Source of the DNA: Acidimicrobiales bacterium AG-414-N20 | GTDB lineage: Bacteria > Actinomycetota > Acidimicrobiia > Acidimicrobiales > MedAcidi-G1 | Length of the DNA stretch: 64,000 nt | Reading direction: 5' to 3' | NCBI GenBank assembly: GCA_003214465.1 | Contig: QCLO01000002.1 | Span: 62,001-126,000, forward strand | In this document: piece by piece, positions 1 to 64,000 of the stretch | Layout of the letters: each line of letters opens with the position of its first letter | Position numbering within the stretch: the stretch's first letter is position 1 | Notes under the pieces: generated by a model | The model's database searches: none | Told to the model about the DNA's origin: nothing | What the model saw: the letters and a program-made list of their open reading frames with translations, nothing else | Position numbers and translations under genes: made by a program

Positions 1-1
1 A

Positions 2-793
2 GCTTTACAAGCTGAATCGATATTAAGAGAATTAAAAGTTGTGCCAGCAACTATCGCCTTGTTTGATGGATATTTACGAATAGGAATTAGCCAAGCAGAA
101 ATTGAACTTCTGGGTTCTAGTGATGAAGTTACCAAAACAAGTTTCAACAATTTAGGTGAAGTCATCGCCAACAAGTCATTAGGTGCAACCACAGTAGCTT
201 CTACTATGTTCGCTGCTTACCGGTCAGGTATCAAAGTTTTTGCTACTGGTGGAATTGGTGGAGTCCATCGCGGGTCCGATGGAGATATCTCAGCTGACCT
301 TAAAGCTTTGTCTGACATACCTGTTGCTGTCGTTTGTGCAGGCGTTAAATCAATACTTGATATCCCAAAGACACTAGAGGCCTTAGAAACGCTAGGTGTT
401 CCTATTATTGGTTATAAAACAAATGTCTTTCCCGAATTCTGGACACAAGGTGAAGATTTAAAATTGAAAATTGTCGCATCAGGATCAGAAGAAGCTGCTC
501 ACCTTTTAAATACACATTGGGAAATTGGGCTAACTACAGGTCAACTTGTAGCTGTTCCAATACCAGAAGAAAAGGCCGTTGACCAAAAAATTGTTGAAAA
601 TTCAATCACCGAAAGTCTGAGTGAAGCATCTGCAGCTGGTATTACCGGCAATGCCATCACCCCTTTTCTATTAACAAAAGTCGCAGATGCAAGTAACGGC
701 CTAACACTTGAGGCGAATGTTGATCTTATTCTAAATAATGTTCAGGTCGCAGGTGAAATAGCAATTCAAATGGCTGAAACTAGTTCACGGTAA
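2..793 (+). CDS. psuG: Pseudouridine-5'-phosphate glycosidase (5'-partial)
   Basis: PsuG reversibly cleaves pseudouridine 5'-phosphate to uracil and ribose 5-phosphate in the cytoplasm. The frame is open to the left edge, and the visible residues continue upstream of the GTG at 41 (ALQAESILRELKV before VPATIALFDG), so the start lies outside the window. Family marks seen are the PATIALFDG segment, ATGGIGGVHRG, and GYKTNVFPEFW, which carries the Schiff-base lysine known for this family. About 263 residues are present of a usual ~300. Its stop overlaps the convergent E2 gene by 14 nt, with no terminator between them. A PfkB-type pseudouridine kinase usually sits nearby but is not visible here. 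Confidence 0.9.
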   Translation, partial: ALQAESILRELKVVPATIALFDGYLRIGISQAEIELLGSSDEVTKTSFNNLGEVIANKSLGATTVASTMFAAYRSGIKVFATGGIGGVHRGSDGDISADLKALSDIPVAVVCAGVKSILDIPKTLEALETLGVPIIGYKTNVFPEFWTQGEDLKLKIVASGSEEAAHLLNTHWEIGLTTGQLVAVPIPEEKAVDQKIVENSITESLSEASAAGITGNAITPFLLTKVADASNGLTLEANVDLILNNVQVAGEIAIQMAETSSR

Positions 794-2132
794 TAAGAGA
801 CTCAGGATTTTCGAGACCTGATTTTATCGTGCTCGCAAAATCAGCTGCTGGAGCGCCATCCAAAACACGATGATCCCAAGTAAGACTTATGATCATCCGA
901 GATGCTTTTCGTGGAGTCTGATCATCCCATGCTGTGTCTTCACGAATCCTTCCTACACCTAAAATCCCCGAATTAGGAGGATTAATAACCGGTGTAAAAC
1001 CATCCACTCCAAACATTCCTAGTGAAGAAACAGAAAAAGTTCCTCCTTCAAGATCCGCCAAAGCTAATTTTCCGTCACGTGCTTGACTGGCTAAACGAGA
1101 AGTATTTTTAGCGATTTCATTTAGAGAGAGTTGATCAGCATTCCTTACAACAGGTACAACTAGTCCTTCATCCAAAGCAACAGCCATGCCAATGTTTATT
1201 TCATTCAACTGAAGAATTTCACCATCAAGCATTTGAGAATTTAATTGTGGATGTGCCCTCAAAGCACGTGCCACTGATGCAATAACGAAATCTGTATAGC
1301 CTGGCAATACATCCTCGCTTTGCATCTCTTTTCGTAGAGAGATCGCGTTGTCCATTTCAACGTCTAAGTGAAGAGTTAGTTGTGCCATCGCTTGGAGACT
1401 TGAATGCATTCTACTAGCTATAACTTTTCGCATTCCTGATAAAGGAATTCTTTCTCCTTCACCTATAGGTTCAACAAAAAAAGTGTCAGACTTTTCTTCT
1501 GTAGATCCTGCGGAATTTTTTACATGTGCTTGCACATCAGATTTTCTAATCTGTCTGTCAGATGAAGATGACTGTACCTTTCTGAGATCGATTCCCAGTT
1601 TTTGTGCTTCATTTACCGCAGCTTGAGAAGCATCAGTGTCCGTAAGTTTTGGAATAGAATCGCTTGGTTTGTTGGATGAAAATTCTTCAACATCTTCGAC
1701 TACTATTCTTCCGTTAGGACCACTTCCAGAAATCTCAGAAAGGTCTATACCTTTTTCTTGTGCGAGACGTTTTGCAGCTGGAGAGGCTGCGATGCGACCA
1801 GTTTTTGTTTTCTTTTCTGGAATTACGTTTTGTTCGCTAACCTTTATCTCATCATTTTTAACTTCTGGAATTTCTGATATTTCAGGTGGCTCTTCGCCTT
1901 CTCCTAAAATCCATCCCAGAACCACACCGCATTCAAAAACCTCACCAGATTCGCATAGCTGATGCAACCTTCCTTCAGCCTCGGCTTCTATTTCAGTTTC
2001 TATCTTGTCTGTCTCGATTGAAGCTACAGGTTGTCCTTGACTTACAGTTTCACCTGAATCAATTAGCCACTCGGTCAAGGTTCCCTCTGTCATGGTTAGA
2101 CCCAATTTTGGCATATGAATAGGTGATGGCAT
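780..2132 (-). CDS. acoC: Dihydrolipoamide acyltransferase (E2) of an acetoin/pyruvate-type dehydrogenase
   Basis: E2 core enzyme of 450 aa that transfers the acyl group from its swinging lipoyl arm to CoA. A lipoyl domain fills about residues 1-80, with the lipoyl lysine at about K43 in ETDKIETE. A peripheral-subunit-binding domain covers about 112-150. A second, degenerate copy appears to cover about 167-204 (EAQKLGIDLRKV, SDVQAH). The C-terminal catalytic domain has the DHRVLDG active-site motif. I chose the ATG at 2132 because the protein then begins directly with the lipoyl fold and AGAGG lies about 10 nt upstream; a start at 2189 would run into acoX. It begins 1 nt after the acoX stop and is the last gene of acoABXC. 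The duplicated E1/E3-binding domain is the odd point. Confidence 0.88.
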   Translation of the reverse strand: MPSPIHMPKLGLTMTEGTLTEWLIDSGETVSQGQPVASIETDKIETEIEAEAEGRLHQLCESGEVFECGVVLGWILGEGEEPPEISEIPEVKNDEIKVSEQNVIPEKKTKTGRIAASPAAKRLAQEKGIDLSEISGSGPNGRIVVEDVEEFSSNKPSDSIPKLTDTDASQAAVNEAQKLGIDLRKVQSSSSDRQIRKSDVQAHVKNSAGSTEEKSDTFFVEPIGEGERIPLSGMRKVIASRMHSSLQAMAQLTLHLDVEMDNAISLRKEMQSEDVLPGYTDFVIASVARALRAHPQLNSQMLDGEILQLNEINIGMAVALDEGLVVPVVRNADQLSLNEIAKNTSRLASQARDGKLALADLEGGTFSVSSLGMFGVDGFTPVINPPNSGILGVGRIREDTAWDDQTPRKASRMIISLTWDHRVLDGAPAADFASTIKSGLENPESLITVN

Positions 2133-2133
2133 T

Positions 2134-3126
2134 TTAAGAATTCCTCTTTCTAAGAAATACTTTATTGGATGCTGCTGTCTGAATGGCAAAAATAGGATTT
2201 ATAACTTTTGGGCCATTGCGTAAAACTGTAGCCTTTGCTACTTCATTTTCTCCCATTACAAAATCTCTTTCTCCATCAAATGCCAATGCTCCAGGTCCAT
2301 CTAGTTCAATTGTTTCACCTAATTCCACTTTTCTGATGTCTGTAATGCCAACATCAGATACTGAACCAGGCATGATAGGAGCGAAAACTCCTTGCTTTGC
2401 TGTTGGGTCGCAAATAACTGAAACAGCAGATTCATCATTGAAATAAACTGGATTACTTCGTCCGGCAATTGAAGCAAGACCTATAGAAGCCGGATCGGCA
2501 ATTGCGGCTAAAACCTGTTTCACTGAATCAGGTTTAACTACAGCCCTACTACCAGTCAGTCGATCATCGACCAGAACCACGTCAACCAAAGCTAAATCTT
2601 TAACACCATTAGGTAAATCAACATGGATTACTTTTGCCTGTTTCGACACTTCTTCAATGACAAGCTCACCTGAAGCAACTAGCCCTGCAGCGGTACCGGC
2701 AACAGTCGGGTCCACCATAAATGGAAAAACATTATTAGTTCCTGTAGAAATTGGCAGCAATGGAGCGTCTATCCAACCCAAAACAAGATCTCGTTGCGTC
2801 CCGTCACCTCCTAGAGAAATAACCGATTTAACGCCTTCTTTTTTAAATATTTTTGCTGCTTCAGTAGTGTCCTTTCGTCTACCTTCAGGATGAAATGACA
2901 TTTCTTCAATTTTGCTACCAAGATTTAAACCTTCAACTGCTCTTAATGCCAGATTTCTGAAGTCATTAGCTAAAAGAACTTTTTCTGCTCCTGCGTCTAT
3001 TGCTCCCAAAACACAACGTCTTAAAATCTCGATTTTACTTCTGTCGCTGTTTAGCGATGCTGCAGATACAAACCTACGAACATCTTTCCCTGCTAAAGGA
3101 TTTGCAATCAACCCAACTTTTGTCAC
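2134..3126 (-). CDS. acoX: AcoX-like ATP-NAD kinase-family protein
   Basis: A 330-aa protein of the NAD kinase/diacylglycerol kinase fold, with the nucleotide-binding GGDGT motif at residues 106-110 and a GTNNVFPFM segment. Its place between the E1 and E2 genes matches AcoX of acetoin catabolism operons, whose biochemical role is not settled; NAD(P) or a related nucleotide as substrate is an inference. The start is GTG at 3126, giving TKVGLIANP directly. The start codon lies at the foot of a perfect 10-bp stem-loop (3125-3150) whose loop may hold the ribosome binding site. It is not the housekeeping NAD kinase, judging by its operon context and AcoX-like length. Confidence 0.75.
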   Translation of the reverse strand: MTKVGLIANPLAGKDVRRFVSAASLNSDRSKIEILRRCVLGAIDAGAEKVLLANDFRNLALRAVEGLNLGSKIEEMSFHPEGRRKDTTEAAKIFKKEGVKSVISLGGDGTQRDLVLGWIDAPLLPISTGTNNVFPFMVDPTVAGTAAGLVASGELVIEEVSKQAKVIHVDLPNGVKDLALVDVVLVDDRLTGSRAVVKPDSVKQVLAAIADPASIGLASIAGRSNPVYFNDESAVSVICDPTAKQGVFAPIMPGSVSDVGITDIRKVELGETIELDGPGALAFDGERDFVMGENEVAKATVLRNGPKVINPIFAIQTAASNKVFLRKRNS

Positions 3127-3150
3127 CTGTTTTGAAACCTCAAAACAGGT
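3125..3150 (-). promoter_or_regulatory. Stem-loop at the acoB/acoX junction
   Basis: Perfect 10-bp inverted repeat, ACCTGTTTTG (3125-3134) and CAAAACAGGT (3141-3150), with a 6-nt loop. On the coding (minus) strand the loop reads AGGTTT, and GAGG at its edge could be the acoX Shine-Dalgarno. The stem contains the acoB stop (3140-3142) and touches the acoX GTG. There is no U-tract, so it is not a standard terminator. An effect on acoX translation is inferred. Confidence 0.5.
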
Positions 3151-4180
3151 TCTTTATGCTAGTCACTATACGTTCTGCATCTGGCACGTAGTGTTTCTCC
3201 AAAGCAGGGCTGAATGGTATTGGACTAAATGGTGCCGCTACTCTTCCTATTGGAGCATCAAGATAATCAAAAGCCTGTTCCTGGATCTGAGAAGCTATCT
3301 CTGCTCCGATACCACCGAATCTAACTGCTTCATGGACTATTACTGCATGACCTGTTTTGCTAACCGACTCCACTATGAGATCGATATCAAGCGGTTGAAC
3401 TGTTCGGGGATTAATCAACTCACAATCTATTCCTTCACCAGATAATTTTTCTGCTGCCTTTTTTGCTTCATCTACCATTCTTCCGATTGCAACAACAGTT
3501 ACATCACTACCTTCTCGAATAACATGACCTTCCCCCAAAGGGATCTCAAATAATTCTTCTGGTACATGGCACGTGTCAGCAAGTTTCCTCTTATTGATGA
3601 TAAAAACTGTCGGATTATCTTCTCGGATGCACGATGTTAAAAGTCCCTTAACTTCGTAAGCGTCAGAAGGCATAACTACTTTAAGACCTGGGATATGGCA
3701 GAGCATAGCTTCAAGGCTTTGACTATGTTGAGCTGCTGCTGAAAGTCCTGCCCCTCCAGCTGTCGTAATTGTTAAAGGTAACGTAGCGCCGCCACCAAAC
3801 ATGTATTTAAGCTTGGCTGCTTGATTTGCTATTTGATCCATAGCTACGCAGATGAAATCCATAAACATCAAATCGACAACAGGACGGAGGCCTTGCACTG
3901 CAGCACCTATACCGAGACCTATAATTGCTTGTTCAGCGATTGGAGTATCAACAACTCTGTCTTCACCAAACTCTGGTTGAAGACCCCTGAAATAACCGAA
4001 AACTCCTCCATGAGCACCAACATCTTCACCTGCTAAAAAGACTGATTCATCTTCTCTCATGATTTGTGCCATTGTTTCTACAACTGCTGCTCCGTAACCC
4101 AACTTGCGTTCAGATGGATTACTTTCAGAGCTGCTTTCTTCATCTTCATTTGCGCCTTCAAAAATATTGTCTGGACTCAT
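3140..4180 (-). CDS. acoB: 2-oxoacid (acetoin/pyruvate) dehydrogenase E1 beta subunit
   Basis: Thiamine-diphosphate-dependent E1 beta subunit, 346 aa. Family motifs are present in order: GEDVGAHGG near residue 50, DTPIAEQAIIGLGIGAA, MFGGGATLPL, and the C-terminal transketolase domain with INPRTVQPLD and VHEAVRFGGIGAEI. The first 25 residues are acidic, serine-rich and probably disordered. The ATG overlaps the acoA stop as ATGA (4177-4180), which implies translational coupling and equimolar alpha and beta subunits. A branched-chain E1 beta is the alternative; the AcoX neighbour favours an acetoin or pyruvate substrate. Confidence 0.88.
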   Translation of the reverse strand: MSPDNIFEGANEDEESSSESNPSERKLGYGAAVVETMAQIMREDESVFLAGEDVGAHGGVFGYFRGLQPEFGEDRVVDTPIAEQAIIGLGIGAAVQGLRPVVDLMFMDFICVAMDQIANQAAKLKYMFGGGATLPLTITTAGGAGLSAAAQHSQSLEAMLCHIPGLKVVMPSDAYEVKGLLTSCIREDNPTVFIINKRKLADTCHVPEELFEIPLGEGHVIREGSDVTVVAIGRMVDEAKKAAEKLSGEGIDCELINPRTVQPLDIDLIVESVSKTGHAVIVHEAVRFGGIGAEIASQIQEQAFDYLDAPIGRVAAPFSPIPFSPALEKHYVPDAERIVTSIKNLF

Positions 4181-5157
4181 GAAGATTCTCCGTTCGTGTA
4201 GACATCTACTAGCATGTCTTCAAGTTCAGGAAATGGGCTCTGATCAGCGAATTCAACAGATATATCAACTTCTTTTTGAATATCATCTTTAATAGCTTGA
4301 ATCGAATCAGCATCCATGATGCCTGATTCGATTAAACGAGTCTCGTGTACCACTAAAGGGTCTCGTTTTCTCATCTCTTCTACTTCTTCGTCTGTTCGGT
4401 AATCAGAAGCAGTTCCTTTGACTCCTACATGGTCGTAGAAACGATACGTTTTACATTCGAGCATCATCGGACCTTCACCACCGCGTATTTTTTCAATGGC
4501 TAAAGAAGCTGCTTCAAAAACTGCCACACAATCCATTCCATCAACAATCGCTCCTGGAAAACCATAAGCGGCAGCTCTTTCGATTACATCCGTGATAGCC
4601 ATAGTTTTATGTCGTGGGCTGTATTCGGCGTATTCATTATTCTCACAGACAAAAAGCATTGGTAAAGACAAAGCTGCTGCCATATTGGCTGCTTCATGAA
4701 AAGCCCCAATATTCGTCGCTCCATCTCCAAAAAAAGATACTGATATGAGACCGTTCCCTGTCAACTTATTTGCATATGCTGCTCCAACAGAAATAGGCAC
4801 TCCAGCCCCAACGATTCCATTGGCACCTAACATTGCGAGATCCAAATCGCAAATGTGCATGGACCCACCTTTGCCATTGCAATATCCAGTGGCTTTACCC
4901 ATCAGTTCAGCCATCATTCGGTTGAAATCGCCTCCTTTTGCAAGCAGGTGACCATGGCCACGGTGTGTACTTGTTATCTGGTCTTGGCTCTCAAGCGCAC
5001 CGCAAACACCAGCTGCTACAGCCTCCTCACCCACATATAAGTGGAGAAAACCAGGTAAACGTGCAGATTCAGCTAAACGCCCTGCTTCTTCTTCGAATAG
5101 ACGCACTCTGACCATTCGCTTATACAAATCGATTAAAATTTCGTCAGTTATTTCCAT
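4177..5157 (-). CDS. acoA: 2-oxoacid (acetoin/pyruvate) dehydrogenase E1 alpha subunit
   Basis: E1 alpha, 326 aa, the usual length for AcoA. The thiamine-diphosphate motif runs from GDG at residues 144-146 to NN at 173-174. HRGHGH (65-70) and GKGGSMHI (96-102) are further alpha-subunit marks. AAGGA stands 7 nt before the ATG at 5157. It is the first gene of the minus-strand operon acoA-acoB-acoX-acoC, which lacks its own E3, so dihydrolipoamide dehydrogenase must come from elsewhere. Many actinobacteria use a homodimeric AceE for pyruvate, so this heterodimeric system is more likely an acetoin-type or accessory complex. The 177-nt upstream gap is very AT-rich and holds an (AT)n tract at about 5250-5265. 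Confidence 0.9.
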   Translation of the reverse strand: MEITDEILIDLYKRMVRVRLFEEEAGRLAESARLPGFLHLYVGEEAVAAGVCGALESQDQITSTHRGHGHLLAKGGDFNRMMAELMGKATGYCNGKGGSMHICDLDLAMLGANGIVGAGVPISVGAAYANKLTGNGLISVSFFGDGATNIGAFHEAANMAAALSLPMLFVCENNEYAEYSPRHKTMAITDVIERAAAYGFPGAIVDGMDCVAVFEAASLAIEKIRGGEGPMMLECKTYRFYDHVGVKGTASDYRTDEEVEEMRKRDPLVVHETRLIESGIMDADSIQAIKDDIQKEVDISVEFADQSPFPELEDMLVDVYTNGESS

Positions 5158-5334
5158 TAATGTCCTTATAAAAATCTAAATTTGATTGTTTTATTTCCTT
5201 AATAAAAAGCCAAGCAATTGACCTTATTTCATTTTTTATATTCAAAAACCATATATATATATATAAAACTTTATGCTTGGTCTTACTGTCATACCAAACT
5301 ATGCAACTTCTCAAAAATAATTTCTTACATGGAA

Positions 5335-6711
5335 TTAAGAGTTTAAATACTCATTAACTTTCATTTGTAAATGCCTAATTCTAACTTCCTGATAATTTCC
5401 AAGGGTCTGCCCTCGTTTAAAACTTGATTTAAATCCTCGGGTTTGCGCAGCCAAATTAGAAGTGTCTTGATCATAAACAACTCCTAACGACCCGACTGAA
5501 TCAACCAGAGTATAACTTTCTTCCACGTCCAGATTTATAGGGTCTGGAGGTCTTGTGTGGGATCCATCTTCTGATTTAGGACGAAGAAAAAGAAGATCAA
5601 AATCACAATAATCTGGATCAACTGGATCAGGTCTAAATCGATAAACCATTGGCAAGGTCAATCCAGGAAAGAAAAAAGCATTTGGAAACAGAAAATATTC
5701 AATTGAGTCGATTGTTTCTGAGGTAGTCAAACCTGAAAAGTCTCTTCCGTATTTCTCCTCATAATCTTTTTGAAGAAGTTGAGCGTAATAATCTCTTGCT
5801 TTTACCCCATCAGGGAGTTTTGGTACTAACTCTCCATCCAATTTTCCTCTTAAGAGACGTTCCAGACGTTCTTGTTCATCTACTCCTATTTCCGTTGAAC
5901 CGTTTCGCGAGCCAATAGTGTGCACAAATCTGGTTACGTTTTCACCAAAAATGTCATACTGTGTTGGCGCTTCCGTTCCGGGTTTCCCACCCGCATGAGT
6001 TTCTCTTATGTGGTAAGCCTCTATGAAGGCCTCAGCCGAAGCTTTCCAGTTTGCTGGCAGTCTCTTGCAAATATGAGTTTCTATATATCTATTTTCAAGA
6101 TCCCAATGCGAAAAGTGATCTGACAAAACTCCTAAATATTGTTCTAGTGGTTCTGCGTCCTGATCAAAATTTACAAAAACAAATCCTCCCCATAGACCTA
6201 TCTTGACTTCCGGCAACCTATGACTTTCAACATCTACGTGTGGAAAGTCCCACTCTTGAGGTAAATCAATCAATTCGCCCTCTAAAGACCAAGTCCAACC
6301 ATGAAATGGACATCTTAAGCCTTGTGTGGTTCCACAAGTTGCTGGTGGTTTTAGTTGCGTTCCTCGATGCATGCACGCGTTGTAATAAGCTTTTATGCTT
6401 CCGTCTTCTGCACGAACAATTAATGCTGACAAATCACCAATGTCGTAAACGTAATAGTCGCCTGGTTCGGGAATATGTTCTTCTCGGCAAGCCCATTGCC
6501 AAACCTTTGGCCATAAAAATTTGAATTCATCTTGAAGTCTTTCACGTGAGGTGTAACAGTCGTATGGGATATCCTCATCACCTAGAAAAACATAGGACTC
6601 TTCTAGAAGAGGTGGGGTCACACCAGAACCGTCTGCTAGTAGATGGTCTCTTAGACTTGGCCCTGGAGCCCTAGCTTTACCGGGATCATTAAGTTTTTTT
6701 CTTTTAACCAT
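5335..6711 (-). CDS. Rieske non-heme iron oxygenase, alpha subunit
   Basis: A 458-aa ring-hydroxylating-type or N-demethylating oxygenase. The N-terminal Rieske domain has C113-x-H115 and C134-x2-H137 for the [2Fe-2S] cluster. The catalytic domain has the NWK..E..IEAYH..ETH segment, with H234 and H239 as iron ligands. No beta subunit or reductase gene adjoins it. It is divergent from two dimethylglycine/sarcosine dehydrogenase-like genes across 135 nt. By analogy with GbcA-type enzymes this suggests an N-methylated or quaternary-amine substrate, but aromatic or terpenoid substrates remain possible. The family is sure and the substrate is not. Confidence 0.85.
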   Translation of the reverse strand: MVKRKKLNDPGKARAPGPSLRDHLLADGSGVTPPLLEESYVFLGDEDIPYDCYTSRERLQDEFKFLWPKVWQWACREEHIPEPGDYYVYDIGDLSALIVRAEDGSIKAYYNACMHRGTQLKPPATCGTTQGLRCPFHGWTWSLEGELIDLPQEWDFPHVDVESHRLPEVKIGLWGGFVFVNFDQDAEPLEQYLGVLSDHFSHWDLENRYIETHICKRLPANWKASAEAFIEAYHIRETHAGGKPGTEAPTQYDIFGENVTRFVHTIGSRNGSTEIGVDEQERLERLLRGKLDGELVPKLPDGVKARDYYAQLLQKDYEEKYGRDFSGLTTSETIDSIEYFLFPNAFFFPGLTLPMVYRFRPDPVDPDYCDFDLLFLRPKSEDGSHTRPPDPINLDVEESYTLVDSVGSLGVVYDQDTSNLAAQTRGFKSSFKRGQTLGNYQEVRIRHLQMKVNEYLNS

Positions 6712-6846
6712 TGATTAACTTTCGTCCAATACGAATCTACTGAACGTATTAATTGAGTGCTAGGTGAGATTAATAGAATAATAAAAATAAGCTTTAAAAG
6801 TAGCCAAAATTGTTTTGGTAAGACATCAAGTCTATCGTTTTCACCT

Positions 6847-9294
6847 ATGTCGCAAGGAATTCCGAATAGAGCCCAAGTTGTGATAGTTGGGGGTGGAATA
6901 ATTGGCGCAAGCATTGCATACCATTTAACAAAACGTGGGATGTCGGATGTAGTTATTCTTGAACAAGGTCAACTTACTGGTGGGACTACTTGGCATGCAG
7001 CTGGTCTTGTTTCCCAACTTAAATCGACTTATTCCCTTACAAAATTAGCTACATATTCTGCTCGTTTATTTGAAGAGCTAGAAGAAGAAACCGGACAGGC
7101 AACTGGCTATAGAACACCAGGCTCAATTTCAGTTGCTGCTGATCAAGAGAGATGGGAAGAGCTAAAAAGAGGTATCTCTATGGCCTCAACAGTTGGTGTC
7201 GAAATTCGCGAAATAAATTTCGATGAATTAAACGAATTCTGGCCACTGGTAAATACTAATGATTTGGTTGGGGCTCTCTACATTCCTAAAGATGGTGTCA
7301 CATCACCAGTTGATACGACTATGTCTCTAATAAAAGGTGCCAGAAATGGTGGTGCCCGGGTTTTTGAAGGAGTATCCGTTAAATCATTGATTCAAAAAAA
7401 TGGTTTTTGCACTGGTGTCGTAACTGGCAACGATTTAACGATTGAAGCTGAAACTGTTGTACTGGCAAGTGGTATGTGGACAAGACAGTTGGCCAAAACT
7501 ATCGGTGTTAACGTCCCATTACAAGCGTGCGAACACTTCTACATAGTTACTGAACCTTTAGAAGAAGTCCTGCAAGGAATGCCCACTCTACGCGACCCTG
7601 GAAATTACACCTATTTTAAAGAAGAGACCGGCAAGATAATGGCAGGGTTCTTTGAACCGCGAGCAAAAATTTGGAATCTAGAAGGCATACCAAATGATTT
7701 TTCATTTGGGACTCTCCCAGAAGATTGGGAGCATATTGGTCCGATATTCGAAGCTGCTTGCCATAGAGTGCCTGCTTTGGCTGATGCTGGGATCCAACTT
7801 TTTTTCAATGGTCCAGAAGCGTTCACACCTGATGGAACTTTTTATTTAGGGGAATCCCCTGAGGTTGAAAGGTGTTTCGTGGCATCGGGTTTCAATTCAG
7901 TTGGCATTCAAAGTGCTGGTGGTGTTGGGTGGGCTCTTGCAGATTGGATAATTGATGGACAGGCTCCCATGGACCTGACGAGTGTTGATATTTCACGCGC
8001 ATTTACTTTCCAGAGTGATCTTTCTTATCTCGAAGATCGGATTTCTGAATCTCTTGGACTTTTATATGCAATGCATTGGCCTTTCCGACAATACGAATCA
8101 GCAAGAGGAAGGAGAACTAGTGCTCTCCACGAACGTCTGTCAGAAGCTGGTGCAGTGTTCGGTGAAACAGCGGGCTGGGAACGTCCAAACTGGTATGCAA
8201 ATAAAGGACAGAACCGGGTGTACGAATACTCTTATGGGAAACAAAACTGGCACACAAACATGCTTGCCGAGTGTAAGAAAGTTAGAGAAACCGTTGGCGT
8301 TTTTGATCAAAGTTCTTTCGCAAAATTCTCCGTGACAGGAATTGATGCTTTGGAAGTTTTAAATTCAATTAGTGCAAATCAAATTGATGTTGAACCTGGT
8401 CGTGGCGTTTATACCCAATGGCTCAACAAACGCGGTGGGATTGAAGCCGATTTAACTGTCAACAGATTAGGAGAAAACGAATTTTGGGTTATCACTTCTG
8501 CTGCTTCTCAAACCAAGGATTTTTCATGGCTAACGAGAGCTAGCAATAAAAAATCTGTGACGATAGAAGACATCACTGAAGATTTCTCAGTGATTGGAGT
8601 AATGGGACCGCTTGCTCGAGACACTTTGGACCCTATTTCCTCTGTTGATTTATCAAATGAGAACTTTTCTTTTGGATCCATGAAACCTATAAAAATTTCG
8701 GGAATTGAATGCCAGGCTCTTCGTATGAGCTACGTAGGTGAACTCGGTTGGGAAATATATGTTCCGACAGTCGATGCGGTGGATGTTTTTGACGAAATAA
8801 TGCAATCTGGCAGTAGCTACGATATTTGTCTTGCCGGTTATCATGCGATGAACTCCCTCAGGCTGGAATCGGGTTATCGACATTGGGGTCATGACATTAC
8901 AGCCATGGATACTCCTCTTGAGGCCGGTTTAGGATTTGCCGTGGCATGGGACAAACCAGATGTTTTTGTTGGAAAAGAGTCTCTGATAAATCAACGAAAC
9001 GAAACAAGAACAAAAAGGTTGCTCCAATTCAGAATTGAAGATTCAGAAATTCTTACTTACCATGATGATCCTATTTTTCGAGACGGAGAACTAGTGGGCA
9101 CAACTACTGGTGGAATGTGGAGTTACACGGAAGATAGATGCCTTACCATGGGATACACGCATAGTGATAGTGGTGTAACCAAATCTTGGATCGATTCAGG
9201 AACTTGGGAAATTGAAGTGGCAACACATCGATTTAAAGTCACCCCATCGATTAAAAGTTTCTATGACCCAAAAAAAGAGAAAATTCGCTTGTAA
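6847..9294 (+). CDS. Dimethylglycine/sarcosine dehydrogenase-like flavoprotein with GcvT domain (copy 1)
   Basis: An 815-aa two-domain enzyme. The N-terminal DAO-type flavin domain has GGGIIG at 15-20 and TWHAAGL, with H50 at the position that carries covalent FAD in dimethylglycine and sarcosine dehydrogenases. The C-terminal half is a GcvT-like folate domain (YVGELGWEIYVP, GYHAMNSLRLESGYRHWG). Such enzymes oxidise an N-methyl group and pass the carbon to tetrahydrofolate as 5,10-methylene-THF. I chose the ATG at 6847 because the Rossmann motif then follows as in the family; a GTG at 6757 would add 30 unrelated residues. No clear Shine-Dalgarno precedes it. The next gene, 28 nt on, is a paralogue. 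Confidence 0.88.
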   Translation: MSQGIPNRAQVVIVGGGIIGASIAYHLTKRGMSDVVILEQGQLTGGTTWHAAGLVSQLKSTYSLTKLATYSARLFEELEEETGQATGYRTPGSISVAADQERWEELKRGISMASTVGVEIREINFDELNEFWPLVNTNDLVGALYIPKDGVTSPVDTTMSLIKGARNGGARVFEGVSVKSLIQKNGFCTGVVTGNDLTIEAETVVLASGMWTRQLAKTIGVNVPLQACEHFYIVTEPLEEVLQGMPTLRDPGNYTYFKEETGKIMAGFFEPRAKIWNLEGIPNDFSFGTLPEDWEHIGPIFEAACHRVPALADAGIQLFFNGPEAFTPDGTFYLGESPEVERCFVASGFNSVGIQSAGGVGWALADWIIDGQAPMDLTSVDISRAFTFQSDLSYLEDRISESLGLLYAMHWPFRQYESARGRRTSALHERLSEAGAVFGETAGWERPNWYANKGQNRVYEYSYGKQNWHTNMLAECKKVRETVGVFDQSSFAKFSVTGIDALEVLNSISANQIDVEPGRGVYTQWLNKRGGIEADLTVNRLGENEFWVITSAASQTKDFSWLTRASNKKSVTIEDITEDFSVIGVMGPLARDTLDPISSVDLSNENFSFGSMKPIKISGIECQALRMSYVGELGWEIYVPTVDAVDVFDEIMQSGSSYDICLAGYHAMNSLRLESGYRHWGHDITAMDTPLEAGLGFAVAWDKPDVFVGKESLINQRNETRTKRLLQFRIEDSEILTYHDDPIFRDGELVGTTTGGMWSYTEDRCLTMGYTHSDSGVTKSWIDSGTWEIEVATHRFKVTPSIKSFYDPKKEKIRL

Positions 9295-9322
9295 ACAAAC
9301 TGGAAAACTTAGGGATATAAAA

Positions 9323-11734
9323 ATGAAAGAAGAGTATCAAGCCATAATTGTTGGTGGTGGCGCAATGGGTGTTGGGCTTCTATACCATTTGGCGCATGAG
9401 GGTTGGACCGATATTTTACTTATTGAAAAAGGGGAGCTAACTTCCGGCTCTACTTGGCACGCAGCTGGACTTGTACCACATTTCATAGGAAGCCTGAACA
9501 TGGCGAAAGTTCATGCAGCAGCCCCAAAGCTTTACGCAGAACTCGAAGAAGAAACTGGGCTTAGTGCTGGGTGGCACCCAACAGGAGCAATTCGTTTAGC
9601 TTTGTCAGACAATGAAGTGGATTGGTTTCGCTACGTAAACGGCATGCTTAATCTAGTGGGGGTTGAGAGTCATCTTATTTCCCCAAATGAAATCCTCGAT
9701 CACCACCCCTTATTGGATGTAAGTGATGTGAAACTTGGCTTTTGGACACCAAATGATGGATGGAGTGATCCAAGTAGCTCGACTAATGCAATGGCAAAAG
9801 GAGCGCGTCAACTAGGTGCAGAAGTGGCACGCCATACTCTCGTAACTGACATGAATCTTTTACCTGATGGCAGATGGGAAGTTAAAACTAACAAAGGTTC
9901 AGTGATAGCAGAACACGTGGTAAATGCAGCAGGTTGTTATGCGCCACAATTAGGTGAAATGGTCGGGTATGAGGTTCCTATAGTTTCGGTTATCCATCAA
10001 TATTTAGTTACTGAAGCTATTCCTGAAGTCGCAGATTTAGATTTCGATCTGCCAGTTATCCGAGATCCGAGAGCCTCCTGCTATTACAGAAGAGAGATAG
10101 ATGGCTTAATCGTTGGACCATATGAACGAGAAGGAGCTGAACTTTATGGGGTTGAAGGAATTGATTGGGATCTTCATTTCTATCTAACTCCGCCAAACCA
10201 TGATGTCTTACTGCCTTGGCTTGAGCTTGCAGCTAAAAGAATTCCTGTTTTTGCAGAAGCTGGCATACATACAACTGTTTCTGGGCCGATTACACACACT
10301 CCGGACTCGGGATATCTTATGGGGCCCGCTCCCGGACTTGAAAATTACTGGGTTTGCGCAGGTGCCTCAATCGGAGTCACACAAGGTCCTGGTGCCGGAA
10401 AATATCTAGCCCAGTGGATGGTTCATGGCCAGACAGAAATAAATGTTGCTGAAATGGATCCTAGAAGATTTGGTCCTCATACATATCCAAAGGGTGACTA
10501 TACGAGTGCTAAAGCTATTGATGAATTTCACGAGATGTACCAAGTCAGACCTCCGGGCGAGCAGCGTTTTGCTGGGCGCCCTATTAAAAAAACTCCGGTA
10601 TATGAAAAATTTGATGACTTGAATGCTCAGTGGATGGAAATTTTTGGATGGGAAAGACCCCAGTATTTTGGTGTTCCTGAAGATCATTCATTCAGGCGCT
10701 CAAATGCTTTCGAGATCGTAGGTCAAGAGTGTCGAAATGTTCGTGAAAATGTTGGTATCGCAGATCTAACCGCTTTCACAAAACTTGAGGTGATAGGTAA
10801 AGATGCTTCAAGTTTGTTGGATCGGTTGTCAGCAAACAAGCTTCCTTCAAATGATGGTGGAATACGTTTAACCCACATGCTTACTCCTCTTGGTGGAATT
10901 GAGTGCGAAATGACTATTACCAAGCTGAGTTCAGAAAGGTTTTATTTGAATAGTTCAATTATGGGGGAACTTCATGATTTGGACTGGCTTAATCAACATG
11001 TCGCTGAAGATGAAGATGTTTCAATTCGTGATGTAACCGACGAGATTGCGATTCTTGCTATTAGTGGACCCTTAGCCCGTGATTTACTCCAGCCATTGAC
11101 ATCAGCGGATCTTTCTAACGACTTTTTTCCTTGGTTAACAGGTCAAGAAATCGAAATTGCTGATGTTCCTTGTATAGCTCTGAGAGTTAGTTATGTCGGT
11201 GAACTCGGCTGGGAGTTACATCATCCAATTGATCAAATGTTAAATCTCTATGAGGCTTTAATTGACTCTGGTAGTGCATTTGATTTGACTCATTACGGAT
11301 CTTACGCAATGAATTCAATGAGGATCGAAAAGGCTTATAAAGCATGGGGGTCTGAGTTAACTACTGAAATAACCCCTATTGAGGCACGCTTAGAAAGATT
11401 CGTTGATCTTTCTCGAAATTTTGTTGGTTCTGATGTAGTACGTGAAAAAAAATCAGAAAAACTTGAGATGGTTCTTGTTTACTGTGAAGTTGAAACAAAT
11501 GACACTGACTGCCGTGGTAATGAGCCAATTTACGTTGGTAATGATCTAGTTGGTTTAACCACGAGTGGAACTTGGAGTCATACTACAGATAAAAGTATTG
11601 CCTTTGCCTATGTGTCGCCGGAGTTGGAATCCTCTGGATCTGTTTTTGAAATTGAAATTATGAATCAAAGATGCCGTGCTACGGTCATAAAAGATGCAGT
11701 TGTTGATCCGGTGAATAAAAAAATAAGAAAATAG
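9323..11734 (+). CDS. Dimethylglycine/sarcosine dehydrogenase-like flavoprotein with GcvT domain (copy 2)
   Basis: An 803-aa paralogue of the preceding gene. FAD motif GGGAMG is at 11-16, and TWHAAGL places the predicted covalent-FAD histidine at H46. The GcvT part has YVGELGWELHHP and YAMNSMRIEKAYKAWG. The ATG at 9323 has AGGGA about 8 nt upstream; the longer frame from 9212 would overlap copy 1. The two copies differ throughout, so sequential demethylation (for example dimethylglycine to sarcosine, then to glycine) is plausible but not proven. The stop abuts the ATG of the MttB-like gene with no gap, which implies one transcript. Confidence 0.87.
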   Translation: MKEEYQAIIVGGGAMGVGLLYHLAHEGWTDILLIEKGELTSGSTWHAAGLVPHFIGSLNMAKVHAAAPKLYAELEEETGLSAGWHPTGAIRLALSDNEVDWFRYVNGMLNLVGVESHLISPNEILDHHPLLDVSDVKLGFWTPNDGWSDPSSSTNAMAKGARQLGAEVARHTLVTDMNLLPDGRWEVKTNKGSVIAEHVVNAAGCYAPQLGEMVGYEVPIVSVIHQYLVTEAIPEVADLDFDLPVIRDPRASCYYRREIDGLIVGPYEREGAELYGVEGIDWDLHFYLTPPNHDVLLPWLELAAKRIPVFAEAGIHTTVSGPITHTPDSGYLMGPAPGLENYWVCAGASIGVTQGPGAGKYLAQWMVHGQTEINVAEMDPRRFGPHTYPKGDYTSAKAIDEFHEMYQVRPPGEQRFAGRPIKKTPVYEKFDDLNAQWMEIFGWERPQYFGVPEDHSFRRSNAFEIVGQECRNVRENVGIADLTAFTKLEVIGKDASSLLDRLSANKLPSNDGGIRLTHMLTPLGGIECEMTITKLSSERFYLNSSIMGELHDLDWLNQHVAEDEDVSIRDVTDEIAILAISGPLARDLLQPLTSADLSNDFFPWLTGQEIEIADVPCIALRVSYVGELGWELHHPIDQMLNLYEALIDSGSAFDLTHYGSYAMNSMRIEKAYKAWGSELTTEITPIEARLERFVDLSRNFVGSDVVREKKSEKLEMVLVYCEVETNDTDCRGNEPIYVGNDLVGLTTSGTWSHTTDKSIAFAYVSPELESSGSVFEIEIMNQRCRATVIKDAVVDPVNKKIRK

Positions 11735-13288
11735 ATGAACGAAGAAACTCTCTCAAAAAGATCGGGCGGTCGTAGTGCTCGAATAGCTAAACGTTCATCA
11801 CCACCACCAGCGGAATCTCGACCCGTTAAAGCGGGCTTATCGGGTGGTTCATTCAAGCCATTGAGTGTTGTCCAAATGGAAAAGATTTTTGATTCAGCTC
11901 TTGAGCTACTTGAAGAAGTGGGGATGGCGCAAGCGATTCCTGAATTCATTGACCTAGTTACTTCTAATGGAGGGACTTTTACTGCTGAAGAACGTCTTTT
12001 ATTTCCTAAGGAACTAGTTCGCTCGATGATAGATGCGGCAGCTAAAGAGTTCACACTTTTCGGTTTTGATGAAAAACACAATCTTGAAATTGGAAGTGAC
12101 CGAGTTCATTTTTCTACTGGTGGAGCTGCTGTTCTTATGCTGGATCATGAAACATCTACTTTTAGAGACAGTCAACTCGTGGATATTTTTAACGTTGGCA
12201 GAATAATTGAAGAATTAGACAACATTCATATGTACGTCAGAACCGTCGTGGCACGTGATATGGAGTCTTCTAAAGATTTAGATTTCAACACTGCATATGC
12301 TGCAATGTCTAGCACTACCAAGCCAATTGGAACATCTTTTTTTCATCCGGATCATGTTCACGATATGTACAAAATGTTCAATATTGCTCTTACTGGAGAT
12401 CCTAATTCGGATGAATTTCGTAAACGTCCTTTTTGTATCGCCAATAATACGTTCGTTGTTCCCCCATTAAGGTTTGCTGAAGAGTCAACTCTTTGCATGG
12501 CTGAACAGGTCCGTGTCGGGATGCCTATAAATTTGCTTTCAGCCGGGCAGGCTGGTGCTACTTCCCCTGCGACACTCGCCGGGTCTTTAACACAAGCACT
12601 CGCAGAATGTCTTGCTGCCTTAACCTGTGTTAATTTAATGTCGCCTGGACATCCTTGCACTATGGGAATGTGGCCTTTTGTCTCCGATTTACGAACTGGA
12701 GCGATGTCAGGAGGTTCAGGTGAAGAAGCAATACTTAATGCTGCAGCGGCTCAACTTGTTAATTGGATTGGTCTTCCTTCCGGTGTTGCAGCCGGAATGG
12801 CAGATTCAAAATTACCTGACAATCAGGCGGGTCATGAAAAAGGAACCACAGTAACGCTTGCCGCTCAGGCAGGAGCGAACATAGTCTTTGAATCAGCTGG
12901 CATGCTGGCTTCTTTGCTGTCCTGCTCTCTGGAAGCATTGGTGATTGATAACGACATGCTTGGTTCAATAGCCCGAACAGTACGAGGTATCGAAGTTAAT
13001 GATGACTCTGTAGCTATTGAAGTGATAAAAGACGTCATTAATGGACCTGGACACTTTTTAGGTCATTCACAGACTCTCGATGTGATGCAGACCGAGTATG
13101 TTTATCCGCTAGTTGGTGACCGTTTAAGCCCTGATGATTGGAAGGATGCTGGTTCTTTAAATGTTCGTCAACGCGCTAATAAAGTAGTGAAGGAAATCTT
13201 AGAAGGTCCGATGCCTACTCATATTTCACCCGATTCGGACTTGCTGATACGTGAAATGTTCCCTATACATCTACCTTCTAGGAACTAG
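11735..13288 (+). CDS. MttB-family (trimethylamine/betaine:corrinoid) methyltransferase, non-pyrrolysine type
   Basis: A 517-aa TIM-barrel methyltransferase of the MttB superfamily. It has FSTGGAA, TSFFHPDHVHDMY, NTFVVPPLRFAEE, an LSAGQAGATSPATLAGSL segment and the late LGHSQTLDVMQTEYVYP block. There is no in-frame amber codon, so this is the non-Pyl branch, known members of which demethylate glycine betaine or related quaternary amines to a corrinoid protein. No corrinoid-protein or activase gene is visible nearby. The first 35 residues are basic, serine/proline-rich and probably flexible. ATG directly follows the stop of the upstream flavoprotein. Its stop overlaps alanine dehydrogenase tail-to-tail by 4 nt. 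Family call is strong; substrate is inferred. Confidence 0.83.
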   Translation: MNEETLSKRSGGRSARIAKRSSPPPAESRPVKAGLSGGSFKPLSVVQMEKIFDSALELLEEVGMAQAIPEFIDLVTSNGGTFTAEERLLFPKELVRSMIDAAAKEFTLFGFDEKHNLEIGSDRVHFSTGGAAVLMLDHETSTFRDSQLVDIFNVGRIIEELDNIHMYVRTVVARDMESSKDLDFNTAYAAMSSTTKPIGTSFFHPDHVHDMYKMFNIALTGDPNSDEFRKRPFCIANNTFVVPPLRFAEESTLCMAEQVRVGMPINLLSAGQAGATSPATLAGSLTQALAECLAALTCVNLMSPGHPCTMGMWPFVSDLRTGAMSGGSGEEAILNAAAAQLVNWIGLPSGVAAGMADSKLPDNQAGHEKGTTVTLAAQAGANIVFESAGMLASLLSCSLEALVIDNDMLGSIARTVRGIEVNDDSVAIEVIKDVINGPGHFLGHSQTLDVMQTEYVYPLVGDRLSPDDWKDAGSLNVRQRANKVVKEILEGPMPTHISPDSDLLIREMFPIHLPSRN

Positions 13289-14421
13289 TTCAAAGACAGA
13301 GAAAGTGCTTCTGCTGGATCTATATAATCCAGATTGTGAACTTCTGCTACTGATGGTTCGCAAATTTTCCCAGCGCAAATGTTTAAACCATTGAGAAAAT
13401 TTGGATTTGAAACTAACGCCTCTTTAACGCCCTCATTGGCCAAAGTAAGTACGTATGGGAGAATTGTATTCGTGAGAGAAATTGTTGCTGTTCGAGGCAC
13501 TGCACCAGGCATGTTTGCTACACAATAATGAACCACTTCGTCTATGACGAAAGTCGGGTCTGAGTGAGTCGTAGGGTGTGCTGTCTCCACGCAACCACCT
13601 TGGTCTATTGCTACGTCGACGATTACAGATCCTGGCTTCATTTCTGAAACCATTTCTCTGTTCACCAATTTTGGTGCTTTTGCACCTGGTAATAGAACTG
13701 CTCCAATTGTCAGATCTGCTTTTAAGACCTCTGAAATTAGATCACTTTCATTTGAAAAAATAGTTTTTACTTCACCAGAATATTTTTTGTCTATTGAATC
13801 GAGAATTTTTTGATCCCTGTCTAGGACTATTACTTCTGCACCCATTCCGACTGCTATTTCAACAGCATTACTTCCAACCACCCCACAACCAATTACCACA
13901 ACTCTTCCTGGTTCTGCTCCTGGTGCACCTGAAAGTAAAACACCAGTTCCTCCTTGGCTTGCCTCTAAACAGTGCGCACCGGCTTGTATTGACATCCTTC
14001 CAGCGATTGCTGACATAGGGGTTAAAAGAGGTAGAGCCCCCTGATCATCAGTAACTGTTTCAAATGCTATACAAGTCGAATTGGATGATATTAACTCTTG
14101 TGTCTGATTCTTGTCAGCTGCTAAATGAAGGTAAGTAAATAAAGTGTGTTCCGGTGTTAACAATTTACGTTCATCCGCTTGTGGCTCTTTGACTTTCACA
14201 ATGAGTTTGGATTCTTTAAATACATCTTCTACCGTTTCAACAATTTTGGCTCCGGCTTTTTCATATTGATTATTATCAAAGCCTGCTCCCTCCCCAGCAC
14301 CCGATTGCACGACCACTTGGCTTCCATTGCTGGTAATCTCTCGAACTGCAATTGGAGTTAATGAGACTCGTCTTTCATCGGTTTTTATCTCTGTAGGTAT
14401 ACCGATTACTGTGCTTACCAT
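13285..14421 (-). CDS. ald: Alanine dehydrogenase
   Basis: NAD-dependent interconversion of L-alanine and pyruvate plus ammonia. The 378-aa protein has the expected length. It carries the substrate lysine in VKVKEP (about K76), the catalytic histidine in TYLHLA (H99), the NAD-binding VIGCGVVGSNA Rossmann loop and VDVAIDQGG. The ATG at 14421 has GAGGG about 10 nt upstream. It is convergent with the MttB-like gene. A role in assimilating or releasing amino nitrogen from osmolyte breakdown would fit its place, but this is only inference. Confidence 0.95.
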   Translation of the reverse strand: MVSTVIGIPTEIKTDERRVSLTPIAVREITSNGSQVVVQSGAGEGAGFDNNQYEKAGAKIVETVEDVFKESKLIVKVKEPQADERKLLTPEHTLFTYLHLAADKNQTQELISSNSTCIAFETVTDDQGALPLLTPMSAIAGRMSIQAGAHCLEASQGGTGVLLSGAPGAEPGRVVVIGCGVVGSNAVEIAVGMGAEVIVLDRDQKILDSIDKKYSGEVKTIFSNESDLISEVLKADLTIGAVLLPGAKAPKLVNREMVSEMKPGSVIVDVAIDQGGCVETAHPTTHSDPTFVIDEVVHYCVANMPGAVPRTATISLTNTILPYVLTLANEGVKEALVSNPNFLNGLNICAGKICEPSVAEVHNLDYIDPAEALSLSLN

Positions 14422-14514
14422 GACTTAATTACCCTCTTCAAACGAAGTCCAAGTTCATATTCTCACAGAGGAATTTTGAAAAACAAAATTGTTACTAATA
14501 AAAAAAGGAGTGTC

Positions 14515-14988
14515 ATGATAAACGGAATTCACCATGTTGCTATATCGACACCTGATCTCGACAGGCTGCTTACTTTCTACAAAGATGTTCTTGGTTTCGA
14601 AATTGTGTATGAAACTTCATGGGAAAAAAGAGAAATAATTGATCAAATAGTCGGACTGAAAGACTCTGCAGCACGTTCTGTGATGCTCAGAGCTCATAAT
14701 ACTCATATAGAACTCTTCGAGTACTCTGCTCCAGAACCTAAGCGGGGAGATCCAAATCGACCTGTTTGTGATCACGGTTACACGCATTTATGTTTTGATG
14801 TGGTTGATATAGACGCCGAGTATCAAAGGCTTTTAAATGCAGGAATTAGATTTCATACTCCTCCTCCTAGAAGTGATCAGCTAGGAAGCGGAAAAATCAG
14901 AGCCACATATGGACGTGATCCTGATGGAAATGTTATTGAACTTCAGGAAGTTCTTGATCAAAGTAACCCAATTGCATTAAAGAATTGA
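14515..14988 (+). CDS. VOC/glyoxalase-superfamily metalloprotein
   Basis: A 157-aa vicinal-oxygen-chelate protein with two beta-alpha-beta-beta-beta modules. Probable metal ligands are H7 (GIHHVAI), a glutamate at E66 or E69 (HIELFEY), H91 (YTHLCFD) and E142 (GNVIELQE). The ATG at 14515 has a strong AAAGGAG just upstream, better than the TTG at 14476. It is 7 nt from the SnoaL-like gene, so the two are probably co-transcribed. Fold and metal site are clear. The reaction (epimerase, lyase or dioxygenase) cannot be told from sequence. Confidence 0.8.
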   Translation: MINGIHHVAISTPDLDRLLTFYKDVLGFEIVYETSWEKREIIDQIVGLKDSAARSVMLRAHNTHIELFEYSAPEPKRGDPNRPVCDHGYTHLCFDVVDIDAEYQRLLNAGIRFHTPPPRSDQLGSGKIRATYGRDPDGNVIELQEVLDQSNPIALKN

Positions 14989-14995
14989 GAAAATA

Positions 14996-15499
14996 ATGGA
15001 TAATTACTCAGAAGCAGAAAAACAAATAATGGACTGTCTTCTTTCTTATACACGAGGGATAGACAGGCTAGACCCTGATGCGATTACCGCTGCTTTTCAT
15101 CCAGGGGCTTTATTGGAGGGGTATCAGCCTGATGTGTTTACGCCCATTGAAGATTTTGCTCTTCCGGTTGTTGAAAGGTTGAAGAAAAGATATTCCTCAA
15201 CCCAACATCGTCTATCGAACACAAAAATAGATTTCACTGAAGAAGGAGCTATTGCAGAGTCTTACGTTCTTGCCTACCATGTTCAACCGGCAAATGAAGA
15301 TACTCCTGAAAGGTTGTGGACTTTTAGCGGGAGATACATCGATTATTTCGAGAATCGAAATAATGAATGGCGTATAGCAGAACGTTTTCTGAGAGCTGAT
15401 TGGACTCGAATCGAAACGATTGATGAAAAAATGCCTAATAAATTTATTGCTGGGGCACGTGATAAAAGCGACCCTGTTTACGGTCAGATTTCTAACTAA
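14996..15499 (+). CDS. SnoaL-like (NTF2-fold) protein
   Basis: A 167-aa protein of the SnoaL_4/NTF2-like fold, with the typical opening helix and YTRGIDRLDPD, AAFHPGALLEGY, STQHRLSN and WRIAERFLRADW. Relatives act as small-molecule dehydratases, isomerases or binding proteins in polyketide, steroid and aromatic metabolism. It follows the VOC gene by 7 nt. Its stop overlaps the convergent PPOX-family gene by 4 nt (15496-15499). Substrate unknown. Confidence 0.72.
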   Translation: MDNYSEAEKQIMDCLLSYTRGIDRLDPDAITAAFHPGALLEGYQPDVFTPIEDFALPVVERLKKRYSSTQHRLSNTKIDFTEEGAIAESYVLAYHVQPANEDTPERLWTFSGRYIDYFENRNNEWRIAERFLRADWTRIETIDEKMPNKFIAGARDKSDPVYGQISN

Positions 15500-16029
15500 T
15501 TGTTATGAGAGGATCTGCCGGCGGGACTGTTGGCAAACATTTGTTCTGAATCGAATCCGATTCGACCATCTGGATCTGGAATTAATTCGATAACTACTCG
15601 TCCTGGCGTATCTAAATGTTCGACGAAAGCATCCTGCTGACTTTTACTATCTGGTCTTACTTTCTCTGCCAGAGCTCTATAAAACCAGTTGCTAGTGGTC
15701 TGGTCATCATAAATCTTTACATTCCCTCTATATGTGACTGCTTGAGACATTCCTATATCTGTTCCTCTGCTGGAGACTGCAATTGAAGCTCGGGGTCTTT
15801 TTTCAAGAGCGGGTACTCTTTTTCTGCGCCGAGTGCAGGTAAGCCAGAAACTTCCATCTTTTTCTACGTAATTCATGACGACTCCTATCGGATCGCCAGA
15901 TGAATTGGTCCACATGAAAACACACTCAGTTTGTTTGTTATGGAGCGATTGTTCTTTTAATGAGTTAAGAGAAAATACTGATACATCTTCGTAGTTATCT
16001 ATATACGTATCAGTCTTTTCATCTTTCAA
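15496..16029 (-). CDS. PPOX-class flavin/F420-binding split-barrel protein
   Basis: A 177-aa protein of the pyridoxamine-phosphate-oxidase-like split beta-barrel. CVFMWTNSSGDPIGVVMNYV is followed by a dense basic stretch (TCTRRRKRVPALEKRPRA) of the kind that contacts a cofactor phosphate, then ASIAVSSRG and YRGNVKIYDD. Start is TTG at 16029: the nearest upstream in-frame codon of note is a stop, and TTGGAG stands 4 nt before. Such proteins bind FMN or F420, and actinobacteria use many F420 members. Whether it is an oxidoreductase or a binding protein cannot be decided here. An initiator tRNA lies just upstream on the same strand. Confidence 0.7.
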   Translation of the reverse strand: MKDEKTDTYIDNYEDVSVFSLNSLKEQSLHNKQTECVFMWTNSSGDPIGVVMNYVEKDGSFWLTCTRRRKRVPALEKRPRASIAVSSRGTDIGMSQAVTYRGNVKIYDDQTTSNWFYRALAEKVRPDSKSQQDAFVEHLDTPGRVVIELIPDPDGRIGFDSEQMFANSPAGRSSHNN

Positions 16030-16067
16030 AGGTACTCCAATGAAACTAACTTTTAATATTTCTCTAG

Positions 16068-16141
<74 letters not shown>

Positions 16142-16182
16142 TCGTTAGAGTATCGCAGGGTGACCGCTGAGCCAACCAGAAG

Positions 16183-16929
16183 TTATCTTGCTGTATAGCC
16201 TGCATCAACTGGGACTATAGAACCAGTCATATAACTGGACTTTTCTGAGGCTAAAAATAAAACTACTTCAGCTATTTCTTCAGGTTCTGCCAGTCGTTTA
16301 ATTGGAATTGTCGCGTTTGCTAAATCTTGGAGTTCATCGCGTGTGGGTGGTTTGTCTCTACCTGCTTTAATCATTGGTGTATTTACTTCACCTGGTGCTA
16401 CTGCATTTACTCTGATTCCATTTTCGGCGTGTTCTAGAGCTAAAGCTTTTGTTAGTTGATGTACCGCTCCTTTTGTAACGCAATATGCGGTAGCGCCTGA
16501 TGAAGCAACATCGCCCCATATAGATCCAAAATTTACTATGACTCCAGATTTTTTAGTAACCATGTGACTAAGAGCTGAACGGCACATATAGAACACTCCG
16601 TCTACGTTGACTTCCATGATTCTTTTCCAGTTGTCGTCATTTGTCTCTAAAGCATCTGCACGTAAAATAATTCCGGCTGCATTTATTAATATGTCGATCT
16701 GACCTTGCTTTTCGGCAATGGAATTTATTGTCAGGTCACAAAATTCTGAATTTGAAACATCTCCAATGTAAATTTCTGAACCTGTCTTTTTAGCTATTTC
16801 CTCGGCACCTTTTTTGTCGATATCGATCAGATTTACTTGGGCCCCAGCTGAAGATAAAGCTTCTGCAGTGGCGGCTCCCATTCCTGACGAACCACCTGTT
16901 ACAACCGCTACTTTTCCACTGAAACTCAT
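16183..16929 (-). CDS. Short-chain dehydrogenase/reductase (FabG-like)
   Basis: Classical SDR of 248 aa. It has the nucleotide-binding TGGSSGMG at 11-18, NAAG, the catalytic serine near FGSIWG, and YCVTK (YxxxK). The C-terminal ASEKSSYMTGSIVPVDAGY block is usual for FabG-like and 3-hydroxyacyl or polyol SDRs. D37-type acidic residues after beta-2 (LIDIDKKG) suggest NAD(H). Its ATG overlaps the stop of the upstream SDR by 4 nt (16926-16929), so the two are co-translated. Substrate is unknown. Confidence 0.87.
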   Translation of the reverse strand: MSFSGKVAVVTGGSSGMGAATAEALSSAGAQVNLIDIDKKGAEEIAKKTGSEIYIGDVSNSEFCDLTINSIAEKQGQIDILINAAGIILRADALETNDDNWKRIMEVNVDGVFYMCRSALSHMVTKKSGVIVNFGSIWGDVASSGATAYCVTKGAVHQLTKALALEHAENGIRVNAVAPGEVNTPMIKAGRDKPPTRDELQDLANATIPIKRLAEPEEIAEVVLFLASEKSSYMTGSIVPVDAGYTAR

Positions 16930-17672
16930 TTTGGTGACCTAGGGGTAAATTGCATTCCGCCGTATGTTTGTTCTGTTGGTTGAAGCTCAATCCGATTGAT
17001 GTTTACATGTTGAGAAGCGTCTAGAGCATATATAACTGCATGAGAAATTTCTTCACTTGTTACTTCTTGTATTCCAGAGTTCTTCTTGCTTTCTATTACC
17101 TCAGGGTCATCTAGTGCAGAATCATAAAACTCTGTGCTCACTCGGCCAGGACAGATTTCAGTTACTCTGACACCTGTTCCTTGAAGCTCTAAACGCAAAT
17201 CCATCGATAACACGTGCATTGCCCCTTTTGTTGCACCGTATAACGACGATGCTAAAGGGTATAGACCAGCCATTGAACCAATATTTATAACATGCCCATT
17301 CCGGCGTTCAACCATGCCCGGTAAAACTGCTTTTGCGGCGTAAATAGCTGCTTTAACATTTGTATCAATTGTTCTTTCAATATCTTCAAAATTTGCATCA
17401 ACTAAATTTCCATAACCTCTTCCGACGCCCGCATTATTAATCAAAACATCAACTTCAATTGTTTCTAGTAAGTCTATAAATGCCTTGGAATCGCAAACGT
17501 CCATCGTGTGGACCATACAATTCGTATTTGCAGCGAGTTCATTTAAACGTTCTGTTCGACGCGCAATTGCATGCACCTTTAGCCCTCTTTGGCTAAGGCT
17601 TCTAGCAACTGCTTCTCCTATACCGCTTGAGGCTCCTGTCACTACAACGTTTTTGTAATCATCAATTGTCAT
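16926..17672 (-). CDS. Short-chain dehydrogenase (YdfG/serine-dehydrogenase-like SDR)
   Basis: A 248-aa classical SDR with TGASSGIG at 12-19, NNAGVGRG, INIGSMAG and the catalytic YGATKGAMH. The basic AIARRTERL after beta-2 favours NADP(H). The C-terminal RISTEFYDSAL-like region (seen as GRVSTEFYDSALDD) resembles 3-hydroxyacid (YdfG-type) dehydrogenases. First gene of a two-SDR operon. The intergenic stretch 17673-17787 is shared with a divergent gene and should hold both promoters. Substrate unknown. Confidence 0.85.
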   Translation of the reverse strand: MTIDDYKNVVVTGASSGIGEAVARSLSQRGLKVHAIARRTERLNELAANTNCMVHTMDVCDSKAFIDLLETIEVDVLINNAGVGRGYGNLVDANFEDIERTIDTNVKAAIYAAKAVLPGMVERRNGHVINIGSMAGLYPLASSLYGATKGAMHVLSMDLRLELQGTGVRVTEICPGRVSTEFYDSALDDPEVIESKKNSGIQEVTSEEISHAVIYALDASQHVNINRIELQPTEQTYGGMQFTPRSPK

Positions 17673-17787
17673 TCCTAATCACCGTAGAGGTGAAAAAGCA
17701 ATCCCACAATAGAGAACTGTTACAACCTTTTAATGTTTTCGGCTTGACAAGAAACTTATATGTCTAAGTAAGTACTACGATTTAACT

Positions 17788-18204
17788 GTGGCAAAAAAGA
17801 CGAAAAGATTTAAAACTTCCTCTGAGAGTTCAAGATTTGAGATTCCGGATGATACAAGTCAAGTTCTACTTGATTTGGTAAACGGTATTCGCGATCTCGA
17901 AGAAAGAGTTTCGTCACTAGAACAAAATTTCAATGTTCTTGGAACTACGACTTCCTCAGCTGACGAAGATGCGATTTTGGAGACTCAACTTCATGTTGCA
18001 CGACTTTCAGCCGAGCTTTCTCGTTTGACTGTAGAGCTAAGAGGAAAAATTTCCGTTCTAAGCAGTGATGCTGGAATGGACCTTGAAGAAGGCATTATGT
18101 CTCCATCTCTTGATGGCGATGAAGCTTTTAGTGACCTTGCAGCAGACTCGCCTGTAAAAAAACAACATGACAAAAAAACTGGTGGATGGCAGCCACTAAA
18201 TTGA
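17788..18204 (+). CDS. Hypothetical coiled-coil protein
   Basis: A 138-aa protein I do not recognise. It has a basic, serine-rich N-terminus, then a predicted coiled coil at about 30-95 (heptad-like VLLDLVNGIRDLEERVSSLE and LHVARLSAELSRLTVELRGK), then an acidic tail. No signal peptide or membrane segment. The start is GTG at 17788. It converges on the UPF0182 gene with an 8-nt gap. It could be a structural or adaptor protein; function unknown. Confidence 0.65.
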   Translation: MAKKTKRFKTSSESSRFEIPDDTSQVLLDLVNGIRDLEERVSSLEQNFNVLGTTTSSADEDAILETQLHVARLSAELSRLTVELRGKISVLSSDAGMDLEEGIMSPSLDGDEAFSDLAADSPVKKQHDKKTGGWQPLN

Positions 18205-18212
18205 TTGGCAAA

Positions 18213-21170
18213 TCAGGAAGCTTCAAGCGCTAAAGCATTAACTAGTTCTTGGATTTGTGCTTGTAGTCGACCGAACTCTTCCCAATCTGCAGGGTCATTT
18301 GCCAAAGCTTGAGCTGAGGCTTTCTGGAGCCTGTCTATTTCAACAATAATTTCGGCTACATCTTCAGAGATGTCTGCAAATTCAATAGTAGAAACAGGTT
18401 CCTCTTGAGAGGGGTCTTCTTCATTAGTTTCTATTTTTGAAGATTTGCCCGAAGTTATTCCATCAAATAATCCAGATAATGAAGAATTTGTAAGGGTTTC
18501 AAGAGCGTCCTGCAAAGAATCCGCCATCACTACGTCTTCGCCTACAGCGACAATTACCTGTACCAATTCTGGAACTGTGCTGTCACCCTCAGCTTGCACA
18601 TATAACGGACGGACATAAAGTATCGAGTCTTCGATTGGGACCAATAAGAGTTCCCCAAACAAGACCGTCGAGCCTCGTTGGCTTAATAAAGTTTGAAGAC
18701 TCGCCACTTCTTCGTCATTACGAATTCTTTCCTCAGCTAGAGCTGGTCCATCAAAGTTTGATGAAGGGGGTCGGTAAACGGCTAACTTCCCATAATTATC
18801 TTTATCGCTTCGGCCAACTATGAATGCTGCAAGTTCTTTACGTGTGTCTTCTTCATCAAGGGGAACGAACGCCCTTAGGACTACATATTCAGCTTCGTTA
18901 GAGTCAGGTAGTTCTACAATCGTTCTGTAAGGAGCCATTCGCATGTCTCTACTACCGATGCGGATACCTTGTTCATTTACAATCGCTAAATTCGCAGCCC
19001 CTTCTCCAGTTCTGCCTGGATCTTGGGAAACTGCCCACTCTGCTGCTCTTTGATAAAAGTTCTCTGTGTCATCAACGTGATATTTACCCCAAAGTTCTGT
19101 TTGAATTCGGAATAGGTCTTCGGGGTAACGCACATGCTCGATTAAAGAAGCTGGCATGTCATCTATTGGTTTAAATAATCCGTCGAATGCTCTTTGGTAA
19201 GCATTTATTAGTGGATCTTGTGAATCGACTATATAAAAAATCACTTCCCCCGTAAAAGAGTCAACTGTTGCTTTAACTGAATTTCTTACATAATTGAAAC
19301 TGTGACGTAATCCGCTCTTTCGTGGGAGCTCAGCTACAGGTGCGTTTTGGGCATATGGATATCGGTCCGTTGTTGTATAGCCATCTATCATATAAATGAT
19401 GCGTCCATTGTCTAATACAGGGTAAGGGTCGGCATCGAAATGCAAGAACGGTGCGAGTTTTTCAACTCTTTCTCGTACATCTCGAACAAACATCACTTTG
19501 GAGTCTTCGGTTACAAAATTTGAGATAAGAGGCTCTATTTGACCGAATCGAAGAGCAAAAGCGAGTCTGCGGAATAACGATCCCATGCCTACTCCGCCAT
19601 CACCACCTAATTCTTCATATCGGACGGCAAGTGTTTGTTGATTTTCGTCGGTGTAATCAACCTCATTTCGGCTCGCTCCTAGAACCGCATACCCTCCAAG
19701 ATTTTCTCCTACATATATTTGGGGTCTGTCTAGAGTTAGGTTCATTGATTCGTCGATTGCTACTGGTAAATCACCTATCAAGAAATCGGGGTCACCAGAA
19801 CCTTTAACTCTTGAAACTGGTGCTAATGCAAGTCCATAACCGTGTGTGAATGCAACATGCTGGTTTTCCCATGAACGGGTTTCATTTAAATTAAGTTCTC
19901 TTGCGCCAAGTAGTACCTGAGTTGTTTCGCCATTAACTTCGTAACGATCAGTGTCTAGAACATCGGAAAATCTGTAGAACTCTCTTTCTCCCTGTAGACG
20001 ATCAAAAGTTGCTTGAACTACCAATGGGTCCAAAATTCTTATATTTCTAACTGTTTCTGAATTACTTTTTAAATCATCTGCAGTAATACTGTTGTCAAAA
20101 TCTGTCAGTTGAACTTCGTCAATTTCGTCTAGTCCGTAAGCGTTTCTTGTAGCAGAAATGTTTCTTTCTATATAAGGGGCTTCTTTTTCTGATTCTGCTG
20201 GTTCAACACGGAAGTTTTGTATAACTGCTGGGTAGATACTCCCTACTACTACTGCTACAAAAGCCCATAGGCCGACTGCAAGTGTTGGTAAGACCCATCC
20301 TCTTCTACGAATATTGACTACCAAAAGAATTACTGCCAACAAAGAGATGAGAATCAACAAATTCGTGGCGGGAAGTTGGGCTTTTACATCTGTGTAAGTA
20401 GCTCCATCAACGGCGCCCCGATCAGATGTGGTTAATTCATATCGGGCTAACCAGTAGTTTGCTGCTCGAACTAAAGCTATGGCTGCAAGTAGCACAGATA
20501 AATGCGCTTTAACCTGGGGTCTAACTCTCTCGCCTAAAGTTTGAAACCTGATGCCACCGTTTAGGTAGTGGGTTATAGCGGTGAAAATAAGTGTTACTAA
20601 GAGGGTTCCGAATACCCAATCGACTACGAAGTTGAAAAAGGGTAATTCAAAGATGTAGAAACCTATATCTTTATCAAACTGTGCATCGTTTATCCCGACG
20701 TCTTCCCTGTTTGTGAATAAAAGCCAATCTTGCCATTTATCTGAGACTCTTAATCCAGCTATTAGTGCAAAAAAGGCGGAAAAAAGAATCCGAACAAGTC
20801 GATCTCTTTTACCTATAAACGTGTGGTAGTGAACAAGTAGATCTTCTTCTGGTCCGGCTGGTCGCACTCGTGGTGCTAATCGCTGAGCGACTGTTAAATT
20901 TCCGAAGAGAATTAGAAAAAATAGGAGCATGAAGAGTAGTACAAGAACTACCTGTGCTCCTATAACTGCTTTGAAGACGTTGCCTTGGCCAAGCGAGTCG
21001 AACCACAAGAAATCAGTGTAAAAACCAGCTAATCCCCGTAGTGACATGAGGAGAAAAATTCCGACTGCTATTACTCCGAAAATTATTAGTCTGAGACGCC
21101 CTACAGAACCTCGTCGACCGCGACGCGGTAAAACTCTTGGTCTAGGTGGTGGAGCGTCTTCAGGTTGCAT
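18213..21170 (-). CDS. UPF0182-family large membrane protein
   Basis: A 985-aa member of the UPF0182 (COG1615) family, widespread in Actinobacteria and of unknown biochemical function. A cytoplasmic proline/arginine-rich start is followed by about seven membrane segments in the first ~310 residues. Then comes a large extracytoplasmic domain (EREFYRFSDVLDTDRYEV, FTHGYGLALAPVSRV, DADPYPVLDNGRIIYMIDGYT, SFNYVRNSVKATVDSF). The tail is acidic with a helical end. The YlbL-type protease is directly upstream on the same strand, 95 nt away, a pairing conserved in actinobacteria and suggestive of a shared envelope quality-control role. Confidence 0.9.
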   Translation of the reverse strand: MQPEDAPPPRPRVLPRRGRRGSVGRLRLIIFGVIAVGIFLLMSLRGLAGFYTDFLWFDSLGQGNVFKAVIGAQVVLVLLFMLLFFLILFGNLTVAQRLAPRVRPAGPEEDLLVHYHTFIGKRDRLVRILFSAFFALIAGLRVSDKWQDWLLFTNREDVGINDAQFDKDIGFYIFELPFFNFVVDWVFGTLLVTLIFTAITHYLNGGIRFQTLGERVRPQVKAHLSVLLAAIALVRAANYWLARYELTTSDRGAVDGATYTDVKAQLPATNLLILISLLAVILLVVNIRRRGWVLPTLAVGLWAFVAVVVGSIYPAVIQNFRVEPAESEKEAPYIERNISATRNAYGLDEIDEVQLTDFDNSITADDLKSNSETVRNIRILDPLVVQATFDRLQGEREFYRFSDVLDTDRYEVNGETTQVLLGARELNLNETRSWENQHVAFTHGYGLALAPVSRVKGSGDPDFLIGDLPVAIDESMNLTLDRPQIYVGENLGGYAVLGASRNEVDYTDENQQTLAVRYEELGGDGGVGMGSLFRRLAFALRFGQIEPLISNFVTEDSKVMFVRDVRERVEKLAPFLHFDADPYPVLDNGRIIYMIDGYTTTDRYPYAQNAPVAELPRKSGLRHSFNYVRNSVKATVDSFTGEVIFYIVDSQDPLINAYQRAFDGLFKPIDDMPASLIEHVRYPEDLFRIQTELWGKYHVDDTENFYQRAAEWAVSQDPGRTGEGAANLAIVNEQGIRIGSRDMRMAPYRTIVELPDSNEAEYVVLRAFVPLDEEDTRKELAAFIVGRSDKDNYGKLAVYRPPSSNFDGPALAEERIRNDEEVASLQTLLSQRGSTVLFGELLLVPIEDSILYVRPLYVQAEGDSTVPELVQVIVAVGEDVVMADSLQDALETLTNSSLSGLFDGITSGKSSKIETNEEDPSQEEPVSTIEFADISEDVAEIIVEIDRLQKASAQALANDPADWEEFGRLQAQIQELVNALALEAS

Positions 21171-21265
21171 GTTTAACTTCTTTCTCTGCGAAATCCATCC
21201 GCTCTTGTCTCATTCCTTAAGCCTACTGGTGACCTTATTGGGGGAAACGTGCGGAATTCACAATA

Positions 21266-22321
21266 TTAATTTTTTGGTAGTTCTAATGAATCGCCATTTC
21301 CACCTAACTCTGTGAGAACCTTAAGGGCAGCGTCTAAATTTGCGACCCCTTCTACCTTCATTTTCCCAGCGTGTTTTTGAGCTTTTTCTAATAAATTTTC
21401 GGGCACTAAAAACAAATCGATTCCAGCTTTTCGAGCAGTAATGGTTTTCTGTTCAACCCCTCCGATGGAGCCTACATTTCCTTCTAGATCGATTGTGCCT
21501 GTCGTGGCAATCTGAAATCCTCCAGTTAATTCACCTGGAGTTAAAACATCTAATACAGATAACGTAAGTGCCAAACCAGCTGAATTCCCTCCAATTCTTC
21601 CGGTGTTTACCAGAATTTGTACGGGTAAATCATCATTGTCTTCGATACGAGTCTGAGGTGCTATACCGAGGAAAGCAATTGATGGTTCATCTTCACGTGA
21701 GCCAAGTTCAATCGAGATTTCTCTTGGATCAGAACCATCGATTTTCTCTATGTCAAGTTGAATAACTTCTGAAGGTTCACGTTCTCTGATTTCAAGAATT
21801 AAGTCTTTGTCTGTAAAGACCTTTTTTTTATTTACTGCGATTATTACATCAGAAGTTGTCAGAATCCCTTCAGATGGGCCCCCAACTGACGCAATTCCTA
21901 CGCCTGTAGCCTTGTATGGTTCTAAACCTAAATGACTTAATGCCACAGATACTGCTGTCGATTTAGAAACTCTCATTAACTCAAAATTAAAAGTTTGATT
22001 TTCGTCCCTGTTTCTTGTTCCTAAGATCGAATCTTCATCAATTAACTCAACAGACTCTTTAAAGGTTCCTTCAAGAAACTCCCAGCCATTTATCGATGAA
22101 TCTTGCGAAATAGTTGTGAAATGAATCTCACCAGCGGGTTCGAAGCTTCTACCTTCCGAAACAACTATTCTGCTCGACAATTCGTTTACTGTTCCTGGTT
22201 TAAATGCGAAATAAGGTAGCCGTATGAAAGTCATAGACGCTAGGAATCCGACTAAAAGAAAAAATAGTATTCCCGTTTTCCATTTCTTTGAGATTTTTTT
22301 GTTCATCAAGTTCTCACGCAT
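21266..22321 (-). CDS. YlbL-type PDZ/Lon-like membrane-anchored serine protease
   Basis: A 351-aa protein with an N-terminal membrane anchor at about 15-38, a PDZ domain at about 135-210 and a C-terminal Lon-like protease domain. The predicted Ser-Lys dyad is S247 (GGNSAGLALTL) and K292 (EQKTITARKAG). It probably cleaves substrates on the outer face of the membrane. The start at 22321 has no clear Shine-Dalgarno, and M6 at 22306 is an alternative. It is divergent from the small membrane-protein/HEAT gene pair. An AT-rich palindrome (22359-22380) lies in the gap. Confidence 0.9.
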   Translation of the reverse strand: MRENLMNKKISKKWKTGILFFLLVGFLASMTFIRLPYFAFKPGTVNELSSRIVVSEGRSFEPAGEIHFTTISQDSSINGWEFLEGTFKESVELIDEDSILGTRNRDENQTFNFELMRVSKSTAVSVALSHLGLEPYKATGVGIASVGGPSEGILTTSDVIIAVNKKKVFTDKDLILEIREREPSEVIQLDIEKIDGSDPREISIELGSREDEPSIAFLGIAPQTRIEDNDDLPVQILVNTGRIGGNSAGLALTLSVLDVLTPGELTGGFQIATTGTIDLEGNVGSIGGVEQKTITARKAGIDLFLVPENLLEKAQKHAGKMKVEGVANLDAALKVLTELGGNGDSLELPKN

Positions 22322-22358
22322 TATTTGCGATTACCGTATCCATGCGGTTTCTTAGACT

Positions 22359-22380
22359 TTACATTTTTTTATAAATGTAA
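22359..22380. repeat. AT-rich inverted repeat in divergent promoter region
   Basis: Perfect 8-bp arms TTACATTT (22359-22366) and AAATGTAA (22373-22380) around a 6-nt loop, between ylbL (minus) and the small membrane-protein gene (plus). It has the shape of a transcription-factor operator. No U-tract follows in a position useful for termination of a known gene. Confidence 0.4.
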
Positions 22381-22450
22381 TTATAAATTCCTGACTGCAG
22401 TTGCTTTAACTGTCATGATTAAATTACGAGAAGACTTTTAAGGAATTCAA

Positions 22451-22735
22451 ATTTTTCACAGATTACGAAACATCTTCAGCTCTCCCATCCCGCCAGAGGG
22501 TAGTACCGAACGCGCAGCAGATAATGGGTGGAGTCCAGTAGCTAGATTAGGGGTTTGGTTCCAGCCTCCACGCCAAATTACTTTAGGTAAATCAGCGAAA
22601 ATCCGTTGGTGGCATCGATTAAGGTCCTTGGTTCTTCTCGTGCTCTTCGTCATCTTTGGAGGGACTCTTCTGGCTTCACTAATCGGATTGGTTATTTTCG
22701 CAGGGGGTTTTCTCTTGGAACAGGCAATCGGGTAA
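22451..22735 (+). CDS. Small membrane protein without a standard start codon (ATT proposed)
   Basis: A clean reading frame of 94 codons ends in TAA at 22733-22735. It encodes a soluble part (SSPIPPEGSTERAADNG, GVWFQPPRQITLGKS) followed by a basic turn (RWWHRLR) and a long hydrophobic region of one or two membrane helices (LVLLVLFVIFGGTLLASL, IGLVIFAGGFLLEQAIG). The frame has no ATG, GTG or TTG before the membrane segment. ATT at 22451 stands 6 nt after AAGGA, an ideal Shine-Dalgarno distance. An in-frame ATG at 22415 is cut off by TAA at 22439 after eight codons. The next gene's GTG follows the stop at once, which implies coupling. It may be a real rare-start gene, a recent ATG-to-ATT change, or a sequence error. 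Function unknown. Confidence 0.55.
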   Translation: MFHRLRNIFSSPIPPEGSTERAADNGWSPVARLGVWFQPPRQITLGKSAKIRWWHRLRSLVLLVLFVIFGGTLLASLIGLVIFAGGFLLEQAIG

Positions 22736-23368
22736 GTGGACTCAAATACTGAAAATAGGCGAAAAGCTGTTCTTGCTGGACACTCGGGTGACTATGAATT
22801 AGCGAATTCATTATTAACTGATGATGACCCAAAGGTAAGAGGTGCGGCTCTCAGCTCCTTAGAAAAACTAGGAATGCTTTCAAGTGAAATTCTGGAAAAA
22901 TCTGTCTGTGACTCGTCCCCTGAAGTTCGTAAAAGAGCTGTCGAGTTGCTAGCTAAAAGACCTGAAGAAATTCCTCTGGGCATACTAAATGATGAAGACT
23001 ATCTAGTCGTAGAAACAGCGTGTTGGGCTATAGGAGAAAAAGAAAACCCGTCTCTTGATCTGATTAACAAACTTTGTTTAATTGCTGACAGTCATGAAGA
23101 GCAACTATGTAGAGAAGCCGCTGTTGCTGCTCTTGGGTCTATAGGTTCCCCTTTAGGGCTTGAAACTGTGCTGGCGGCCCTCAATGATAAGCCTGCGATA
23201 AGACGCAGAGCTGCGATTGCTCTTGCAGCTTTTGAAGATCCGAAAGTTGATGAAGCGCTTAAAAAATCTTTGGATGATAGAGATTGGCAAGTAAGACAAA
23301 TAGCTGAGGATCTACTTGATGTAAATAGAGTGATCAGTCCCGTTGATATTGGGCCGCGACCGAATTGA
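22736..23368 (+). CDS. HEAT-repeat protein
   Basis: A 210-aa helical-repeat protein. Repeats of the PBS-lyase/HEAT type are visible (DDPKVRGAALSSLEKLG, DSSPEVRKRAVELLAKR, EQLCREAAVAALGSIG, KPAIRRRAAIALAAFEDP, DRDWQVRQIAEDLLDV). Such proteins serve as binding scaffolds; no catalytic motif is seen. The GTG start at 22736 directly follows the stop of the small membrane protein, so the HEAT protein may be its soluble partner. It converges on the mreB-like gene with a 3-nt gap. Confidence 0.82.
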   Translation: MDSNTENRRKAVLAGHSGDYELANSLLTDDDPKVRGAALSSLEKLGMLSSEILEKSVCDSSPEVRKRAVELLAKRPEEIPLGILNDEDYLVVETACWAIGEKENPSLDLINKLCLIADSHEEQLCREAAVAALGSIGSPLGLETVLAALNDKPAIRRRAAIALAAFEDPKVDEALKKSLDDRDWQVRQIAEDLLDVNRVISPVDIGPRPN

Positions 23369-23371
23369 TTA

Positions 23372-24376
23372 TTAACGTCTAGCTTCCATAAACATTGCAC
23401 GCATCGCATCAAAATCTTCAACAAGTTGGCCGGCTCCTAGAACCACGCATTCCATTGGTGATTCTGCGTGTACTACTGGCACTCCGGTTTCTTGTGATAT
23501 ACGACTATCCAGTCCCCGTAAAAGACTTCCGCCTCCCACAAGATAAATACCGCTCGTTAGTAAATCCTGAGCCAGTTCAGGTGGGGCTTTCCCTAGACAG
23601 CTGACTACTGAATCAACCATGACTGATACGGGTTCTTCAATTGCTGTTCTTATCTCATAGGGTTGAAGGATTACTGTCTTTGGCATGCCGGTAAACATTT
23701 CTCGCCCTCGTACTTCTGCTCTGCCTTCACCTGGTGTTTCTGCGGCAGATCCAACTGTCCATTTTATTTCTTCGGCGGTTCTCTCGCCTATTGCTAGTCC
23801 GTATTCTCTTCTTATGTAATTTTGAATTGCATCGTCGATGTCAAAAGAGCCAACGCGTTTTGCTTCTATTTCAACAATTCCACCTAACGAAAGTAGTGCT
23901 GTTTCTGAAGTGCCGCCTCCTATGTCGACAACCATGCTTCCAAAGGCTTCACTTATTGGAAGGTTTGCCCCAATGGCGGCGGCTAAAGGTTGTTCGATTA
24001 GCTGTGCGTCTGAAGCTCCTGCACGTCGGCAGGCTTCTGTAACTGCTCGCCTTTCAACGGGTGTGATCGCAGATGGTACACAAATCACAACTCTTGGTTT
24101 ATTGAATCGACTTACTCCGGCTCTTTTAAGGATTAGACGCACCATTCTTTGGGTTATGTCGAAATCTGTAATGGCTCCTTTTCTTAATGGGCGATGTGCG
24201 ACTATATGAGCTGGAGTTCTTCCTATCATGTTCCAAGCATCTGAACCCATTGCTAGAACTTCACGATTATTTTCATTTAAAGCGATCACGGAAGGTTCTG
24301 CTAAGACTATTCCTTCACTTCGCGCGTAAACCAAAGTGTTTGCCGTTCCGAGGTCGATAGCTAAATCCCTTGCCAT
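23372..24376 (-). CDS. mreB: MreB-like actin homologue
   Basis: Bacterial actin of 334 aa, which would polymerise under the membrane and guide wall synthesis. Nucleotide-binding motifs are all visible: phosphate-1 AIDLGTANTLVY, connect-1 EQPLAAAIGANLP, phosphate-2 VVDIGGGTSE, adenosine YLVGGGSLLRGL. Length matches MreB. No mreC, mreD or rodA adjoins it. The upstream gene is a 76-aa membrane protein one nucleotide away. A specialised MreB/Mbl paralogue is possible. Confidence 0.92.
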   Translation of the reverse strand: MARDLAIDLGTANTLVYARSEGIVLAEPSVIALNENNREVLAMGSDAWNMIGRTPAHIVAHRPLRKGAITDFDITQRMVRLILKRAGVSRFNKPRVVICVPSAITPVERRAVTEACRRAGASDAQLIEQPLAAAIGANLPISEAFGSMVVDIGGGTSETALLSLGGIVEIEAKRVGSFDIDDAIQNYIRREYGLAIGERTAEEIKWTVGSAAETPGEGRAEVRGREMFTGMPKTVILQPYEIRTAIEEPVSVMVDSVVSCLGKAPPELAQDLLTSGIYLVGGGSLLRGLDSRISQETGVPVVHAESPMECVVLGAGQLVEDFDAMRAMFMEARR

Positions 24377-24377
24377 T

Positions 24378-24608
24378 TTAATCTTCGCGTTCTGTTTGAG
24401 TTTCTATTTTTTCTTCACTGCCTATCACTCTTATACCATCTGGGTTTTGCATCCGTCTAGGTTTTTTTTGTGATGCTCCTCTTAGGATCTTCTGCAATTC
24501 ACCGGGAGTTGCTGAACGAGTTCTAGGTCTTGTGACCAACCAAAGAATAAGTGAACCGATTACGGCTATGACCACTGTTCCAGCTAGGAAAATTAAATTC
24601 GTATTCAT
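24378..24608 (-). CDS. Small single-span membrane protein
   Basis: A 76-aa protein with one N-terminal membrane helix (residues ~4-25) and a basic then acidic cytoplasmic tail (LVTRPRTRSATPGELQKIL, GASQKKPRR). Not recognised. Its ATG overlaps the moaE stop by 4 nt and its stop is 1 nt from mreB, so it is translated with both. A membrane tether for the actin homologue is a possible role, suggested by position only. Confidence 0.7.
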   Translation of the reverse strand: MNTNLIFLAGTVVIAVIGSLILWLVTRPRTRSATPGELQKILRGASQKKPRRMQNPDGIRVIGSEEKIETQTERED

Positions 24609-25108
24609 GGGTTTTCGTTACCTGATTCAAGAGAATCTAGTTCATCTAATTCGGTGATGTGTTGCGCGTCGAGTCCCCAGTCATTTCCGTCTTCCCATGT
24701 TTCAGATTTCCAAATTGGAACAGTTTTTTTAAGTGTGTCTATGCACCAGCGCCCTGCTGAAAAAGCATCGTCTCTGTGTGCTGAAGACACTAAGACGATT
24801 ACTGCTGTTTCACTGATTTCAAGTTTTCCGGTTCGGTGCAGCATTACTATTCTTCTTACTTCTGGCCAGTGTTCGCGGGTTTTTTCAGCGATTTTCTCTA
24901 ATCGCGGTAGGGCTTGTTCTTCGTATGATTCATAAGTTACTTCTGTGACGTTTGCTCGACCTTCAGCATGATTTCTGATATTGCCGGTGAAAAGAACGAC
25001 GGCCCCGCAGTCAGGTTGGTTAACCCATTCCAGAGCTTCGTTTACTGGGAGAGTTTGGTTATCCAAACCAATCCAAGTATCGGTGTTAGTCGGTGGGGAA
25101 AGCGTCAT
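24605..25108 (-). CDS. moaE: Molybdopterin synthase catalytic subunit
   Basis: MoaE, 167 aa, converts cyclic pyranopterin to molybdopterin with MoaD thiocarboxylate. Seen: VVLFTGNIRNHAEGRANVTEV, YESYEEQALPRLEKIA, HRTGKLEISE, VLVSSAHRDDAFSAGRWCID and the catalytic lysine region KKTVPIWKSETWEDG. It heads a minus-strand operon with a small membrane protein and mreB, an unusual partnership. No other moa gene is in the window. The 180-nt gap to the divergent protease gene is AT-rich and holds nothing else I can name. Confidence 0.93.
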   Translation of the reverse strand: MTLSPPTNTDTWIGLDNQTLPVNEALEWVNQPDCGAVVLFTGNIRNHAEGRANVTEVTYESYEEQALPRLEKIAEKTREHWPEVRRIVMLHRTGKLEISETAVIVLVSSAHRDDAFSAGRWCIDTLKKTVPIWKSETWEDGNDWGLDAQHITELDELDSLESGNENP

Positions 25109-25288
25109 TTTGAAATCTTAGGTAGATAATAAATGTTACGCATATGGTGAGCAGAATAGCGTATGGTTGCCTGCCTTTATTAACCGTTGTGGGATAAGAA
25201 TTTTATTTTTGTTAAATAGCAGTTTGTTTCTAAATTTTGTTTTCTGAAAAATCAACGCTAAAACATTTTTTGAATCTACGATGCAGTT

Positions 25289-26458
25289 GTGGAGTTCTTC
25301 GATCCATCCAACCCAGATGATGACAATCCTTTTTCTGATATGTCGTTTTTGAATGAGATTTTAAAATCTTTTTCTCAACAGGGTGGACAATCAGCTAAAC
25401 AGATAGCGATGGCTATTGCCTCGGGTGGTACTAGTGAACCCAATGTTGATCCTGTTGAACGTATGGAGTTTGAGAATCTTTTAAGGGTTGCTGAGTTGCA
25501 CGTTAATAAAGTGACAGGTTTACCTCCTTCTCGTAGCGGGTCTTTAACGATAGAACCGGTTACTAAAGCTGGTTGGGCGACACATTCTTTGGATGCGCTT
25601 AAACCTTTGCTTGTCGGTTTGGCTTCTATAGGAACTGATGAAGTTGAAGACTTCGGTGATGTTCCTTCTGAAATTAGTCAAATGATGGCTTTGCTTGCTC
25701 CAATGATGGCTGAAATGACTACGGGGACAATGGTGGGTCATCTTGCTAGTAGGTGTCTGGGGACTTACGATCTTCCGATACCGCGTGAAGATGATCGTAT
25801 TCTTCTGGTTGCGCCTAATATTGATTCTTTTGGTGAGGATTGGAGTATCCCTAAAGAAGATTTGAGGCTTTGGATTTGTCTTCATGAAGTTACCCATCAT
25901 GCTGTTTTAGGAATTCCTCATATCAGGAAAAATCTGAGTGGATTGTTAACTCAGCATGCTGAAAGTTTCAGTAACGACCCTTCAGTAATTCAGGATCAAT
26001 TTGGGGAAATCGAAATTGGAGAAGGGCTGGAGGGTTTGGCTTCTTTACAAAATGTTTTAAATCCTGAAATGGTGTTAGGTGCGGTTCGTTCACCTCAGCA
26101 AGAGGCTCTTTTGCCTTATTTGGAAGCTCTTGTTGCAGTAATTATTGGTTTCGTTGACTACACAATGGATCAGATAGGGAATGATTTGATTCCTTCTTAC
26201 CCGATGATGACCGAAGCTCTGCGGAGACGCCGGGTTGAAACTGGGGAAGCTGATCGTTTCGTGGAGAAGATTTTGGGTTTGAATCTGACTCAAGAACAGG
26301 TGGATCGCGGTGTCTCTTTTATTGATGGGGTTGTTGACAGGGTAGGTTCTAAGGGTCTGGATCGACTTTGGGTTGATGAATCGAATCTGCCGACTCCTAG
26401 TGAGGTTGATGCTCCAGGGTTGTGGTTGGCGAGATTAGATTTGGAAACTGGAAACTAG
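25289..26458 (+). CDS. DUF2342 zincin-like metalloprotease
   Basis: A 389-aa member of the actinobacterial zinc-dependent metalloprotease family once labelled 'coenzyme F420 biosynthesis-associated'. The zinc motif is H199-E-V-T-H203 in CLHEVTHHAVLG. The last part has the family's EALRRRRVETGEADRFVEKILGL. It begins with GTG at 25289, and no signal peptide is seen, so it is probably cytoplasmic. In actinobacteria it commonly lies near the YlbL/UPF0182 genes, as here. Its 3' end overlaps the convergent MFS gene by 4 nt. Substrate unknown. Confidence 0.87.
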   Translation: MEFFDPSNPDDDNPFSDMSFLNEILKSFSQQGGQSAKQIAMAIASGGTSEPNVDPVERMEFENLLRVAELHVNKVTGLPPSRSGSLTIEPVTKAGWATHSLDALKPLLVGLASIGTDEVEDFGDVPSEISQMMALLAPMMAEMTTGTMVGHLASRCLGTYDLPIPREDDRILLVAPNIDSFGEDWSIPKEDLRLWICLHEVTHHAVLGIPHIRKNLSGLLTQHAESFSNDPSVIQDQFGEIEIGEGLEGLASLQNVLNPEMVLGAVRSPQQEALLPYLEALVAVIIGFVDYTMDQIGNDLIPSYPMMTEALRRRRVETGEADRFVEKILGLNLTQEQVDRGVSFIDGVVDRVGSKGLDRLWVDESNLPTPSEVDAPGLWLARLDLETGN

Positions 26459-27795
26459 TTTTCTTCCTCGGTGCTTCTTGTCCAAAAGCCAAGTTGACCG
26501 TCCGGTTTTTGAGGTTCTTCAGGTGTGATAATTTTTTGTGCTTTACGAGCTTCTCGTGTGCGTGGTAGGTAAAAAACGAGTCCTAGTCCTACGCCAAGCG
26601 CCATCGTGAAATAGCCGACTTGTATTGGGAGCATTGCGATTAACAAAGCTATTAGTGATCCGAATGCCCAGCTGAGTTGAAATCTTCCTTCGAAAAGAGC
26701 GAAAGACCTTCCATGGTTTGCATCTGGTGCGTCTCTTTGAACGAGCGAGTCGAACGCTAATTTAGCCGATCCTGCAGACCCGGCTAAAAGTAAGGAAACA
26801 ACCATGGCTCCTGAAATTGATGGAAGCCACGATGCAGATACTGTTCCAGCGAAAGCTATGAAGAGAACACCTGAGATGATTCTTTCTTCGACCATTAGCA
26901 TTCTTAGCCGTGGTGCCATACGCGCCCCTAGAAGAGCTCCGCCGCTTGCACACGCGAGAACGGCACCGTAATGCCAGACTGGGGCTCCAGGAGTTCCGAG
27001 AATGTCTTGATCTCTTATTAATCCGGTAGCTACACCTGATGCACGGCCTGTTCCTTCCATTGGTACGCCTTCTTCACCTCCTCTGAATTCGAATGCGAGT
27101 AGGAAAGTCATGAAACCCACAGCGGCTCTTAGAACTGCCATTGCTGTAGCTGCGTTTATTATTCCTGATGAACGCAGTTCTATTTTTTCTCCTTGTGTTG
27201 CTGGTGTGGTTGCAACAGTGATTCTTGGGATTTGAACTGCTGAGACTAAAGTAAGTGTGAATCCTATTACTGCAATTTTCGCAGGCCAGGATGAACCTAT
27301 TAGGAGAGCTAGTCCTCCTATTGAGGCTCCGAAAAAGCTTCCGACTGCGCTTAGGAGCGCCAATTTAGAATTCGCTTCTACTAGATCTCTTTCTGAACTA
27401 ACTAATTTTGGGACCACAGCGCTTTTCGCGACTGAATAGGCTTTTTGGAATACGAGGATTCCGAAAGCGATTGGGAAAAGGGCGAGACTTTCGATGTACA
27501 GGGCGAGAAGTGTTGCCAGAGTTGCGCGTGCGAGCAGTGTTATGAGAATCATTGTTCTTCTACCGCCAGCGATTCGGTCCATGAAAGGGCCTATGAGTGG
27601 GGTCACGATTGCGAATGGTGCGATGGTTAAAAGGAGATACAGGGCTATTTTTGGTCTTGCTGAGTCTGGGTCAAGAAAAAAGAGTGAACCTGCTAGCGCC
27701 ACTGCGATCATTGCGTCTGCGGCTGCACTTGAGAGGTGTGTGATAGCCATTCTTGTAAATGGGCTGAGGGGGGGTTTTGTTTCCTTGACGCTCAC
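26455..27795 (-). CDS. Major facilitator superfamily transporter
   Basis: A 446-aa membrane protein with about 12 predicted helices. A typical MFS loop follows helix 2 (GPFMDRIAGGRRTMI), then AKSAVVPKLVSSERDLVEANSKLAL. A central periplasmic or cytoplasmic insert (GGEEGVPMEGTGRASG) separates the halves. It begins 51 nt after surE ends on the same strand and may be read from the phosphate operon. Drug/H+ antiport-like features are weak, so the substrate cannot be named. Confidence 0.82.
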   Translation of the reverse strand: MSVKETKPPLSPFTRMAITHLSSAAADAMIAVALAGSLFFLDPDSARPKIALYLLLTIAPFAIVTPLIGPFMDRIAGGRRTMILITLLARATLATLLALYIESLALFPIAFGILVFQKAYSVAKSAVVPKLVSSERDLVEANSKLALLSAVGSFFGASIGGLALLIGSSWPAKIAVIGFTLTLVSAVQIPRITVATTPATQGEKIELRSSGIINAATAMAVLRAAVGFMTFLLAFEFRGGEEGVPMEGTGRASGVATGLIRDQDILGTPGAPVWHYGAVLACASGGALLGARMAPRLRMLMVEERIISGVLFIAFAGTVSASWLPSISGAMVVSLLLAGSAGSAKLAFDSLVQRDAPDANHGRSFALFEGRFQLSWAFGSLIALLIAMLPIQVGYFTMALGVGLGLVFYLPRTREARKAQKIITPEEPQKPDGQLGFWTRSTEEEN

Positions 27796-27846
27796 AGTTT
27801 CAGGTTACGTCAATTTGAGTAAGTAAATCTTCCACTAGGTGTAGGA

Positions 27847-28608
27847 CTATTCCCATTGTTCAGTTGGTAGATCTATATCTGCTTCTTTGGCTGGTTCTAG
27901 TGTTGTAGCTGTTGCGTAGTCTTTTTCTAAAAGAGCTGAATCTGTTCCTTCAGGTACCGGGTCGTTGCATGGTTCGAGTTCTATGTCTATGCCAGTTGAG
28001 TCTTTAGAAGTTATTACTGTTTGAACTCTTCCTATGTGAGCTAAATCGGCTTGTCGGAACCCAAGAACTTCTTTTAAGGGTTTGTTTGGAATGTTCAAAT
28101 TTAGCATTGTTGCATTTGGAGCTGAAGTTAACCATTGGAGAGGTTGGGCTGTCATTTCCTTCGCAGTCTCCCAATATTCGTGTGTGTCTATAGAGGGATG
28201 GTAATTGATGCTCACGGCTATTCCTGAACGGTCAAATCTTGCTGCCGTTTTTACAGCTGCGATTGTTCCTGAAAACAAAGTTGACCGGCCTGTGTTTGGA
28301 CCTAGATTAACTCCTGAAGCAACCATGTCAGGTGGGTCTCCGAAACCTCCGAGCATCGAGAGCATGACAATCAATGCAGGTGGTGCGCCTACTGAAAATG
28401 ATTTGATGCCTTCAAGGTCTGGAATTTCTAATTCTTCTACTGCTACTCTGTCATGGTCATTGAATGGCATGAGCGAAGCTGAAACACCACTCATGTTTTT
28501 TGAAGGTGCGGCTACCACGGCTTCGTGTCCTAGTTCTGTAACTGTTTGTGCTAGCGCGTATAGGCCTTTTGAATCAATTCCGTCATCGTTTGTAATAAGA
28601 AATTTCAA
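27847..28608 (-). CDS. surE: 5'/3'-nucleotidase SurE
   Basis: SurE, 253 aa, is a metal-dependent nucleoside monophosphate and short polyphosphate phosphatase. The metal site is seen in ITNDDGIDSKG (D8, D9), and further in SGVNLGPNTGRSTLFSGTIAA. Its ATG overlaps the stop of the upstream response regulator gene by 4 nt (28605-28608), which puts a phosphate-releasing enzyme within the phosphate-regulation operon. Confidence 0.93.
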   Translation of the reverse strand: MKFLITNDDGIDSKGLYALAQTVTELGHEAVVAAPSKNMSGVSASLMPFNDHDRVAVEELEIPDLEGIKSFSVGAPPALIVMLSMLGGFGDPPDMVASGVNLGPNTGRSTLFSGTIAAVKTAARFDRSGIAVSINYHPSIDTHEYWETAKEMTAQPLQWLTSAPNATMLNLNIPNKPLKEVLGFRQADLAHIGRVQTVITSKDSTGIDIELEPCNDPVPEGTDSALLEKDYATATTLEPAKEADIDLPTEQWE

Positions 28609-29330
28609 TTGGCTACTTCACTTTTTGGTTTGTTGTACTTGTAACCCACACCTCGAATGGTAAGAATCTTTTCTGGTTTTGTGGGTTCCTCCTCAATTTT
28701 TGATCTTAAACGTTTTATGTGAACATCTAAAGTTTTTGTGTCTCCTACATAATCCATGCCCCATATACGATCAATCAATGTGTCTCGTGTTAAAACAATT
28801 CCGGCGTTTTCCATGAGAAAAGCTAGTAATTCAAATTCTTTCAAGGGTATTGAAATAATTTTATCTCTTATCTTTACTTCGTACCGCTCTACATATACCT
28901 CTACATCACCAACAGAGATCGTTGAGAATTGTTCTTCTGTAAAATTAGGGGGTCTGTTAGATTTTTGAGCTCTCCTAATAACAGTTCGCATTCTTGCAAC
29001 GAGTTCTTTTAATCGGTAAGGCTTAGAGACATAATCATCAGCTCCTACTTCTAAACCAACAACTGTGTCAATTTCTTCTCCCTTTGCGGTAACCATAATT
29101 ATTGGAACGTCAGAGCGGCTTCTTATCTGCCTACAAACATCAATGCCGGAAATTTTAGGGAGCATTAAGTCAAGAAGAATTAGATCAGGGTTAAATTTCT
29201 CGAATGCTATTAAGGCTTCAGATCCGTCTTTTGCTATTTCTACAGTAAAACCTTCTCTCTCCAATCCAACTTGAAGAGCTTCAATAAAGGAAACTTCATC
29301 TTCTACTACCAGTACTCGAATGCCGTTCAT
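28605..29330 (-). CDS. OmpR/RegX3-type response regulator (copy 1)
   Basis: A 241-aa regulator with a receiver domain (acidic pocket E10-D11, phospho-acceptor D54 in LILLDLMLP, lysine in VSKPYR) and a C-terminal winged helix (DVHIKRLRSKIEEEP, TIRGVGYKY). Start ATG overlaps the histidine kinase stop by 4 nt. It is a close paralogue of the regulator on the other side of the kinase gene (30510-31214), sharing most receiver and DNA-contact residues. Probably responds to phosphate; which of the two is the main PhoP/RegX3 equivalent is not clear. Confidence 0.9.
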   Translation of the reverse strand: MNGIRVLVVEDEVSFIEALQVGLEREGFTVEIAKDGSEALIAFEKFNPDLILLDLMLPKISGIDVCRQIRSRSDVPIIMVTAKGEEIDTVVGLEVGADDYVSKPYRLKELVARMRTVIRRAQKSNRPPNFTEEQFSTISVGDVEVYVERYEVKIRDKIISIPLKEFELLAFLMENAGIVLTRDTLIDRIWGMDYVGDTKTLDVHIKRLRSKIEEEPTKPEKILTIRGVGYKYNKPKSEVAN

Positions 29331-30454
29331 TGTTTAAATTCTTTTACGCCTATAGGGATGATGACTGGCAGGTCGACTGTGACAGTAGTACCTTCACCTT
29401 CTACAGAATCGATCTTGACTGACCCACCATGTCTTGTTGCAATATTTCTTACTATCGATAGCCCTAAGCCTGTTCCTCCACTTTGACGACTTCGGGCTCT
29501 ATCAACTCGATAAAAACGTTCAAAAACTCTTTCGAGCTCAATTTCAGGTATTCCAATTCCAGAATCAACTACGTTCAAACAAACTGTTGAAGAGTCTTTT
29601 GAAAAATCAAGTGTTACCTCAACCTGACTGTTCTCTTCAGAATATTTGACAGCATTTTCAATAATATTGTGAACTAAACTGATCAGTTGCAGACGATCTC
29701 CTTCAACAGTATTCGCATTTAATTTTGTTTTAATTTCGACTTTTTTTCTTGAAGCAAATGTGGACAACCTGTCTACAACTTCATTTACGACCTCATTTAA
29801 TTCGACCACATCTGGTGCTTCTATGGCTTGTCCTTCGATTCGGCTTAAATCGAGGATGTCATCGACTATACGCCCCAGTCTTTGTGCCTCAGCTTCGAGT
29901 CTTTTGGCTAAACGCAAAGTGGTGTCTGGATCATCTTCCTGGGAGAGGGTTTCAGCTAGAAGGCTTACAGCCCCAATTGGCGTTTTTAGTTCATGGCTAA
30001 CATTCGCTACAAAATCTCGGCGCATAGATTCAGTTCTTATTAATTCAGTTACATCAGTAAGAATTGAAACTGCTCCGGTTATTTGTTTTTCGATTTCTAA
30101 AGTTTCTGTTATTACTTCAATGATTTTTGGTGGTGAATCAGATGTGCGGACTTGCTCGGCAGACGGAATTCCACGGATACTTTTTTGCAGGCATTCCAAG
30201 ACTTTGCGTCCAACGACCCCGTCTGTCCATGAATCAACAATGGCGTCAGCAGTATTATTACGAAAAACTATTGCTCCTGATTTATTTGCAATCACAATTC
30301 CCAAAGGAATAGTGTCTAAAACCCCTTCGGGTATATGAAACTCCTGATCTTTCTCTTCCCCAGCTATCAAAGTTGGCTCAGTGATACGTTTCCTTATCAA
30401 ATAAGCATTTGCCAGCACCGATAGCAACAGTAAAACAATTAGCAGAACGATCAC
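29327..30454 (-). CDS. PhoR/SenX3-type sensor histidine kinase
   Basis: A 375-aa kinase. One N-terminal membrane helix (residues 1-20) is followed by a PAS domain at about 45-140, a HisKA domain with H154 in FVANVSHELKTPIG, and an HATPase_c domain (NIIENAVKYSEEN, VDSGIGIP, GGTGLGLSIV). Architecture with one or two short spans and a cytoplasmic PAS matches PhoR/SenX3, which sense phosphate through the Pst transporter and PhoU. GTG start at 30454, with AGGAG about 9 nt upstream. It sits between two response regulator genes. Confidence 0.9.
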   Translation of the reverse strand: MIVLLIVLLLLSVLANAYLIRKRITEPTLIAGEEKDQEFHIPEGVLDTIPLGIVIANKSGAIVFRNNTADAIVDSWTDGVVGRKVLECLQKSIRGIPSAEQVRTSDSPPKIIEVITETLEIEKQITGAVSILTDVTELIRTESMRRDFVANVSHELKTPIGAVSLLAETLSQEDDPDTTLRLAKRLEAEAQRLGRIVDDILDLSRIEGQAIEAPDVVELNEVVNEVVDRLSTFASRKKVEIKTKLNANTVEGDRLQLISLVHNIIENAVKYSEENSQVEVTLDFSKDSSTVCLNVVDSGIGIPEIELERVFERFYRVDRARSRQSGGTGLGLSIVRNIATRHGGSVKIDSVEGEGTTVTVDLPVIIPIGVKEFKQ

Positions 30455-30509
30455 ACTCTTATACTCCTAGTTGTGGGGCTATATCGCAACTTGAAAACAA
30501 CTTTTATGT

Positions 30510-31214
30510 TTATGCCTCGTAGCGGTATCCGACTCCACGAATTGTGATAACCCGTAACGGTCTTTGTGGGTCGTCTTCGATCCGAGAACGAATTCTTCGG
30601 ATGTGGACATCGAGAGTTTTAGTGCCTCCGACATAATCTGTTCCCCACACTGCATCAATTAAGTCATCTCGTGACAAGGCCCGTCCTGCGTTCGCCACCA
30701 ACTGTAATAACAATTCGTACTCTTTAAGTGGGAACGCAATAAGCTGGTCATTTAGTAAGACTTCATGCCGATCTTGATCAATAACAAGATCTCCTGCCTT
30801 TAGTATGCTCGGCACGTTTTCGATGGCTTTGTCCTGATTCCGTGCTTCTGATCGTCGTAGTACGGCTCGAACTCTGGCTACAAGTTCCCTGAATTGATAA
30901 GGCTTTGTCACATAATCATCAGCGCCAAGTTCTAAAGCTACGACTGCATCTACTTCTTCTGTTTTTGCAGTAACCATTACGATTGGTACTTCAGATTTCA
31001 GGCGAATCAATCTACAGACATCAAGACCTGACATGTTTGGAAGCATCACGTCTAGAAGAACAAGATCTGGGGTCTTCCGTTCAAAAGCTTCAATCGCTGA
31101 AACGCCGTCTGCTACCCACTCCACATCAAATCCTTCACGGGTAAGACCCACCATAAGAGCGTCCGCAAATGACTCTTCATCCTCAACTAAAAGAACGTAC
31201 GGAATATCAGACAA
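30510..31214 (-). CDS. OmpR/RegX3-type response regulator (copy 2)
   Basis: A 234-aa paralogue of copy 1, with phospho-acceptor D55 (LVLLDVMLPN), TKPYQF at the lysine, and a winged helix ending RIRSRIEDDPQRPLRVITIRGVGYRYEA. Start is TTG at 31214, directly after the phoU stop codon. A very strong AAGGAGG lies 5 nt before it within phoU, so the weak start codon is offset by a strong site. Position next to phoU and upstream of the kinase suggests this is the canonical phosphate regulator, with copy 1 an added one. Confidence 0.9.
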   Translation of the reverse strand: MSDIPYVLLVEDEESFADALMVGLTREGFDVEWVADGVSAIEAFERKTPDLVLLDVMLPNMSGLDVCRLIRLKSEVPIVMVTAKTEEVDAVVALELGADDYVTKPYQFRELVARVRAVLRRSEARNQDKAIENVPSILKAGDLVIDQDRHEVLLNDQLIAFPLKEYELLLQLVANAGRALSRDDLIDAVWGTDYVGGTKTLDVHIRRIRSRIEDDPQRPLRVITIRGVGYRYEA

Positions 31215-31925
31215 CTACTCCTCCTTGGATTTTTTTTCTTTATATTCAATGCGAGCGCGGCCAGTGTCTTCTGGTAAACGGCCAGAAACCATGTATGAAA
31301 CTCTTTCACCTATATTCACTGCGTGGTCGCCGATACGTTCGTAATAGCGTCCTATAAGCGCCATTTGGACAACTGGCTGAACTTCCCCACTCCCACCTTC
31401 AGCATCTTTAAAAAGACCTTCTAAGAAATCAATGTGGAGGCCATCGAGACGATCATCAATGTCTTCTAAAGCTCTCGCTAAGCCTTCGTTGTTTTGATAG
31501 TAAGCATCCACTGCCAGGTTTAATAGCCGAACAGCTTCGTCGCTCATAAGTACGAGATATGCCTTAGTTGATGACGGTATTTCATAACCAAGAATTCTCC
31601 GATTTGCTTTGCATATATTGCTTGCTAGGTCAGCTGACCTTTCAAGTTCTCCCACAATCCATAGAGCACTAATCACTGCTCGAAGGTCGCCGGCTACAGG
31701 ATTTTGAAGTAAAAGTACAGACTGACATTCCTCTTCAATTTCTAAAGCAAGAGCGTCAACTTCATCATCCTCGTCGATTATGCGTTGAGCATCTTCCAGA
31801 TTTGTTTCAAAAAGTGCTTCTGTCGCTTGAGTAACTCTTTCACTTGCCATTGAGCCTAAGCGGGCAATGTCTTCGCGAATTTCTTCTAATTCTTGATGAA
31901 AACTTTTTCGGCTTTCACTCTGCAT
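31215..31925 (-). CDS. phoU: Phosphate transport regulator PhoU
   Basis: PhoU, 236 aa, with two three-helix bundles carrying the metal-binding acidic repeats (VDALALEIEEECQSVLL in the first; DRLDGLHIDF and YYERIGDHAVNIGERV in the second). It is a peripheral protein that links PstSCAB to the sensor kinase and shuts off the Pho response when phosphate is plentiful. It lies 32 nt downstream of pstB with AAGGAGAA before the ATG, and is adjacent to a response regulator gene. Confidence 0.95.
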   Translation of the reverse strand: MQSESRKSFHQELEEIREDIARLGSMASERVTQATEALFETNLEDAQRIIDEDDEVDALALEIEEECQSVLLLQNPVAGDLRAVISALWIVGELERSADLASNICKANRRILGYEIPSSTKAYLVLMSDEAVRLLNLAVDAYYQNNEGLARALEDIDDRLDGLHIDFLEGLFKDAEGGSGEVQPVVQMALIGRYYERIGDHAVNIGERVSYMVSGRLPEDTGRARIEYKEKKSKEE

Positions 31926-31957
31926 GGTTGGTTCTCCTTTCTATAAAACTTGGGTGG

Positions 31958-32833
31958 TTACCCAAATCTTCCTGTTACGTAGTTTTCTGTGCGTTGGTCT
32001 TCTGGGGTAGAAAAAATCTTTTCGGTTGAATCACATTCGATCATCACGCCAGTGGGACGAGTGTTATCTGCTCCGGGCTCAGTTGAAAAGAAAGCCGTTC
32101 TACTGCTCACACGGGCAGCTTGTTGCATGTTGTGGGTGACAATCACTATTGAATATTCTTCTTTAAGTTCCTGCATCAGGTCTTCTATCCGTGTTGTAGC
32201 TATTGGATCTAACGCAGAACAGGGCTCATCCATGAGTAAGACTTCAGGCCCAACCGCTAAAGCTCGAGCGATACAAAGTCTTTGTTGCTGCCCACCAGAT
32301 AATCCAAGGGCTGAATCTTTTAATCGATCTTTTACCTCATCCCATAGGGCTGCTTTTTGAAGTGATTGTTCAACAACCTCGTCTAATTCTTTTTTCATCC
32401 CTCCAACTCTTGGACCAAACGCCACATTGTCGTAAATGGTTTTCGGGAACGGGTTTGGTTTTTGAAATACCATTCCAATGCGACGCCGAACCGCTACTGG
32501 ATCTACTTGTGAGTCATAAAGATTAATTCCACGAAATTTGACTTCTCCGGTAACTTTCGCTGTCTCAATTAAGTCGTTCATTCGGTTCAAACAACGAAGA
32601 ACGGTAGATTTTCCACACCCTGATGGCCCTATCATGGCCGTGATTTGATTACGTGGAACAGAGAATTCAACATCTTTTACAGCTTTAAAATCGCCATAAG
32701 AGACATTTAGTTCTGAAATGTCAAAAACTAGTTCTGTTTCTAATGTTCCTTCTTCCGAGTGTTGGGGCTTAGGAGTAACAGTTTCCTCAGGCTCTGTATT
32801 CTCTTTGGTTTCTATATTCATTTTTTGTATCAC
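31958..32833 (-). CDS. pstB: Phosphate ABC transporter ATP-binding protein
   Basis: PstB, 291 aa. Walker [11 protein letters not shown]-loop [10 protein letters not shown], signature [15 protein letters not shown], Walker [14 protein letters not shown] and H-loop IVTHNM are all intact. PstB marks such as the [14 protein letters not shown] segment are present. It has an acidic N-terminal extension of about 35 residues before the usual domain. The ATG overlaps the pstA stop by 4 nt. Confidence 0.96.
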
Positions 32834-33786
32834 TTTCTTCGTTTCTCAAATCTGTTGCGAAGCAAAATTGCTATTGAATTAAGTGCAAGAACGAAAATGA
32901 GTAAGACAACGATTGCTGCTGCCGCCGCTCCTGCAAAGCCAGGATCTCGGCCAGAATTTTGTGTCCACTCAGTTATGACAATCGGCATCGCTACGAATCG
33001 TTCTTTAAGCGCCCCAAGGTCAAGAAATCCGGGGTTTGTCCCTAATCTTCCGGTTACTGCACCAACTAATATGAGAGGTGCTGCTTCTCCGATAGCTCGT
33101 GACATGGCAAGAAGTGTTCCTGTGAGTATGCCTGGGGCGGCATAGGGAAGAACTTGTCTGCGTACCACTTCCCAGCGTGTCGCTCCGACACCGTATGCTC
33201 CTTCCCGTAGGCTTTGCGGGGTAGCTCGAATAGCTTCTGAAGCCGTGATTATCACTATTGGTAGAACGAGAATGGAAAGAGTTAATGCTGCAGATAGTAA
33301 GGATTTTCCCCCCGTCCACTTCCCGAATGTATTCACAAAAATGAAGAGTCCAAGTAACCCATAAACAACGGAAGGAACACCAGCAAGGTTGCGGATATTG
33401 ATTTCAATAAATCGAGTTAACCGATTTTTTGGTGCGTACTCCTCGAGGTATATTGCTGCACCTATTCCAATTGGGAAAGCGACAATAGCGGTAGTGACAG
33501 CTATCCAAAATGAGCCAACTAAGCCTTGATGGACTCCTAATTTCTCATCTATTGATCTTGATCGGAGAGTTCCAGATAGGAAATCTCCGAACCGAGTTGA
33601 GAGTGTTCCCCACCCATTTTGTACTACGTCAACAAGTAATACCGTCAAAATTAGTAGTGCAAGGAAAAGTCCTAATTGAAGAAAGGTTCGGAAAATAATT
33701 CCTCTTGGATCAGAGTTTCTTCTTCTAATTTCGTCGTTTATACGATCCGCTACTTTCCCATCATTTAGGGTGCTTCCAATTTTCAT
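32830..33786 (-). CDS. pstA: Phosphate ABC transporter permease
   Basis: PstA, 318 aa, six predicted membrane helices. The binding-protein-dependent transport loop is seen as [23 protein letters not shown]. It has a hydrophilic N-terminal extension of about 35 residues. The start overlaps the pstC stop by one nucleotide and the end overlaps pstB by four, so the three are co-translated. Confidence 0.94.
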
Positions 33787-34709
33787 TAGTAGCGCTCCTG
33801 AACTCGTCGCACGAAACGGTCAGCGACCATATTCAACATGAAAGTTATTGCAAAGAGTAATAATCCGACGAAGAAAAGGCTTTGAAAAGTAAGTCCTTCC
33901 CCTTTTACTTGGTCTGTGCCGCTAGCTAGCGAAGCCATTGCGGCGGTCATCGTGAGGCTTCCTTCGAATGCGGAGTGTGTGTATCCAGCACTGTCTGCTG
34001 CTCCGCCGGCAATAAAAACCACCATGGTTTCGCCTATGGCTCTGGATGTCGCAACAATAAAACTTGCGACGATGCCAGATATTGCTGCTGGGAATACCAC
34101 TCTTGAGGAGATAACTGATTTTCGTGCTCCAAGTCCGGCTCCTGCTTCGCGTAAATCTAACGGAACTGCTTTCATGGCATCTTCAGAAACCGAAGCGACA
34201 AGGGGGATAGTTAACAGCCCAACGCCTACACCTGCGGCTGCCAAAGATCCGGCTGAGGCATCTTCATTAAGCCTTCCGATTATCTCTGGGGCAATGAAGA
34301 ACAAGGCAAAGAAACCCAACACAACGCTTGGCACGCCAGCAAGAATTTCTAAAACTGGTTTAATAAAGGCGCGGGTACGACTTGAAGCATATTCAGATAG
34401 ATATATGGCTGCTGCTAAACCAATTGGTCCAGCTACTGCCATTGCAATACCAGTTGTTATGAGTGTTGCAACAAATAAAGTCTTTACGTCATATAGCCCA
34501 CGGCGTGGATACCAGCCTTCGCTCCATGTGCTAGCCCAGTCAATGCCGACTATGAAATCCCAAGCTTCTGAGAATAAAGAAAAAACTAAAACGATTGAAA
34601 TAACAACTGAAATAAGAGCTGTAAATAGAAGTAGAAATTTTGCGTTTCGTTCTTTGCGAACACGACGCGGAGCGGTCTGAAGATCTTCGATGGTGACTGT
34701 ACCGCTCAC
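33786..34709 (-). CDS. pstC: Phosphate ABC transporter permease
   Basis: PstC, 307 aa, six predicted helices with the permease EAA-type loop (SEDAMKAVPLDLREAGAGLGARK) and VAGPIGLAAAIYLSEYAS. It forms the membrane channel with PstA. It is separated from pstS by 202 nt that contain a stem-loop (34834-34880), a layout that usually lets more PstS than permease be made. Confidence 0.94.
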   Translation of the reverse strand: MSGTVTIEDLQTAPRRVRKERNAKFLLLFTALISVVISIVLVFSLFSEAWDFIVGIDWASTWSEGWYPRRGLYDVKTLFVATLITTGIAMAVAGPIGLAAAIYLSEYASSRTRAFIKPVLEILAGVPSVVLGFFALFFIAPEIIGRLNEDASAGSLAAAGVGVGLLTIPLVASVSEDAMKAVPLDLREAGAGLGARKSVISSRVVFPAAISGIVASFIVATSRAIGETMVVFIAGGAADSAGYTHSAFEGSLTMTAAMASLASGTDQVKGEGLTFQSLFFVGLLLFAITFMLNMVADRFVRRVQERY

Positions 34710-34833
34710 AACAGTCTCCCTTTAATTTACTTCGACTTTTAAATAACTAACCACAACCGAATAGTAAAAAAGATAGGTAACGAATAAGAAAGAATTAAGT
34801 AAACAAAAAGTAAACAGTTCAAGAACAAGCAGA

Positions 34834-34880
34834 AACCAGGATCAACAATTCTCGGGAGAGGGGGGTTGCCGATCCTGGTT
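34834..34880 (-). terminator. Stem-loop between pstS and pstC
   Basis: 10-bp perfect arms AACCAGGATC (34834-34843) and GATCCTGGTT (34871-34880) with a 27-nt loop containing a C-run on the transcribed strand. No U-tract follows, so it looks more like a mRNA-stabilising or partial-termination element downstream of pstS than a complete intrinsic terminator. The effect on pstS versus pstCAB levels is inferred. Confidence 0.5.
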
Positions 34881-34911
34881 ATTCGCTGCTTTATTCAACG
34901 ATTTGTGGGAA

Positions 34912-36027
34912 CTAGCGTGAGCTCCAAGTGTTTTGTGTTGCCGCCATTTCAACAGCTGCAAGTGGAACGTATCCGACTTCGGTCACTGCATCTTGGAGTG
35001 AAACTTCGGTCATAAAGAAGTCAACATAAGCTTCAAGAGCAGGATTATCTGCAAGTTTGGCTGGATTCACATAGATGAACAATGGCCTGCTTAATGGATA
35101 CTCACCTGAAGCGATAGTGACTGGTGTAGGAGCGACACATCCGTCTCCCCCATCCATTTCAAGGAGTTTGACATCTGCAGCGTTTGCTGCGAAAGCAAAC
35201 CCGACCCAGCCAAGACTGGTATCGCTTCCTTGAATACCAGTGAGAATAACATTGTCGTCACCTGAAGAAACATAGTCTGGGCGTGCTTCCCGCGATTCCT
35301 GATCACGAGATTTAGCTATTGATTTGAATGTCATTTCATTAAATGAATCAAAAGTTCCAGACTCAGCACCCGGTCCGAAAATATCAAGCGGCGCATCGGG
35401 GAAACCACCGGTTCCACCGAGCTCTACTGCAAGATCATTTGCATCTGACCAAGAATCAAACCCAGTTGATTCAGGACCAACCAGAGCGTAAAGGTCTCCT
35501 TTTGAAACACAATCCACAGCATCATTATTTGCATTGGTCATAACACCAATACCGTCGATACCAACTTGTAATTCAATGTACTCAACACCAGTCGCAGCGC
35601 ATGCCTCTGCTTCCGCGTCTTTAATGGCACGAGACGCACCAGAAATGTCTGTCTCTCCATTACAGAACAATTCAAAACCATCACCAGTACCCGGACCATC
35701 AACATTGACAGCAACACCAGGAGCGACGTCTTCAAACAATTCAGCTACACGAACAGAAACCGGTTCAACAGTTGAAGAACCAGAAACCTCAACCGTTCCT
35801 TCCAGACTTCCGACTTCTTCTACTGACTCTGATGCAGATGCAGTTTCTTCAACAGTTGAAGAACCAGAAACCTCAACCGTTCCTTCCAGACTTCCGACTT
35901 CTTCTACTGACTCTGATGCAGATGCAGTTTCTGGAGAAGATGATGAACTATCTTCACTGCTGCTACAACCGAAAACAACAGCAGTACATGCCAGCAAAGC
36001 AAAAAGATTAATCAACCTACGCTTCAT
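34912..36027 (-). CDS. pstS: Phosphate-binding lipoprotein PstS with internal 28-residue duplication
   Basis: High-affinity phosphate-binding protein, 371 aa. The signal peptide MKRRLINLFALLACTAVVFGC ends in a lipobox with C21 as the lipid-anchored residue. A serine-rich linker follows. Residues 33-60 and 61-88 are identical copies, each including the first beta strand and loop of the mature domain (EGTVEVSGSSTVE); only the second runs on into PVSVRVAEL. Binding-site segments GTGDGFELFCNGETDISGASR and GAESGTFDSF are seen. I chose the ATG at 36027 because AAAGGA lies 7 nt upstream and the signal peptide follows; the frame from 36072 adds 15 unlikely residues. The first gene of the pst-pho operon, preceded by a candidate PHO box. 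Confidence 0.93.
   Translation of the reverse strand: MKRRLINLFALLACTAVVFGCSSSEDSSSSSPETASASESVEEVGSLEGTVEVSGSSTVEETASASESVEEVGSLEGTVEVSGSSTVEPVSVRVAELFEDVAPGVAVNVDGPGTGDGFELFCNGETDISGASRAIKDAEAEACAATGVEYIELQVGIDGIGVMTNANNDAVDCVSKGDLYALVGPESTGFDSWSDANDLAVELGGTGGFPDAPLDIFGPGAESGTFDSFNEMTFKSIAKSRDQESREARPDYVSSGDDNVILTGIQGSDTSLGWVGFAFAANAADVKLLEMDGGDGCVAPTPVTIASGEYPLSRPLFIYVNPAKLADNPALEAYVDFFMTEVSLQDAVTEVGYVPLAAVEMAATQNTWSSR
35764..35932 (-). repeat. Perfect 84-bp tandem duplication inside pstS
   Basis: Two identical 84-bp units, 35764-35847 and 35848-35931, with the match running one further base. The unit keeps frame (28 codons) and encodes ETASASES...VSGSSTVE twice. No mismatch is seen, so the copies are recent, actively homogenised, or the product of assembly. 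Confidence 0.97.
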
Positions 36028-36090
36028 AACGTTTCCTTTTCTAGATTTTAAGATTGACGGCCTATCCGCCAAATCTTCTCAGCACAACAT

Positions 36091-36115
36091 AAAAAAGGCG
36101 GCTAAACAGAAGCCG
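36091..36115 (-). terminator. Terminator-like hairpin in the pstS upstream region
   Basis: On the minus strand CGGCT-(7 nt)-AGCCG (36115 down to 36099) is followed by CC and six U residues (36096-36091). This has the form of a short intrinsic terminator, located between the candidate PHO box and the pstS start. It could be a leader attenuator, or could simply lie upstream of the true transcription start. The stem is only 5 bp. Confidence 0.4.
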
Positions 36116-36122
36116 ATCATTT

Positions 36123-36162
36123 GGAGAACTTAAGGTAAACAGTTGATAAAAATTTGGTTTAA
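36123..36162 (-). promoter_or_regulatory. Candidate PHO box (11-bp direct repeats) upstream of pstS
   Basis: On the minus strand heptamers recur at exact 11-bp spacing: TTAAACC (36156-36162), TTTTATC (36145-36151), GTTTACC (36134-36140) and GTTCTCC (36123-36129). The last two are close to the GTTCACC unit known from actinobacterial PhoP/RegX3 boxes. They stand about 95-135 bp before the pstS ATG, a sensible place for activation. The other two units are degenerate. Confidence 0.55.
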
Positions 36163-36310
36163 CTCTTTTAGATTGAATTTTTTATAAGAAATATTTCATA
36201 CAAAAATTCATGATTTTTTGGTCTTTTTATATAAATTTTCTATTTTTTACGCCAGTTTTATGTCGTTTGTGAGAGAAATGGTTCTGCAAGCGAAACTAGG
36301 AGATTAATTA

Positions 36311-36550
36311 ATGAATACAAAATGGATGTCAAAAGGTAACTGTGCGGATACTAATCCTGATGCTTTCTTTCCAAGTGATGGGGTAGGCGTTGAAATAGCA
36401 AAAAGCATATGCAATAAATGCCCTGTAGCAAGCCTCTGTTTGGATTACGCCTTAACCTACAAAATAAATCACGGTGTTTGGGGTGGTTGTTCTGAAAGGC
36501 AACGTCGCAGAATTAGAAAAGAACGCCGGGAACTTTTACCAGCGGCTTAA
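36311..36550 (+). CDS. WhiB-family iron-sulfur transcription factor (copy 1)
   Basis: A 79-aa Wbl protein with the four cluster cysteines C11, C34, C37 and C43, the GVWGG turn at 55-59, and a basic tail (QRRRIRKERR). WhiB proteins bind a redox-sensitive [4Fe-4S] cluster and commonly act with the principal sigma factor; they are restricted to Actinobacteria and their phages. AGGAG lies 8 nt before the ATG. It is divergent from pstS. Of the two Wbl genes here it is the shorter. Confidence 0.93.
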   Translation: MNTKWMSKGNCADTNPDAFFPSDGVGVEIAKSICNKCPVASLCLDYALTYKINHGVWGGCSERQRRRIRKERRELLPAA

Positions 36551-36557
36551 AAAATAT

Positions 36558-36845
36558 TTATTGTTCTTCTGTCTCTTCTTCCTCTACATAACCCAAATCC
36601 CATGTGATTAGAACATTTTCACGTTCCGCGTCACGGTTTATCCGTTCACGATTCCGTCTGAATTGAGGGTCATGCGGGGGAAGAAGCATAAGACGGGCGC
36701 TAATGCGATCTTGGAAAGATTCAACTAATTTTGGATCACCAAACCCAGATCGTACCTCCCAGTGAGGAGCGGCTGGCCCAAGATAAATTACTTGAACTTC
36801 TCCTACTGGAGCTTGCTGAACTTGATCTTCGCTGATGTCACTCAT
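36558..36845 (-). CDS. Hypothetical protein (95 aa)
   Basis: Not recognised. An acidic N-terminus (SDISEDQVQQ), a hydrophobic strand (VQVIYLGPAAPHW), a charged middle rich in arginine (RNRERINRDAERE) and an acidic tail. No signal peptide or membrane segment. It lies between whiB copy 1 (convergent, 7-nt gap) and tatA (same strand, 77 nt). The proline- and aromatic-rich centre suggests a small folded domain. Confidence 0.6.
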   Translation of the reverse strand: MSDISEDQVQQAPVGEVQVIYLGPAAPHWEVRSGFGDPKLVESFQDRISARLMLLPPHDPQFRRNRERINRDAERENVLITWDLGYVEEEETEEQ

Positions 36846-36922
36846 GAGAGCATCTTTCCCTTATTTAGTCGTAGGCAAAAGTTTACCGATAAGAACACTT
36901 CAGGAGAATAAAAATTCTTTTG

Positions 36923-37117
36923 TTAAGACGATTCGTCTTTATTTTCGGTCTCGTCAGTGTCTTCCTTGGAACCTTCAGCCATTCCTTGCTGGAGCTCACG
37001 TTGTGCGCGTCCAAGGTTTCGGGCCAGTTTCGGAAGTTGACTGCCGCCAAAAAGAACGACTGCCACAATTGCAACGATGATTAATTCGTTGCTGCTTAAA
37101 AACGCAAGTGTGTTCAT
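36923..37117 (-). CDS. tatA: Twin-arginine translocase subunit TatA
   Basis: A 64-aa TatA/E protein: a short N-terminal membrane helix (LIIVAIVAVVLFG), the hinge FGGSQLPKLARNLGRA and an amphipathic helix, then an acidic tail. It forms the pore-like part of the Tat export system. tatB and tatC are not in the window. It lies 38 nt downstream of whiB copy 2 on the same strand. Confidence 0.9.
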   Translation of the reverse strand: MNTLAFLSSNELIIVAIVAVVLFGGSQLPKLARNLGRAQRELQQGMAEGSKEDTDETENKDESS

Positions 37118-37155
37118 AATTAAAGGTTAGCCGCGTATAGCTCTAGGCGGCGTGC

Positions 37156-37470
37156 TTAAGCACTTCGATGATCAGCTAATCTTTCAATTTCCGCAGTGCG
37201 TTCCGCAGCAGCAGCTCTTTCAAGAGCACGCTGGCGTCTAATTCGACGCCTTTCTCTTTCGCTCATTCCACCCCAAATACCAAACTTTTCGCCATTCTGT
37301 AGCGCAAACTCAAGACAATCATCTTTTACTACGCACCCTTGACATACTTCTTTAGCTTCGCGAGTACTTGCTCCTCTTTCAGGAAAAAACAAGTCGGGAT
37401 CAACGCCCAAACAATTCGCCTCATCTTGCCATGACGTATCCAAATCAGCTTTCGCGTAAATTCCCATCAT
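37156..37470 (-). CDS. WhiB-family iron-sulfur transcription factor (copy 2)
   Basis: A 104-aa Wbl protein. Cluster cysteines are C20, C43, C46 and C52; the turn is GIWGG (64-68), followed by a strongly basic helix (ERRRIRRQRALERA) expected to bind DNA. Two ATG codons stand together at the start and either may be used. The DPDLFFPERG segment resembles WhiB1/WhiB2-type proteins. Assignment to a subfamily is uncertain. Confidence 0.93.
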   Translation of the reverse strand: MMGIYAKADLDTSWQDEANCLGVDPDLFFPERGASTREAKEVCQGCVVKDDCLEFALQNGEKFGIWGGMSERERRRIRRQRALERAAAAERTAEIERLADHRSA

Positions 37471-37555
37471 GTAATTACACCATTGTTATTAGTGAAAAAG
37501 CAATACCGCGCCAAGAAAAACCAAAAAAATTGCGAAAATGTAGGTTTTTTAGGAT

Positions 37556-39577
37556 TTATCTCGAAGAGGTAAATGTTCGACGTTGCTCAACAAAATCAAC
37601 GAGTAGATAATCTCCCAAACTCTGATTAGTGGTAAAAAACGCTCTCCCACCGTTCATTTTAGTTACGTGCTCAATGAAACGTATTAGATACGGGGTCGCA
37701 TCTAAAACAAAAATGTTTATTCGAATATCATCTCGTGTGCAACGTTTAACTTCTAAAAGAGTCTTCTCTATTGTTTCAGAGGAAGGTGGATAATTGAAAA
37801 AAGGGAAACCATCTTCAGTTATATGAGCTGTTGGCTCTCCATCTGTAACCATAATTATTTGTTTAGTCCCGCTCTCTTTCGCCAACATCTTCCTAGAGAG
37901 TGCTAAACCGTGCTGCATATTCGTTCCGTAAACATAATCCCAGGAAACTTCTGGAAGTTTTTCCGGTCGTATCTCTCTAGCAATTTCGCTAAAAGTAACT
38001 ACACCTAAAAAATCTCTAGGAAACTGACCAGATATCAAAGAATTAAGAGCCATTGCCACTTTCTTTGCAGGTAAAAAATTGTCACGCATCGGCATTGAAA
38101 GCGACAAATCAAGCATCAAAACTGTTGAAGCTTGAACAGTTGCCTCTGTGCGTTCAATCTCGAAATCCTCAGGTTTAATATCGACAGGTGTTCCTGAACC
38201 ATTCCGAACAAGTCCGTTTCTAACTGTTCGTTCAATATTCAAATTGAAAGGATCACCAAACTCGTAGCTCTTCGTTGCGTAGTCTCGTTCGTGACCTGCA
38301 CCAGTTTTTTCAGCATTGTGCCTACCAGCACGATCTTTAGAAAGCTGCCTGTAAAGATCTCCTAAAGCATTCTGACCTAGCTTTCTAATTGCTTTAGGAG
38401 TCAAACTCAGTTGACCATCTTTGTTTTCAACCAATCCTGCTTCTTCAAGCATTTTGCTCATTTCGGCGAGTCGCTCAAGACTCTCAGCGGATTCGTCACC
38501 TAAAAGTTCTCTTACTTTTTCGGTATCTACCTCTGATAACGCTCCAGGGTTTGAAACGTTTCGCAACATTTGATCTAACCGATCTAAATCTGCGAGATCT
38601 TCGAAAGTCTGAATTGCTTCTGGGAGATTCAAAGAATCATCTCCTTGGAATTCAACTGATTGCTCCCACCCCATTTTCGGAAAAGCTTCTCTCAAATTCT
38701 CGGACAATTGATCCATTTGCCAACGCAAATCCATATCTTCTAGAAGCTGTTCTGAAAGTTCTTCTAACTGTGCTCTTTGTTCGGGGGTCATAGAATTTAA
38801 AACCTGAGCCATAGTCGCCATTCTTTGAGCCATGACTTCTAAAAGTTCTTCAAGACTTTGAGGGTTTTCAGGAAAAAAATCACCATACTCTTCCATAAAC
38901 TTCTCAAAATCTGGATTTTCACCTTGCTGATGTTCACTCAGCATCTGATTCAAAGCAGACAACATGTCTTTCATCCTGGACATGTCTTCCGTACTCATGT
39001 TTTTCATTTCACCGGCCATTTGATCAATCGCTTGTTGCATCAACTGTTCACGTAAATCCTCAACGAGTTCTTCAAATCTTTGCGCTGCAGCATTCGAAGT
39101 AAAGTCGTAGTCGGTTAAACCTTTTACTCGACTCGCCAGGTTTTCATGCTCCAACATGTCGAGTTCATCACGTCTAGCTTGCAGAGCTTCTTTGCTGATT
39201 TCTTCTTGTCGTTCATCATCTCTGAATCTATTTTCTACTGCATCTAACGATTCCCGCTCAGTTGCCATTACTTGTTCTAGAGCTTCATTAATTTCGTCAT
39301 AAACACCACCCAAATTGTGCTGTTCAATGGTTTCTTGTCTCTTCTGACGTAACTTTTGAAGTATTTCTCTCAAGCCTTCTAAATGCCCACCGTCAAAATC
39401 CAAACCTCTTTGCATCAACCTTCGTAAAGCTGAATTAGGATCTCCGTTTTCAATAAGCTCATCTCCCAGAGCTTCCATTAAAGAATTGGCATCTAATTCT
39501 GATATTTGTTGAGTTCCATCCCACCTCGAGTAAGTAAAACGGCGAGAACCGGACAGATATTTATCATTGTTGTCCAT
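37556..39577 (-). CDS. VWA-domain protein, partner of a MoxR-type ATPase
   Basis: A 673-aa protein. The first ~440 residues are acidic and helical, with long coiled-coil-like stretches (REILQKLRQKRQETIEQ, EELVEDLREQLMQQAID). The C-terminal ~200 residues are a von Willebrand A domain with a MIDAS motif DLSLS (in LMLDLSLSMPMRDN) and VTDGEPTAH. Size and layout match the mycobacterial Rv0959 protein, whose gene follows the Mg-chelatase-like Rv0958. Such pairs are thought to act as metal-linked chaperones. Here the partner ATPase is at 41687-43129. Two palindromes lie just upstream of the start. Confidence 0.85.
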   Translation of the reverse strand: MDNNDKYLSGSRRFTYSRWDGTQQISELDANSLMEALGDELIENGDPNSALRRLMQRGLDFDGGHLEGLREILQKLRQKRQETIEQHNLGGVYDEINEALEQVMATERESLDAVENRFRDDERQEEISKEALQARRDELDMLEHENLASRVKGLTDYDFTSNAAAQRFEELVEDLREQLMQQAIDQMAGEMKNMSTEDMSRMKDMLSALNQMLSEHQQGENPDFEKFMEEYGDFFPENPQSLEELLEVMAQRMATMAQVLNSMTPEQRAQLEELSEQLLEDMDLRWQMDQLSENLREAFPKMGWEQSVEFQGDDSLNLPEAIQTFEDLADLDRLDQMLRNVSNPGALSEVDTEKVRELLGDESAESLERLAEMSKMLEEAGLVENKDGQLSLTPKAIRKLGQNALGDLYRQLSKDRAGRHNAEKTGAGHERDYATKSYEFGDPFNLNIERTVRNGLVRNGSGTPVDIKPEDFEIERTEATVQASTVLMLDLSLSMPMRDNFLPAKKVAMALNSLISGQFPRDFLGVVTFSEIAREIRPEKLPEVSWDYVYGTNMQHGLALSRKMLAKESGTKQIIMVTDGEPTAHITEDGFPFFNYPPSSETIEKTLLEVKRCTRDDIRINIFVLDATPYLIRFIEHVTKMNGGRAFFTTNQSLGDYLLVDFVEQRRTFTSSR

Positions 39578-39623
39578 TAAACCTCCCAGCCTCGCCTACT
39601 AATCTTTTGTGAAACTTACCCTG

Positions 39624-39663
39624 ATGAATTCATTAATAGCTAATAGATGAAATTAATTTCATC
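39624..39663. promoter_or_regulatory. Paired palindromes upstream of the VWA gene
   Basis: Perfect palindromes ATGAATTCAT (39624-39633) and GATGAAATTAATTTCATC (39646-39663, 18 bp), sharing the half-sites ATGAA/TTCAT, stand 47-86 bp upstream of the minus-strand VWA gene. They have the form of tandem operator sites for a dimeric regulator. No regulator gene is adjacent. Confidence 0.45.
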
Positions 39664-39729
39664 AAAGAAGATCAAAACGAAACCTTTTATTAACAGAAAT
39701 TTTCATTTATTATTCTTCAAATCTGATTT

Positions 39730-40728
39730 TTACCAATCTGAAGCTTCTGGAATGAACTGAATTGCTTGATCGATGAGACTAACTACCATTTCACCTAAAA
39801 AAGGTGTCGTTTTTCTGGTTGTGTCTTCAACTTGGCGTACATAGACGCCTTCTAACATGCAAGCAAGTTTGAACTTACTCATCACAACGTACCAGCCGAG
39901 TGATTCCGGTTTGATTCCCGCCCGGTCCGCCCATAAAGAAACCGCTTGTGACCTATCAGGCATGTTCTTATTTTCAAAATTTAGTGTTCCCATTAAATAC
40001 CCCAAATCCATGAGGGGGTCTCCTATGGTTGCATTTTCCCAATCTAAAACAGCTAATAAACGAGGGTTTTTTTCTTTGGAAAAAAGCATGTTATGGAAGT
40101 TGTAATCACCATGCATTACTCCTGGAATAGTTTTTTTTGGTCTATTGTCTTCCAACCATTCTGCTACTTCATCTATTCCTGGAATTTCTCTGTTTTGATA
40201 TGAATCAAGCTGACCTTTCCAACGACCTACTTGCCTTTCAAGAAAACCTTCGGGACGTCCTAAATCTGATAAGCCAGCACTCTGATAGTCAATTGACGCC
40301 AATTCACCCAATGCTTTAAGAAGTTGAATAGCAATGTCATGATACGAATCCATACCGCCCAATTCTTCAGGAATTGGATCAGAAGGGACTAGGCCATCTA
40401 CCCATTCCATCACATAGAAAAAAGAACCTGTTACTGAAATATCAGTACATAAAGAAATCGCTTTTGCATGAGGTACTTTTGTTCCTTCTAAAGCAGATTG
40501 AAATCTGAATTCTCTTTCCATAATCCTGTTCGAACCATCGAAAGACAAAGGAACTAATGATGGCCTTCTCAGGACCCAGAAATCGTTAGAACGTTTAACG
40601 ATAAAAACTTCATTTGATTCACCGGCTTTTACACGTTCAAAAGAAATCTCTTTACCTTGTCCGAGCCCTTGCGCGTCGAACCATTCTCTTAACGAGCTTT
40701 CGTCGATCAGTTTCGGAGACAAATTCAT
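39730..40728 (-). CDS. Aminoglycoside-phosphotransferase-fold kinase (ACAD10/11-like)
   Basis: A 332-aa protein kinase-like fold enzyme. The catalytic loop is VMHGDYNFHNMLFS and the metal motif is LDWENATIGDPLMDLGYLMG. Members of this branch often occur with acyl-CoA dehydrogenases or hydratases and phosphorylate hydroxyacyl compounds; antibiotic resistance is unlikely. It is divergent from a MaoC-type hydratase gene (105-nt gap), which fits a lipid-related role. Substrate unknown. Confidence 0.82.
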   Translation of the reverse strand: MNLSPKLIDESSLREWFDAQGLGQGKEISFERVKAGESNEVFIVKRSNDFWVLRRPSLVPLSFDGSNRIMEREFRFQSALEGTKVPHAKAISLCTDISVTGSFFYVMEWVDGLVPSDPIPEELGGMDSYHDIAIQLLKALGELASIDYQSAGLSDLGRPEGFLERQVGRWKGQLDSYQNREIPGIDEVAEWLEDNRPKKTIPGVMHGDYNFHNMLFSKEKNPRLLAVLDWENATIGDPLMDLGYLMGTLNFENKNMPDRSQAVSLWADRAGIKPESLGWYVVMSKFKLACMLEGVYVRQVEDTTRKTTPFLGEMVVSLIDQAIQFIPEASDW

Positions 40729-40833
40729 TATGAAAACACTCTAATAGAGGCAACTTGTTATCCTATTTACCACCTTTGTTGGCTATGAGCTTTCAAGTGC
40801 ATAGATTCATATTTAGAAAGTAGGAGGGAACAA

Positions 40834-41673
40834 ATGCCAATTAATCCAGACGCTTCGGGATCCATAGGAGAACCTGCAGAATTTTCATGGACATCAAAAG
40901 ACAGTTTGTTGTACGCACTCGGTGTGGGAGCTGGAGTCTCCGACCCAACAGGTTTCGAACTTGAATTCACAACTGAAAACAGCAACGGAATAAACCAGGT
41001 AGCTTTCCCTACCCAAGTGGTAGTTATGGGAGGTGGAAGTACTCCTAGTTTTGGTGACTTCAACCCGGTGAACCTTCTTCACGCCGAACAAGCAATCACG
41101 TTGCACCAACCTCTTCCAGCAGCTGGAACAGCAGTATCAACTGGAAAAATTGGTCCTATTTACGACAAAGGCAAAGCTGCGCTTGTCTACCTAGAAACAG
41201 ATGTAGCAGACACTGACGGAAACCCTATGTGGAGCACAAAATCAGGTTTGTTCATCGGTGGCGAAGGAGGATGGGGCGGGGATCGCGGTCCCACAACTGA
41301 ATGGAATCTGCCAGAACGTGAAGCTGATCACACAGTCTCATATGAAACAAGAAACGATCAAGCTCTTCTTTATAGATTGAACGGTGACCGTAATCCTCTG
41401 CATTCGGATCCCTCATTCGCTTCAGCAGCAGGGTTTGACAAACCAATACTTCATGGGCTTTGTACATATGGTTTTACCGGACGTGCCTTATTACATGCCG
41501 TATGCGGCTCTGACCCTGCACAGTTTGGAAGCATGGGCGGAAGATTCAAATCACCCGTGATGCCCGGTGAGGTGCTAGAAGTCCACGCTTGGGAAGAATC
41601 AGATCAAGTTTTATTCCAGACACGTGTTGGTGACAGAGTTGTCTTCGATAATGGGGTTATGACTCGAAATTAA
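40834..41673 (+). CDS. MaoC-like (R)-enoyl-CoA hydratase
   Basis: A 279-aa double-hotdog enzyme of the hydratase-2 type. The hydratase motif is clear: RLNGDRNPLHSDPSFASAAGFDKPILHG, with the catalytic D and H in GDRNPLH. The N-terminal half is a non-catalytic hotdog fold. It hydrates trans-2-enoyl-CoA to (R)-3-hydroxyacyl-CoA. AGTAGGAGG precedes the ATG. Its stop faces the MoxR ATPase gene. Confidence 0.9.
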   Translation: MPINPDASGSIGEPAEFSWTSKDSLLYALGVGAGVSDPTGFELEFTTENSNGINQVAFPTQVVVMGGGSTPSFGDFNPVNLLHAEQAITLHQPLPAAGTAVSTGKIGPIYDKGKAALVYLETDVADTDGNPMWSTKSGLFIGGEGGWGGDRGPTTEWNLPEREADHTVSYETRNDQALLYRLNGDRNPLHSDPSFASAAGFDKPILHGLCTYGFTGRALLHAVCGSDPAQFGSMGGRFKSPVMPGEVLEVHAWEESDQVLFQTRVGDRVVFDNGVMTRN

Positions 41674-41686
41674 TTCGAGAAAAATT

Positions 41687-43129
41687 TTATTTTCGTGCGG
41701 CGTAACTCGCCCTAGCACCCGAAGCATATTTATTTAATCTCTTAGACAAATGAAGCCCTTCGAGAATCAGCTCAACAGCGCTGGCTGTCATCGCTGAGCC
41801 ATTAGAATTGCTACCTTCTAAAACTGCTTGAACAGCTGGTTTAAGAGCAGGGAGGTCAGAATTTACTACATTCTCATAATCATCTGATACGACGTCCTCA
41901 CCAGTTGAAATTCCTTCCAAATTTTCAAAAGCTTCAACTATTGGCTGATGCAGCTCGGCAGGAACAATATCTCGGAAAACATTCAATACAGCTTCGTTTA
42001 ACAGCTGATTAACAATTTCAGAATCACGATCTTCATCAAGACTTTCAATTTCTACTTTGCCGGCAGTCGCAGCAATCAAAGCGTTCAAATCAGAAATCCT
42101 CGGAACAGCTTCTTTCTCTTTGTTCCGCAATGCGCGTCTAACAGAATTAGCAACCATTGCTTCTTGATTGGTCACGCTCATTCGAACTGACACTCCAGAT
42201 CTTTGATTCAGATGAGGGCTGTTACGTGCTTCGTGCGTCAAAACTGCTATCACTCTGGTCATAAAATCTGGAACACTTACATCTAGTTCCCCCACCGCTG
42301 GAATAGATGCTTCTTGTTCAACTATGTCCATTTCAATTTCCGGTTCAATTGGATAATGAGTTCTGATCTGCGAACCGAAACGATCTTTAAGGGGTGTGAT
42401 TATCCGACCTCGATTGGTGTAATCCTCAGGATTAGCAGAAGCGAATAAAATAACGTCAAGCGGAAGTCTGATTTTGTAACCTCTTATTTGGACATCTCTT
42501 TCTTCTAAAACGTTTAAAAGCCCCACTTGGATTCTTTCCGCTAGATCTGGCAGCTCATTAATCGCAAATAGTCCTCGATTTGTTCGTGGCACCAATCCAT
42601 AGTGAAGAGTTAATTCGTCTGAAAGGTATCTGCCTTCAGCAACTTTGATCGGGTCCACTTCACCAATCAGGTCAGCTATTGAAGTGTCAGGAGTTGCTAA
42701 CTTTTCTCCGTAACGAACATCCCTGTGCACCCATTCGATGGGAGTATTTCGTCCTAGTTCATTTACTAAATCTTTCGCGTGCTTAGATACCGGTGAATAA
42801 GGGTCATCATTTATTTCTGACCCTTTGACTATTGGCATCCACTCATCTAGTAATTCAATTAATCCTCGTATCAAACGAGTCTTGGCTTGTCCTCTTTCTC
42901 CAAGAAAAATTACATCATGTCCCGCAAGTATCGCATTTTCTAATTGCGGCATAACAGTCTCTTCGTAGCCATGCACTCCTGAAAATAATGAATCACCGTT
43001 CCGAATTCTTTCAACCAGATTTCTTCTAAGTTCTTCTTTTACTGGAACAGACTCCCAACCACTAGATTTGAGTTCACCTAAAGTAGATGGAATTTGCATT
43101 TTCCTATTTTTTGAAAACAAATTACCCAT
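41687..43129 (-). CDS. MoxR/Mg-chelatase-like AAA+ ATPase
   Basis: A 480-aa AAA+ protein. Walker A is GERGQAKT (77-84), with the alanine that is usual for MoxR-type proteins. Walker B lies in GLFAINELPDL, sensor 1 in ILFASANPEDYTNRG and an arginine finger region in LKDRFGSQI. It matches the mycobacterial Rv0958 family. Its functional partner should be the VWA protein encoded downstream at 37556-39577; between them lie two unrelated genes, one inverted. Confidence 0.87.
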   Translation of the reverse strand: MGNLFSKNRKMQIPSTLGELKSSGWESVPVKEELRRNLVERIRNGDSLFSGVHGYEETVMPQLENAILAGHDVIFLGERGQAKTRLIRGLIELLDEWMPIVKGSEINDDPYSPVSKHAKDLVNELGRNTPIEWVHRDVRYGEKLATPDTSIADLIGEVDPIKVAEGRYLSDELTLHYGLVPRTNRGLFAINELPDLAERIQVGLLNVLEERDVQIRGYKIRLPLDVILFASANPEDYTNRGRIITPLKDRFGSQIRTHYPIEPEIEMDIVEQEASIPAVGELDVSVPDFMTRVIAVLTHEARNSPHLNQRSGVSVRMSVTNQEAMVANSVRRALRNKEKEAVPRISDLNALIAATAGKVEIESLDEDRDSEIVNQLLNEAVLNVFRDIVPAELHQPIVEAFENLEGISTGEDVVSDDYENVVNSDLPALKPAVQAVLEGSNSNGSAMTASAVELILEGLHLSKRLNKYASGARASYAARK

Positions 43130-43253
43130 GGCGGCACCCTAGCGATCCTTTTGCATCATTTAAATACCAAAATCAATTGAATATAAATTTTTTAAGTGAA
43201 TCTGTCTTTGATTTAAAACATTTTTTTCAACTAAGCCCGTTGCAAGAAAAAAC

Positions 43254-43259
43254 TATAAT
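43254..43259 (+). promoter_or_regulatory. Candidate -10 element for sdhCAB
   Basis: A perfect TATAAT (43254-43259), followed by GTG, lies 98 bp before the sdhC ATG. No good -35 stands 17 bp upstream. The rest of the 227-nt gap is AT-rich at its left, with a more GC-rich leader (43265-43356) that shows no clear riboswitch or terminator. Confidence 0.4.
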
Positions 43260-43356
43260 GTGACCTTTTGCATGGATCGATGCACTGCGAGGTACTCTCA
43301 GGTAGCGTTTATGATGTTGCTTTGCCCAGATAAACCGGCTTGGGTCCGGAGACACT

Positions 43357-44208
43357 ATGAACCAAACAACTAGTCAACGATACAGAGTGAAACCCATTCG
43401 CGAACGTCGCCGCGAGTGGCCTTTCCCTTTAAATCTTTATCAGACTGCTGTTGGCAGAAAATGGGTTATGGCTGCAACTGGTATAGGTCTTTTAGGTTTC
43501 GCTTTAATTCATATGATCGGAAATCTTCACGTGTATGAAGGCCCTGCGAAAATGCACGAATACGCGGAAGCCCTTAGGAACCTTGGTAGCGGGATACTCC
43601 CAAGATCACTAGTCCTTTGGTTATTGAGACTGGGTTTGATGGTGATGTTTGCTCTACATCTCCATTCAGCTATCACTTTGAAGGAAATGAGTAGAAAATC
43701 CAGTCAAAGTGCTTCTTTTACAGGCGGTGAAAAGAAATATGAAGGTGGAAGAGAATACATAGCTGCAAGTTATGCAAGCCGGACGATGAGATGGACCGGA
43801 CCGATAATTGCTTTATTTCTTGTCTATCACCTTGCAGATTTAACTTGGGGATGGTGGTTAGGTGATGACTTTGTTCCTGGCGACCCCTACCACAATCTTT
43901 ATTCTTCACTTTCGAGAATTCCGGTGGCAATTTTTTACGTAGTAGCGAATATGGCTTTGGCTTGGCATATCTTCCACGGAGCTTGGTCCATGTTTCAGAG
44001 CCTCGGCATAAACAATCCAAAATACAACCATCTTCGAAAAGGATTTGCTGCGAGCTTCGCAGGGTTAATACTTTTAGGCAATTTGAGTTTTCCAATAATG
44101 ACTCAAGCAAATCTGATTGATGAAGATGAACGCCTATGCCAAGTTAATGACCTTAATAGCAATGAGGAAGTTTTGGCGTGCCTAACGAAACAACTAGAGG
44201 ATCACTAA
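43357..44208 (+). CDS. sdhC: Succinate dehydrogenase cytochrome b558 subunit
   Basis: A 283-aa membrane anchor of B-type succinate dehydrogenase/fumarate reductase with five predicted helices. Candidate heme-ligand histidines occur in [29 protein letters not shown] and AWHIFHGAW, the pattern of diheme b558 subunits. It passes electrons from SdhB to menaquinone. The sdhA ATG follows its stop by 2 nt. Confidence 0.92.
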
Positions 44209-44210
44209 AT

Positions 44211-46145
44211 ATGGAAACTGAAACTAATACTCTTCTTGATTCCCGAGTCCCTTCAGGCCCGCTAGAAGACAAATGGGAAAATCATAAGTTCTCCATGAAA
44301 CTGGTGAACCCCAATAACAAAAGAAAATTCGACGTTATTGTTGTCGGAACTGGTCTCGCCGGTGCATCTGCTGCGGCTTCTTTAGGGGAACTCGGATACA
44401 AGGTAAAAGCTTTCACTTTCCATGACAGCCCTCGTAGAGCGCACAGTATCGCTGCGCAAGGTGGAATAAACGCTGCTAAGAACTACAAAAATGATGGTGA
44501 TTCCGTATACAGACTTTTCTATGACACTATAAAAGGTGGAGACTACAGGTCCAGAGAAGCTAACGTTCATCGTCTTGCCGAAGTCTCAACTAACATCATC
44601 GATCAGGCAACAGCTCAGGGAGTACCTTTCGCTCGAGAATATGGAGGGCTCTTAGATAACCGTTCTTTTGGTGGCGCTCAGGTTTCTAGAACTTTTTACG
44701 CAAGAGGGCAAACTGGACAGCAACTATTGCTAGGGGCGTACTCGGCAATGATGCGCCAAGTCTCAGCTGGAAGTGTTGAACTACATACGCGCTCAGAATT
44801 ACTTGATGTCGTAACTAAAGACGGGAAAGCCTGCGGCATTGTTACGCGTGACTTGCTTTCTGGTGAAGTTAGTGCCCATTCTGCTCACGCAGTTGTTTTA
44901 GCAACTGGCGGCTACGGCAATGTTTATTTTCTTTCAACCAACGCAATGATGAGCAACGTCACCGCCGCATGGAGGGCACATCGCCGTGGCGCTTTTTTCG
45001 CTAATCCCTGTTACACACAAATACACCCGACTTGTATTCCTGCGAGTGACGATTTTCAATCAAAACTGACTTTGATGTCTGAATCACTTCGAAATGATGG
45101 ACGTATATGGGTTCCAGACGCATTTGACGATTCAAGGCCAGCTCATGAAATCCCTGAAAACGAGAGGGATTATTATTTGGAAACTAAATATCCAGCTTTT
45201 GGAAACTTAGTTCCTAGAGATGTTGCTTCTAGAAACGCTAAAAATGTAGTTGATCAAGGACATGGTGTTGGGCCTCTTAAAAATGGTGTCTACTTAGATT
45301 TTGCTGCAGCTGTTGAAAGAGATGGCCAAGATGCTATTTCTGCAAAATATGGAAATCTTTTCGATATGTACGAAAGCATTACTGGCGAAAACCCTTACGA
45401 AGTACCGATGCGTATTTATCCCGCGATCCATTACACAATGGGTGGCGTGTGGGTTGATTACAACCTAATGACAACAATCCCTGGTCTCTACGCAATAGGT
45501 GAAGCAAACTTCTCTGACCATGGTGCGAATCGTTTAGGCGCGAGTGCTTTAATGCAAGGTTTAGCGGATGGCTACTTTGTTCTTCCCTACACCATTGGTG
45601 ACGGTTTAGCGGATCAACTAGGCAACCCAGCAGTTTCCACCGATGACCCGGTTTTCACAAATGCTGTGAGCGCTATAGAAGACGAAACAGCAAAATGGCT
45701 TTCTATCAATGGGACTCGTTCAGTCGATTATTTCCATAGGGAATTGGGAAGACTTGTTTGGGACCATATAGGAATGAGTAGGAATAAAGAAGGTTTGGAA
45801 AAAGCAATCTCAGAGATTTCAGCCTTAAAAGAAGAGTTCTACAGCGATGTTAGAGTTTTGGGCAGTGCAGATACTTTAAATCTTTCTTTGGAGAAAGCCG
45901 GGAGGGTTTCAGATTTCTTCGAATTAGCTGAATTGATGGCACACGATGCTCTGAAACGTGAAGAGTCTTGCGGTGGACACTTCAGAGAAGAACACCAAAC
46001 TCCTGAAGGTGAGGCTCAAAGAGACGATGAAGGATTCGCTCATGTAGCAGCTTGGGAATGGAATGGGGCAGGTTCTTTACAAACCCGACATGTAGAGCAA
46101 TTAGATTTCGAAAATGTGACCCTAACTCAAAGAAGTTATAAGTGA
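44211..46145 (+). CDS. sdhA: Succinate dehydrogenase flavoprotein subunit
   Basis: A 644-aa B-type SdhA. It has FAD-binding [15 protein letters not shown], the covalent-FAD histidine in [23 protein letters not shown] and the active-site region [11 protein letters not shown], followed by [22 protein letters not shown] chose the ATG at 44211 because AGAGGAT lies about 9 nt upstream; the GTG at 44178 would overlap sdhC. It oxidises succinate to fumarate at the inner face of the membrane. Confidence 0.95.
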
Positions 46146-46152
46146 GAAAAAA

Positions 46153-46923
46153 ATGTCAGAAGTAATTACCGTTAATTTAAAAATTTGGCGACAAGAAGGC
46201 CCAGATAAAGAAGGCCATTTTGAAGAGCACGCCCAAAAAATTACAACCGAAGCTTCTTTTCTAGAAATGATCGATGTACTCAACGAAGATTTAAATAATA
46301 AAGGCCTCGAACCTGTAGCTATTGAAAGCGATTGCAGGGAAGGCATTTGTGGAACCTGTGGTGTGATGATTAACGGACAGGCGCATGGACCTAGAAAGGC
46401 AACTACAACTTGCCAATTACACATGCGTGAATTTTCTGATGGTGATCAGATCGTTATTGAACCTTTTAGAGCAGGTTCCTTTCCAGTAATACGGGATTTA
46501 GTTGTTGATAGATCTCCTTTTGATCAAATTATTGAATCGGGAGGTTATATATCTGTCAATACCGGTGCAGCTTCTGACGCAAATCTAACTCCGGTTCCAA
46601 AAGAGGCTGCTGATCAAGCGTTTGATGCAGCTGCTTGCATAGGATGTGGTGCTTGTGTGGCAGCTTGTCCTAACTCAGCCGCACAGTTGTTTACTTCAGC
46701 AAAGATTGCTCATATGGGTTCCCTGCCTCAAGGTCAGCCAGAAAGGTGGAAAAGAACTGAGTCTATGGTGGGAACCATGGAGGAGTTCTTTGGTTCTTGC
46801 ACAAATCACGGAGAATGTCATGAAGCATGCCCTAAAGAAATCAGCCTCGACTTTATTGCTTTTATGAATCGCGACTACATGAAAGCAAAAATCAAAAACC
46901 GCGCTCTGTCTGGTCAGCGTTGA
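46153..46923 (+). CDS. sdhB: Succinate dehydrogenase iron-sulfur subunit
   Basis: SdhB, 256 aa. [2Fe-2S] ligands are in CREGICGTCG with a later C in TTCQLHM. The [4Fe-4S] and third-cluster cysteines are in CIGCGACVAACPNSA and CTNHGECHEACPKE. It conducts electrons from the flavin to the b558 heme subunit. It lies 7 nt after sdhA; the operon is sdhC-sdhA-sdhB, as in mycobacterial Sdh1-type loci. Confidence 0.95.
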   Translation: MSEVITVNLKIWRQEGPDKEGHFEEHAQKITTEASFLEMIDVLNEDLNNKGLEPVAIESDCREGICGTCGVMINGQAHGPRKATTTCQLHMREFSDGDQIVIEPFRAGSFPVIRDLVVDRSPFDQIIESGGYISVNTGAASDANLTPVPKEAADQAFDAAACIGCGACVAACPNSAAQLFTSAKIAHMGSLPQGQPERWKRTESMVGTMEEFFGSCTNHGECHEACPKEISLDFIAFMNRDYMKAKIKNRALSGQR

Positions 46924-46986
46924 TAAAAGTCAAGTTAACATCGAATGACATGGTGAAAATTATTATCATGCGGGGAGGTAACTAAG

Positions 46987-47214
46987 TTGCTAATTATCTA
47001 CTTGATATGCGTAGCTATTTGGATAAAACTGCTTTGGGATATCAGGAAAAGACCTGATCACCAGAAAACTTGGTTTTGGCCGTTTTTTGTAATTGGTCTT
47101 ATCTGTTCGGCTTTATTCTGGCCAGGTCTACTAGTACTAAGCGGAGTTTATTGGTATAAAGCTGGACGAATCCCTCCAGTGGACGGAGCGGAAAATAGTA
47201 GCCCTTTTAACTAG
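46987..47214 (+). CDS. Small two-span membrane protein
   Basis: A 75-aa protein of unknown function with two predicted helices (LIIYLICVAIWIKLLWDI and FWPFFVIGLICSALFWPGLLVL) and a short hydrophilic tail. The TTG start at 46987 is supported by a strong GGGAGGT 7 nt upstream; no better start exists. It lies 63 nt after sdhB and may belong to the same transcript. Confidence 0.65.
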   Translation: MLIIYLICVAIWIKLLWDIRKRPDHQKTWFWPFFVIGLICSALFWPGLLVLSGVYWYKAGRIPPVDGAENSSPFN

Positions 47215-47244
47215 CGATAATAAATTATCGTTCGTTTAAGAACG
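47215..47244. repeat. Overlapping palindromes after the small membrane protein
   Basis: CGATAAT-AA-ATTATCG (47215-47230) and CGTTC-(6 nt)-GAACG (47229-47244) share two bases. They lie directly after the stop at 47214 and before a GTG-started thioesterase gene. With no U-tract they are weak as a terminator and may instead be a regulator site or alternative RNA hairpins. Confidence 0.4.
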
Positions 47245-47282
47245 CCACCAAAGAACCGTGATGTCGGACTAACGTAAACTTT

Positions 47283-47699
47283 GTGCCGCATCGTCATAAT
47301 GTAAAAGTTCGTTTCTACGAGTTGGATCCATATGGCCATTTGAATCATTCTGCCTACATTCAACTATTTGAAACAGGGCGGATCGAGATGCTTGAACATG
47401 CTGGCATAGCTCTGAATCAAATTGAAAAAAATGACTTTAGGTTTGTAGTTTCGCAGATAGAAACTGCTTTTCTAAAACCCGTAGAGGCAGGTTCTTTTCT
47501 CACAATAGAAACTGAAATTCTAGAAATACGTAGAGCCTCATCTGTGTGGTGGCAGCAAATTATGGATGAAACTGATGTAGTAGCTACGCAACGTGTCAGA
47601 GCTGCTATTACCAACAGTGAGGGAAAACCTATTCGCGCTCCGAAAGAAATAACCGATGCCTTAATGCCTTTTTTATCGAGTTTTAAAAACGATGATTAG
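47283..47699 (+). CDS. Hotdog-fold acyl-CoA thioesterase (YbgC/4HBT type)
   Basis: A 138-aa single hotdog protein with the catalytic aspartate segment YELDPYGHLNHSAY, then YIQLFETGRIEML. It hydrolyses an acyl-CoA thioester, substrate unknown. Start is GTG at 47283. Its end overlaps the DUF368 gene by 8 nt, so the two are co-translated. Confidence 0.85.
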   Translation: MPHRHNVKVRFYELDPYGHLNHSAYIQLFETGRIEMLEHAGIALNQIEKNDFRFVVSQIETAFLKPVEAGSFLTIETEILEIRRASSVWWQQIMDETDVVATQRVRAAITNSEGKPIRAPKEITDALMPFLSSFKNDD

Positions 47700-48639
47700 T
47701 TTTGTATCAGTTTTTTTACGTTTAAAAAAAATTGCTAGCAATCTCTTAAGGGGATTTGCTATGGGAATTGCCGATGTTGTACCTGGGGTGTCTGGCGGGA
47801 CTATCGCTCTAGTTCTTGGTATCTATGAACAACTTTTAGAAAATATAAGCAATTGTGCTTTGAGTTTAGGAAAAATCTTAAAAGCTGATTTTTCAGGATT
47901 TATCAAACAACTTAAAAAAGTAAATTTTCTTTTTCTGATTCCAGTGATCGCAGGAATGCTCATAACTATTGTTTCGATTTCAGGACTTATGGTCGAACTA
48001 CTTGAAGAATACCCTGAACCAATGTCAGGTCTATTTTTTGGGTTGGTAGCAGCATCTGCGTTTATTGCCTTTTCATTAATAGATCTTTTGAATCTACAAA
48101 AAGTAATGTTTTCATTAGCTACAGCAGTTCTTTTCTTCGCTCTGTTGGGGTTACGTTCTAGTGCTTTTGAAAATCCTTCCTCCTGGGTCTTTTTTCTTTC
48201 AGGATTTATCGCAATTTGTGCATGGATACTGCCAGGGGTGTCTGGCGCGTTCTTGTTGTTAATAATGGGAAATTATGCTTCTGTACTAACTGCTATTGAT
48301 CACCAAGACTTTGAGAAGCTTTCAATGCTTTCGCTTGGCGCAATTGTTGGACTTACAGTTTTTTCTACTGTCTTAAAATTTTTACTAGATAAATATAGAG
48401 ACATAGTTCTATCTTGTTTAATTGGCTTAATGCTTGGATCCTCTAGGGTTCTTTGGCCCTGGCCTAACGGAGTGGGTGTGATCAACGATGATGGGAATGA
48501 GATACTTTCTGGAACAGGCGTGGATTGGCCTAATGCGAATAACTTTCTAACACCTCTACTTTTGGGATTACTAGCGTTTGGAATTGTTCTAATTCTTGAT
48601 TCAATCTCGAAAAAATCAGCTAAATCTAAAAGTTATTAA
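47692..48639 (+). CDS. DUF368 membrane protein (PopT-type polyprenyl-phosphate transporter candidate)
   Basis: A 315-aa multi-span protein with two DUF368 signature repeats, GIADVVPGVSGGTIALVLG and AWILPGVSGAFLLLIMGNY. Each sits at a re-entrant-like position. Members of DUF368 have been reported to recycle undecaprenyl phosphate across the membrane, so a role in wall-lipid recycling is likely. The start at 47692 overlaps the thioesterase; M at residue ~24 (GFAMGIADV) is an alternative. Confidence 0.85.
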   Translation: MISFVSVFLRLKKIASNLLRGFAMGIADVVPGVSGGTIALVLGIYEQLLENISNCALSLGKILKADFSGFIKQLKKVNFLFLIPVIAGMLITIVSISGLMVELLEEYPEPMSGLFFGLVAASAFIAFSLIDLLNLQKVMFSLATAVLFFALLGLRSSAFENPSSWVFFLSGFIAICAWILPGVSGAFLLLIMGNYASVLTAIDHQDFEKLSMLSLGAIVGLTVFSTVLKFLLDKYRDIVLSCLIGLMLGSSRVLWPWPNGVGVINDDGNEILSGTGVDWPNANNFLTPLLLGLLAFGIVLILDSISKKSAKSKSY

Positions 48640-48646
48640 TTCAGAC

Positions 48647-49579
48647 TCATCTGTCTGGCTGGTTGAACTCGATCCATGCATGGCCTTTACGGCCATCGTT
48701 AGTTTGTATAGAAACTAAACCACGTGGAAAACGTGAGATACGGCCATTATCTGGATCTGTTAAAAGAACAGGCGCCCATCCAATTGGCTCAAATTCAATA
48801 ACTGTTTCTCCAAGTGTCACATGACCGTTTGTTGGAATTCCTTCTGGCCCTAATTGCGGATTTGAAATAATTCTATGTTCTGCAATAAGCCCATCGGGAG
48901 AGGAGTGATACCCGATACCTAAGTCATGTCCTTCTACAGAAACCGCATGAAATCTTGACCCATCCTCAAAACGTCCCGAAAACCAAGTCCAGCCTTTATC
49001 CCACCAATCTCTTTCTGCCCATGAATGATCGCGTTGACCCCATCCATCTATTTGAGATTTTTTTTCACCTATTTGCACTTCGCCTGAAACTCTGCATGGA
49101 ATTTCATATCGGGTAGTCACGTCATAATGAAACGCCCAAGGTTCTGATCCATCAGATTTATTTTCATGAGAATCAGTTGCCCACCCTAAATCTATTCCGA
49201 CTGGAACCTTCTCGCCTCTCATATCCCCATAAGCTTCTTTAGGGTCGTCGAGGGCAACTCCAAATGCTTCTACACCTACACTGAAGTATTCAAGCGGGCT
49301 TTCAACTGCTAAATCTGCCCATAAACCCGTGGATCTAATCTCTAATCCTGGGGGTTCAGGAATTGCTGCGTCGTGATCGATAATGAAAACAGGCTTCTGG
49401 TCTTGCCCTACGATGCAGCACCAAAACCAACATTCGTTGAGATTAGAGCACACAGCGAGTCTTACGTACCCGCCATTTTTACCTTCCTCATCAAACCAAT
49501 CCATGTACCAGGATTCACTCCAAAGTCTTTCTGGTCCTTTTTCGTGACGTTTTTCGTCGGCAGGTGTCGGAACGCTCAT
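48647..49579 (-). CDS. AttH/CrtC-like lipocalin-fold protein (DUF7064/7065-type)
   Basis: A 310-aa protein rich in tryptophan and beta strands. The GWGQRDHSWAERDWW block at 179-193 and WFSGRFEDGSRFHAVS mark the superfamily of CrtC/AttH-like proteins common in actinobacteria and often found with lipid or terpenoid genes. It is the last gene of a three-gene operon; its ATG overlaps the preceding stop by 4 nt (49576-49579). Function is unknown; hydration, binding or isomerisation of a hydrophobic ligand are possible. Confidence 0.65.
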   Translation of the reverse strand: MSVPTPADEKRHEKGPERLWSESWYMDWFDEEGKNGGYVRLAVCSNLNECWFWCCIVGQDQKPVFIIDHDAAIPEPPGLEIRSTGLWADLAVESPLEYFSVGVEAFGVALDDPKEAYGDMRGEKVPVGIDLGWATDSHENKSDGSEPWAFHYDVTTRYEIPCRVSGEVQIGEKKSQIDGWGQRDHSWAERDWWDKGWTWFSGRFEDGSRFHAVSVEGHDLGIGYHSSPDGLIAEHRIISNPQLGPEGIPTNGHVTLGETVIEFEPIGWAPVLLTDPDNGRISRFPRGLVSIQTNDGRKGHAWIEFNQPDR

Positions 49580-50688
49580 TTATTAATCTCCTCATAATAA
49601 GGGTAGGGGTCATTATTGGGATCTTGTTGTGGAGGTTCAACTTCGGCGGTTACTAAAGGGTAAAGATCTTTTGAAATATCACGAGGACACTCCCAGTCTA
49701 TTTCTTTTTCAACTCCCGCTATTTGAGCAAAAGGGCGAAGAAAAGTGAAATAAACATATGCTCCACACTTGATACGCTCATCTCGGCTCATGGAAACAAT
49801 ATTCCTGTAATGGGTTTTTTGAATTTGTTTTACTTTTACAACAAAGGCTTCAAATTGGTTATCATCTATCGGTTCGAGTTTTCCATTTACATTTGCAAAA
49901 ATCGCAAATGAACTTAAGTTGTTTAAATAATCTTCTGGTGTTGTAACAGAAGTTCCAAAATCTGTGACAGTCACTTCAACTTTCGGATCCAAAACAAAAA
50001 TTGCTGTCAAGTTTTCATACGGTAGATCTGAAGCAACTTCCGACCACCAGAAATCACTTTTACTAAGTCTGTAGTAATCTCTGACAATCATTGTTCTACC
50101 ATCTGCTAATTTGTACGGCCCGGTATCTCCATGCCCTACACGAGTATCAAAGTAAAGCAAGAAAAGGTAATTGATTAAAGTCGCATTTAACTGCCTTATT
50201 AAAGTTCGTCTATGCTCGTCCACGGAACTTACTGATTGTTCAAAAAATTCTAATTGAGACGATTCCAACACATTTATCCTGTTGTTATTGTCAGCTGAAT
50301 GAAGATACTCGCCGCCTCTATAGGAACGGGACACGCGACCCCAAAAATCTAAGACTGTATGAGCATTTGAAACATCATCTAGAGATTGGTCGATCAAAGA
50401 CATTATGTTTCTTCCTATCAGCCAGAAATTTGCCACCCCCCAAAGAAAAACTGAATTCGCTTGACAAGCCGGTTTTCTTGCTTGCATACCGATCTCTTCT
50501 GGTTGCATAGATCCGGTTATAGTTTTTACCGCTTCGGGATATCGTAAAAAAGCTTCAATAGCCGAAACTGTCACATAAGAAGTAACAGGGATTAGCTGGG
50601 ATGAATAACCTGTTCGTTCAGCCATCAGACGTGCTGAGATCGGATTGATTGACTTTATGTAGTTGTTTACTTCTGAAGTTTCACTCAT
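49576..50688 (-). CDS. Unknown 370-aa protein in the phosphohistidine-domain operon
   Basis: I do not recognise this protein. It is mostly helical, with no signal peptide and only a weak hydrophobic patch (ANSVFLWGVANFWLIGRNIM). A conserved-looking aromatic and polar stretch is DFWGRVSRSYRGGEYLHSADNNNR. The C-terminus is proline/aspartate-rich (VEPPQQDPNNDPYPYYEE). It lies between a free-standing swivel domain (8-nt overlap) and an AttH-like protein (4-nt overlap), so all three should be made together. It could be the enzyme whose product the swivel domain phosphorylates or carries, but nothing in the sequence proves that. Confidence 0.75.
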   Translation of the reverse strand: MSETSEVNNYIKSINPISARLMAERTGYSSQLIPVTSYVTVSAIEAFLRYPEAVKTITGSMQPEEIGMQARKPACQANSVFLWGVANFWLIGRNIMSLIDQSLDDVSNAHTVLDFWGRVSRSYRGGEYLHSADNNNRINVLESSQLEFFEQSVSSVDEHRRTLIRQLNATLINYLFLLYFDTRVGHGDTGPYKLADGRTMIVRDYYRLSKSDFWWSEVASDLPYENLTAIFVLDPKVEVTVTDFGTSVTTPEDYLNNLSSFAIFANVNGKLEPIDDNQFEAFVVKVKQIQKTHYRNIVSMSRDERIKCGAYVYFTFLRPFAQIAGVEKEIDWECPRDISKDLYPLVTAEVEPPQQDPNNDPYPYYEEINK

Positions 50689-51037
50689 TTTGATCAGCTA
50701 AATAAATTGAACCTGTAGTTTCAGTGCCATCAAGGATTATTTCAGTTCCGTTTTCAGGCTCGTTAGAAAATTCGGCTGCTATTAGACCTGGGATTTTAAA
50801 TTCACGGCTAACTATTCCTATATGGCTTCTGATTGTTCCTCCTGTGCAAATCACTCCAGATAGCTCATCAAAAATCGGAGATAAGAAAGTGGCACCTGCA
50901 TCTCTAATCACCGCGATTATCCCATCGACTCCTGTATCCATTAAATCAAGAACGTCTTCGGGGCCTTCCAAACGTTTCCAAATTCCTCTAACAGGTTCGT
51001 AGTCATAGGTTTTTTGCCCGATACCAATCTTTTCCAT
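50681..51037 (-). CDS. Free-standing PEP-utilizing (phosphohistidine swivel) domain protein
   Basis: A 118-aa protein consisting almost only of the mobile domain of PEP synthase/PPDK/Enzyme I-like enzymes. The motif CTGGTIRSHIGIVSREFKIPG contains the phospho-acceptor H72 in the expected TGGxxSHxxIxxRE context. The first ~25 residues (ENIGIGQ-like start, YDYEPVRGIWK) are an extension. The usual ATP-grasp and PEP-binding partner domains are absent here and from both neighbours. It must act with a partner in trans or have a new role. First gene of the operon. Confidence 0.8.
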   Translation of the reverse strand: MEKIGIGQKTYDYEPVRGIWKRLEGPEDVLDLMDTGVDGIIAVIRDAGATFLSPIFDELSGVICTGGTIRSHIGIVSREFKIPGLIAAEFSNEPENGTEIILDGTETTGSIYLADQNE

Positions 51038-51098
51038 TATTTAACAGTACTAGGAAGATCAAGGGAGGTCTGTTACGGAGTAAGCGTAAGATTGAACA

Positions 51099-51494
51099 GT
51101 GGAAAAAATCTTACACCTCTCGGATCGGTGGATAGAAGAGTTAAACAACGCTGCCCAATCCCACAAGGGTTTAGGAAATGCTATAAGTGGAATTGAACTT
51201 GTTGTCGAGTACAGAGTTGTAGATAAGGAATCTGTTAGCTGGCAAATCCAAATAAATAAGGGCGACATAGAAATTACTGCTGATTGTAGACATGAACCTG
51301 ATGTTTGGTTTGAAACTGATAGGCCTACAGCAATTTCCTTATTTGAAGGGAAGATAAATCCTTTGAACGCTGTAATTGAAGGGAATATGGAAATAGGTGG
51401 TGATCCAAGAAGACTTCTTGAATCTTCGGAAATGTTCGAACAACTAGAAGATGTCTTTGAAACAATTCGCAATTCGACGGTTACCGATTCTTAA
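51099..51494 (+). CDS. SCP2-like sterol/lipid-transfer domain protein
   Basis: A 131-aa protein of the SCP2 fold: a helix, five strands and a final helix, with FETDRPTAISLFEGKINPLNAVIEGNMEIGGDP-type features (short segment seen in 108-residue region). It should bind hydrophobic ligands such as acyl-CoA. GTG start at 51099. It is divergent from the swivel-domain operon, with 61 nt between, which must hold both promoters. Confidence 0.72.
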   Translation: MEKILHLSDRWIEELNNAAQSHKGLGNAISGIELVVEYRVVDKESVSWQIQINKGDIEITADCRHEPDVWFETDRPTAISLFEGKINPLNAVIEGNMEIGGDPRRLLESSEMFEQLEDVFETIRNSTVTDS

Positions 51495-51516
51495 TAAACA
51501 CTAGTAGCTTTTACAT

Positions 51517-51952
51517 ATGGGTGAATTATTAGAAATTTGGCTGAAAGAAAATCACGATCAACCAATGGTTCCGCTTACTGAAGCAGAAGTAAGAGCTGGT
51601 GAAGGTATCAAGGATTCTGCAAAAGAGCCTCATGCAGACCGGCAAGTGACTGTTCTTTCTAAAGAAAGCTGGGGAAGCTGCAATAAGTAGCATAGGTGAA
51701 TCCGTTGACCCTAAAGAACGAAGAGCAAATTTTATTGTAAGTGGCGTGACGCTTGAAGAAACTGTAGGAAAAATTCTCCAGATTGGTGAACTCAAAATTG
51801 AAGTAACAGGTGAGACTGTTCCATGCAAACTGATGAATGAGGTTTCTGAAGGGCTCCGTGAAGCTTTGAAGCCATCCTGGCGCGGAGGTATCACGGGATC
51901 TGTAATAAACGATTGCTTAGTTAAAAAGGGAGATCCAGTTAGCTGGTTGTGA
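51517..51952 (+). pseudogene. MOSC-domain protein gene with a frameshift
   Basis: The frame from ATG 51517 encodes MGELLEIWLKENHDQPMV, VRAGEGIKDSAKEPHADRQVT and stops soon after SKESWGSC. Skipping one base in GGGG at 51671-51674 gives SKESWEAAISSIGESVDPKERRANFIVSGV, then LQIGELKIEVTGETVPCKLM, EALKPSWRGGITGSVIN and a stop at 51950-51952. Together the parts form a full small MOSC domain (about 145 aa), including its conserved cysteine in VPCKLM. So this is a +1 shift in a short G-run. It may be a real loss, a rare frameshift, or a sequencing error. MOSC proteins carry sulfur for molybdenum or other cofactors. Confidence 0.85.
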
Positions 51953-51959
51953 AACTTTT

Positions 51960-52949
51960 TTAAATTAAGTTCAAGCCAGAGACAGTGTCTCGTTCTTCAG
52001 ATAATTCTTTAATCGAGGCATCAATTTTCATTTTTGAAAAATCATCTATTTCAAGATCTTTCACAATTTCCCAATTCCCATCAGAGCATTTAACGGGGAA
52101 GGACGAAATTAGACCTTCTTCAACTCCGTAACTGCCATCAGAACACACGGCCATAGACACCCAGTCATTTTCGGGGGTTGAGCCAGTCCAATCGCGGACA
52201 TGATCAATTGCGGCATTTGCAGCTGACGCTGCGCTGGAAGCACCTCGAGCTTCGATTATGGCTGCTCCTCTTTGTTGAACCGAAGGAATAAAAGTATTTT
52301 CTAACCAATTCTGATCATCTATAACCTCTGCGGCAGATTTGTCAGAAATTTCGCAATTGAATAAATCCGGATACTGAGTTGCAGAGTGATTCCCCCAAAT
52401 AGTCATTTTGATTATTTCTGTTGTTGGAATATCTAACTTATGAGCAACTTGGGTAATTGCCCTGTTGTGATCCAAGCGAGTCATTGCTGTGAATCTTTGA
52501 CTAGGTATATCAGGCGCATTATTCATCGCTATAAGACAGTTGGTGTTTGCGGGGTTACCAACCACCAATACACGTATGTCATCTGCTGCCTTTTTATTCA
52601 ATGCTTCACCTTGGCCGGTAAAAATTTCACCATTTGCCTCCAAAAGGTCTTTGCGCTCCATCCCTTTACTTCTGGGTCTAGATCCAACTAATAAAGCAAT
52701 GTTTGCTTCATTAAAAGCTTGCTCTGCTTGATCCGAAAGTTCTATTTCTTTTAACAAAGGAAAGGCGCAATCATCAAGTTCCATAGCGACTCCTTCTAGT
52801 GCACCCATTGCTGGGGGTATCTCTAACAGTTGGAGGATTACAGGCTGATTCAAGCCGCAAAGTTGTCCACTGGCTATACGAAAAACGAGGCTATAACCAA
52901 TTTGGCCTGCAGCTCCGGTTACCGCTATTCGAATTGGGTTCTGGTTCAA
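51960..52949 (-). CDS. mdh: Malate dehydrogenase
   Basis: A 329-aa MDH of the cytosolic/actinobacterial type. NAD motif [10 protein letters not shown], substrate-loop [28 protein letters not shown], catalytic aspartate in MTRLDHNRA and catalytic histidine in [11 protein letters not shown]. Oxidises malate to oxaloacetate. It lies 100 nt downstream of the ABC exporter pair on the same strand and probably has its own promoter in that gap, which otherwise shows nothing notable. Confidence 0.95.
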
Positions 52950-53049
52950 GATCTACTCCATTTAAACTATTTTTACTTTCACCTGAGAATACTTTCTAAA
53001 TTCTGAGTTTGGCGTGAAAAACGATAATCAAATCGATTTGTTACTTTTT

Positions 53050-54876
53050 TCACACTTCCCTCGTGTTGCCAATCCAAGACTCATAAAGCTTCGAATAGAT
53101 TCCATCCAAGTTAACTAAGTTTGGATGTTTTCCTTTTTCAACTATTTTTCCTTTGTCGAAAACCAAAATTAAATCTGCTCTTTCAGCGGTCGATATTCGA
53201 TGGGCGACACTGACCGTTGTGCGGCCTTGTGCTAATCGCTCTAATGTAGCTTCTAACATCTGTTCGGTTTCTGGATCAATTGCAGAAGTGGCCTCATCTA
53301 AAATCAATAAACCTGGATTCGCTACTTGTGCTCTGGCTAGTGCTACCAGTTGTCTTTCCCCCACTGAAAGAGCTTCACCTCTTTCACCGACACGTGTTTC
53401 TAATCCTTCCGGTAGTTGGTTTATCCAAGGCCATAGTCCTAAATCACTGATAGCTTCTTCTGCTTCACTTCTCTGAGCATCGTTTCGTCCGAAACGGACA
53501 TTTTCTATCACGCTTGTGTCGAACAAGAAACCATCTTGAGGAACCATCCTTATTGATTTGTGCCTGTGATCAGAATCTATTTCTCTAAGATCTTCACCAT
53601 TTATTAAAATCCGACCATTTGTTGGATCTGCTAGTCGAGTAAGTAATTTTGCGAAAGTCGTTTTCCCTGAACCAGTTTCACCAACAACTGCTACTGAAAT
53701 TCCAGCAGGTATATGGATATCGACGTTGTCGAGCACCAAACCCCCGGTTCTATATGAAAAATCAATCGCTTCAACTTTTATGTCAAGCGGGGTGTCAGGC
53801 AAAGTTAAACCTTGATCCGGTTCTTTAACTTCAATATCTTTGTCTAACACTTCTAAAACTTTCCACCATCCGGCAAGTGCAGTCTGGGTTTGGGTAAGAA
53901 CTTCCCCTAATTCAGATATTGGCATTACTAAAAGATTTGACAAAAATACGAAGGCGATCAATTCACCTGAAGTAACACCCCAGTCTGGACCCCAATAAAC
54001 TCCTGCACCGACAACTGATGCAATTGCGGCGACTCCAATAATGTCAGTAATTGGTAATACAAATGAGAAGTATTTTTGAGCAACCATCTGCTCTTTATAT
54101 TGATCACCAATGGCGTGGTGTAATTTTGATCTAGTTTTTTGCCGATATCCATAAGATCTAACAACATCTACGCCTTGAATCGATTCTGAAACTACTGAAA
54201 GTGTGTCAGATACTCGGCTTCGAACTCGGTCGTGAGCTCGTAATTGTCGTCGTTGCATCCATCTAAGTACAGGAAACAAAGGCGCATGAACTAACAGGGT
54301 GACGATTGAAAGGTGCCAAGAGTAAACAATCATAATTACTAAAACTGCGAGTATTTGTATGGAATTGATTATCCAAGCTATTGCACCCCATTGAGCGAAT
54401 TGTGTGAGGGTTTCGACATCACTTGTTACTCTTGCGGTATAGGCGCCTTTTCTGGCTTCTACATGATCAGCGATGCTTAATTTATGTAGGTGTTCAAATG
54501 TTCGTATCCGTAAGCCCATTAAAACATTTTCTGCTGTTTTAGCCAAGCGATAATAAGTTGCTCTACCAAGAGCCATTGATGCAATCGAGAGGAACATGGC
54601 GATAAAAGAAAAAAACAGAACTGAATTAACATTTACACCATTTGTTGTAATGCCTCTGTCAAGAACCTCTTTGATCGTTAATGGCACTAATAATTTTCCA
54701 CCTGCTACTGCTAAAGCCATCAATGCTGTTAGTGAGATACCCGCACGTAATTCTGGGGATGCTCTTAAGCCTCTCTTGAGAACCTTAAGAGCACCTACCT
54801 CTTCGATTCCTTCTAATTCTTTCGTCTCGGTTTCGAATTCTTTTCCTATAGCATCATGCCCGTCTAAAAATGTCAT
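53050..54876 (-). CDS. Heterodimeric ABC exporter subunit with intact catalytic glutamate
   Basis: A 608-aa half-transporter: six-helix type-I exporter domain (about 45-330), then a nucleotide-binding domain. Walker A GETGSGKTT, Walker B LLILDEATSAID with the catalytic E, but a degenerate signature LSVGERQ. Its partner at 54873-56750 has the opposite pattern, so the pair forms one active and one degenerate ATP site, as in LmrCD/TM287-288-like exporters. ATG overlaps the partner's stop by 4 nt. Substrate (lipid or drug) unknown. Confidence 0.9.
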   Translation of the reverse strand: MTFLDGHDAIGKEFETETKELEGIEEVGALKVLKRGLRASPELRAGISLTALMALAVAGGKLLVPLTIKEVLDRGITTNGVNVNSVLFFSFIAMFLSIASMALGRATYYRLAKTAENVLMGLRIRTFEHLHKLSIADHVEARKGAYTARVTSDVETLTQFAQWGAIAWIINSIQILAVLVIMIVYSWHLSIVTLLVHAPLFPVLRWMQRRQLRAHDRVRSRVSDTLSVVSESIQGVDVVRSYGYRQKTRSKLHHAIGDQYKEQMVAQKYFSFVLPITDIIGVAAIASVVGAGVYWGPDWGVTSGELIAFVFLSNLLVMPISELGEVLTQTQTALAGWWKVLEVLDKDIEVKEPDQGLTLPDTPLDIKVEAIDFSYRTGGLVLDNVDIHIPAGISVAVVGETGSGKTTFAKLLTRLADPTNGRILINGEDLREIDSDHRHKSIRMVPQDGFLFDTSVIENVRFGRNDAQRSEAEEAISDLGLWPWINQLPEGLETRVGERGEALSVGERQLVALARAQVANPGLLILDEATSAIDPETEQMLEATLERLAQGRTTVSVAHRISTAERADLILVFDKGKIVEKGKHPNLVNLDGIYSKLYESWIGNTREV

Positions 54877-56750
54877 AGCTTTATGTCCTCGTATGCGCTT
54901 ACGAGATTGGCGTAATCATCAATTTTTAATAACTCATCGTGAGAACCGGAAGCGGAAACTTTCCCGTCGTCAATAAAAATTACTCTTTCCGCTAGTCGAA
55001 TGGTTGCTAAACGATGAGCAATAACAAGTAAAGAACAATTAGTTTTTGTTTTTATATTTTGTAAAATTTCAGCTTCAACTTTGGGATCTACTGCGGAGGT
55101 AGAATCATCTAAAACCAAAACTGAAGGTTTTCTCAAAAGAGCGCGTGCAATAGCTATACGTTGACGTTGACCTCCTGAGAGAGTTACTCCACGTTCCCCA
55201 ACTATCGTTTCAATTCCATGAGGTAGCTCGGAAACGAAATCATATGCCGATGCAATTTTAAGTGCCGAATAAATATCTGGGTCTGAAACATTTTCACCTA
55301 ATGTCAAATTTTCACGAAGACTCAAAGCGAAAAGAAATGTCTCTTGGAAAACGGTGGCTATATGACTAGAAACAAAATCTGGGCCCAGTTCACTAACATT
55401 CGCATTTCCTAAAGTTATGTTTCCAGAAGTTGGTTCGATCAATCCTGACATAAGCATTACGAGTGTGCTTTTGCCCGACCCGGTAGATCCCACTAAAGCT
55501 ACAGATTCACCCTCAATAATTTTTTCAGAAAAATTTTCTAAGACGGTTTGTTCAAGATGATCTTCATTTTCAGTGGGGTATGAAAAGCCAACTTTGTCAA
55601 AAATTACATCTACAGGTTTTTCGACTTTTCCTTCTTCAGCGTATTGAACTGTATCAATAGAAAAAATTTCATCTATACGATCCATAGCAACAACTGACCT
55701 AGGCATTTCTTGAAACATAAACCCAAGTATTTGAACTGGAAGTGTGAGAATCATAAACAGAGCCATTGACTGAACCGTGTCGCCAACAGTTGCTGCACCG
55801 TTGTCAACTAACAGAGCTCCGACCATTAGTAAAACTAGAATTCCTAAATTTGGTAGGTGATATAAAAGCGGGGAGAAAACCGCTCTATGCCATCCGATTT
55901 TTAAACGTTCTTCGCGTAAAAGTTGTGACTTTTCATTTAATCGATCCAGTTCTTGCTGTTGCCTCCCGATTGTCTTAACCACCATTATTCCGTCGAGACT
56001 TTCATGGGCTATCTCTGATACTTCACCTATAAGTGCTTGAGCTTTCCTTGCAGGAGTTTCAACTGCTCGAACAAAAAACCTTTGAAGCAACGCGAGTACA
56101 GGAAAAAGTAATAATGCGACAACAAAGAACAGAGGGTGAATTATCAAAAGACTTATCAAAGAAACCAAAATAAGTGAAATGACTGACACTGAGAAAGCTA
56201 AAGGCATTAATACAGAGGTCGCTGTTTCGACATCAGTATCTACTCTCGCTAACAGTTCTCCTGTGGATCTTGACCAGTAATGAGCTCGAGGAGCATCTAA
56301 CAGGCGATCTATTATTCCTAGTCTCCAAGTTTGCTTGGTTTTCTCTACTGCTGTGAAATTAAAAAATCTTCTCAGCATTACTGAAAAACCTCTTAAAAGA
56401 CCAACAATTACTATTGCTACAAAACCACCTAAAATGGTTCGTCCTTCTACTCCACCTTCATCTAAACCCGGAATGATAACTCGATCAGTTACACGACCTA
56501 AAACAATTGTGAAACCTACAACGACTAAAGAGAAAACGTTTCCGGCTGAAATTCCTATTATGTGTGGTATCGGATGCGCTTTGATAGAGCGAAAAACTAA
56601 TCTAAACCAACGCTTAGCAACTCCATTTTCGTTGGGAACTTTTCCAACTTTTATGGTTTGGCGTTCTGATTCAGAATCGGTCAACAATTGCTTGTGCGAA
56701 TTCTGAACACTTAACTTCGGTTGCACCTTCCATTTGACGTGCAAAATCAT
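54873..56750 (-). CDS. Heterodimeric ABC exporter subunit with degenerate Walker B
   Basis: A half-transporter of up to 625 aa. Six-helix domain, then an NBD with Walker [10 protein letters not shown], canonical signature [14 protein letters not shown], and Walker [13 protein letters not shown], where Asp replaces the catalytic Glu. This is the inactive-site partner of the downstream subunit. The start is uncertain: ATG 56750 lies within icd; TTG at 56687 or 56684, near the icd stop (56671), would give about 603 aa and may be the real one. None has a good Shine-Dalgarno, so translation is probably coupled to icd. Confidence 0.88.
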
Positions 56751-57867
56751 AAGTCACAACTTTGTCAGCGATTGTCGCTTCAAGAGCCTTGACTATGTCG
56801 TCTGCTACATCTCTCCAGCCAATATGTTCAAACATTAGAACTCCTGAAAGAAGAACAGAAGATGGATTAACTTTGTCTTGACCAGCGTATTTCGGAGCTG
56901 TCCCATGAGTGGCCTCAAATATTCCATGCCCTGTTACATAATTTGCATTAGCTCCAGGCGCTATGCCAATTCCACCAACTTGTGCAGCTAAAGCATCGGA
57001 TAGATAATCACCATTGAGATTCATTGTTGCTATCACATCAAATTCATCAGGGCGTGTAAGTACTTGTTGCAAAGCAATGTCTGCAATCGCGTCTTGAACA
57101 AGGATTTTATCTCCTGAGTCTCCTCCGCAATCTTCCCAAGCTACTGCTTGCTCACTAAACTCTTCTTCAACGAGTTCATAACCCCATTTTTGAAAAGCAC
57201 CTTCTGTGAATTTCATGATATTTCCTTTATGAACCCAGTGAACTCTGTTACGACCTCTATCAACCGCATACTGAAGAGCCGCTCTTTGAAGTCGTTGAGA
57301 ACCGGTTTTAGATACAGGTTTTATTCCGATACCGGAGTCTTCTCGAATTTCCCAACCAAAATTCTCAGACAGCAACTCTCTTAGTCTTTTAGCTTCAGGA
57401 GAGAATGCTTCAGCTTCTAGACCTGCATAAATGTCTTCAGTGTTTTCTCTGAAGATCACCATGTCTACTAAATGTGGTGCTTTAACTGGTGAGGGCACAC
57501 CCGGGAACCATCTAACTGGCCTTAGGCAAACATACAGGTCAAGAATTTGCCTTAGCGCTACATTCAAACTTCTGAATCCACCCCCAATAGGAGTAGTCAA
57601 TGGTCCTTTTATTCCAATCAAATATTCATTGAATACATCAATCGTTTCTTGAGGAAGCCACTCACCTGTTTCGTCATAGGCTTTTTGTCCAGCAAGAACT
57701 TCCATCCATTCAACTTTTCGCCCGTGCCTCGCAGCTGCCGCATCCAATACATGCCTTGCAGCCGGCCAGATATCTACTCCGGTCCCATCACCTTCTATAA
57801 AAGGAATAATTGGTTCATCAGGTACTTCTAGGATTCCATTTGAACCCATCTTTATTTTTTCAGCCAT
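56671..57867 (-). CDS. icd: Isocitrate dehydrogenase (NADP+)
   Basis: A 398-aa dimeric E. coli-type IDH. Substrate-binding serine in GGGFRSLN (S100), [12 protein letters not shown], the catalytic lysine region in [17 protein letters not shown], and [15 protein letters not shown] with the K-Y pair that selects NADP. Many actinobacteria use a monomeric or eukaryote-like enzyme instead, so the prokaryotic dimer type is worth noting. It lies 62 nt after folD in the minus-strand run. Confidence 0.93.
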
Positions 57868-57929
57868 ATATTGACCTTATCGAGCTCAAAGGCTTCTTTC
57901 GAATCTAAAGAGTTGGAATTAAAAAAAAT

Positions 57930-58787
57930 TTAAAGAATTTTTCGTTCTGCTGCTTCTACTGTGTTACGAAGCAACATGGCCACTGTGGTTGGTCCTACAC
58001 CGCCAAGTCGTGGAGTTATCCAAGAAGCTACTTCCCCAACAGATTCATCCACATCTGGAAGCAATTTTTTTCCTTCCCATGAGATTCCTCCGCTGATTAC
58101 AACAGAACCGGGACAGACCATTTCAGGAGTAACAAAAGAAGGGATCCCTACTGCCGCAATGACTATATCTGCTTCACTTGTAATTTCTGAAAGGTTAGGG
58201 ACTGCTGAATGGACAACAGTCACTGCTGCATTAGCTCCTTGTTCTTTTGATGACATCAACAACGCCATTGGACGACCAAGTGTGGGTCCTCTCCCAATTA
58301 CTACTACGTGTTTTCCAGCTGTCTCAATCCCGTAATAAACAAGCATTGCCTGTATCCCAGCTGGCGTACATGGGACTGGACCTTCTTCTTGTAGTACTAA
58401 TTTTCCTAAATTAACAGGATGAAGACCATCAGCGTCTTTCTCAGGATCCATTAGTGATAGAGCAGTATTGAAATCGAATCCATCTGCAACTGGGTGTTGG
58501 ATAATGTAGGCATGGACTTCTGGGTCCTTATTAAAACTATCCACTGCTTCGAACAGAGCCGTTGGGGAAGCATCACTTGGAATCTCTATGTGTTGTGAGC
58601 TAAGGCCGACCTCTTCGCATGTTTCATGTTTTTTCCTTACATAACCTGCACTTGCCGAATCTTCACCAACAAGTATCGTTCCAAGCCCAGGTTTGATTCC
58701 TTTTTCTATTAGTGCACGGGTGCGTATTTTTACGTCATCTAGAACTGAATCAGCTACTGGTGCTCCTGCTAACAATTGTGCTGCCAT
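57930..58787 (-). CDS. folD: Methylene-THF dehydrogenase/cyclohydrolase
   Basis: FolD, 285 aa, interconverts 5,10-methylene-THF and 10-formyl-THF. Seen: the catalytic Y-K pair in VGEDSASAGYVRKKHETC, QHPVADG (the usual QLPLP position altered to QHPVA), VVIGRGPTLGRPMA and the C-terminal PRLGGVGPTTVAMLLRNT. The altered QHPVADG motif is unusual. It follows purH by 33 nt, so the enzyme that makes formyl-THF is co-expressed with both that consume it. Confidence 0.93.
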   Translation of the reverse strand: MAAQLLAGAPVADSVLDDVKIRTRALIEKGIKPGLGTILVGEDSASAGYVRKKHETCEEVGLSSQHIEIPSDASPTALFEAVDSFNKDPEVHAYIIQHPVADGFDFNTALSLMDPEKDADGLHPVNLGKLVLQEEGPVPCTPAGIQAMLVYYGIETAGKHVVVIGRGPTLGRPMALLMSSKEQGANAAVTVVHSAVPNLSEITSEADIVIAAVGIPSFVTPEMVCPGSVVISGGISWEGKKLLPDVDESVGEVASWITPRLGGVGPTTVAMLLRNTVEAAERKIL

Positions 58788-58820
58788 TTGGTGAACGATA
58801 CCTGATTATAATCAACCCTC

Positions 58821-60362
58821 CTAATGTCGAAAATGGCGAATACCGGTAAATACCATTGTCAGGTTCGCTTCATTAGCTGCTTCTATTACCTCATCATCTC
58901 TCATAGATCCACCAGGTTGTATTACAGCACTGGCTGAAGCATCAATCGCTGCATCTAAACCATCTCTAAAAGGGAAAAAAGCGTCACTAGCACATGCTCC
59001 ACCTAAAGCTCTACCCGCTGCTTTTTCAGTTGCTATTCGCGCAGCATCTCTTCGATTGGGTTGACCAACCCCAATTCCAACTGCTTGTCTGTTTTTCGAC
59101 AGAACTATTCCATTTGATGAAACACTGGCGACGACTTTCCAGGCGAATTCAAGATCAATCCATTCAGATTCATTAGGCTGCCTTTCTGTTACAACCGACC
59201 ATTCCGAACGATCACCTAAATGCGTATCGGAAGTTTGCACTAATAAACCACCGTCGACATTTCGGAATTCAAATTTGTAACTCGTAGGTGAGTCAGCTTC
59301 TATAATTCTGAGGTTTAAATTTTCTTTAAGTTTTTCGAGCGCTTTGTCTTCATATGATGGGGCTATTAATACTTCGGTGAAAATATCATCTAACTGCTCA
59401 CTGACTTCAAGAGTGACAGGACGATTTAAAGCAACTATTCCACCAAATGCAGATACCGGATCACATTCGTGTGCAGCTTTGTAAGCTTCTTCAATTGTTT
59501 TTGCGGTAGCTGCTCCACATGGATTCGCGTGCTTTACAACTACTGCTGATGGCTCATCATCTAGTTGATTTACAATTCTCCAAGCTGCTTCGGTGTCAAA
59601 AATATTTAAATATGACATTGGTTTACCACCGTGAACAGTTGATTCATCCCACCAACTTGATCCGTTAAAAAAGCGGTATCTAGCCCCAACTTGGTGAGGG
59701 TTTTCGCCGTATCTAAGTTCGCCAGTTTTCTCAATTGATATATGGAAACTCTTAGGCAATTCTTCTTGTCCCTGATCAAACCATGAAACTATCTCTGAGT
59801 CGTATCCTGCAGTATGAGCAAAAGCATCTCTGGCTAAATCGCGACGGGTTTTTGCTGTAAGACTTCCTTCTTTTCTTATTTCATCAATTACAAATTCATA
59901 CTTTGATGGATCTACAAGCACTCCAACCGAATCAAAATTTTTTGCTGCTGCTCGAACCATTGTCGGACCGCCTATATCGATTAGTTCAACTCCAGGTTTT
60001 TTTACAAATGGGTAAAGGTTTACTACTACCAAATCAATAGGTTTAATACCTCGATTTTTTAATTCTTCAAGATGTTCTTTTTTTGAACGGTCTGCCAATA
60101 TTCCACCATGAATATTTGGATGAATAGTTTTAACACGACCATCAAGCATTTCTTGTGCTCCGGTGACATCTGAAACTTGAATTACATCGATTCCAGATTC
60201 AATCAAATGACTCGCTGTTCCCCCAGATGAAATTATTTCCCATCCAAGATCAATAAGATTTCTTGCGAAATCAACTATTCCAGTCTTGTCATAAACAGAT
60301 AACAAAGCACGGGACGAATCCAACTTTTCTCCTTTATCGCGCCTAACCATAATCTGGTTCAT
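58821..60362 (-). CDS. purH: Bifunctional AICAR formyltransferase/IMP cyclohydrolase
   Basis: PurH, 513 aa, performs the last two steps of IMP synthesis. IMP cyclohydrolase marks: SVYDKTGIVDFAR, SSGGTASHL, GRVKTIHPNIHGGIL. AICAR transformylase marks: VKHANPCGAA, SAFGGIVALNRPV and ACASDAFFPFRDGLDAA. Starts at 60362 or 60350 are possible; neither has a clear Shine-Dalgarno, and purN ends 21 nt upstream. Confidence 0.95.
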   Translation of the reverse strand: MNQIMVRRDKGEKLDSSRALLSVYDKTGIVDFARNLIDLGWEIISSGGTASHLIESGIDVIQVSDVTGAQEMLDGRVKTIHPNIHGGILADRSKKEHLEELKNRGIKPIDLVVVNLYPFVKKPGVELIDIGGPTMVRAAAKNFDSVGVLVDPSKYEFVIDEIRKEGSLTAKTRRDLARDAFAHTAGYDSEIVSWFDQGQEELPKSFHISIEKTGELRYGENPHQVGARYRFFNGSSWWDESTVHGGKPMSYLNIFDTEAAWRIVNQLDDEPSAVVVKHANPCGAATAKTIEEAYKAAHECDPVSAFGGIVALNRPVTLEVSEQLDDIFTEVLIAPSYEDKALEKLKENLNLRIIEADSPTSYKFEFRNVDGGLLVQTSDTHLGDRSEWSVVTERQPNESEWIDLEFAWKVVASVSSNGIVLSKNRQAVGIGVGQPNRRDAARIATEKAAGRALGGACASDAFFPFRDGLDAAIDASASAVIQPGGSMRDDEVIEAANEANLTMVFTGIRHFRH

Positions 60363-60383
60363 TCATAATTCTTTTGATTACAC

Positions 60384-60905
60384 TCACATACAATTTTCAT
60401 TCAGTTTTTTTATTCTTTCATGCAAACTAGCTACATCTTCTCCTTCAAGAATAGGCACAGTTTCTTGAGACAAAATAGGACCTGAGTCAACTTCGAGTGT
60501 CGCTTGGTGAATAGTGCACCCTGTTTTTTCAACTCCCGCAACGATAGCTTCTTCTACTGCATTCCAACCTGGGAAAGCAGGCAGCAAGGAAGGATGCGTG
60601 TTTAGTACTTTTCCTGCATAGTTGTCATAAAGCGGTTTTTCGCGAATAGTTCCAAACCCAGCCATTGCTATTAATTCAATGTCAGCTACTTTCAATCTCT
60701 TAACCAGCTGATTCGTGTATGCAACTCGGTCAAATTTTTCACAAAAATCTGATCTCTTAATAAGTTCTGCTTCTAGACCTCTGTCTAGTGCCAGTTTTAT
60801 AGCCTCACATTCCCTATCGGCAACTACTAAAGAAATATCTATACCTGAATCAAAAATAGCTTCAAGGATGCTCCCTTTTCCAGAGACTAAAATAGCCAAG
60901 CGCAT
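60384..60905 (-). CDS. purN: Phosphoribosylglycinamide formyltransferase (short C-terminus)
   Basis: PurN, 173 aa, formylates GAR from 10-formyl-THF. Seen: LVSGKGSILEAI, the active-site NTHPSLLPAFPG, the GCTIHQATLEVDSGPIL block with the catalytic Asp. The usual family is about 190-215 aa; here the protein ends SLHERIKKLNENCM, soon after the HERIK motif. All catalytic residues are kept. In the next frame the sequence would read LYVSVIKRI and run directly into purH. Confidence 0.9.
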   Translation of the reverse strand: MRLAILVSGKGSILEAIFDSGIDISLVVADRECEAIKLALDRGLEAELIKRSDFCEKFDRVAYTNQLVKRLKVADIELIAMAGFGTIREKPLYDNYAGKVLNTHPSLLPAFPGWNAVEEAIVAGVEKTGCTIHQATLEVDSGPILSQETVPILEGEDVASLHERIKKLNENCM

Positions 60906-60929
60906 AGAATGACCGTACCATTTGAATCT

Positions 60930-61814
60930 TCAAAGCTTGGAAACAATTTCTGCCATTAAGTCACCTGCTTCAGTTGGATTATTGCCAACTTTCACACCTG
61001 CTTCTTCAAGAGCTTCCATTTTAGCTTTAGCAGTACCTTTGCCCCCAGATACTATCGCGCCGGCATGCCCCATCTTTTTCCCCGGCGGTGCTGTTACTCC
61101 CGCTATGTAAGCAGAAATAGGTTTGCTCATATTATTTGAAATGAATTCTGCAGCTTCTTCTTCAGCGCTTCCTCCAATTTCTCCAATCATCATGACTGCT
61201 TTAGTCTCCGGATCTGCTTCAAAAGCAGCTAAGCAATCAATAAATGAAGTGCCAGGAACCGGGTCACCACCAATTCCGACACAGGTTGTGCAACCAATAC
61301 CTTTCTCTTTAAGTTCATGTAGAGCCTGATAAGTAAGTGTTCCAGATCTACTTACAATTCCTACAGGTCCACCCGGAAGAGCTATATGACCAGCGGTGAT
61401 ACCAATGTTGCATTCTCCCGGCGAAATTATCCCTGGACAATTGGGACCCAACAATTGAACATTGGGAAAATCTTTACGAAGTTGGTTGTAGAAGAGAGCC
61501 TCATCGTGAGCTGGAACCCCTTCCGTAATAGCAACAATGAAATCGACTCCACCCTGAGCAGCTTCGAGGACGGCACTTCTTACTCCTGGAGCAGGGATGA
61601 AAATACATGATGCTGTTGCACCTGTTTCTTCAACGGCTTCAGTCACGCTCGCAAAGATTGGGATTCCTTCAACATCCGTTCCAGCTTTTTTTGGATTTGT
61701 ACCAGCTACAACTTTTGTCCCATAGTCCCTGTTTAACAATCCGTAATACCTGCCTTGGCTTCCCGTTAAACCTTGATAAATAACTTTCGTTTCTGAATTT
61801 ACAAAAATACTCAT
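60930..61814 (-). CDS. sucD: Succinyl-CoA synthetase alpha subunit
   Basis: SucD, 294 aa. CoA-binding GLTGSQGRYYGLLNRDYGT, NCPGIISPGECNIG, and the phosphohistidine in MGHAGAIVSGGKGTAKAKM. It catalyses succinyl-CoA to succinate with nucleotide triphosphate formation. The ATG overlaps the sucC stop by 1 nt. purN follows after 24 nt. Confidence 0.96.
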   Translation of the reverse strand: MSIFVNSETKVIYQGLTGSQGRYYGLLNRDYGTKVVAGTNPKKAGTDVEGIPIFASVTEAVEETGATASCIFIPAPGVRSAVLEAAQGGVDFIVAITEGVPAHDEALFYNQLRKDFPNVQLLGPNCPGIISPGECNIGITAGHIALPGGPVGIVSRSGTLTYQALHELKEKGIGCTTCVGIGGDPVPGTSFIDCLAAFEADPETKAVMMIGEIGGSAEEEAAEFISNNMSKPISAYIAGVTAPPGKKMGHAGAIVSGGKGTAKAKMEALEEAGVKVGNNPTEAGDLMAEIVSKL

Positions 61815-62965
61815 TAGTTATTCATTCCTTTCGCTAGAACAACAGCTTGTTCAGCTCCATCCAACATCGTGGGTGCCACCTGTAATGTTTGTGATAAATG
61901 CGGTTCAAGAATTGCACGACCCTCATCTGCATTTGTTCCGTCAAGTCTAATTACGATCGGTGAGCGCATTTCGACTCTTTCTAAAGCATCGATTATTCCA
62001 TTAGCTATTTCTTCACCTCTAGTAATACCTCCAAAAATGTTGATAAAAATAGATCTAACGTCTGGATCATTGTTAATCACTTCTAAGGCGGCAGTCATAA
62101 CATCAGCATTCGCGCCTCCACCAATGTCTAAGAAATTTGCTGGACGGCCACCCACTTGGTTAACAACATCAACAGTAGACATTGCTAAACCTGCGCCGTT
62201 AGCAATAACTCCGACTTCTCCTTCTAATCCAACGTACTGCAAACCTTTTGAATGGGCGGCTGTTTCACGCTCATCCCTAGTTTGTGTTTTATCAAAATCT
62301 TCATAATTTTCATGGCGAAAAACTGAATTACTATCCAAAGTTACTTTTGCGTCTAAAACATGGACTCTTCCATCTTCGGTCAGAATCAATGGATTAATTT
62401 CAACCAGATCTGCATCCCCGTCTACATAAGCCTCATAAAGTTTCAAAAGAATTTCAACTGCACCCTCAATAGCCTGTTCAGGTAAAGCCGCTTCTTTAAC
62501 CCAGTTTCTACAATTTCCTTCAGAAAGTCCTTCAACAGGGTCAACCCAAATTCTGGCTATTGCTTCAGGGTTTTCTTCAGCAACTGTTTCTATTTCCACG
62601 CCTCCCTCTGCTGAAAGCATTCCTAAATGTTTTTTTGCAGATCGATCTAAAGTGAATGAGGCATAGTACTCATCTGCTATATCTGAAGCCTTTTCGATCC
62701 AAAGACGTTCAACTATGTGCCCATTAATATCAAGTCCAAGAATATTTTTTGCGTGTTCTGACACTTCATCAATATTTGATGCAAATTTAACACCGCCTGC
62801 TTTACCCCTTCCTCCCGTATGAACTTGTGCTTTTACCATTACTGGACACCCCAAGTTTTCAGCTGCTGTCACCGCTTCTTCGGATGTAAGCGCTAGTTTC
62901 CCCGGTGAAACGGGCATTCCGTATTCGGCAAAAAATTCTTTACCTTGATACTCAAAAAGATCCAT
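61814..62965 (-). CDS. sucC: Succinyl-CoA synthetase beta subunit
   Basis: SucC, 383 aa, with the ATP-grasp domain (VKAQVHTGGRGKAGGVKFA; VEINPLILTEDGRVHVLDAKVTLD) and the C-terminal ligase domain (FLDIGGGANADV, FINIFGGITRGEEIANGI). It heads the minus-strand run sucC-sucD-purN-purH-folD-icd. The 68-nt divergent gap to the next gene should hold its promoter. Confidence 0.96.
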   Translation of the reverse strand: MDLFEYQGKEFFAEYGMPVSPGKLALTSEEAVTAAENLGCPVMVKAQVHTGGRGKAGGVKFASNIDEVSEHAKNILGLDINGHIVERLWIEKASDIADEYYASFTLDRSAKKHLGMLSAEGGVEIETVAEENPEAIARIWVDPVEGLSEGNCRNWVKEAALPEQAIEGAVEILLKLYEAYVDGDADLVEINPLILTEDGRVHVLDAKVTLDSNSVFRHENYEDFDKTQTRDERETAAHSKGLQYVGLEGEVGVIANGAGLAMSTVDVVNQVGGRPANFLDIGGGANADVMTAALEVINNDPDVRSIFINIFGGITRGEEIANGIIDALERVEMRSPIVIRLDGTNADEGRAILEPHLSQTLQVAPTMLDGAEQAVVLAKGMNN

Positions 62966-63033
62966 TTATTTAAGCTCCTGTATATTTTCAAAAGTAGTTA
63001 ATTCATTATTATTTATTGCAATAGCAAACGGCC

Positions 63034-63561
63034 GTGATACTAGGCAAAGTAGAGAGAAGACCCAAACCAGGGAAGGAAAAATTGGCAAGAGCTCATGGAG
63101 TCCGCGTAAACGCAGTAAGGGCAACTGTTGTCGGTATTGTTGGAATTGTTGCTGCTTTATCATGCTTATTTATCCTTCTCTCAATATCAAAAAATTCAAA
63201 TTCAATAGAAATTCGCTTGGGTGACGATGATTTTCGTGGAATTGACGCAAACAATCTCGCAAATGAAATCTCTTCGAACGGTCCGGTTCTCTTCCCTGAT
63301 CTTTTAGGTCGTGAAAGACCTATCTGGATCACTCACGCGGGCAACGATCCACAAACAGACTGGTTTGCATTTCTTGCTCAAATACCTGAACAAGCTGACT
63401 CTTCTTGCATAGCACAATGGGATTACGACAATTCCAACTTTTTTAATTCATGTGATTCAAAAAATATATTTCCTCCGGATGGTACTGGCCTTGAACAACT
63501 TACATGGCAAGTTGTTAAAGGGGAATTAAGAGTCTTAATAAATACAGAAAAAAAGAAATAA
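63034..63561 (+). CDS. Hypothetical single-span membrane protein
   Basis: A 175-aa protein I do not recognise. A basic cytoplasmic start (KVERRPKPGKEKLARAHG), one membrane helix at about 30-50 (VVGIVGIVAALSCLFILLSI), then an external domain of about 120 residues with two cysteines (SSCIAQWDYDNSNFFNSCDS) that could form a disulfide. It starts with GTG at 63034. It lies 6 nt before the AlaX-like gene, same strand. Confidence 0.65.
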   Translation: MILGKVERRPKPGKEKLARAHGVRVNAVRATVVGIVGIVAALSCLFILLSISKNSNSIEIRLGDDDFRGIDANNLANEISSNGPVLFPDLLGRERPIWITHAGNDPQTDWFAFLAQIPEQADSSCIAQWDYDNSNFFNSCDSKNIFPPDGTGLEQLTWQVVKGELRVLINTEKKK

Positions 63562-63567
63562 ATTGAT

Positions 63568-64000
63568 ATGACGGAAAAGCTTTATTTAAATAATGCAGAT
63601 CTTAGATCTTTTGAAGCAATTGTTACTGACGTAGACGAAGCGAGAATAGAACTAGATCAAACAGCTTTTTATGCAACTAGTGGCGGTCAACCTCATGACA
63701 CTGGACACTTATTATGGGAAAATGGTGCAGCTTCCGTCATTGATGTGAGAACTGTCGATGAAAAAATTTGGCATACCTTAGCTGGCCCAATACCCGCAAA
63801 GGGAACACGTATTACAGGTGAAATCGACGACGAAAGAAGGCGTCAAATGATGCGCACCCATACTGCGATGCACATCCTCTGTGGTGTTATGTGGAAAAAA
63901 TGGAAACGTGTTGTAACTGGAGGAAATATGGATGCATTATCTGGAAGAATGGATTTCGAAATGGAAGAAATGTCAACAGATTTTGGAAAAGAGATCGAAA
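63568..64000 (+). CDS. AlaX-like alanyl-tRNA editing protein (3'-partial)
   Basis: The frame from ATG 63568 stays open to the right edge (144 codons seen). It has the AlaRS/AlaX editing-domain marks TAFYATSGGQPHDTGHLL and the zinc motif RTHTAMHIL (HxxxH). AlaX proteins hydrolyse mischarged Ser- or Gly-tRNA-Ala. A full alanyl-tRNA synthetase is excluded because the protein begins with the editing-domain fold. Confidence 0.85.
   Translation, partial: MTEKLYLNNADLRSFEAIVTDVDEARIELDQTAFYATSGGQPHDTGHLLWENGAASVIDVRTVDEKIWHTLAGPIPAKGTRITGEIDDERRRQMMRTHTAMHILCGVMWKKWKRVVTGGNMDALSGRMDFEMEEMSTDFGKEIE

Follow-up and report, generated by a model that had tools for sequence, protein, structure and literature searches.

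An exact in-frame tandem duplication in the predicted tether of PstS, carried on an apparently exchanged pst cassette in Acidimicrobiales

The window analyzed here is a 64,000-nucleotide (64-kb) stretch of contig QCLO01000002.1 of Acidimicrobiales bacterium AG-414-N20. It contains a pstSCAB-phoU operon with a response regulator gene (30510–36027), flanked by a WhiB-like gene on one side and a phoR-like/phoB-like pair on the other, with all operon genes on the minus strand. The products of pstC (33786–34709; TIGR02138), pstA (32830–33786; TIGR00974), pstB (31958–32833; TIGR00972) and phoU (31215–31925; TIGR02135) score above the cut-offs of their families, whereas the 371-aa product of pstS (34912–36027) is a near miss to TIGR02136 (192.7 bits, below the curated cut-off of 206.6). 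PstS passes PF12849 (PBP_like_2; 123.9 bits, gathering cut-off 27), and the best matches of the OmpR/PhoB-type response regulator (30510–31214) are below curated cut-offs. A cysteine at residue 21 of PstS (35965–35967, minus strand) fits the lipobox sequence pattern and is predicted to start the mature tether, by which the protein would be held to a lipid anchor. Two PhoB-type response regulators (30510–31214 and 28605–29330) adjoin a single PhoR-like kinase. In the neighboring segment 27847–30454, the position of surE varies between genomes: in the window and in G005 it lies after the phoB-like gene, and in G022, G018 and G026 it precedes phoR.

Tandem Repeats Finder (TRF) detected a single array in the whole window, at 35764–35932 within pstS (period 84, 2.0 copies, 100% match, 0% indels). 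Direct base comparison gave a period-84 identity run of 85 bases, corresponding to two identical 84-mers and one additional matching base; judged from the sequence, a tandem copy that is exact over 84 bases cannot be put down to chance. Each unit comprises 28 codons, is translated as ETASASESVEEVGSLEGTVEVSGSSTVE, present twice in tandem, and ends past the first strand and the GSSTVE phosphate-loop motif; at the unit–unit junction, ACTGTTGAA is followed by GAAACTGCA. The N-proximal unit 1 (35848–35931, minus strand; residues 33–60) consists of linker and a spare strand-1/loop sequence, and unit 2 (35764–35847, minus strand; residues 61–88) of linker and the strand 1 and phosphate loop assigned to the fold. 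The initial annotation had thus correctly described a perfect in-frame duplication (84 = 3 × 28) of a unit containing linker, first strand and phosphate loop. It had also placed a serine-rich linker inside the unit, which holds for the SAS/acidic linker part (ETASASESVEEVGSL) but not for the poly-serine run SSSEDSSSSSP, which precedes the units.

Because 84 is 3 × 28, a change in copy number alters length and never the frame, which excludes the earlier suggestion of phase-variable slippage in the on/off sense. As a candidate phase-variable (contingency) locus defined by frame switching, pstS was rejected; the 6-bp repeat unit of the G022 allele described below likewise preserves the frame. The ends of the duplication share 1 bp of microhomology, so slippage between pre-existing direct repeats, at least in its simple form, fails to explain the origin of the array. 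Once present, the two 84-base copies could slip or recombine to give one or three units.

A model of the window PstS was built with AF2 from an alignment of this protein and 29 reading frames from 30 loci, leaving out stopless frames and those outside 250–420 aa. In the resulting model (pTM 0.74), regular structure is formed from unit 2 onward, with a strand at residues 77–82 (block pLDDT 83–87) and a helix at 88–101; the one-unit protein of locus L026 has its strand at residues 57–63. Residues 1–70 have no secondary structure (block pLDDT ~46–51), and neither does unit 1 (block pLDDT ~48–51), although unit 1 falls in a mostly gapped part of the alignment, so the low pLDDT there is partly built in, whatever the truth. 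Foldseek ranked PstS structures highest, with 4jwo in first place (TM-score by target length 0.85) and SAR11 PstS 9jwy in second, and the GSST motif of 9jwy is aligned to that in unit 2. AF2, Foldseek and the alignment agree in giving the window protein the PstS periplasmic-binding fold with its GSST phosphate loop. According to the part of PMC12421899 consulted, SAR11 PstS binds phosphate through Ser32, Ser33 and Thr34, which presumably are the GSST residues of 9jwy in that numbering. Unit 1 lacks the alignment-invariant proline and helix 1, both of which come after unit 2. The model agrees with the proposal that only the second copy joins the fold, and copy 1 is likely to be disordered.

The closest homolog found for the window pstS is in G022 (Acidimicrobiales bacterium AG-410-I20, contig QCKS01000006.1), which belongs to the same family and another genus. 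Over 30517–36259 the two genomes are 97.4% identical, compared with ~64–71% in the flanking segments; we refer to this block, on the minus strand, as the pst cassette. The G022 gene carries a single unit, and its linker contains 6.5 copies of a 6-bp repeat at the corresponding point, a microsatellite expansion independent of the window duplication. Within the ~5.7-kb block, coding indels between the two are confined to the linker, the other five cassette genes being gap-free. The block core differs at 64 of 5,000 sites (bins 30750–35749), or ~1.3%, so that ~1 difference per 84 sites would be expected for units dating back to the block split, which makes perfect unit identity weak evidence of youth. 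The one-unit relative appears to be the better evidence: the duplication, previously called a recent event, does look young on the scale of a ~97%-identical block that carries one unit in G022, but identity by itself says little about age. Parsimony based on single-unit relatives points to a gain in the window rather than a loss in G022. The copy-number variation that the initial annotation had suggested looking for in related pstS genes was seen, but only as two units versus one, in two genomes. A pstS match at 1e-20 was obtained in only 2 of the 48 family genomes (G000 and G022), so no series of one, two and three units can be drawn within the family.

In the relatives G026, G001, G004, G002, G009, G014 and G030, the corresponding site carries a PhoU-like gene together with a Na/Pi symporter, as it does in G018 as far as the contig reaches. 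The symporter family is found in 40 of the 48 family genomes, including all 23 that are at least 90% complete; the eight genomes without it are the window's own, G022 and six incomplete ones. Upstream of pstS, the window is a patchwork: 36233–36330 matches the window's own genus (G001 and G004) at 90–93%, 36131–36259 shows a 90.8% match to the promoter of the symporter in G026 (genus g2), and between 36259 and pstS the match is to G022 (96%). The pstSCAB-phoU-phoB block is thus apparently a mosaic insert with genus g2 as its source and a recombination seam in the promoter (36233–36259, unstranded), the outer side of which is like the window's own genus and the inner side like g2. Our reading of this mosaic is that genus g2 donated the block to the window's lineage and that the crossover fell within 36233–36259.

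In G018, contig C27 (L075:1–189) opens with the final 96 bp of the cassette (98%), and the symporter comes immediately after. This arrangement led us to reject strict mutual exclusion of Pst and Na/Pi transport; it identifies G018, on the sequence at hand, as a third cassette carrier cut by the contig end, in which Pst and symporter can coexist. The side-by-side transporters of G018 are perhaps an intermediate. In G005, of the window's genus, the contig ends at the start of the phoR-like gene, and a phoR-like match at 1e-40 is found in only two of the nine genomes of this genus. Direct repeats (GTTTACC...) with an 11-bp spacing are present upstream of both the pst allele (window 36123–36140) and the symporter allele (L076, just upstream of 7365); these repeats may resemble the Streptomyces PHO box.

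Linker variation was assessed more broadly in the order, where pstS occurs in 157 of 397 genomes; the loci taken from this survey were limited to the best 30 of these matches, so the linkers compared are a sample. Defining the linker as the segment from the cysteine to GSST, we reduced 72 distinct PstS reading frames to 67 by dropping five that had no recognized lipobox, and then to 64 by removing three apparent linkers of more than 90 residues that were second domains of fused proteins. The 64 distinct linkers are 11–87 residues long (median 29), compared with 62 in the window. TRF arrays scoring at least 40 are present in 17 of the 64 linkers (2.04 per kb) and in four of the 64 domain stretches that follow them (0.078 per kb); at a score of at least 30, the corresponding figures are 19 (2.28 per kb) and 28 (0.55 per kb). 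Growth of linkers by small frame-preserving repeats thus appears common in these relatives, in part reflecting the low-complexity make-up of linkers. A second GSST loop within the linker was found in the window alone (1 of 64), and the window unit, unlike the remaining linker arrays observed, also covers structured sequence, namely strand 1 and the loop. Reading frames L084, L086 and L103 (702, 702 and 671 aa) contain two full PstS domains in tandem. A search of viral contigs for relatives of the window PstS yielded 14 pattern matches, none of which was confirmed, and in the portions of the literature covered by our search we found no report of a tandem duplication in phosphate-binding PstS.

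These observations are probably best explained by a young, length-changing in-frame duplication in a length-tolerant lipoprotein tether, with a near-neutral effect or a mild change in reach. An 84-bp in-frame duplication would have arisen recently in the part of pstS encoding the tether that joins the phosphate-binding domain to the lipid-anchored cysteine, extending the tether ahead of the GSST loop from the 34 residues of a single-unit form to 62. The second copy would supply the fold with its strand 1 and phosphate loop, and the first would remain unstructured and serve as extra tether. Lengthening of the linker, one of the effects originally proposed, is the best supported of them. Because the tether region tolerates changes in length and has gathered small tandem repeats across the order, the two-unit allele would most likely be near-neutral or alter reach mildly.

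A longer anchor might instead be adaptive if it extended the reach of PstS across the cell wall or improved its docking on PstCA, with low phosphate as the selective condition. Gram-positive lipoproteins are described, in the part of PMC7530257 available to us, as anchored in the membrane and spanning the wall, and both pstS alleles of the family exceed the presumed 34-residue form through unrelated mutations, the duplication adding 28 residues and the microsatellite 8. We consider selection for length rather unlikely, however, as the case rests on two alleles and single-domain linkers of 11–87 residues occur across the order, so that no length looks required. The other functional possibility, related to the decoy strand suggested in the initial annotation, is that unit 1 tunes affinity, either by competing with unit 2 for its place in the fold or taking that place over, or by binding phosphate alone. 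Unit 1 does retain an S-S-T triplet that aligns with the Ser32-Ser33-Thr34 ligands of SAR11 PstS (PMC12421899, in the numbering assumed above), but it is unstructured in AF2, has neither the invariant proline nor helix 1, and the remaining phosphate ligands sit elsewhere in the domain. A spare strand with a function of its own is extremely improbable, and the decoy found no support.

It is also unlikely that the second copy was created by a chimeric read or a misassembly, that is, by an artefact of amplification or assembly. Amplification chimeras can form direct joins, and the 169-bp array exceeds many k-mers; against this, a one-unit allele offers no template for a unit–unit junction, and the repeat is exactly in frame within a 175-kb contig. 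Tandem copy counts may be misjudged where the repeat is longer than the reads (PMC6868369), but the failure described in the text we drew on is mainly a collapse of copies, which loses units. Returning to a young duplication in a length-tolerant tether, a broader extension of it would be that PstS tether length evolves as repeat-number alleles tuned to phosphate supply. This is very unlikely; if true, frame-preserving duplications and microsatellite growth would repeatedly give a longer reach to a high-affinity phosphate transporter shared by horizontal transfer, and the lengthening would come after Pst displaces the low-affinity symporter. The window and G022 alleles, with two units and one on a block ~1.3% diverged in its core, form a natural pair for testing the effect of tether length on nutrient capture.

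The window protein shares with the known PstS/PBP_like_2 lipoproteins (PF12849; PDB 4jwo, 9jwy) the fold, the GSST loop and the pstSCAB-phoU operon, and differs from them in having an additional copy of the strand-1/loop sequence in its tether. As in other systems of in-frame tandem repeats in disordered protein linkers, the unit is a multiple of three, length varies between close homologs, and there are several independent cases, here within the pstS gene family; the window unit differs in that it is long (84 bp), includes a structured element and has no clear flanking direct repeats at its origin. The duplication is thus ordinary in kind, and the exchange of the cassette deserves more attention than the repeat. 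For the flexible phosphate genomic islands of marine HIMB59, the portion of PMC10734472 we relied on places pst at equivalent positions and proposes exchange by homologous recombination. The window cassette likewise occupies an equivalent position, is patchily distributed and has apparently been exchanged between lineages; its distinguishing features are that it is found in Acidimicrobiales, that the exchange is between genera, and that other genomes have a PhoU-like gene and a Na/Pi symporter at this site. On its sequence, the cassette adds another example to the exchangeable phosphate islands already known, and this swap of a Na/Pi symporter for Pst between genera, with its seam still visible, would bring such islands to Acidimicrobiales.

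Follow-up and report, generated by a model that had tools for sequence, protein, structure and literature searches.

A free-standing phosphohistidine swivel protein is paired with an undescribed protein family on Acidimicrobiales chromosomes and on plasmids

Three overlapping minus-strand ORFs (51037-48647) in the window, i.e. the whole 64,000-nt stretch of DNA analysed here, encode a phosphohistidine swivel protein (SWIV), a 370-aa protein (X370) and a DUF7065/DUF7064 protein. The pairing of SWIV with X370 is real: the two are encoded together across genomes, occur fused to one another and, in other lineages, lie in one operon with the gene for an ATP-grasp protein, and SWIV retains an intact histidine motif. 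Judged by sequence and predicted structure, X370 is an undescribed protein family. We consider it probable that the two constitute a swivel-based small-molecule phosphotransferase with an undescribed acceptor protein, of which they would form the two halves; given the PPDK-like operons and the Hpe-like gene set on two Rhodococcus plasmids described below, this would most likely be a small-molecule dikinase of a variant type whose acceptor domain is new. The pair probably phosphorylates a small-molecule substrate of catabolism.

The ORF coordinates agree with the operon of the initial annotation, X370 overlapping SWIV by 8 nt and the 310-aa ORF overlapping X370 by 4 nt, with an SCP2-like gene divergent from SWIV (Table 1). 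The third gene had been called AttH/CrtC-like, and its product indeed matches DUF7064 (2e-17; 64 bits, cut-off 24.7) and DUF7065 (2e-15; 58 bits, cut-off 27), a domain-level likeness to CrtC/AttH/DUF7064-DUF7065 proteins that does not imply hydratase activity. By X370, the nearest named relatives are MedAcidi-G1 and other marine Acidimicrobiales-type MAGs. Since the operon is kept in five named marine MAGs, where X370 is 83-93% identical, and X370 occurs far beyond them, the trio does not represent chance ORFs. None of the three proteins matched an anti-phage defence profile in PADLOC, and a search of openly accessible literature found no paper on the trio.

Table 1 Features of the SWIV locus in the window
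Feature	Positions	Strand	Assignment
SWIV, free-standing PEP-utilisers mobile (phosphohistidine swivel) domain, 118 aa	50681-51037	-	PF00391, His72
X370, family undescribed, 370 aa	49576-50688	-	putative acceptor-substrate or catalytic partner of SWIV
DUF7065/DUF7064 protein (CrtC/AttH-like), 310 aa	48647-49579	-	PF23212 + PF23213
SCP2-like protein, 131 aa, divergent from SWIV	51099-51494	+	PF02036, E 5e-8
SWIV/SCP2 divergent intergenic region, 61 bp	51038-51098	.	promoter region by position only

SWIV is what it had been taken for, a swivel domain standing on its own: it matches PF00391 (E 2.7e-8; 33.7 bits against a curated cut-off of 23.1) with no second domain, and its phospho-acceptor, His72 in GGTIRSHIGIVSRE, lies at the canonical position. 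Alignment of 32 relatives indicated S71, H72, I75 and R78 to be invariant, the Ser-His pair and the Arg motif around His72 being kept in all of them down to ~30% identity. The AF2 model (pLDDT 88.6) adopts the swivelling beta/beta/alpha fold, and Foldseek matched it to the swivel of RPH (E 5.6e-7), to pyruvate kinase (TM up to 0.80) and to PPDK. A domain scan detected no PEP/pyruvate-binding barrel (PF02896) in either SWIV or X370. We infer that SWIV is phosphorylated on His72, and in the proposed mechanism it would carry the phosphate there. That SWIV should instead have lost phosphotransfer and serve, with its swivel fold retained, as a structural or regulatory subunit of X370 or of the DUF7064 protein would fit the third of X370 genomes in which no ATP-grasp donor was found, and the two genomes that have SWIV and DUF7064 without X370; yet a structural role does not require the invariance of His72 and the S-H...R motif, and we regard it as very improbable.

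X370 matched no Pfam or NCBIfam family and its relatives matched none consistently, and X370 gave no significant PDB match by sequence, in keeping with its first description as unrecognised. The AF2 model is confident (pLDDT 91.7, pTM 0.91), and a Foldseek search of the PDB returned no fold match (best E 0.6); START-domain-like matches were weak (E > 1) and were set aside. Among 48 X370 sequences with identities down to 22%, Y38, F176, R183, G190, P191, R203, W215, P251 and Y313 are invariant and D181 and D188 nearly so. X370 was also considered as a split-off rifampin-type substrate domain, and this was rejected: hhalign gave a probability of 0.1% against four HpeH-like fused swivel proteins of the same genome. 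Since neither similarity to an RPH/HpeH-type domain nor a fold match is available, it is by analogy only that we propose X370 as the putative acceptor domain.

The same conserved residues, R183 and R203 together with D181 and D188, could belong to a kinase that loads SWIV with phosphate, to a phosphatase that unloads it, or to a transphosphorylase, formed by SWIV and X370, acting between two small molecules. None of these would need an ATP-grasp protein, in line with the 11 X370 genomes without detectable PPDK_N, and HpeH alone is able to move phosphate from 4-phosphoacetophenone to acetovanillone (PMC12167813). However, no nucleotide-binding motif or kinase fold was recognised in X370, and type B operons (see below) do encode an ATP-grasp protein, rendering this alternative decidedly unlikely.

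The pairing was assessed in 248 genomes of the order, using a single-sequence search for X370 and a profile search (E <= 1e-20) for SWIV. X370 was found in 35 genomes and SWIV in 37; SWIV was present in 35/35 genomes with X370 as compared to 2/213 without (Fisher p = 1e-40 by genome and 3e-24 by genus, values that are not true probabilities as the genomes are related). The two SWIV-only genomes (G014 and G068) belong to one genus and keep SWIV, DUF7064 and SCP2 with no X370 nearby, which counts against the phosphotransferase reading. With regard to position, 52 of 54 X370 genes are either part of a fusion with SWIV or no more than 1.25 kb away from it; of the remaining two, one is on a contig that begins within X370 and the other lies at a distance of 6.4 kb from SWIV. 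Over 31 loci, the pairwise identities of SWIV are correlated with those of X370 (r = 0.97), to which shared descent contributes. Phylum-wide, X370 was detected in 6 of 396 genomes, and a search of one other actinobacterial class yielded no further member.

In the window's own family the wider neighbourhood (SDH, MDH, ABC transporters) is kept as well, as would be expected if the trio were held together by general synteny only. For SWIV and X370, general synteny fails as an explanation, because the orientation of the pair and its other neighbours differ between loci: the pair persists amid different neighbours (L047, L056, L065-L077), on plasmids and as fusions, and we give this account next to no credence. 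For the SCP2 gene general synteny may suffice; it is a loosely linked member of the SWIV neighbourhood, lying divergently next to SWIV in many families, including one (L047) where wider synteny is lost. As to the conserved gene set that had been predicted, SWIV with X370 in 35/35 genomes and DUF7064 at most loci of the window's type bear the prediction out, but DUF7064 is not obligate. At L096 and L097, DUF7064 adjoins SWIV and X370 is missing. In one further family (L065-L071) a Zn-alcohol dehydrogenase gene is flanked by X370 and SWIV, and genes for a luciferase-like oxidoreductase, a ChsH2-type OB-fold protein and thiolases lie nearby.

Beyond chromosomes, X370 was present in 9 of 72,556 plasmid records, from Rhodococcus, Novosphingobium, Paraburkholderia and Methylibium (Actinomycetota and Pseudomonadota). 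All nine also carry SWIV, found by tblastn on eight and by profile on the ninth (Methylibium PM1). Rhodococcus oxybenzonivorans pRB98 and R. pyridinivorans pA encode single proteins of 542 and 577 aa with N-terminal SWIV followed by X370, and R. opacus pROB02 a 793-aa protein composed of SWIV, X370 and c37, a winged-helix-like domain. On pROB02 (L091) the fused gene lies near a tyrosine-phosphatase-family gene and two small-molecule kinase-family genes (phosphotransferase, ecdysteroid 22-kinase family). The Methylibium petroleiphilum PM1 plasmid RPME01 (L093) carries X370, a 153-aa protein of no known identity, SWIV and c37, with a mutase cluster (B12-binding protein, AMP-binding protein, MeaB, methylmalonyl-CoA mutase family) a few kb downstream of the pair.

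Two arrangements of the pair were distinguished. Type A, that of the window, comprises a divergent SCP2 gene and SWIV-X370-DUF7064; type B (L073-L077, L086, L095) combines SWIV, X370 and c37 with a PPDK-like protein that bears an ATP-grasp domain and a swivel of its own. On Rhodococcus sp. 008 pR8L1, X370-SWIV-c37-DUF7065-PPDK-like form one gene run. Since the type B PPDK-like proteins scanned gave no PF02896 match, and those checked lack the CGExxGDP motif, they should not make PEP. At loci of the pR8L1 type, this same-operon ATP-grasp protein, a PPDK derivative devoid of a recognisable pyruvate barrel, would be the donor of the phosphate, and the phosphorylated product would probably enter a catabolic pathway. 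The DUF7064 and SCP2 proteins may have a part in handling the substrate or in its further conversion. The substrate may be hydrophobic, as the initial annotation had it, but only the SCP2 and CrtC/AttH-like genes point that way. Use of the swivel in trans, also put forward there, was right in outline, given the fusions and the ATP-grasp operons elsewhere, but not in its obligatory three-component form.

The operons of pA and pRB98 contain SWIV, X370, AMP-binding, c37 and PPDK-like genes, followed by genes for a biotin carrier, a biotin carboxylase, a carboxyltransferase, an OB-fold protein, a thiolase and a tyrosine-phosphatase-family protein. In the Hpe pathway, HpeHI acts as kinase, HpeCBA carboxylates only the phosphorylated ketone, HpeD is a phosphatase and HpeE an acyl-CoA synthetase (PMC9618137); HpeHI itself comprises an ATP-grasp subunit and a RIF-binding/swivel subunit (PMC12167813). 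By analogy, the gene set of the two Rhodococcus plasmids would match these functions (biotin carboxylase, phosphatase, acyl-CoA synthetase, thiolase), with SWIV, X370 and the PPDK-like protein in the kinase place of HpeHI. The window's own locus is without such pathway genes.

The likeness to known dikinases has limits. HpeHI, PpsAB (phenylphosphate synthase), CreHI and RPH resemble SWIV/X370 in joining a phosphohistidine swivel to a substrate-accepting partner, the role proposed for X370, and the ATP-grasp protein acts in trans in HpeHI, PpsAB and CreHI as it would at type B loci. In these systems, however, the swivel is C-terminal, whereas SWIV is free-standing or N-terminal, and at the sequence level X370 does not resemble the acceptor domain of the RPH/HpeH type. 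Moreover, unlike in HpeHI, PpsAB and CreHI, the ATP-grasp protein here is PPDK-derived and equipped with a swivel, and it is absent from a good many genomes, the window's among them. As a RIF-binding-type acceptor domain was recognised in X370 neither by hhalign nor in the PDB (which includes RPH), and a separate ATP-grasp subunit is encoded alongside only at type B loci and was not found in the window's own, 85%-complete genome, we do not place SWIV/X370 in the HpeH/PpsA family. Pyruvate phosphate dikinase and PEP synthase share the swivel fold and His motif with SWIV, and the type B ATP-grasp protein derives from PPDK; in contrast to these enzymes, SWIV and X370 lack the pyruvate/PEP barrel, and the type B proteins examined lack PF02896 and CGExxGDP.

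No PPDK_N ATP-grasp was found in the window's genome, a 1.8-Mb draft that is 85% complete, nor in 10 others of the 35 X370 genomes, several of them 95-98% complete and one a single contig, a finding that speaks against the phosphotransferase reading. An ATP-grasp partner, which the initial annotation suggested looking for, does not accompany the trio throughout: PPDK_N is present in 24/35 X370 genomes vs 160/213 without X370 (p = 0.41), and this count over the 248 genomes rules it out as a constant companion. In the window's lineage the donor would be encoded elsewhere or be of another kind. X370 might even be a new enzyme fold which, with the free swivel, works without known ATP-grasp or PEP-binding enzymes in the same cell; this would amount to a new way to charge or use a phosphohistidine carrier, and we consider it unlikely.

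A PEP-barrel protein was detected in 10 of the 11 X370 genomes without PPDK_N; the exception is a draft genome (G201) in which SWIV is the only swivel protein and both PF02896 and PPDK_N are missing, so that a PEP-barrel protein was discarded as universal donor. In the window's genome, a gene at C17:7860-9134 (L002), downstream of an apparent glycyl-tRNA synthetase gene, encodes a swivel and a PEP barrel with CGEHGGDP and no ATP-grasp, corresponding to the C-terminal half of PPDK. The genome also encodes four further fused swivel proteins of ~550-590 aa and the HpeH/RPH-acceptor type (L001, L003, L004 and L005, at C2:22353, C2:12559, C2:127704 and C11:19733), with no PPDK_N found there.

The PPDK-like protein of the operon already contains a swivel, and why a phosphotransferase of the proposed kind should need another is not easily explained. 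A free second swivel would make sense if SWIV were an HPr-like soluble phosphocarrier in a relay, loaded by another swivel enzyme and passing its phosphate on at X370; the loader would be the operonic ATP-grasp and swivel protein or, where PPDK_N is absent, a PEP-barrel and swivel protein such as that on contig C17 of the same genome. The 10 of 11 genomes with a PEP-barrel protein fit this idea, whereas G201 does not, and we know of no precedent for swivel-to-swivel transfer. The idea of a free phosphohistidine carrier is shared with PTS enzyme I and HPr, and enzyme I has a swivel domain too; unlike these, the SWIV/X370 pair has no PEP barrel and no HPr match, and no sugar transporter was seen adjoining it. 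PTS enzyme I alone phosphorylates rifampicin in vitro (PMC13099321), which we count in favour of a relay. On balance, a relay appears rather unlikely, and a small-molecule phosphotransferase formed by SWIV and X370 is the reading we prefer.

Known swivel-domain phosphotransferases use, to our knowledge, either a pyruvate/PEP barrel or a rifampin-type acceptor domain. X370 would add a swivel partner unrelated to these, on marine Acidimicrobiales chromosomes and catabolic plasmids alike. If confirmed, this would put a name to an undescribed protein family and suggest that phosphorylation comes early in additional degradation pathways. How the swivel is charged in cells lacking a PPDK-type ATP-grasp would then become a question of its own.

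Finally, between the SCP2 and MDH genes, positions 51517-51949 (+) hold a gene, presumably MOSC-like, that is whole (144 aa) in L037-L041 and split over two frames in the window, reflecting either a frameshift or a sequencing error near 51.66-51.69 kb.
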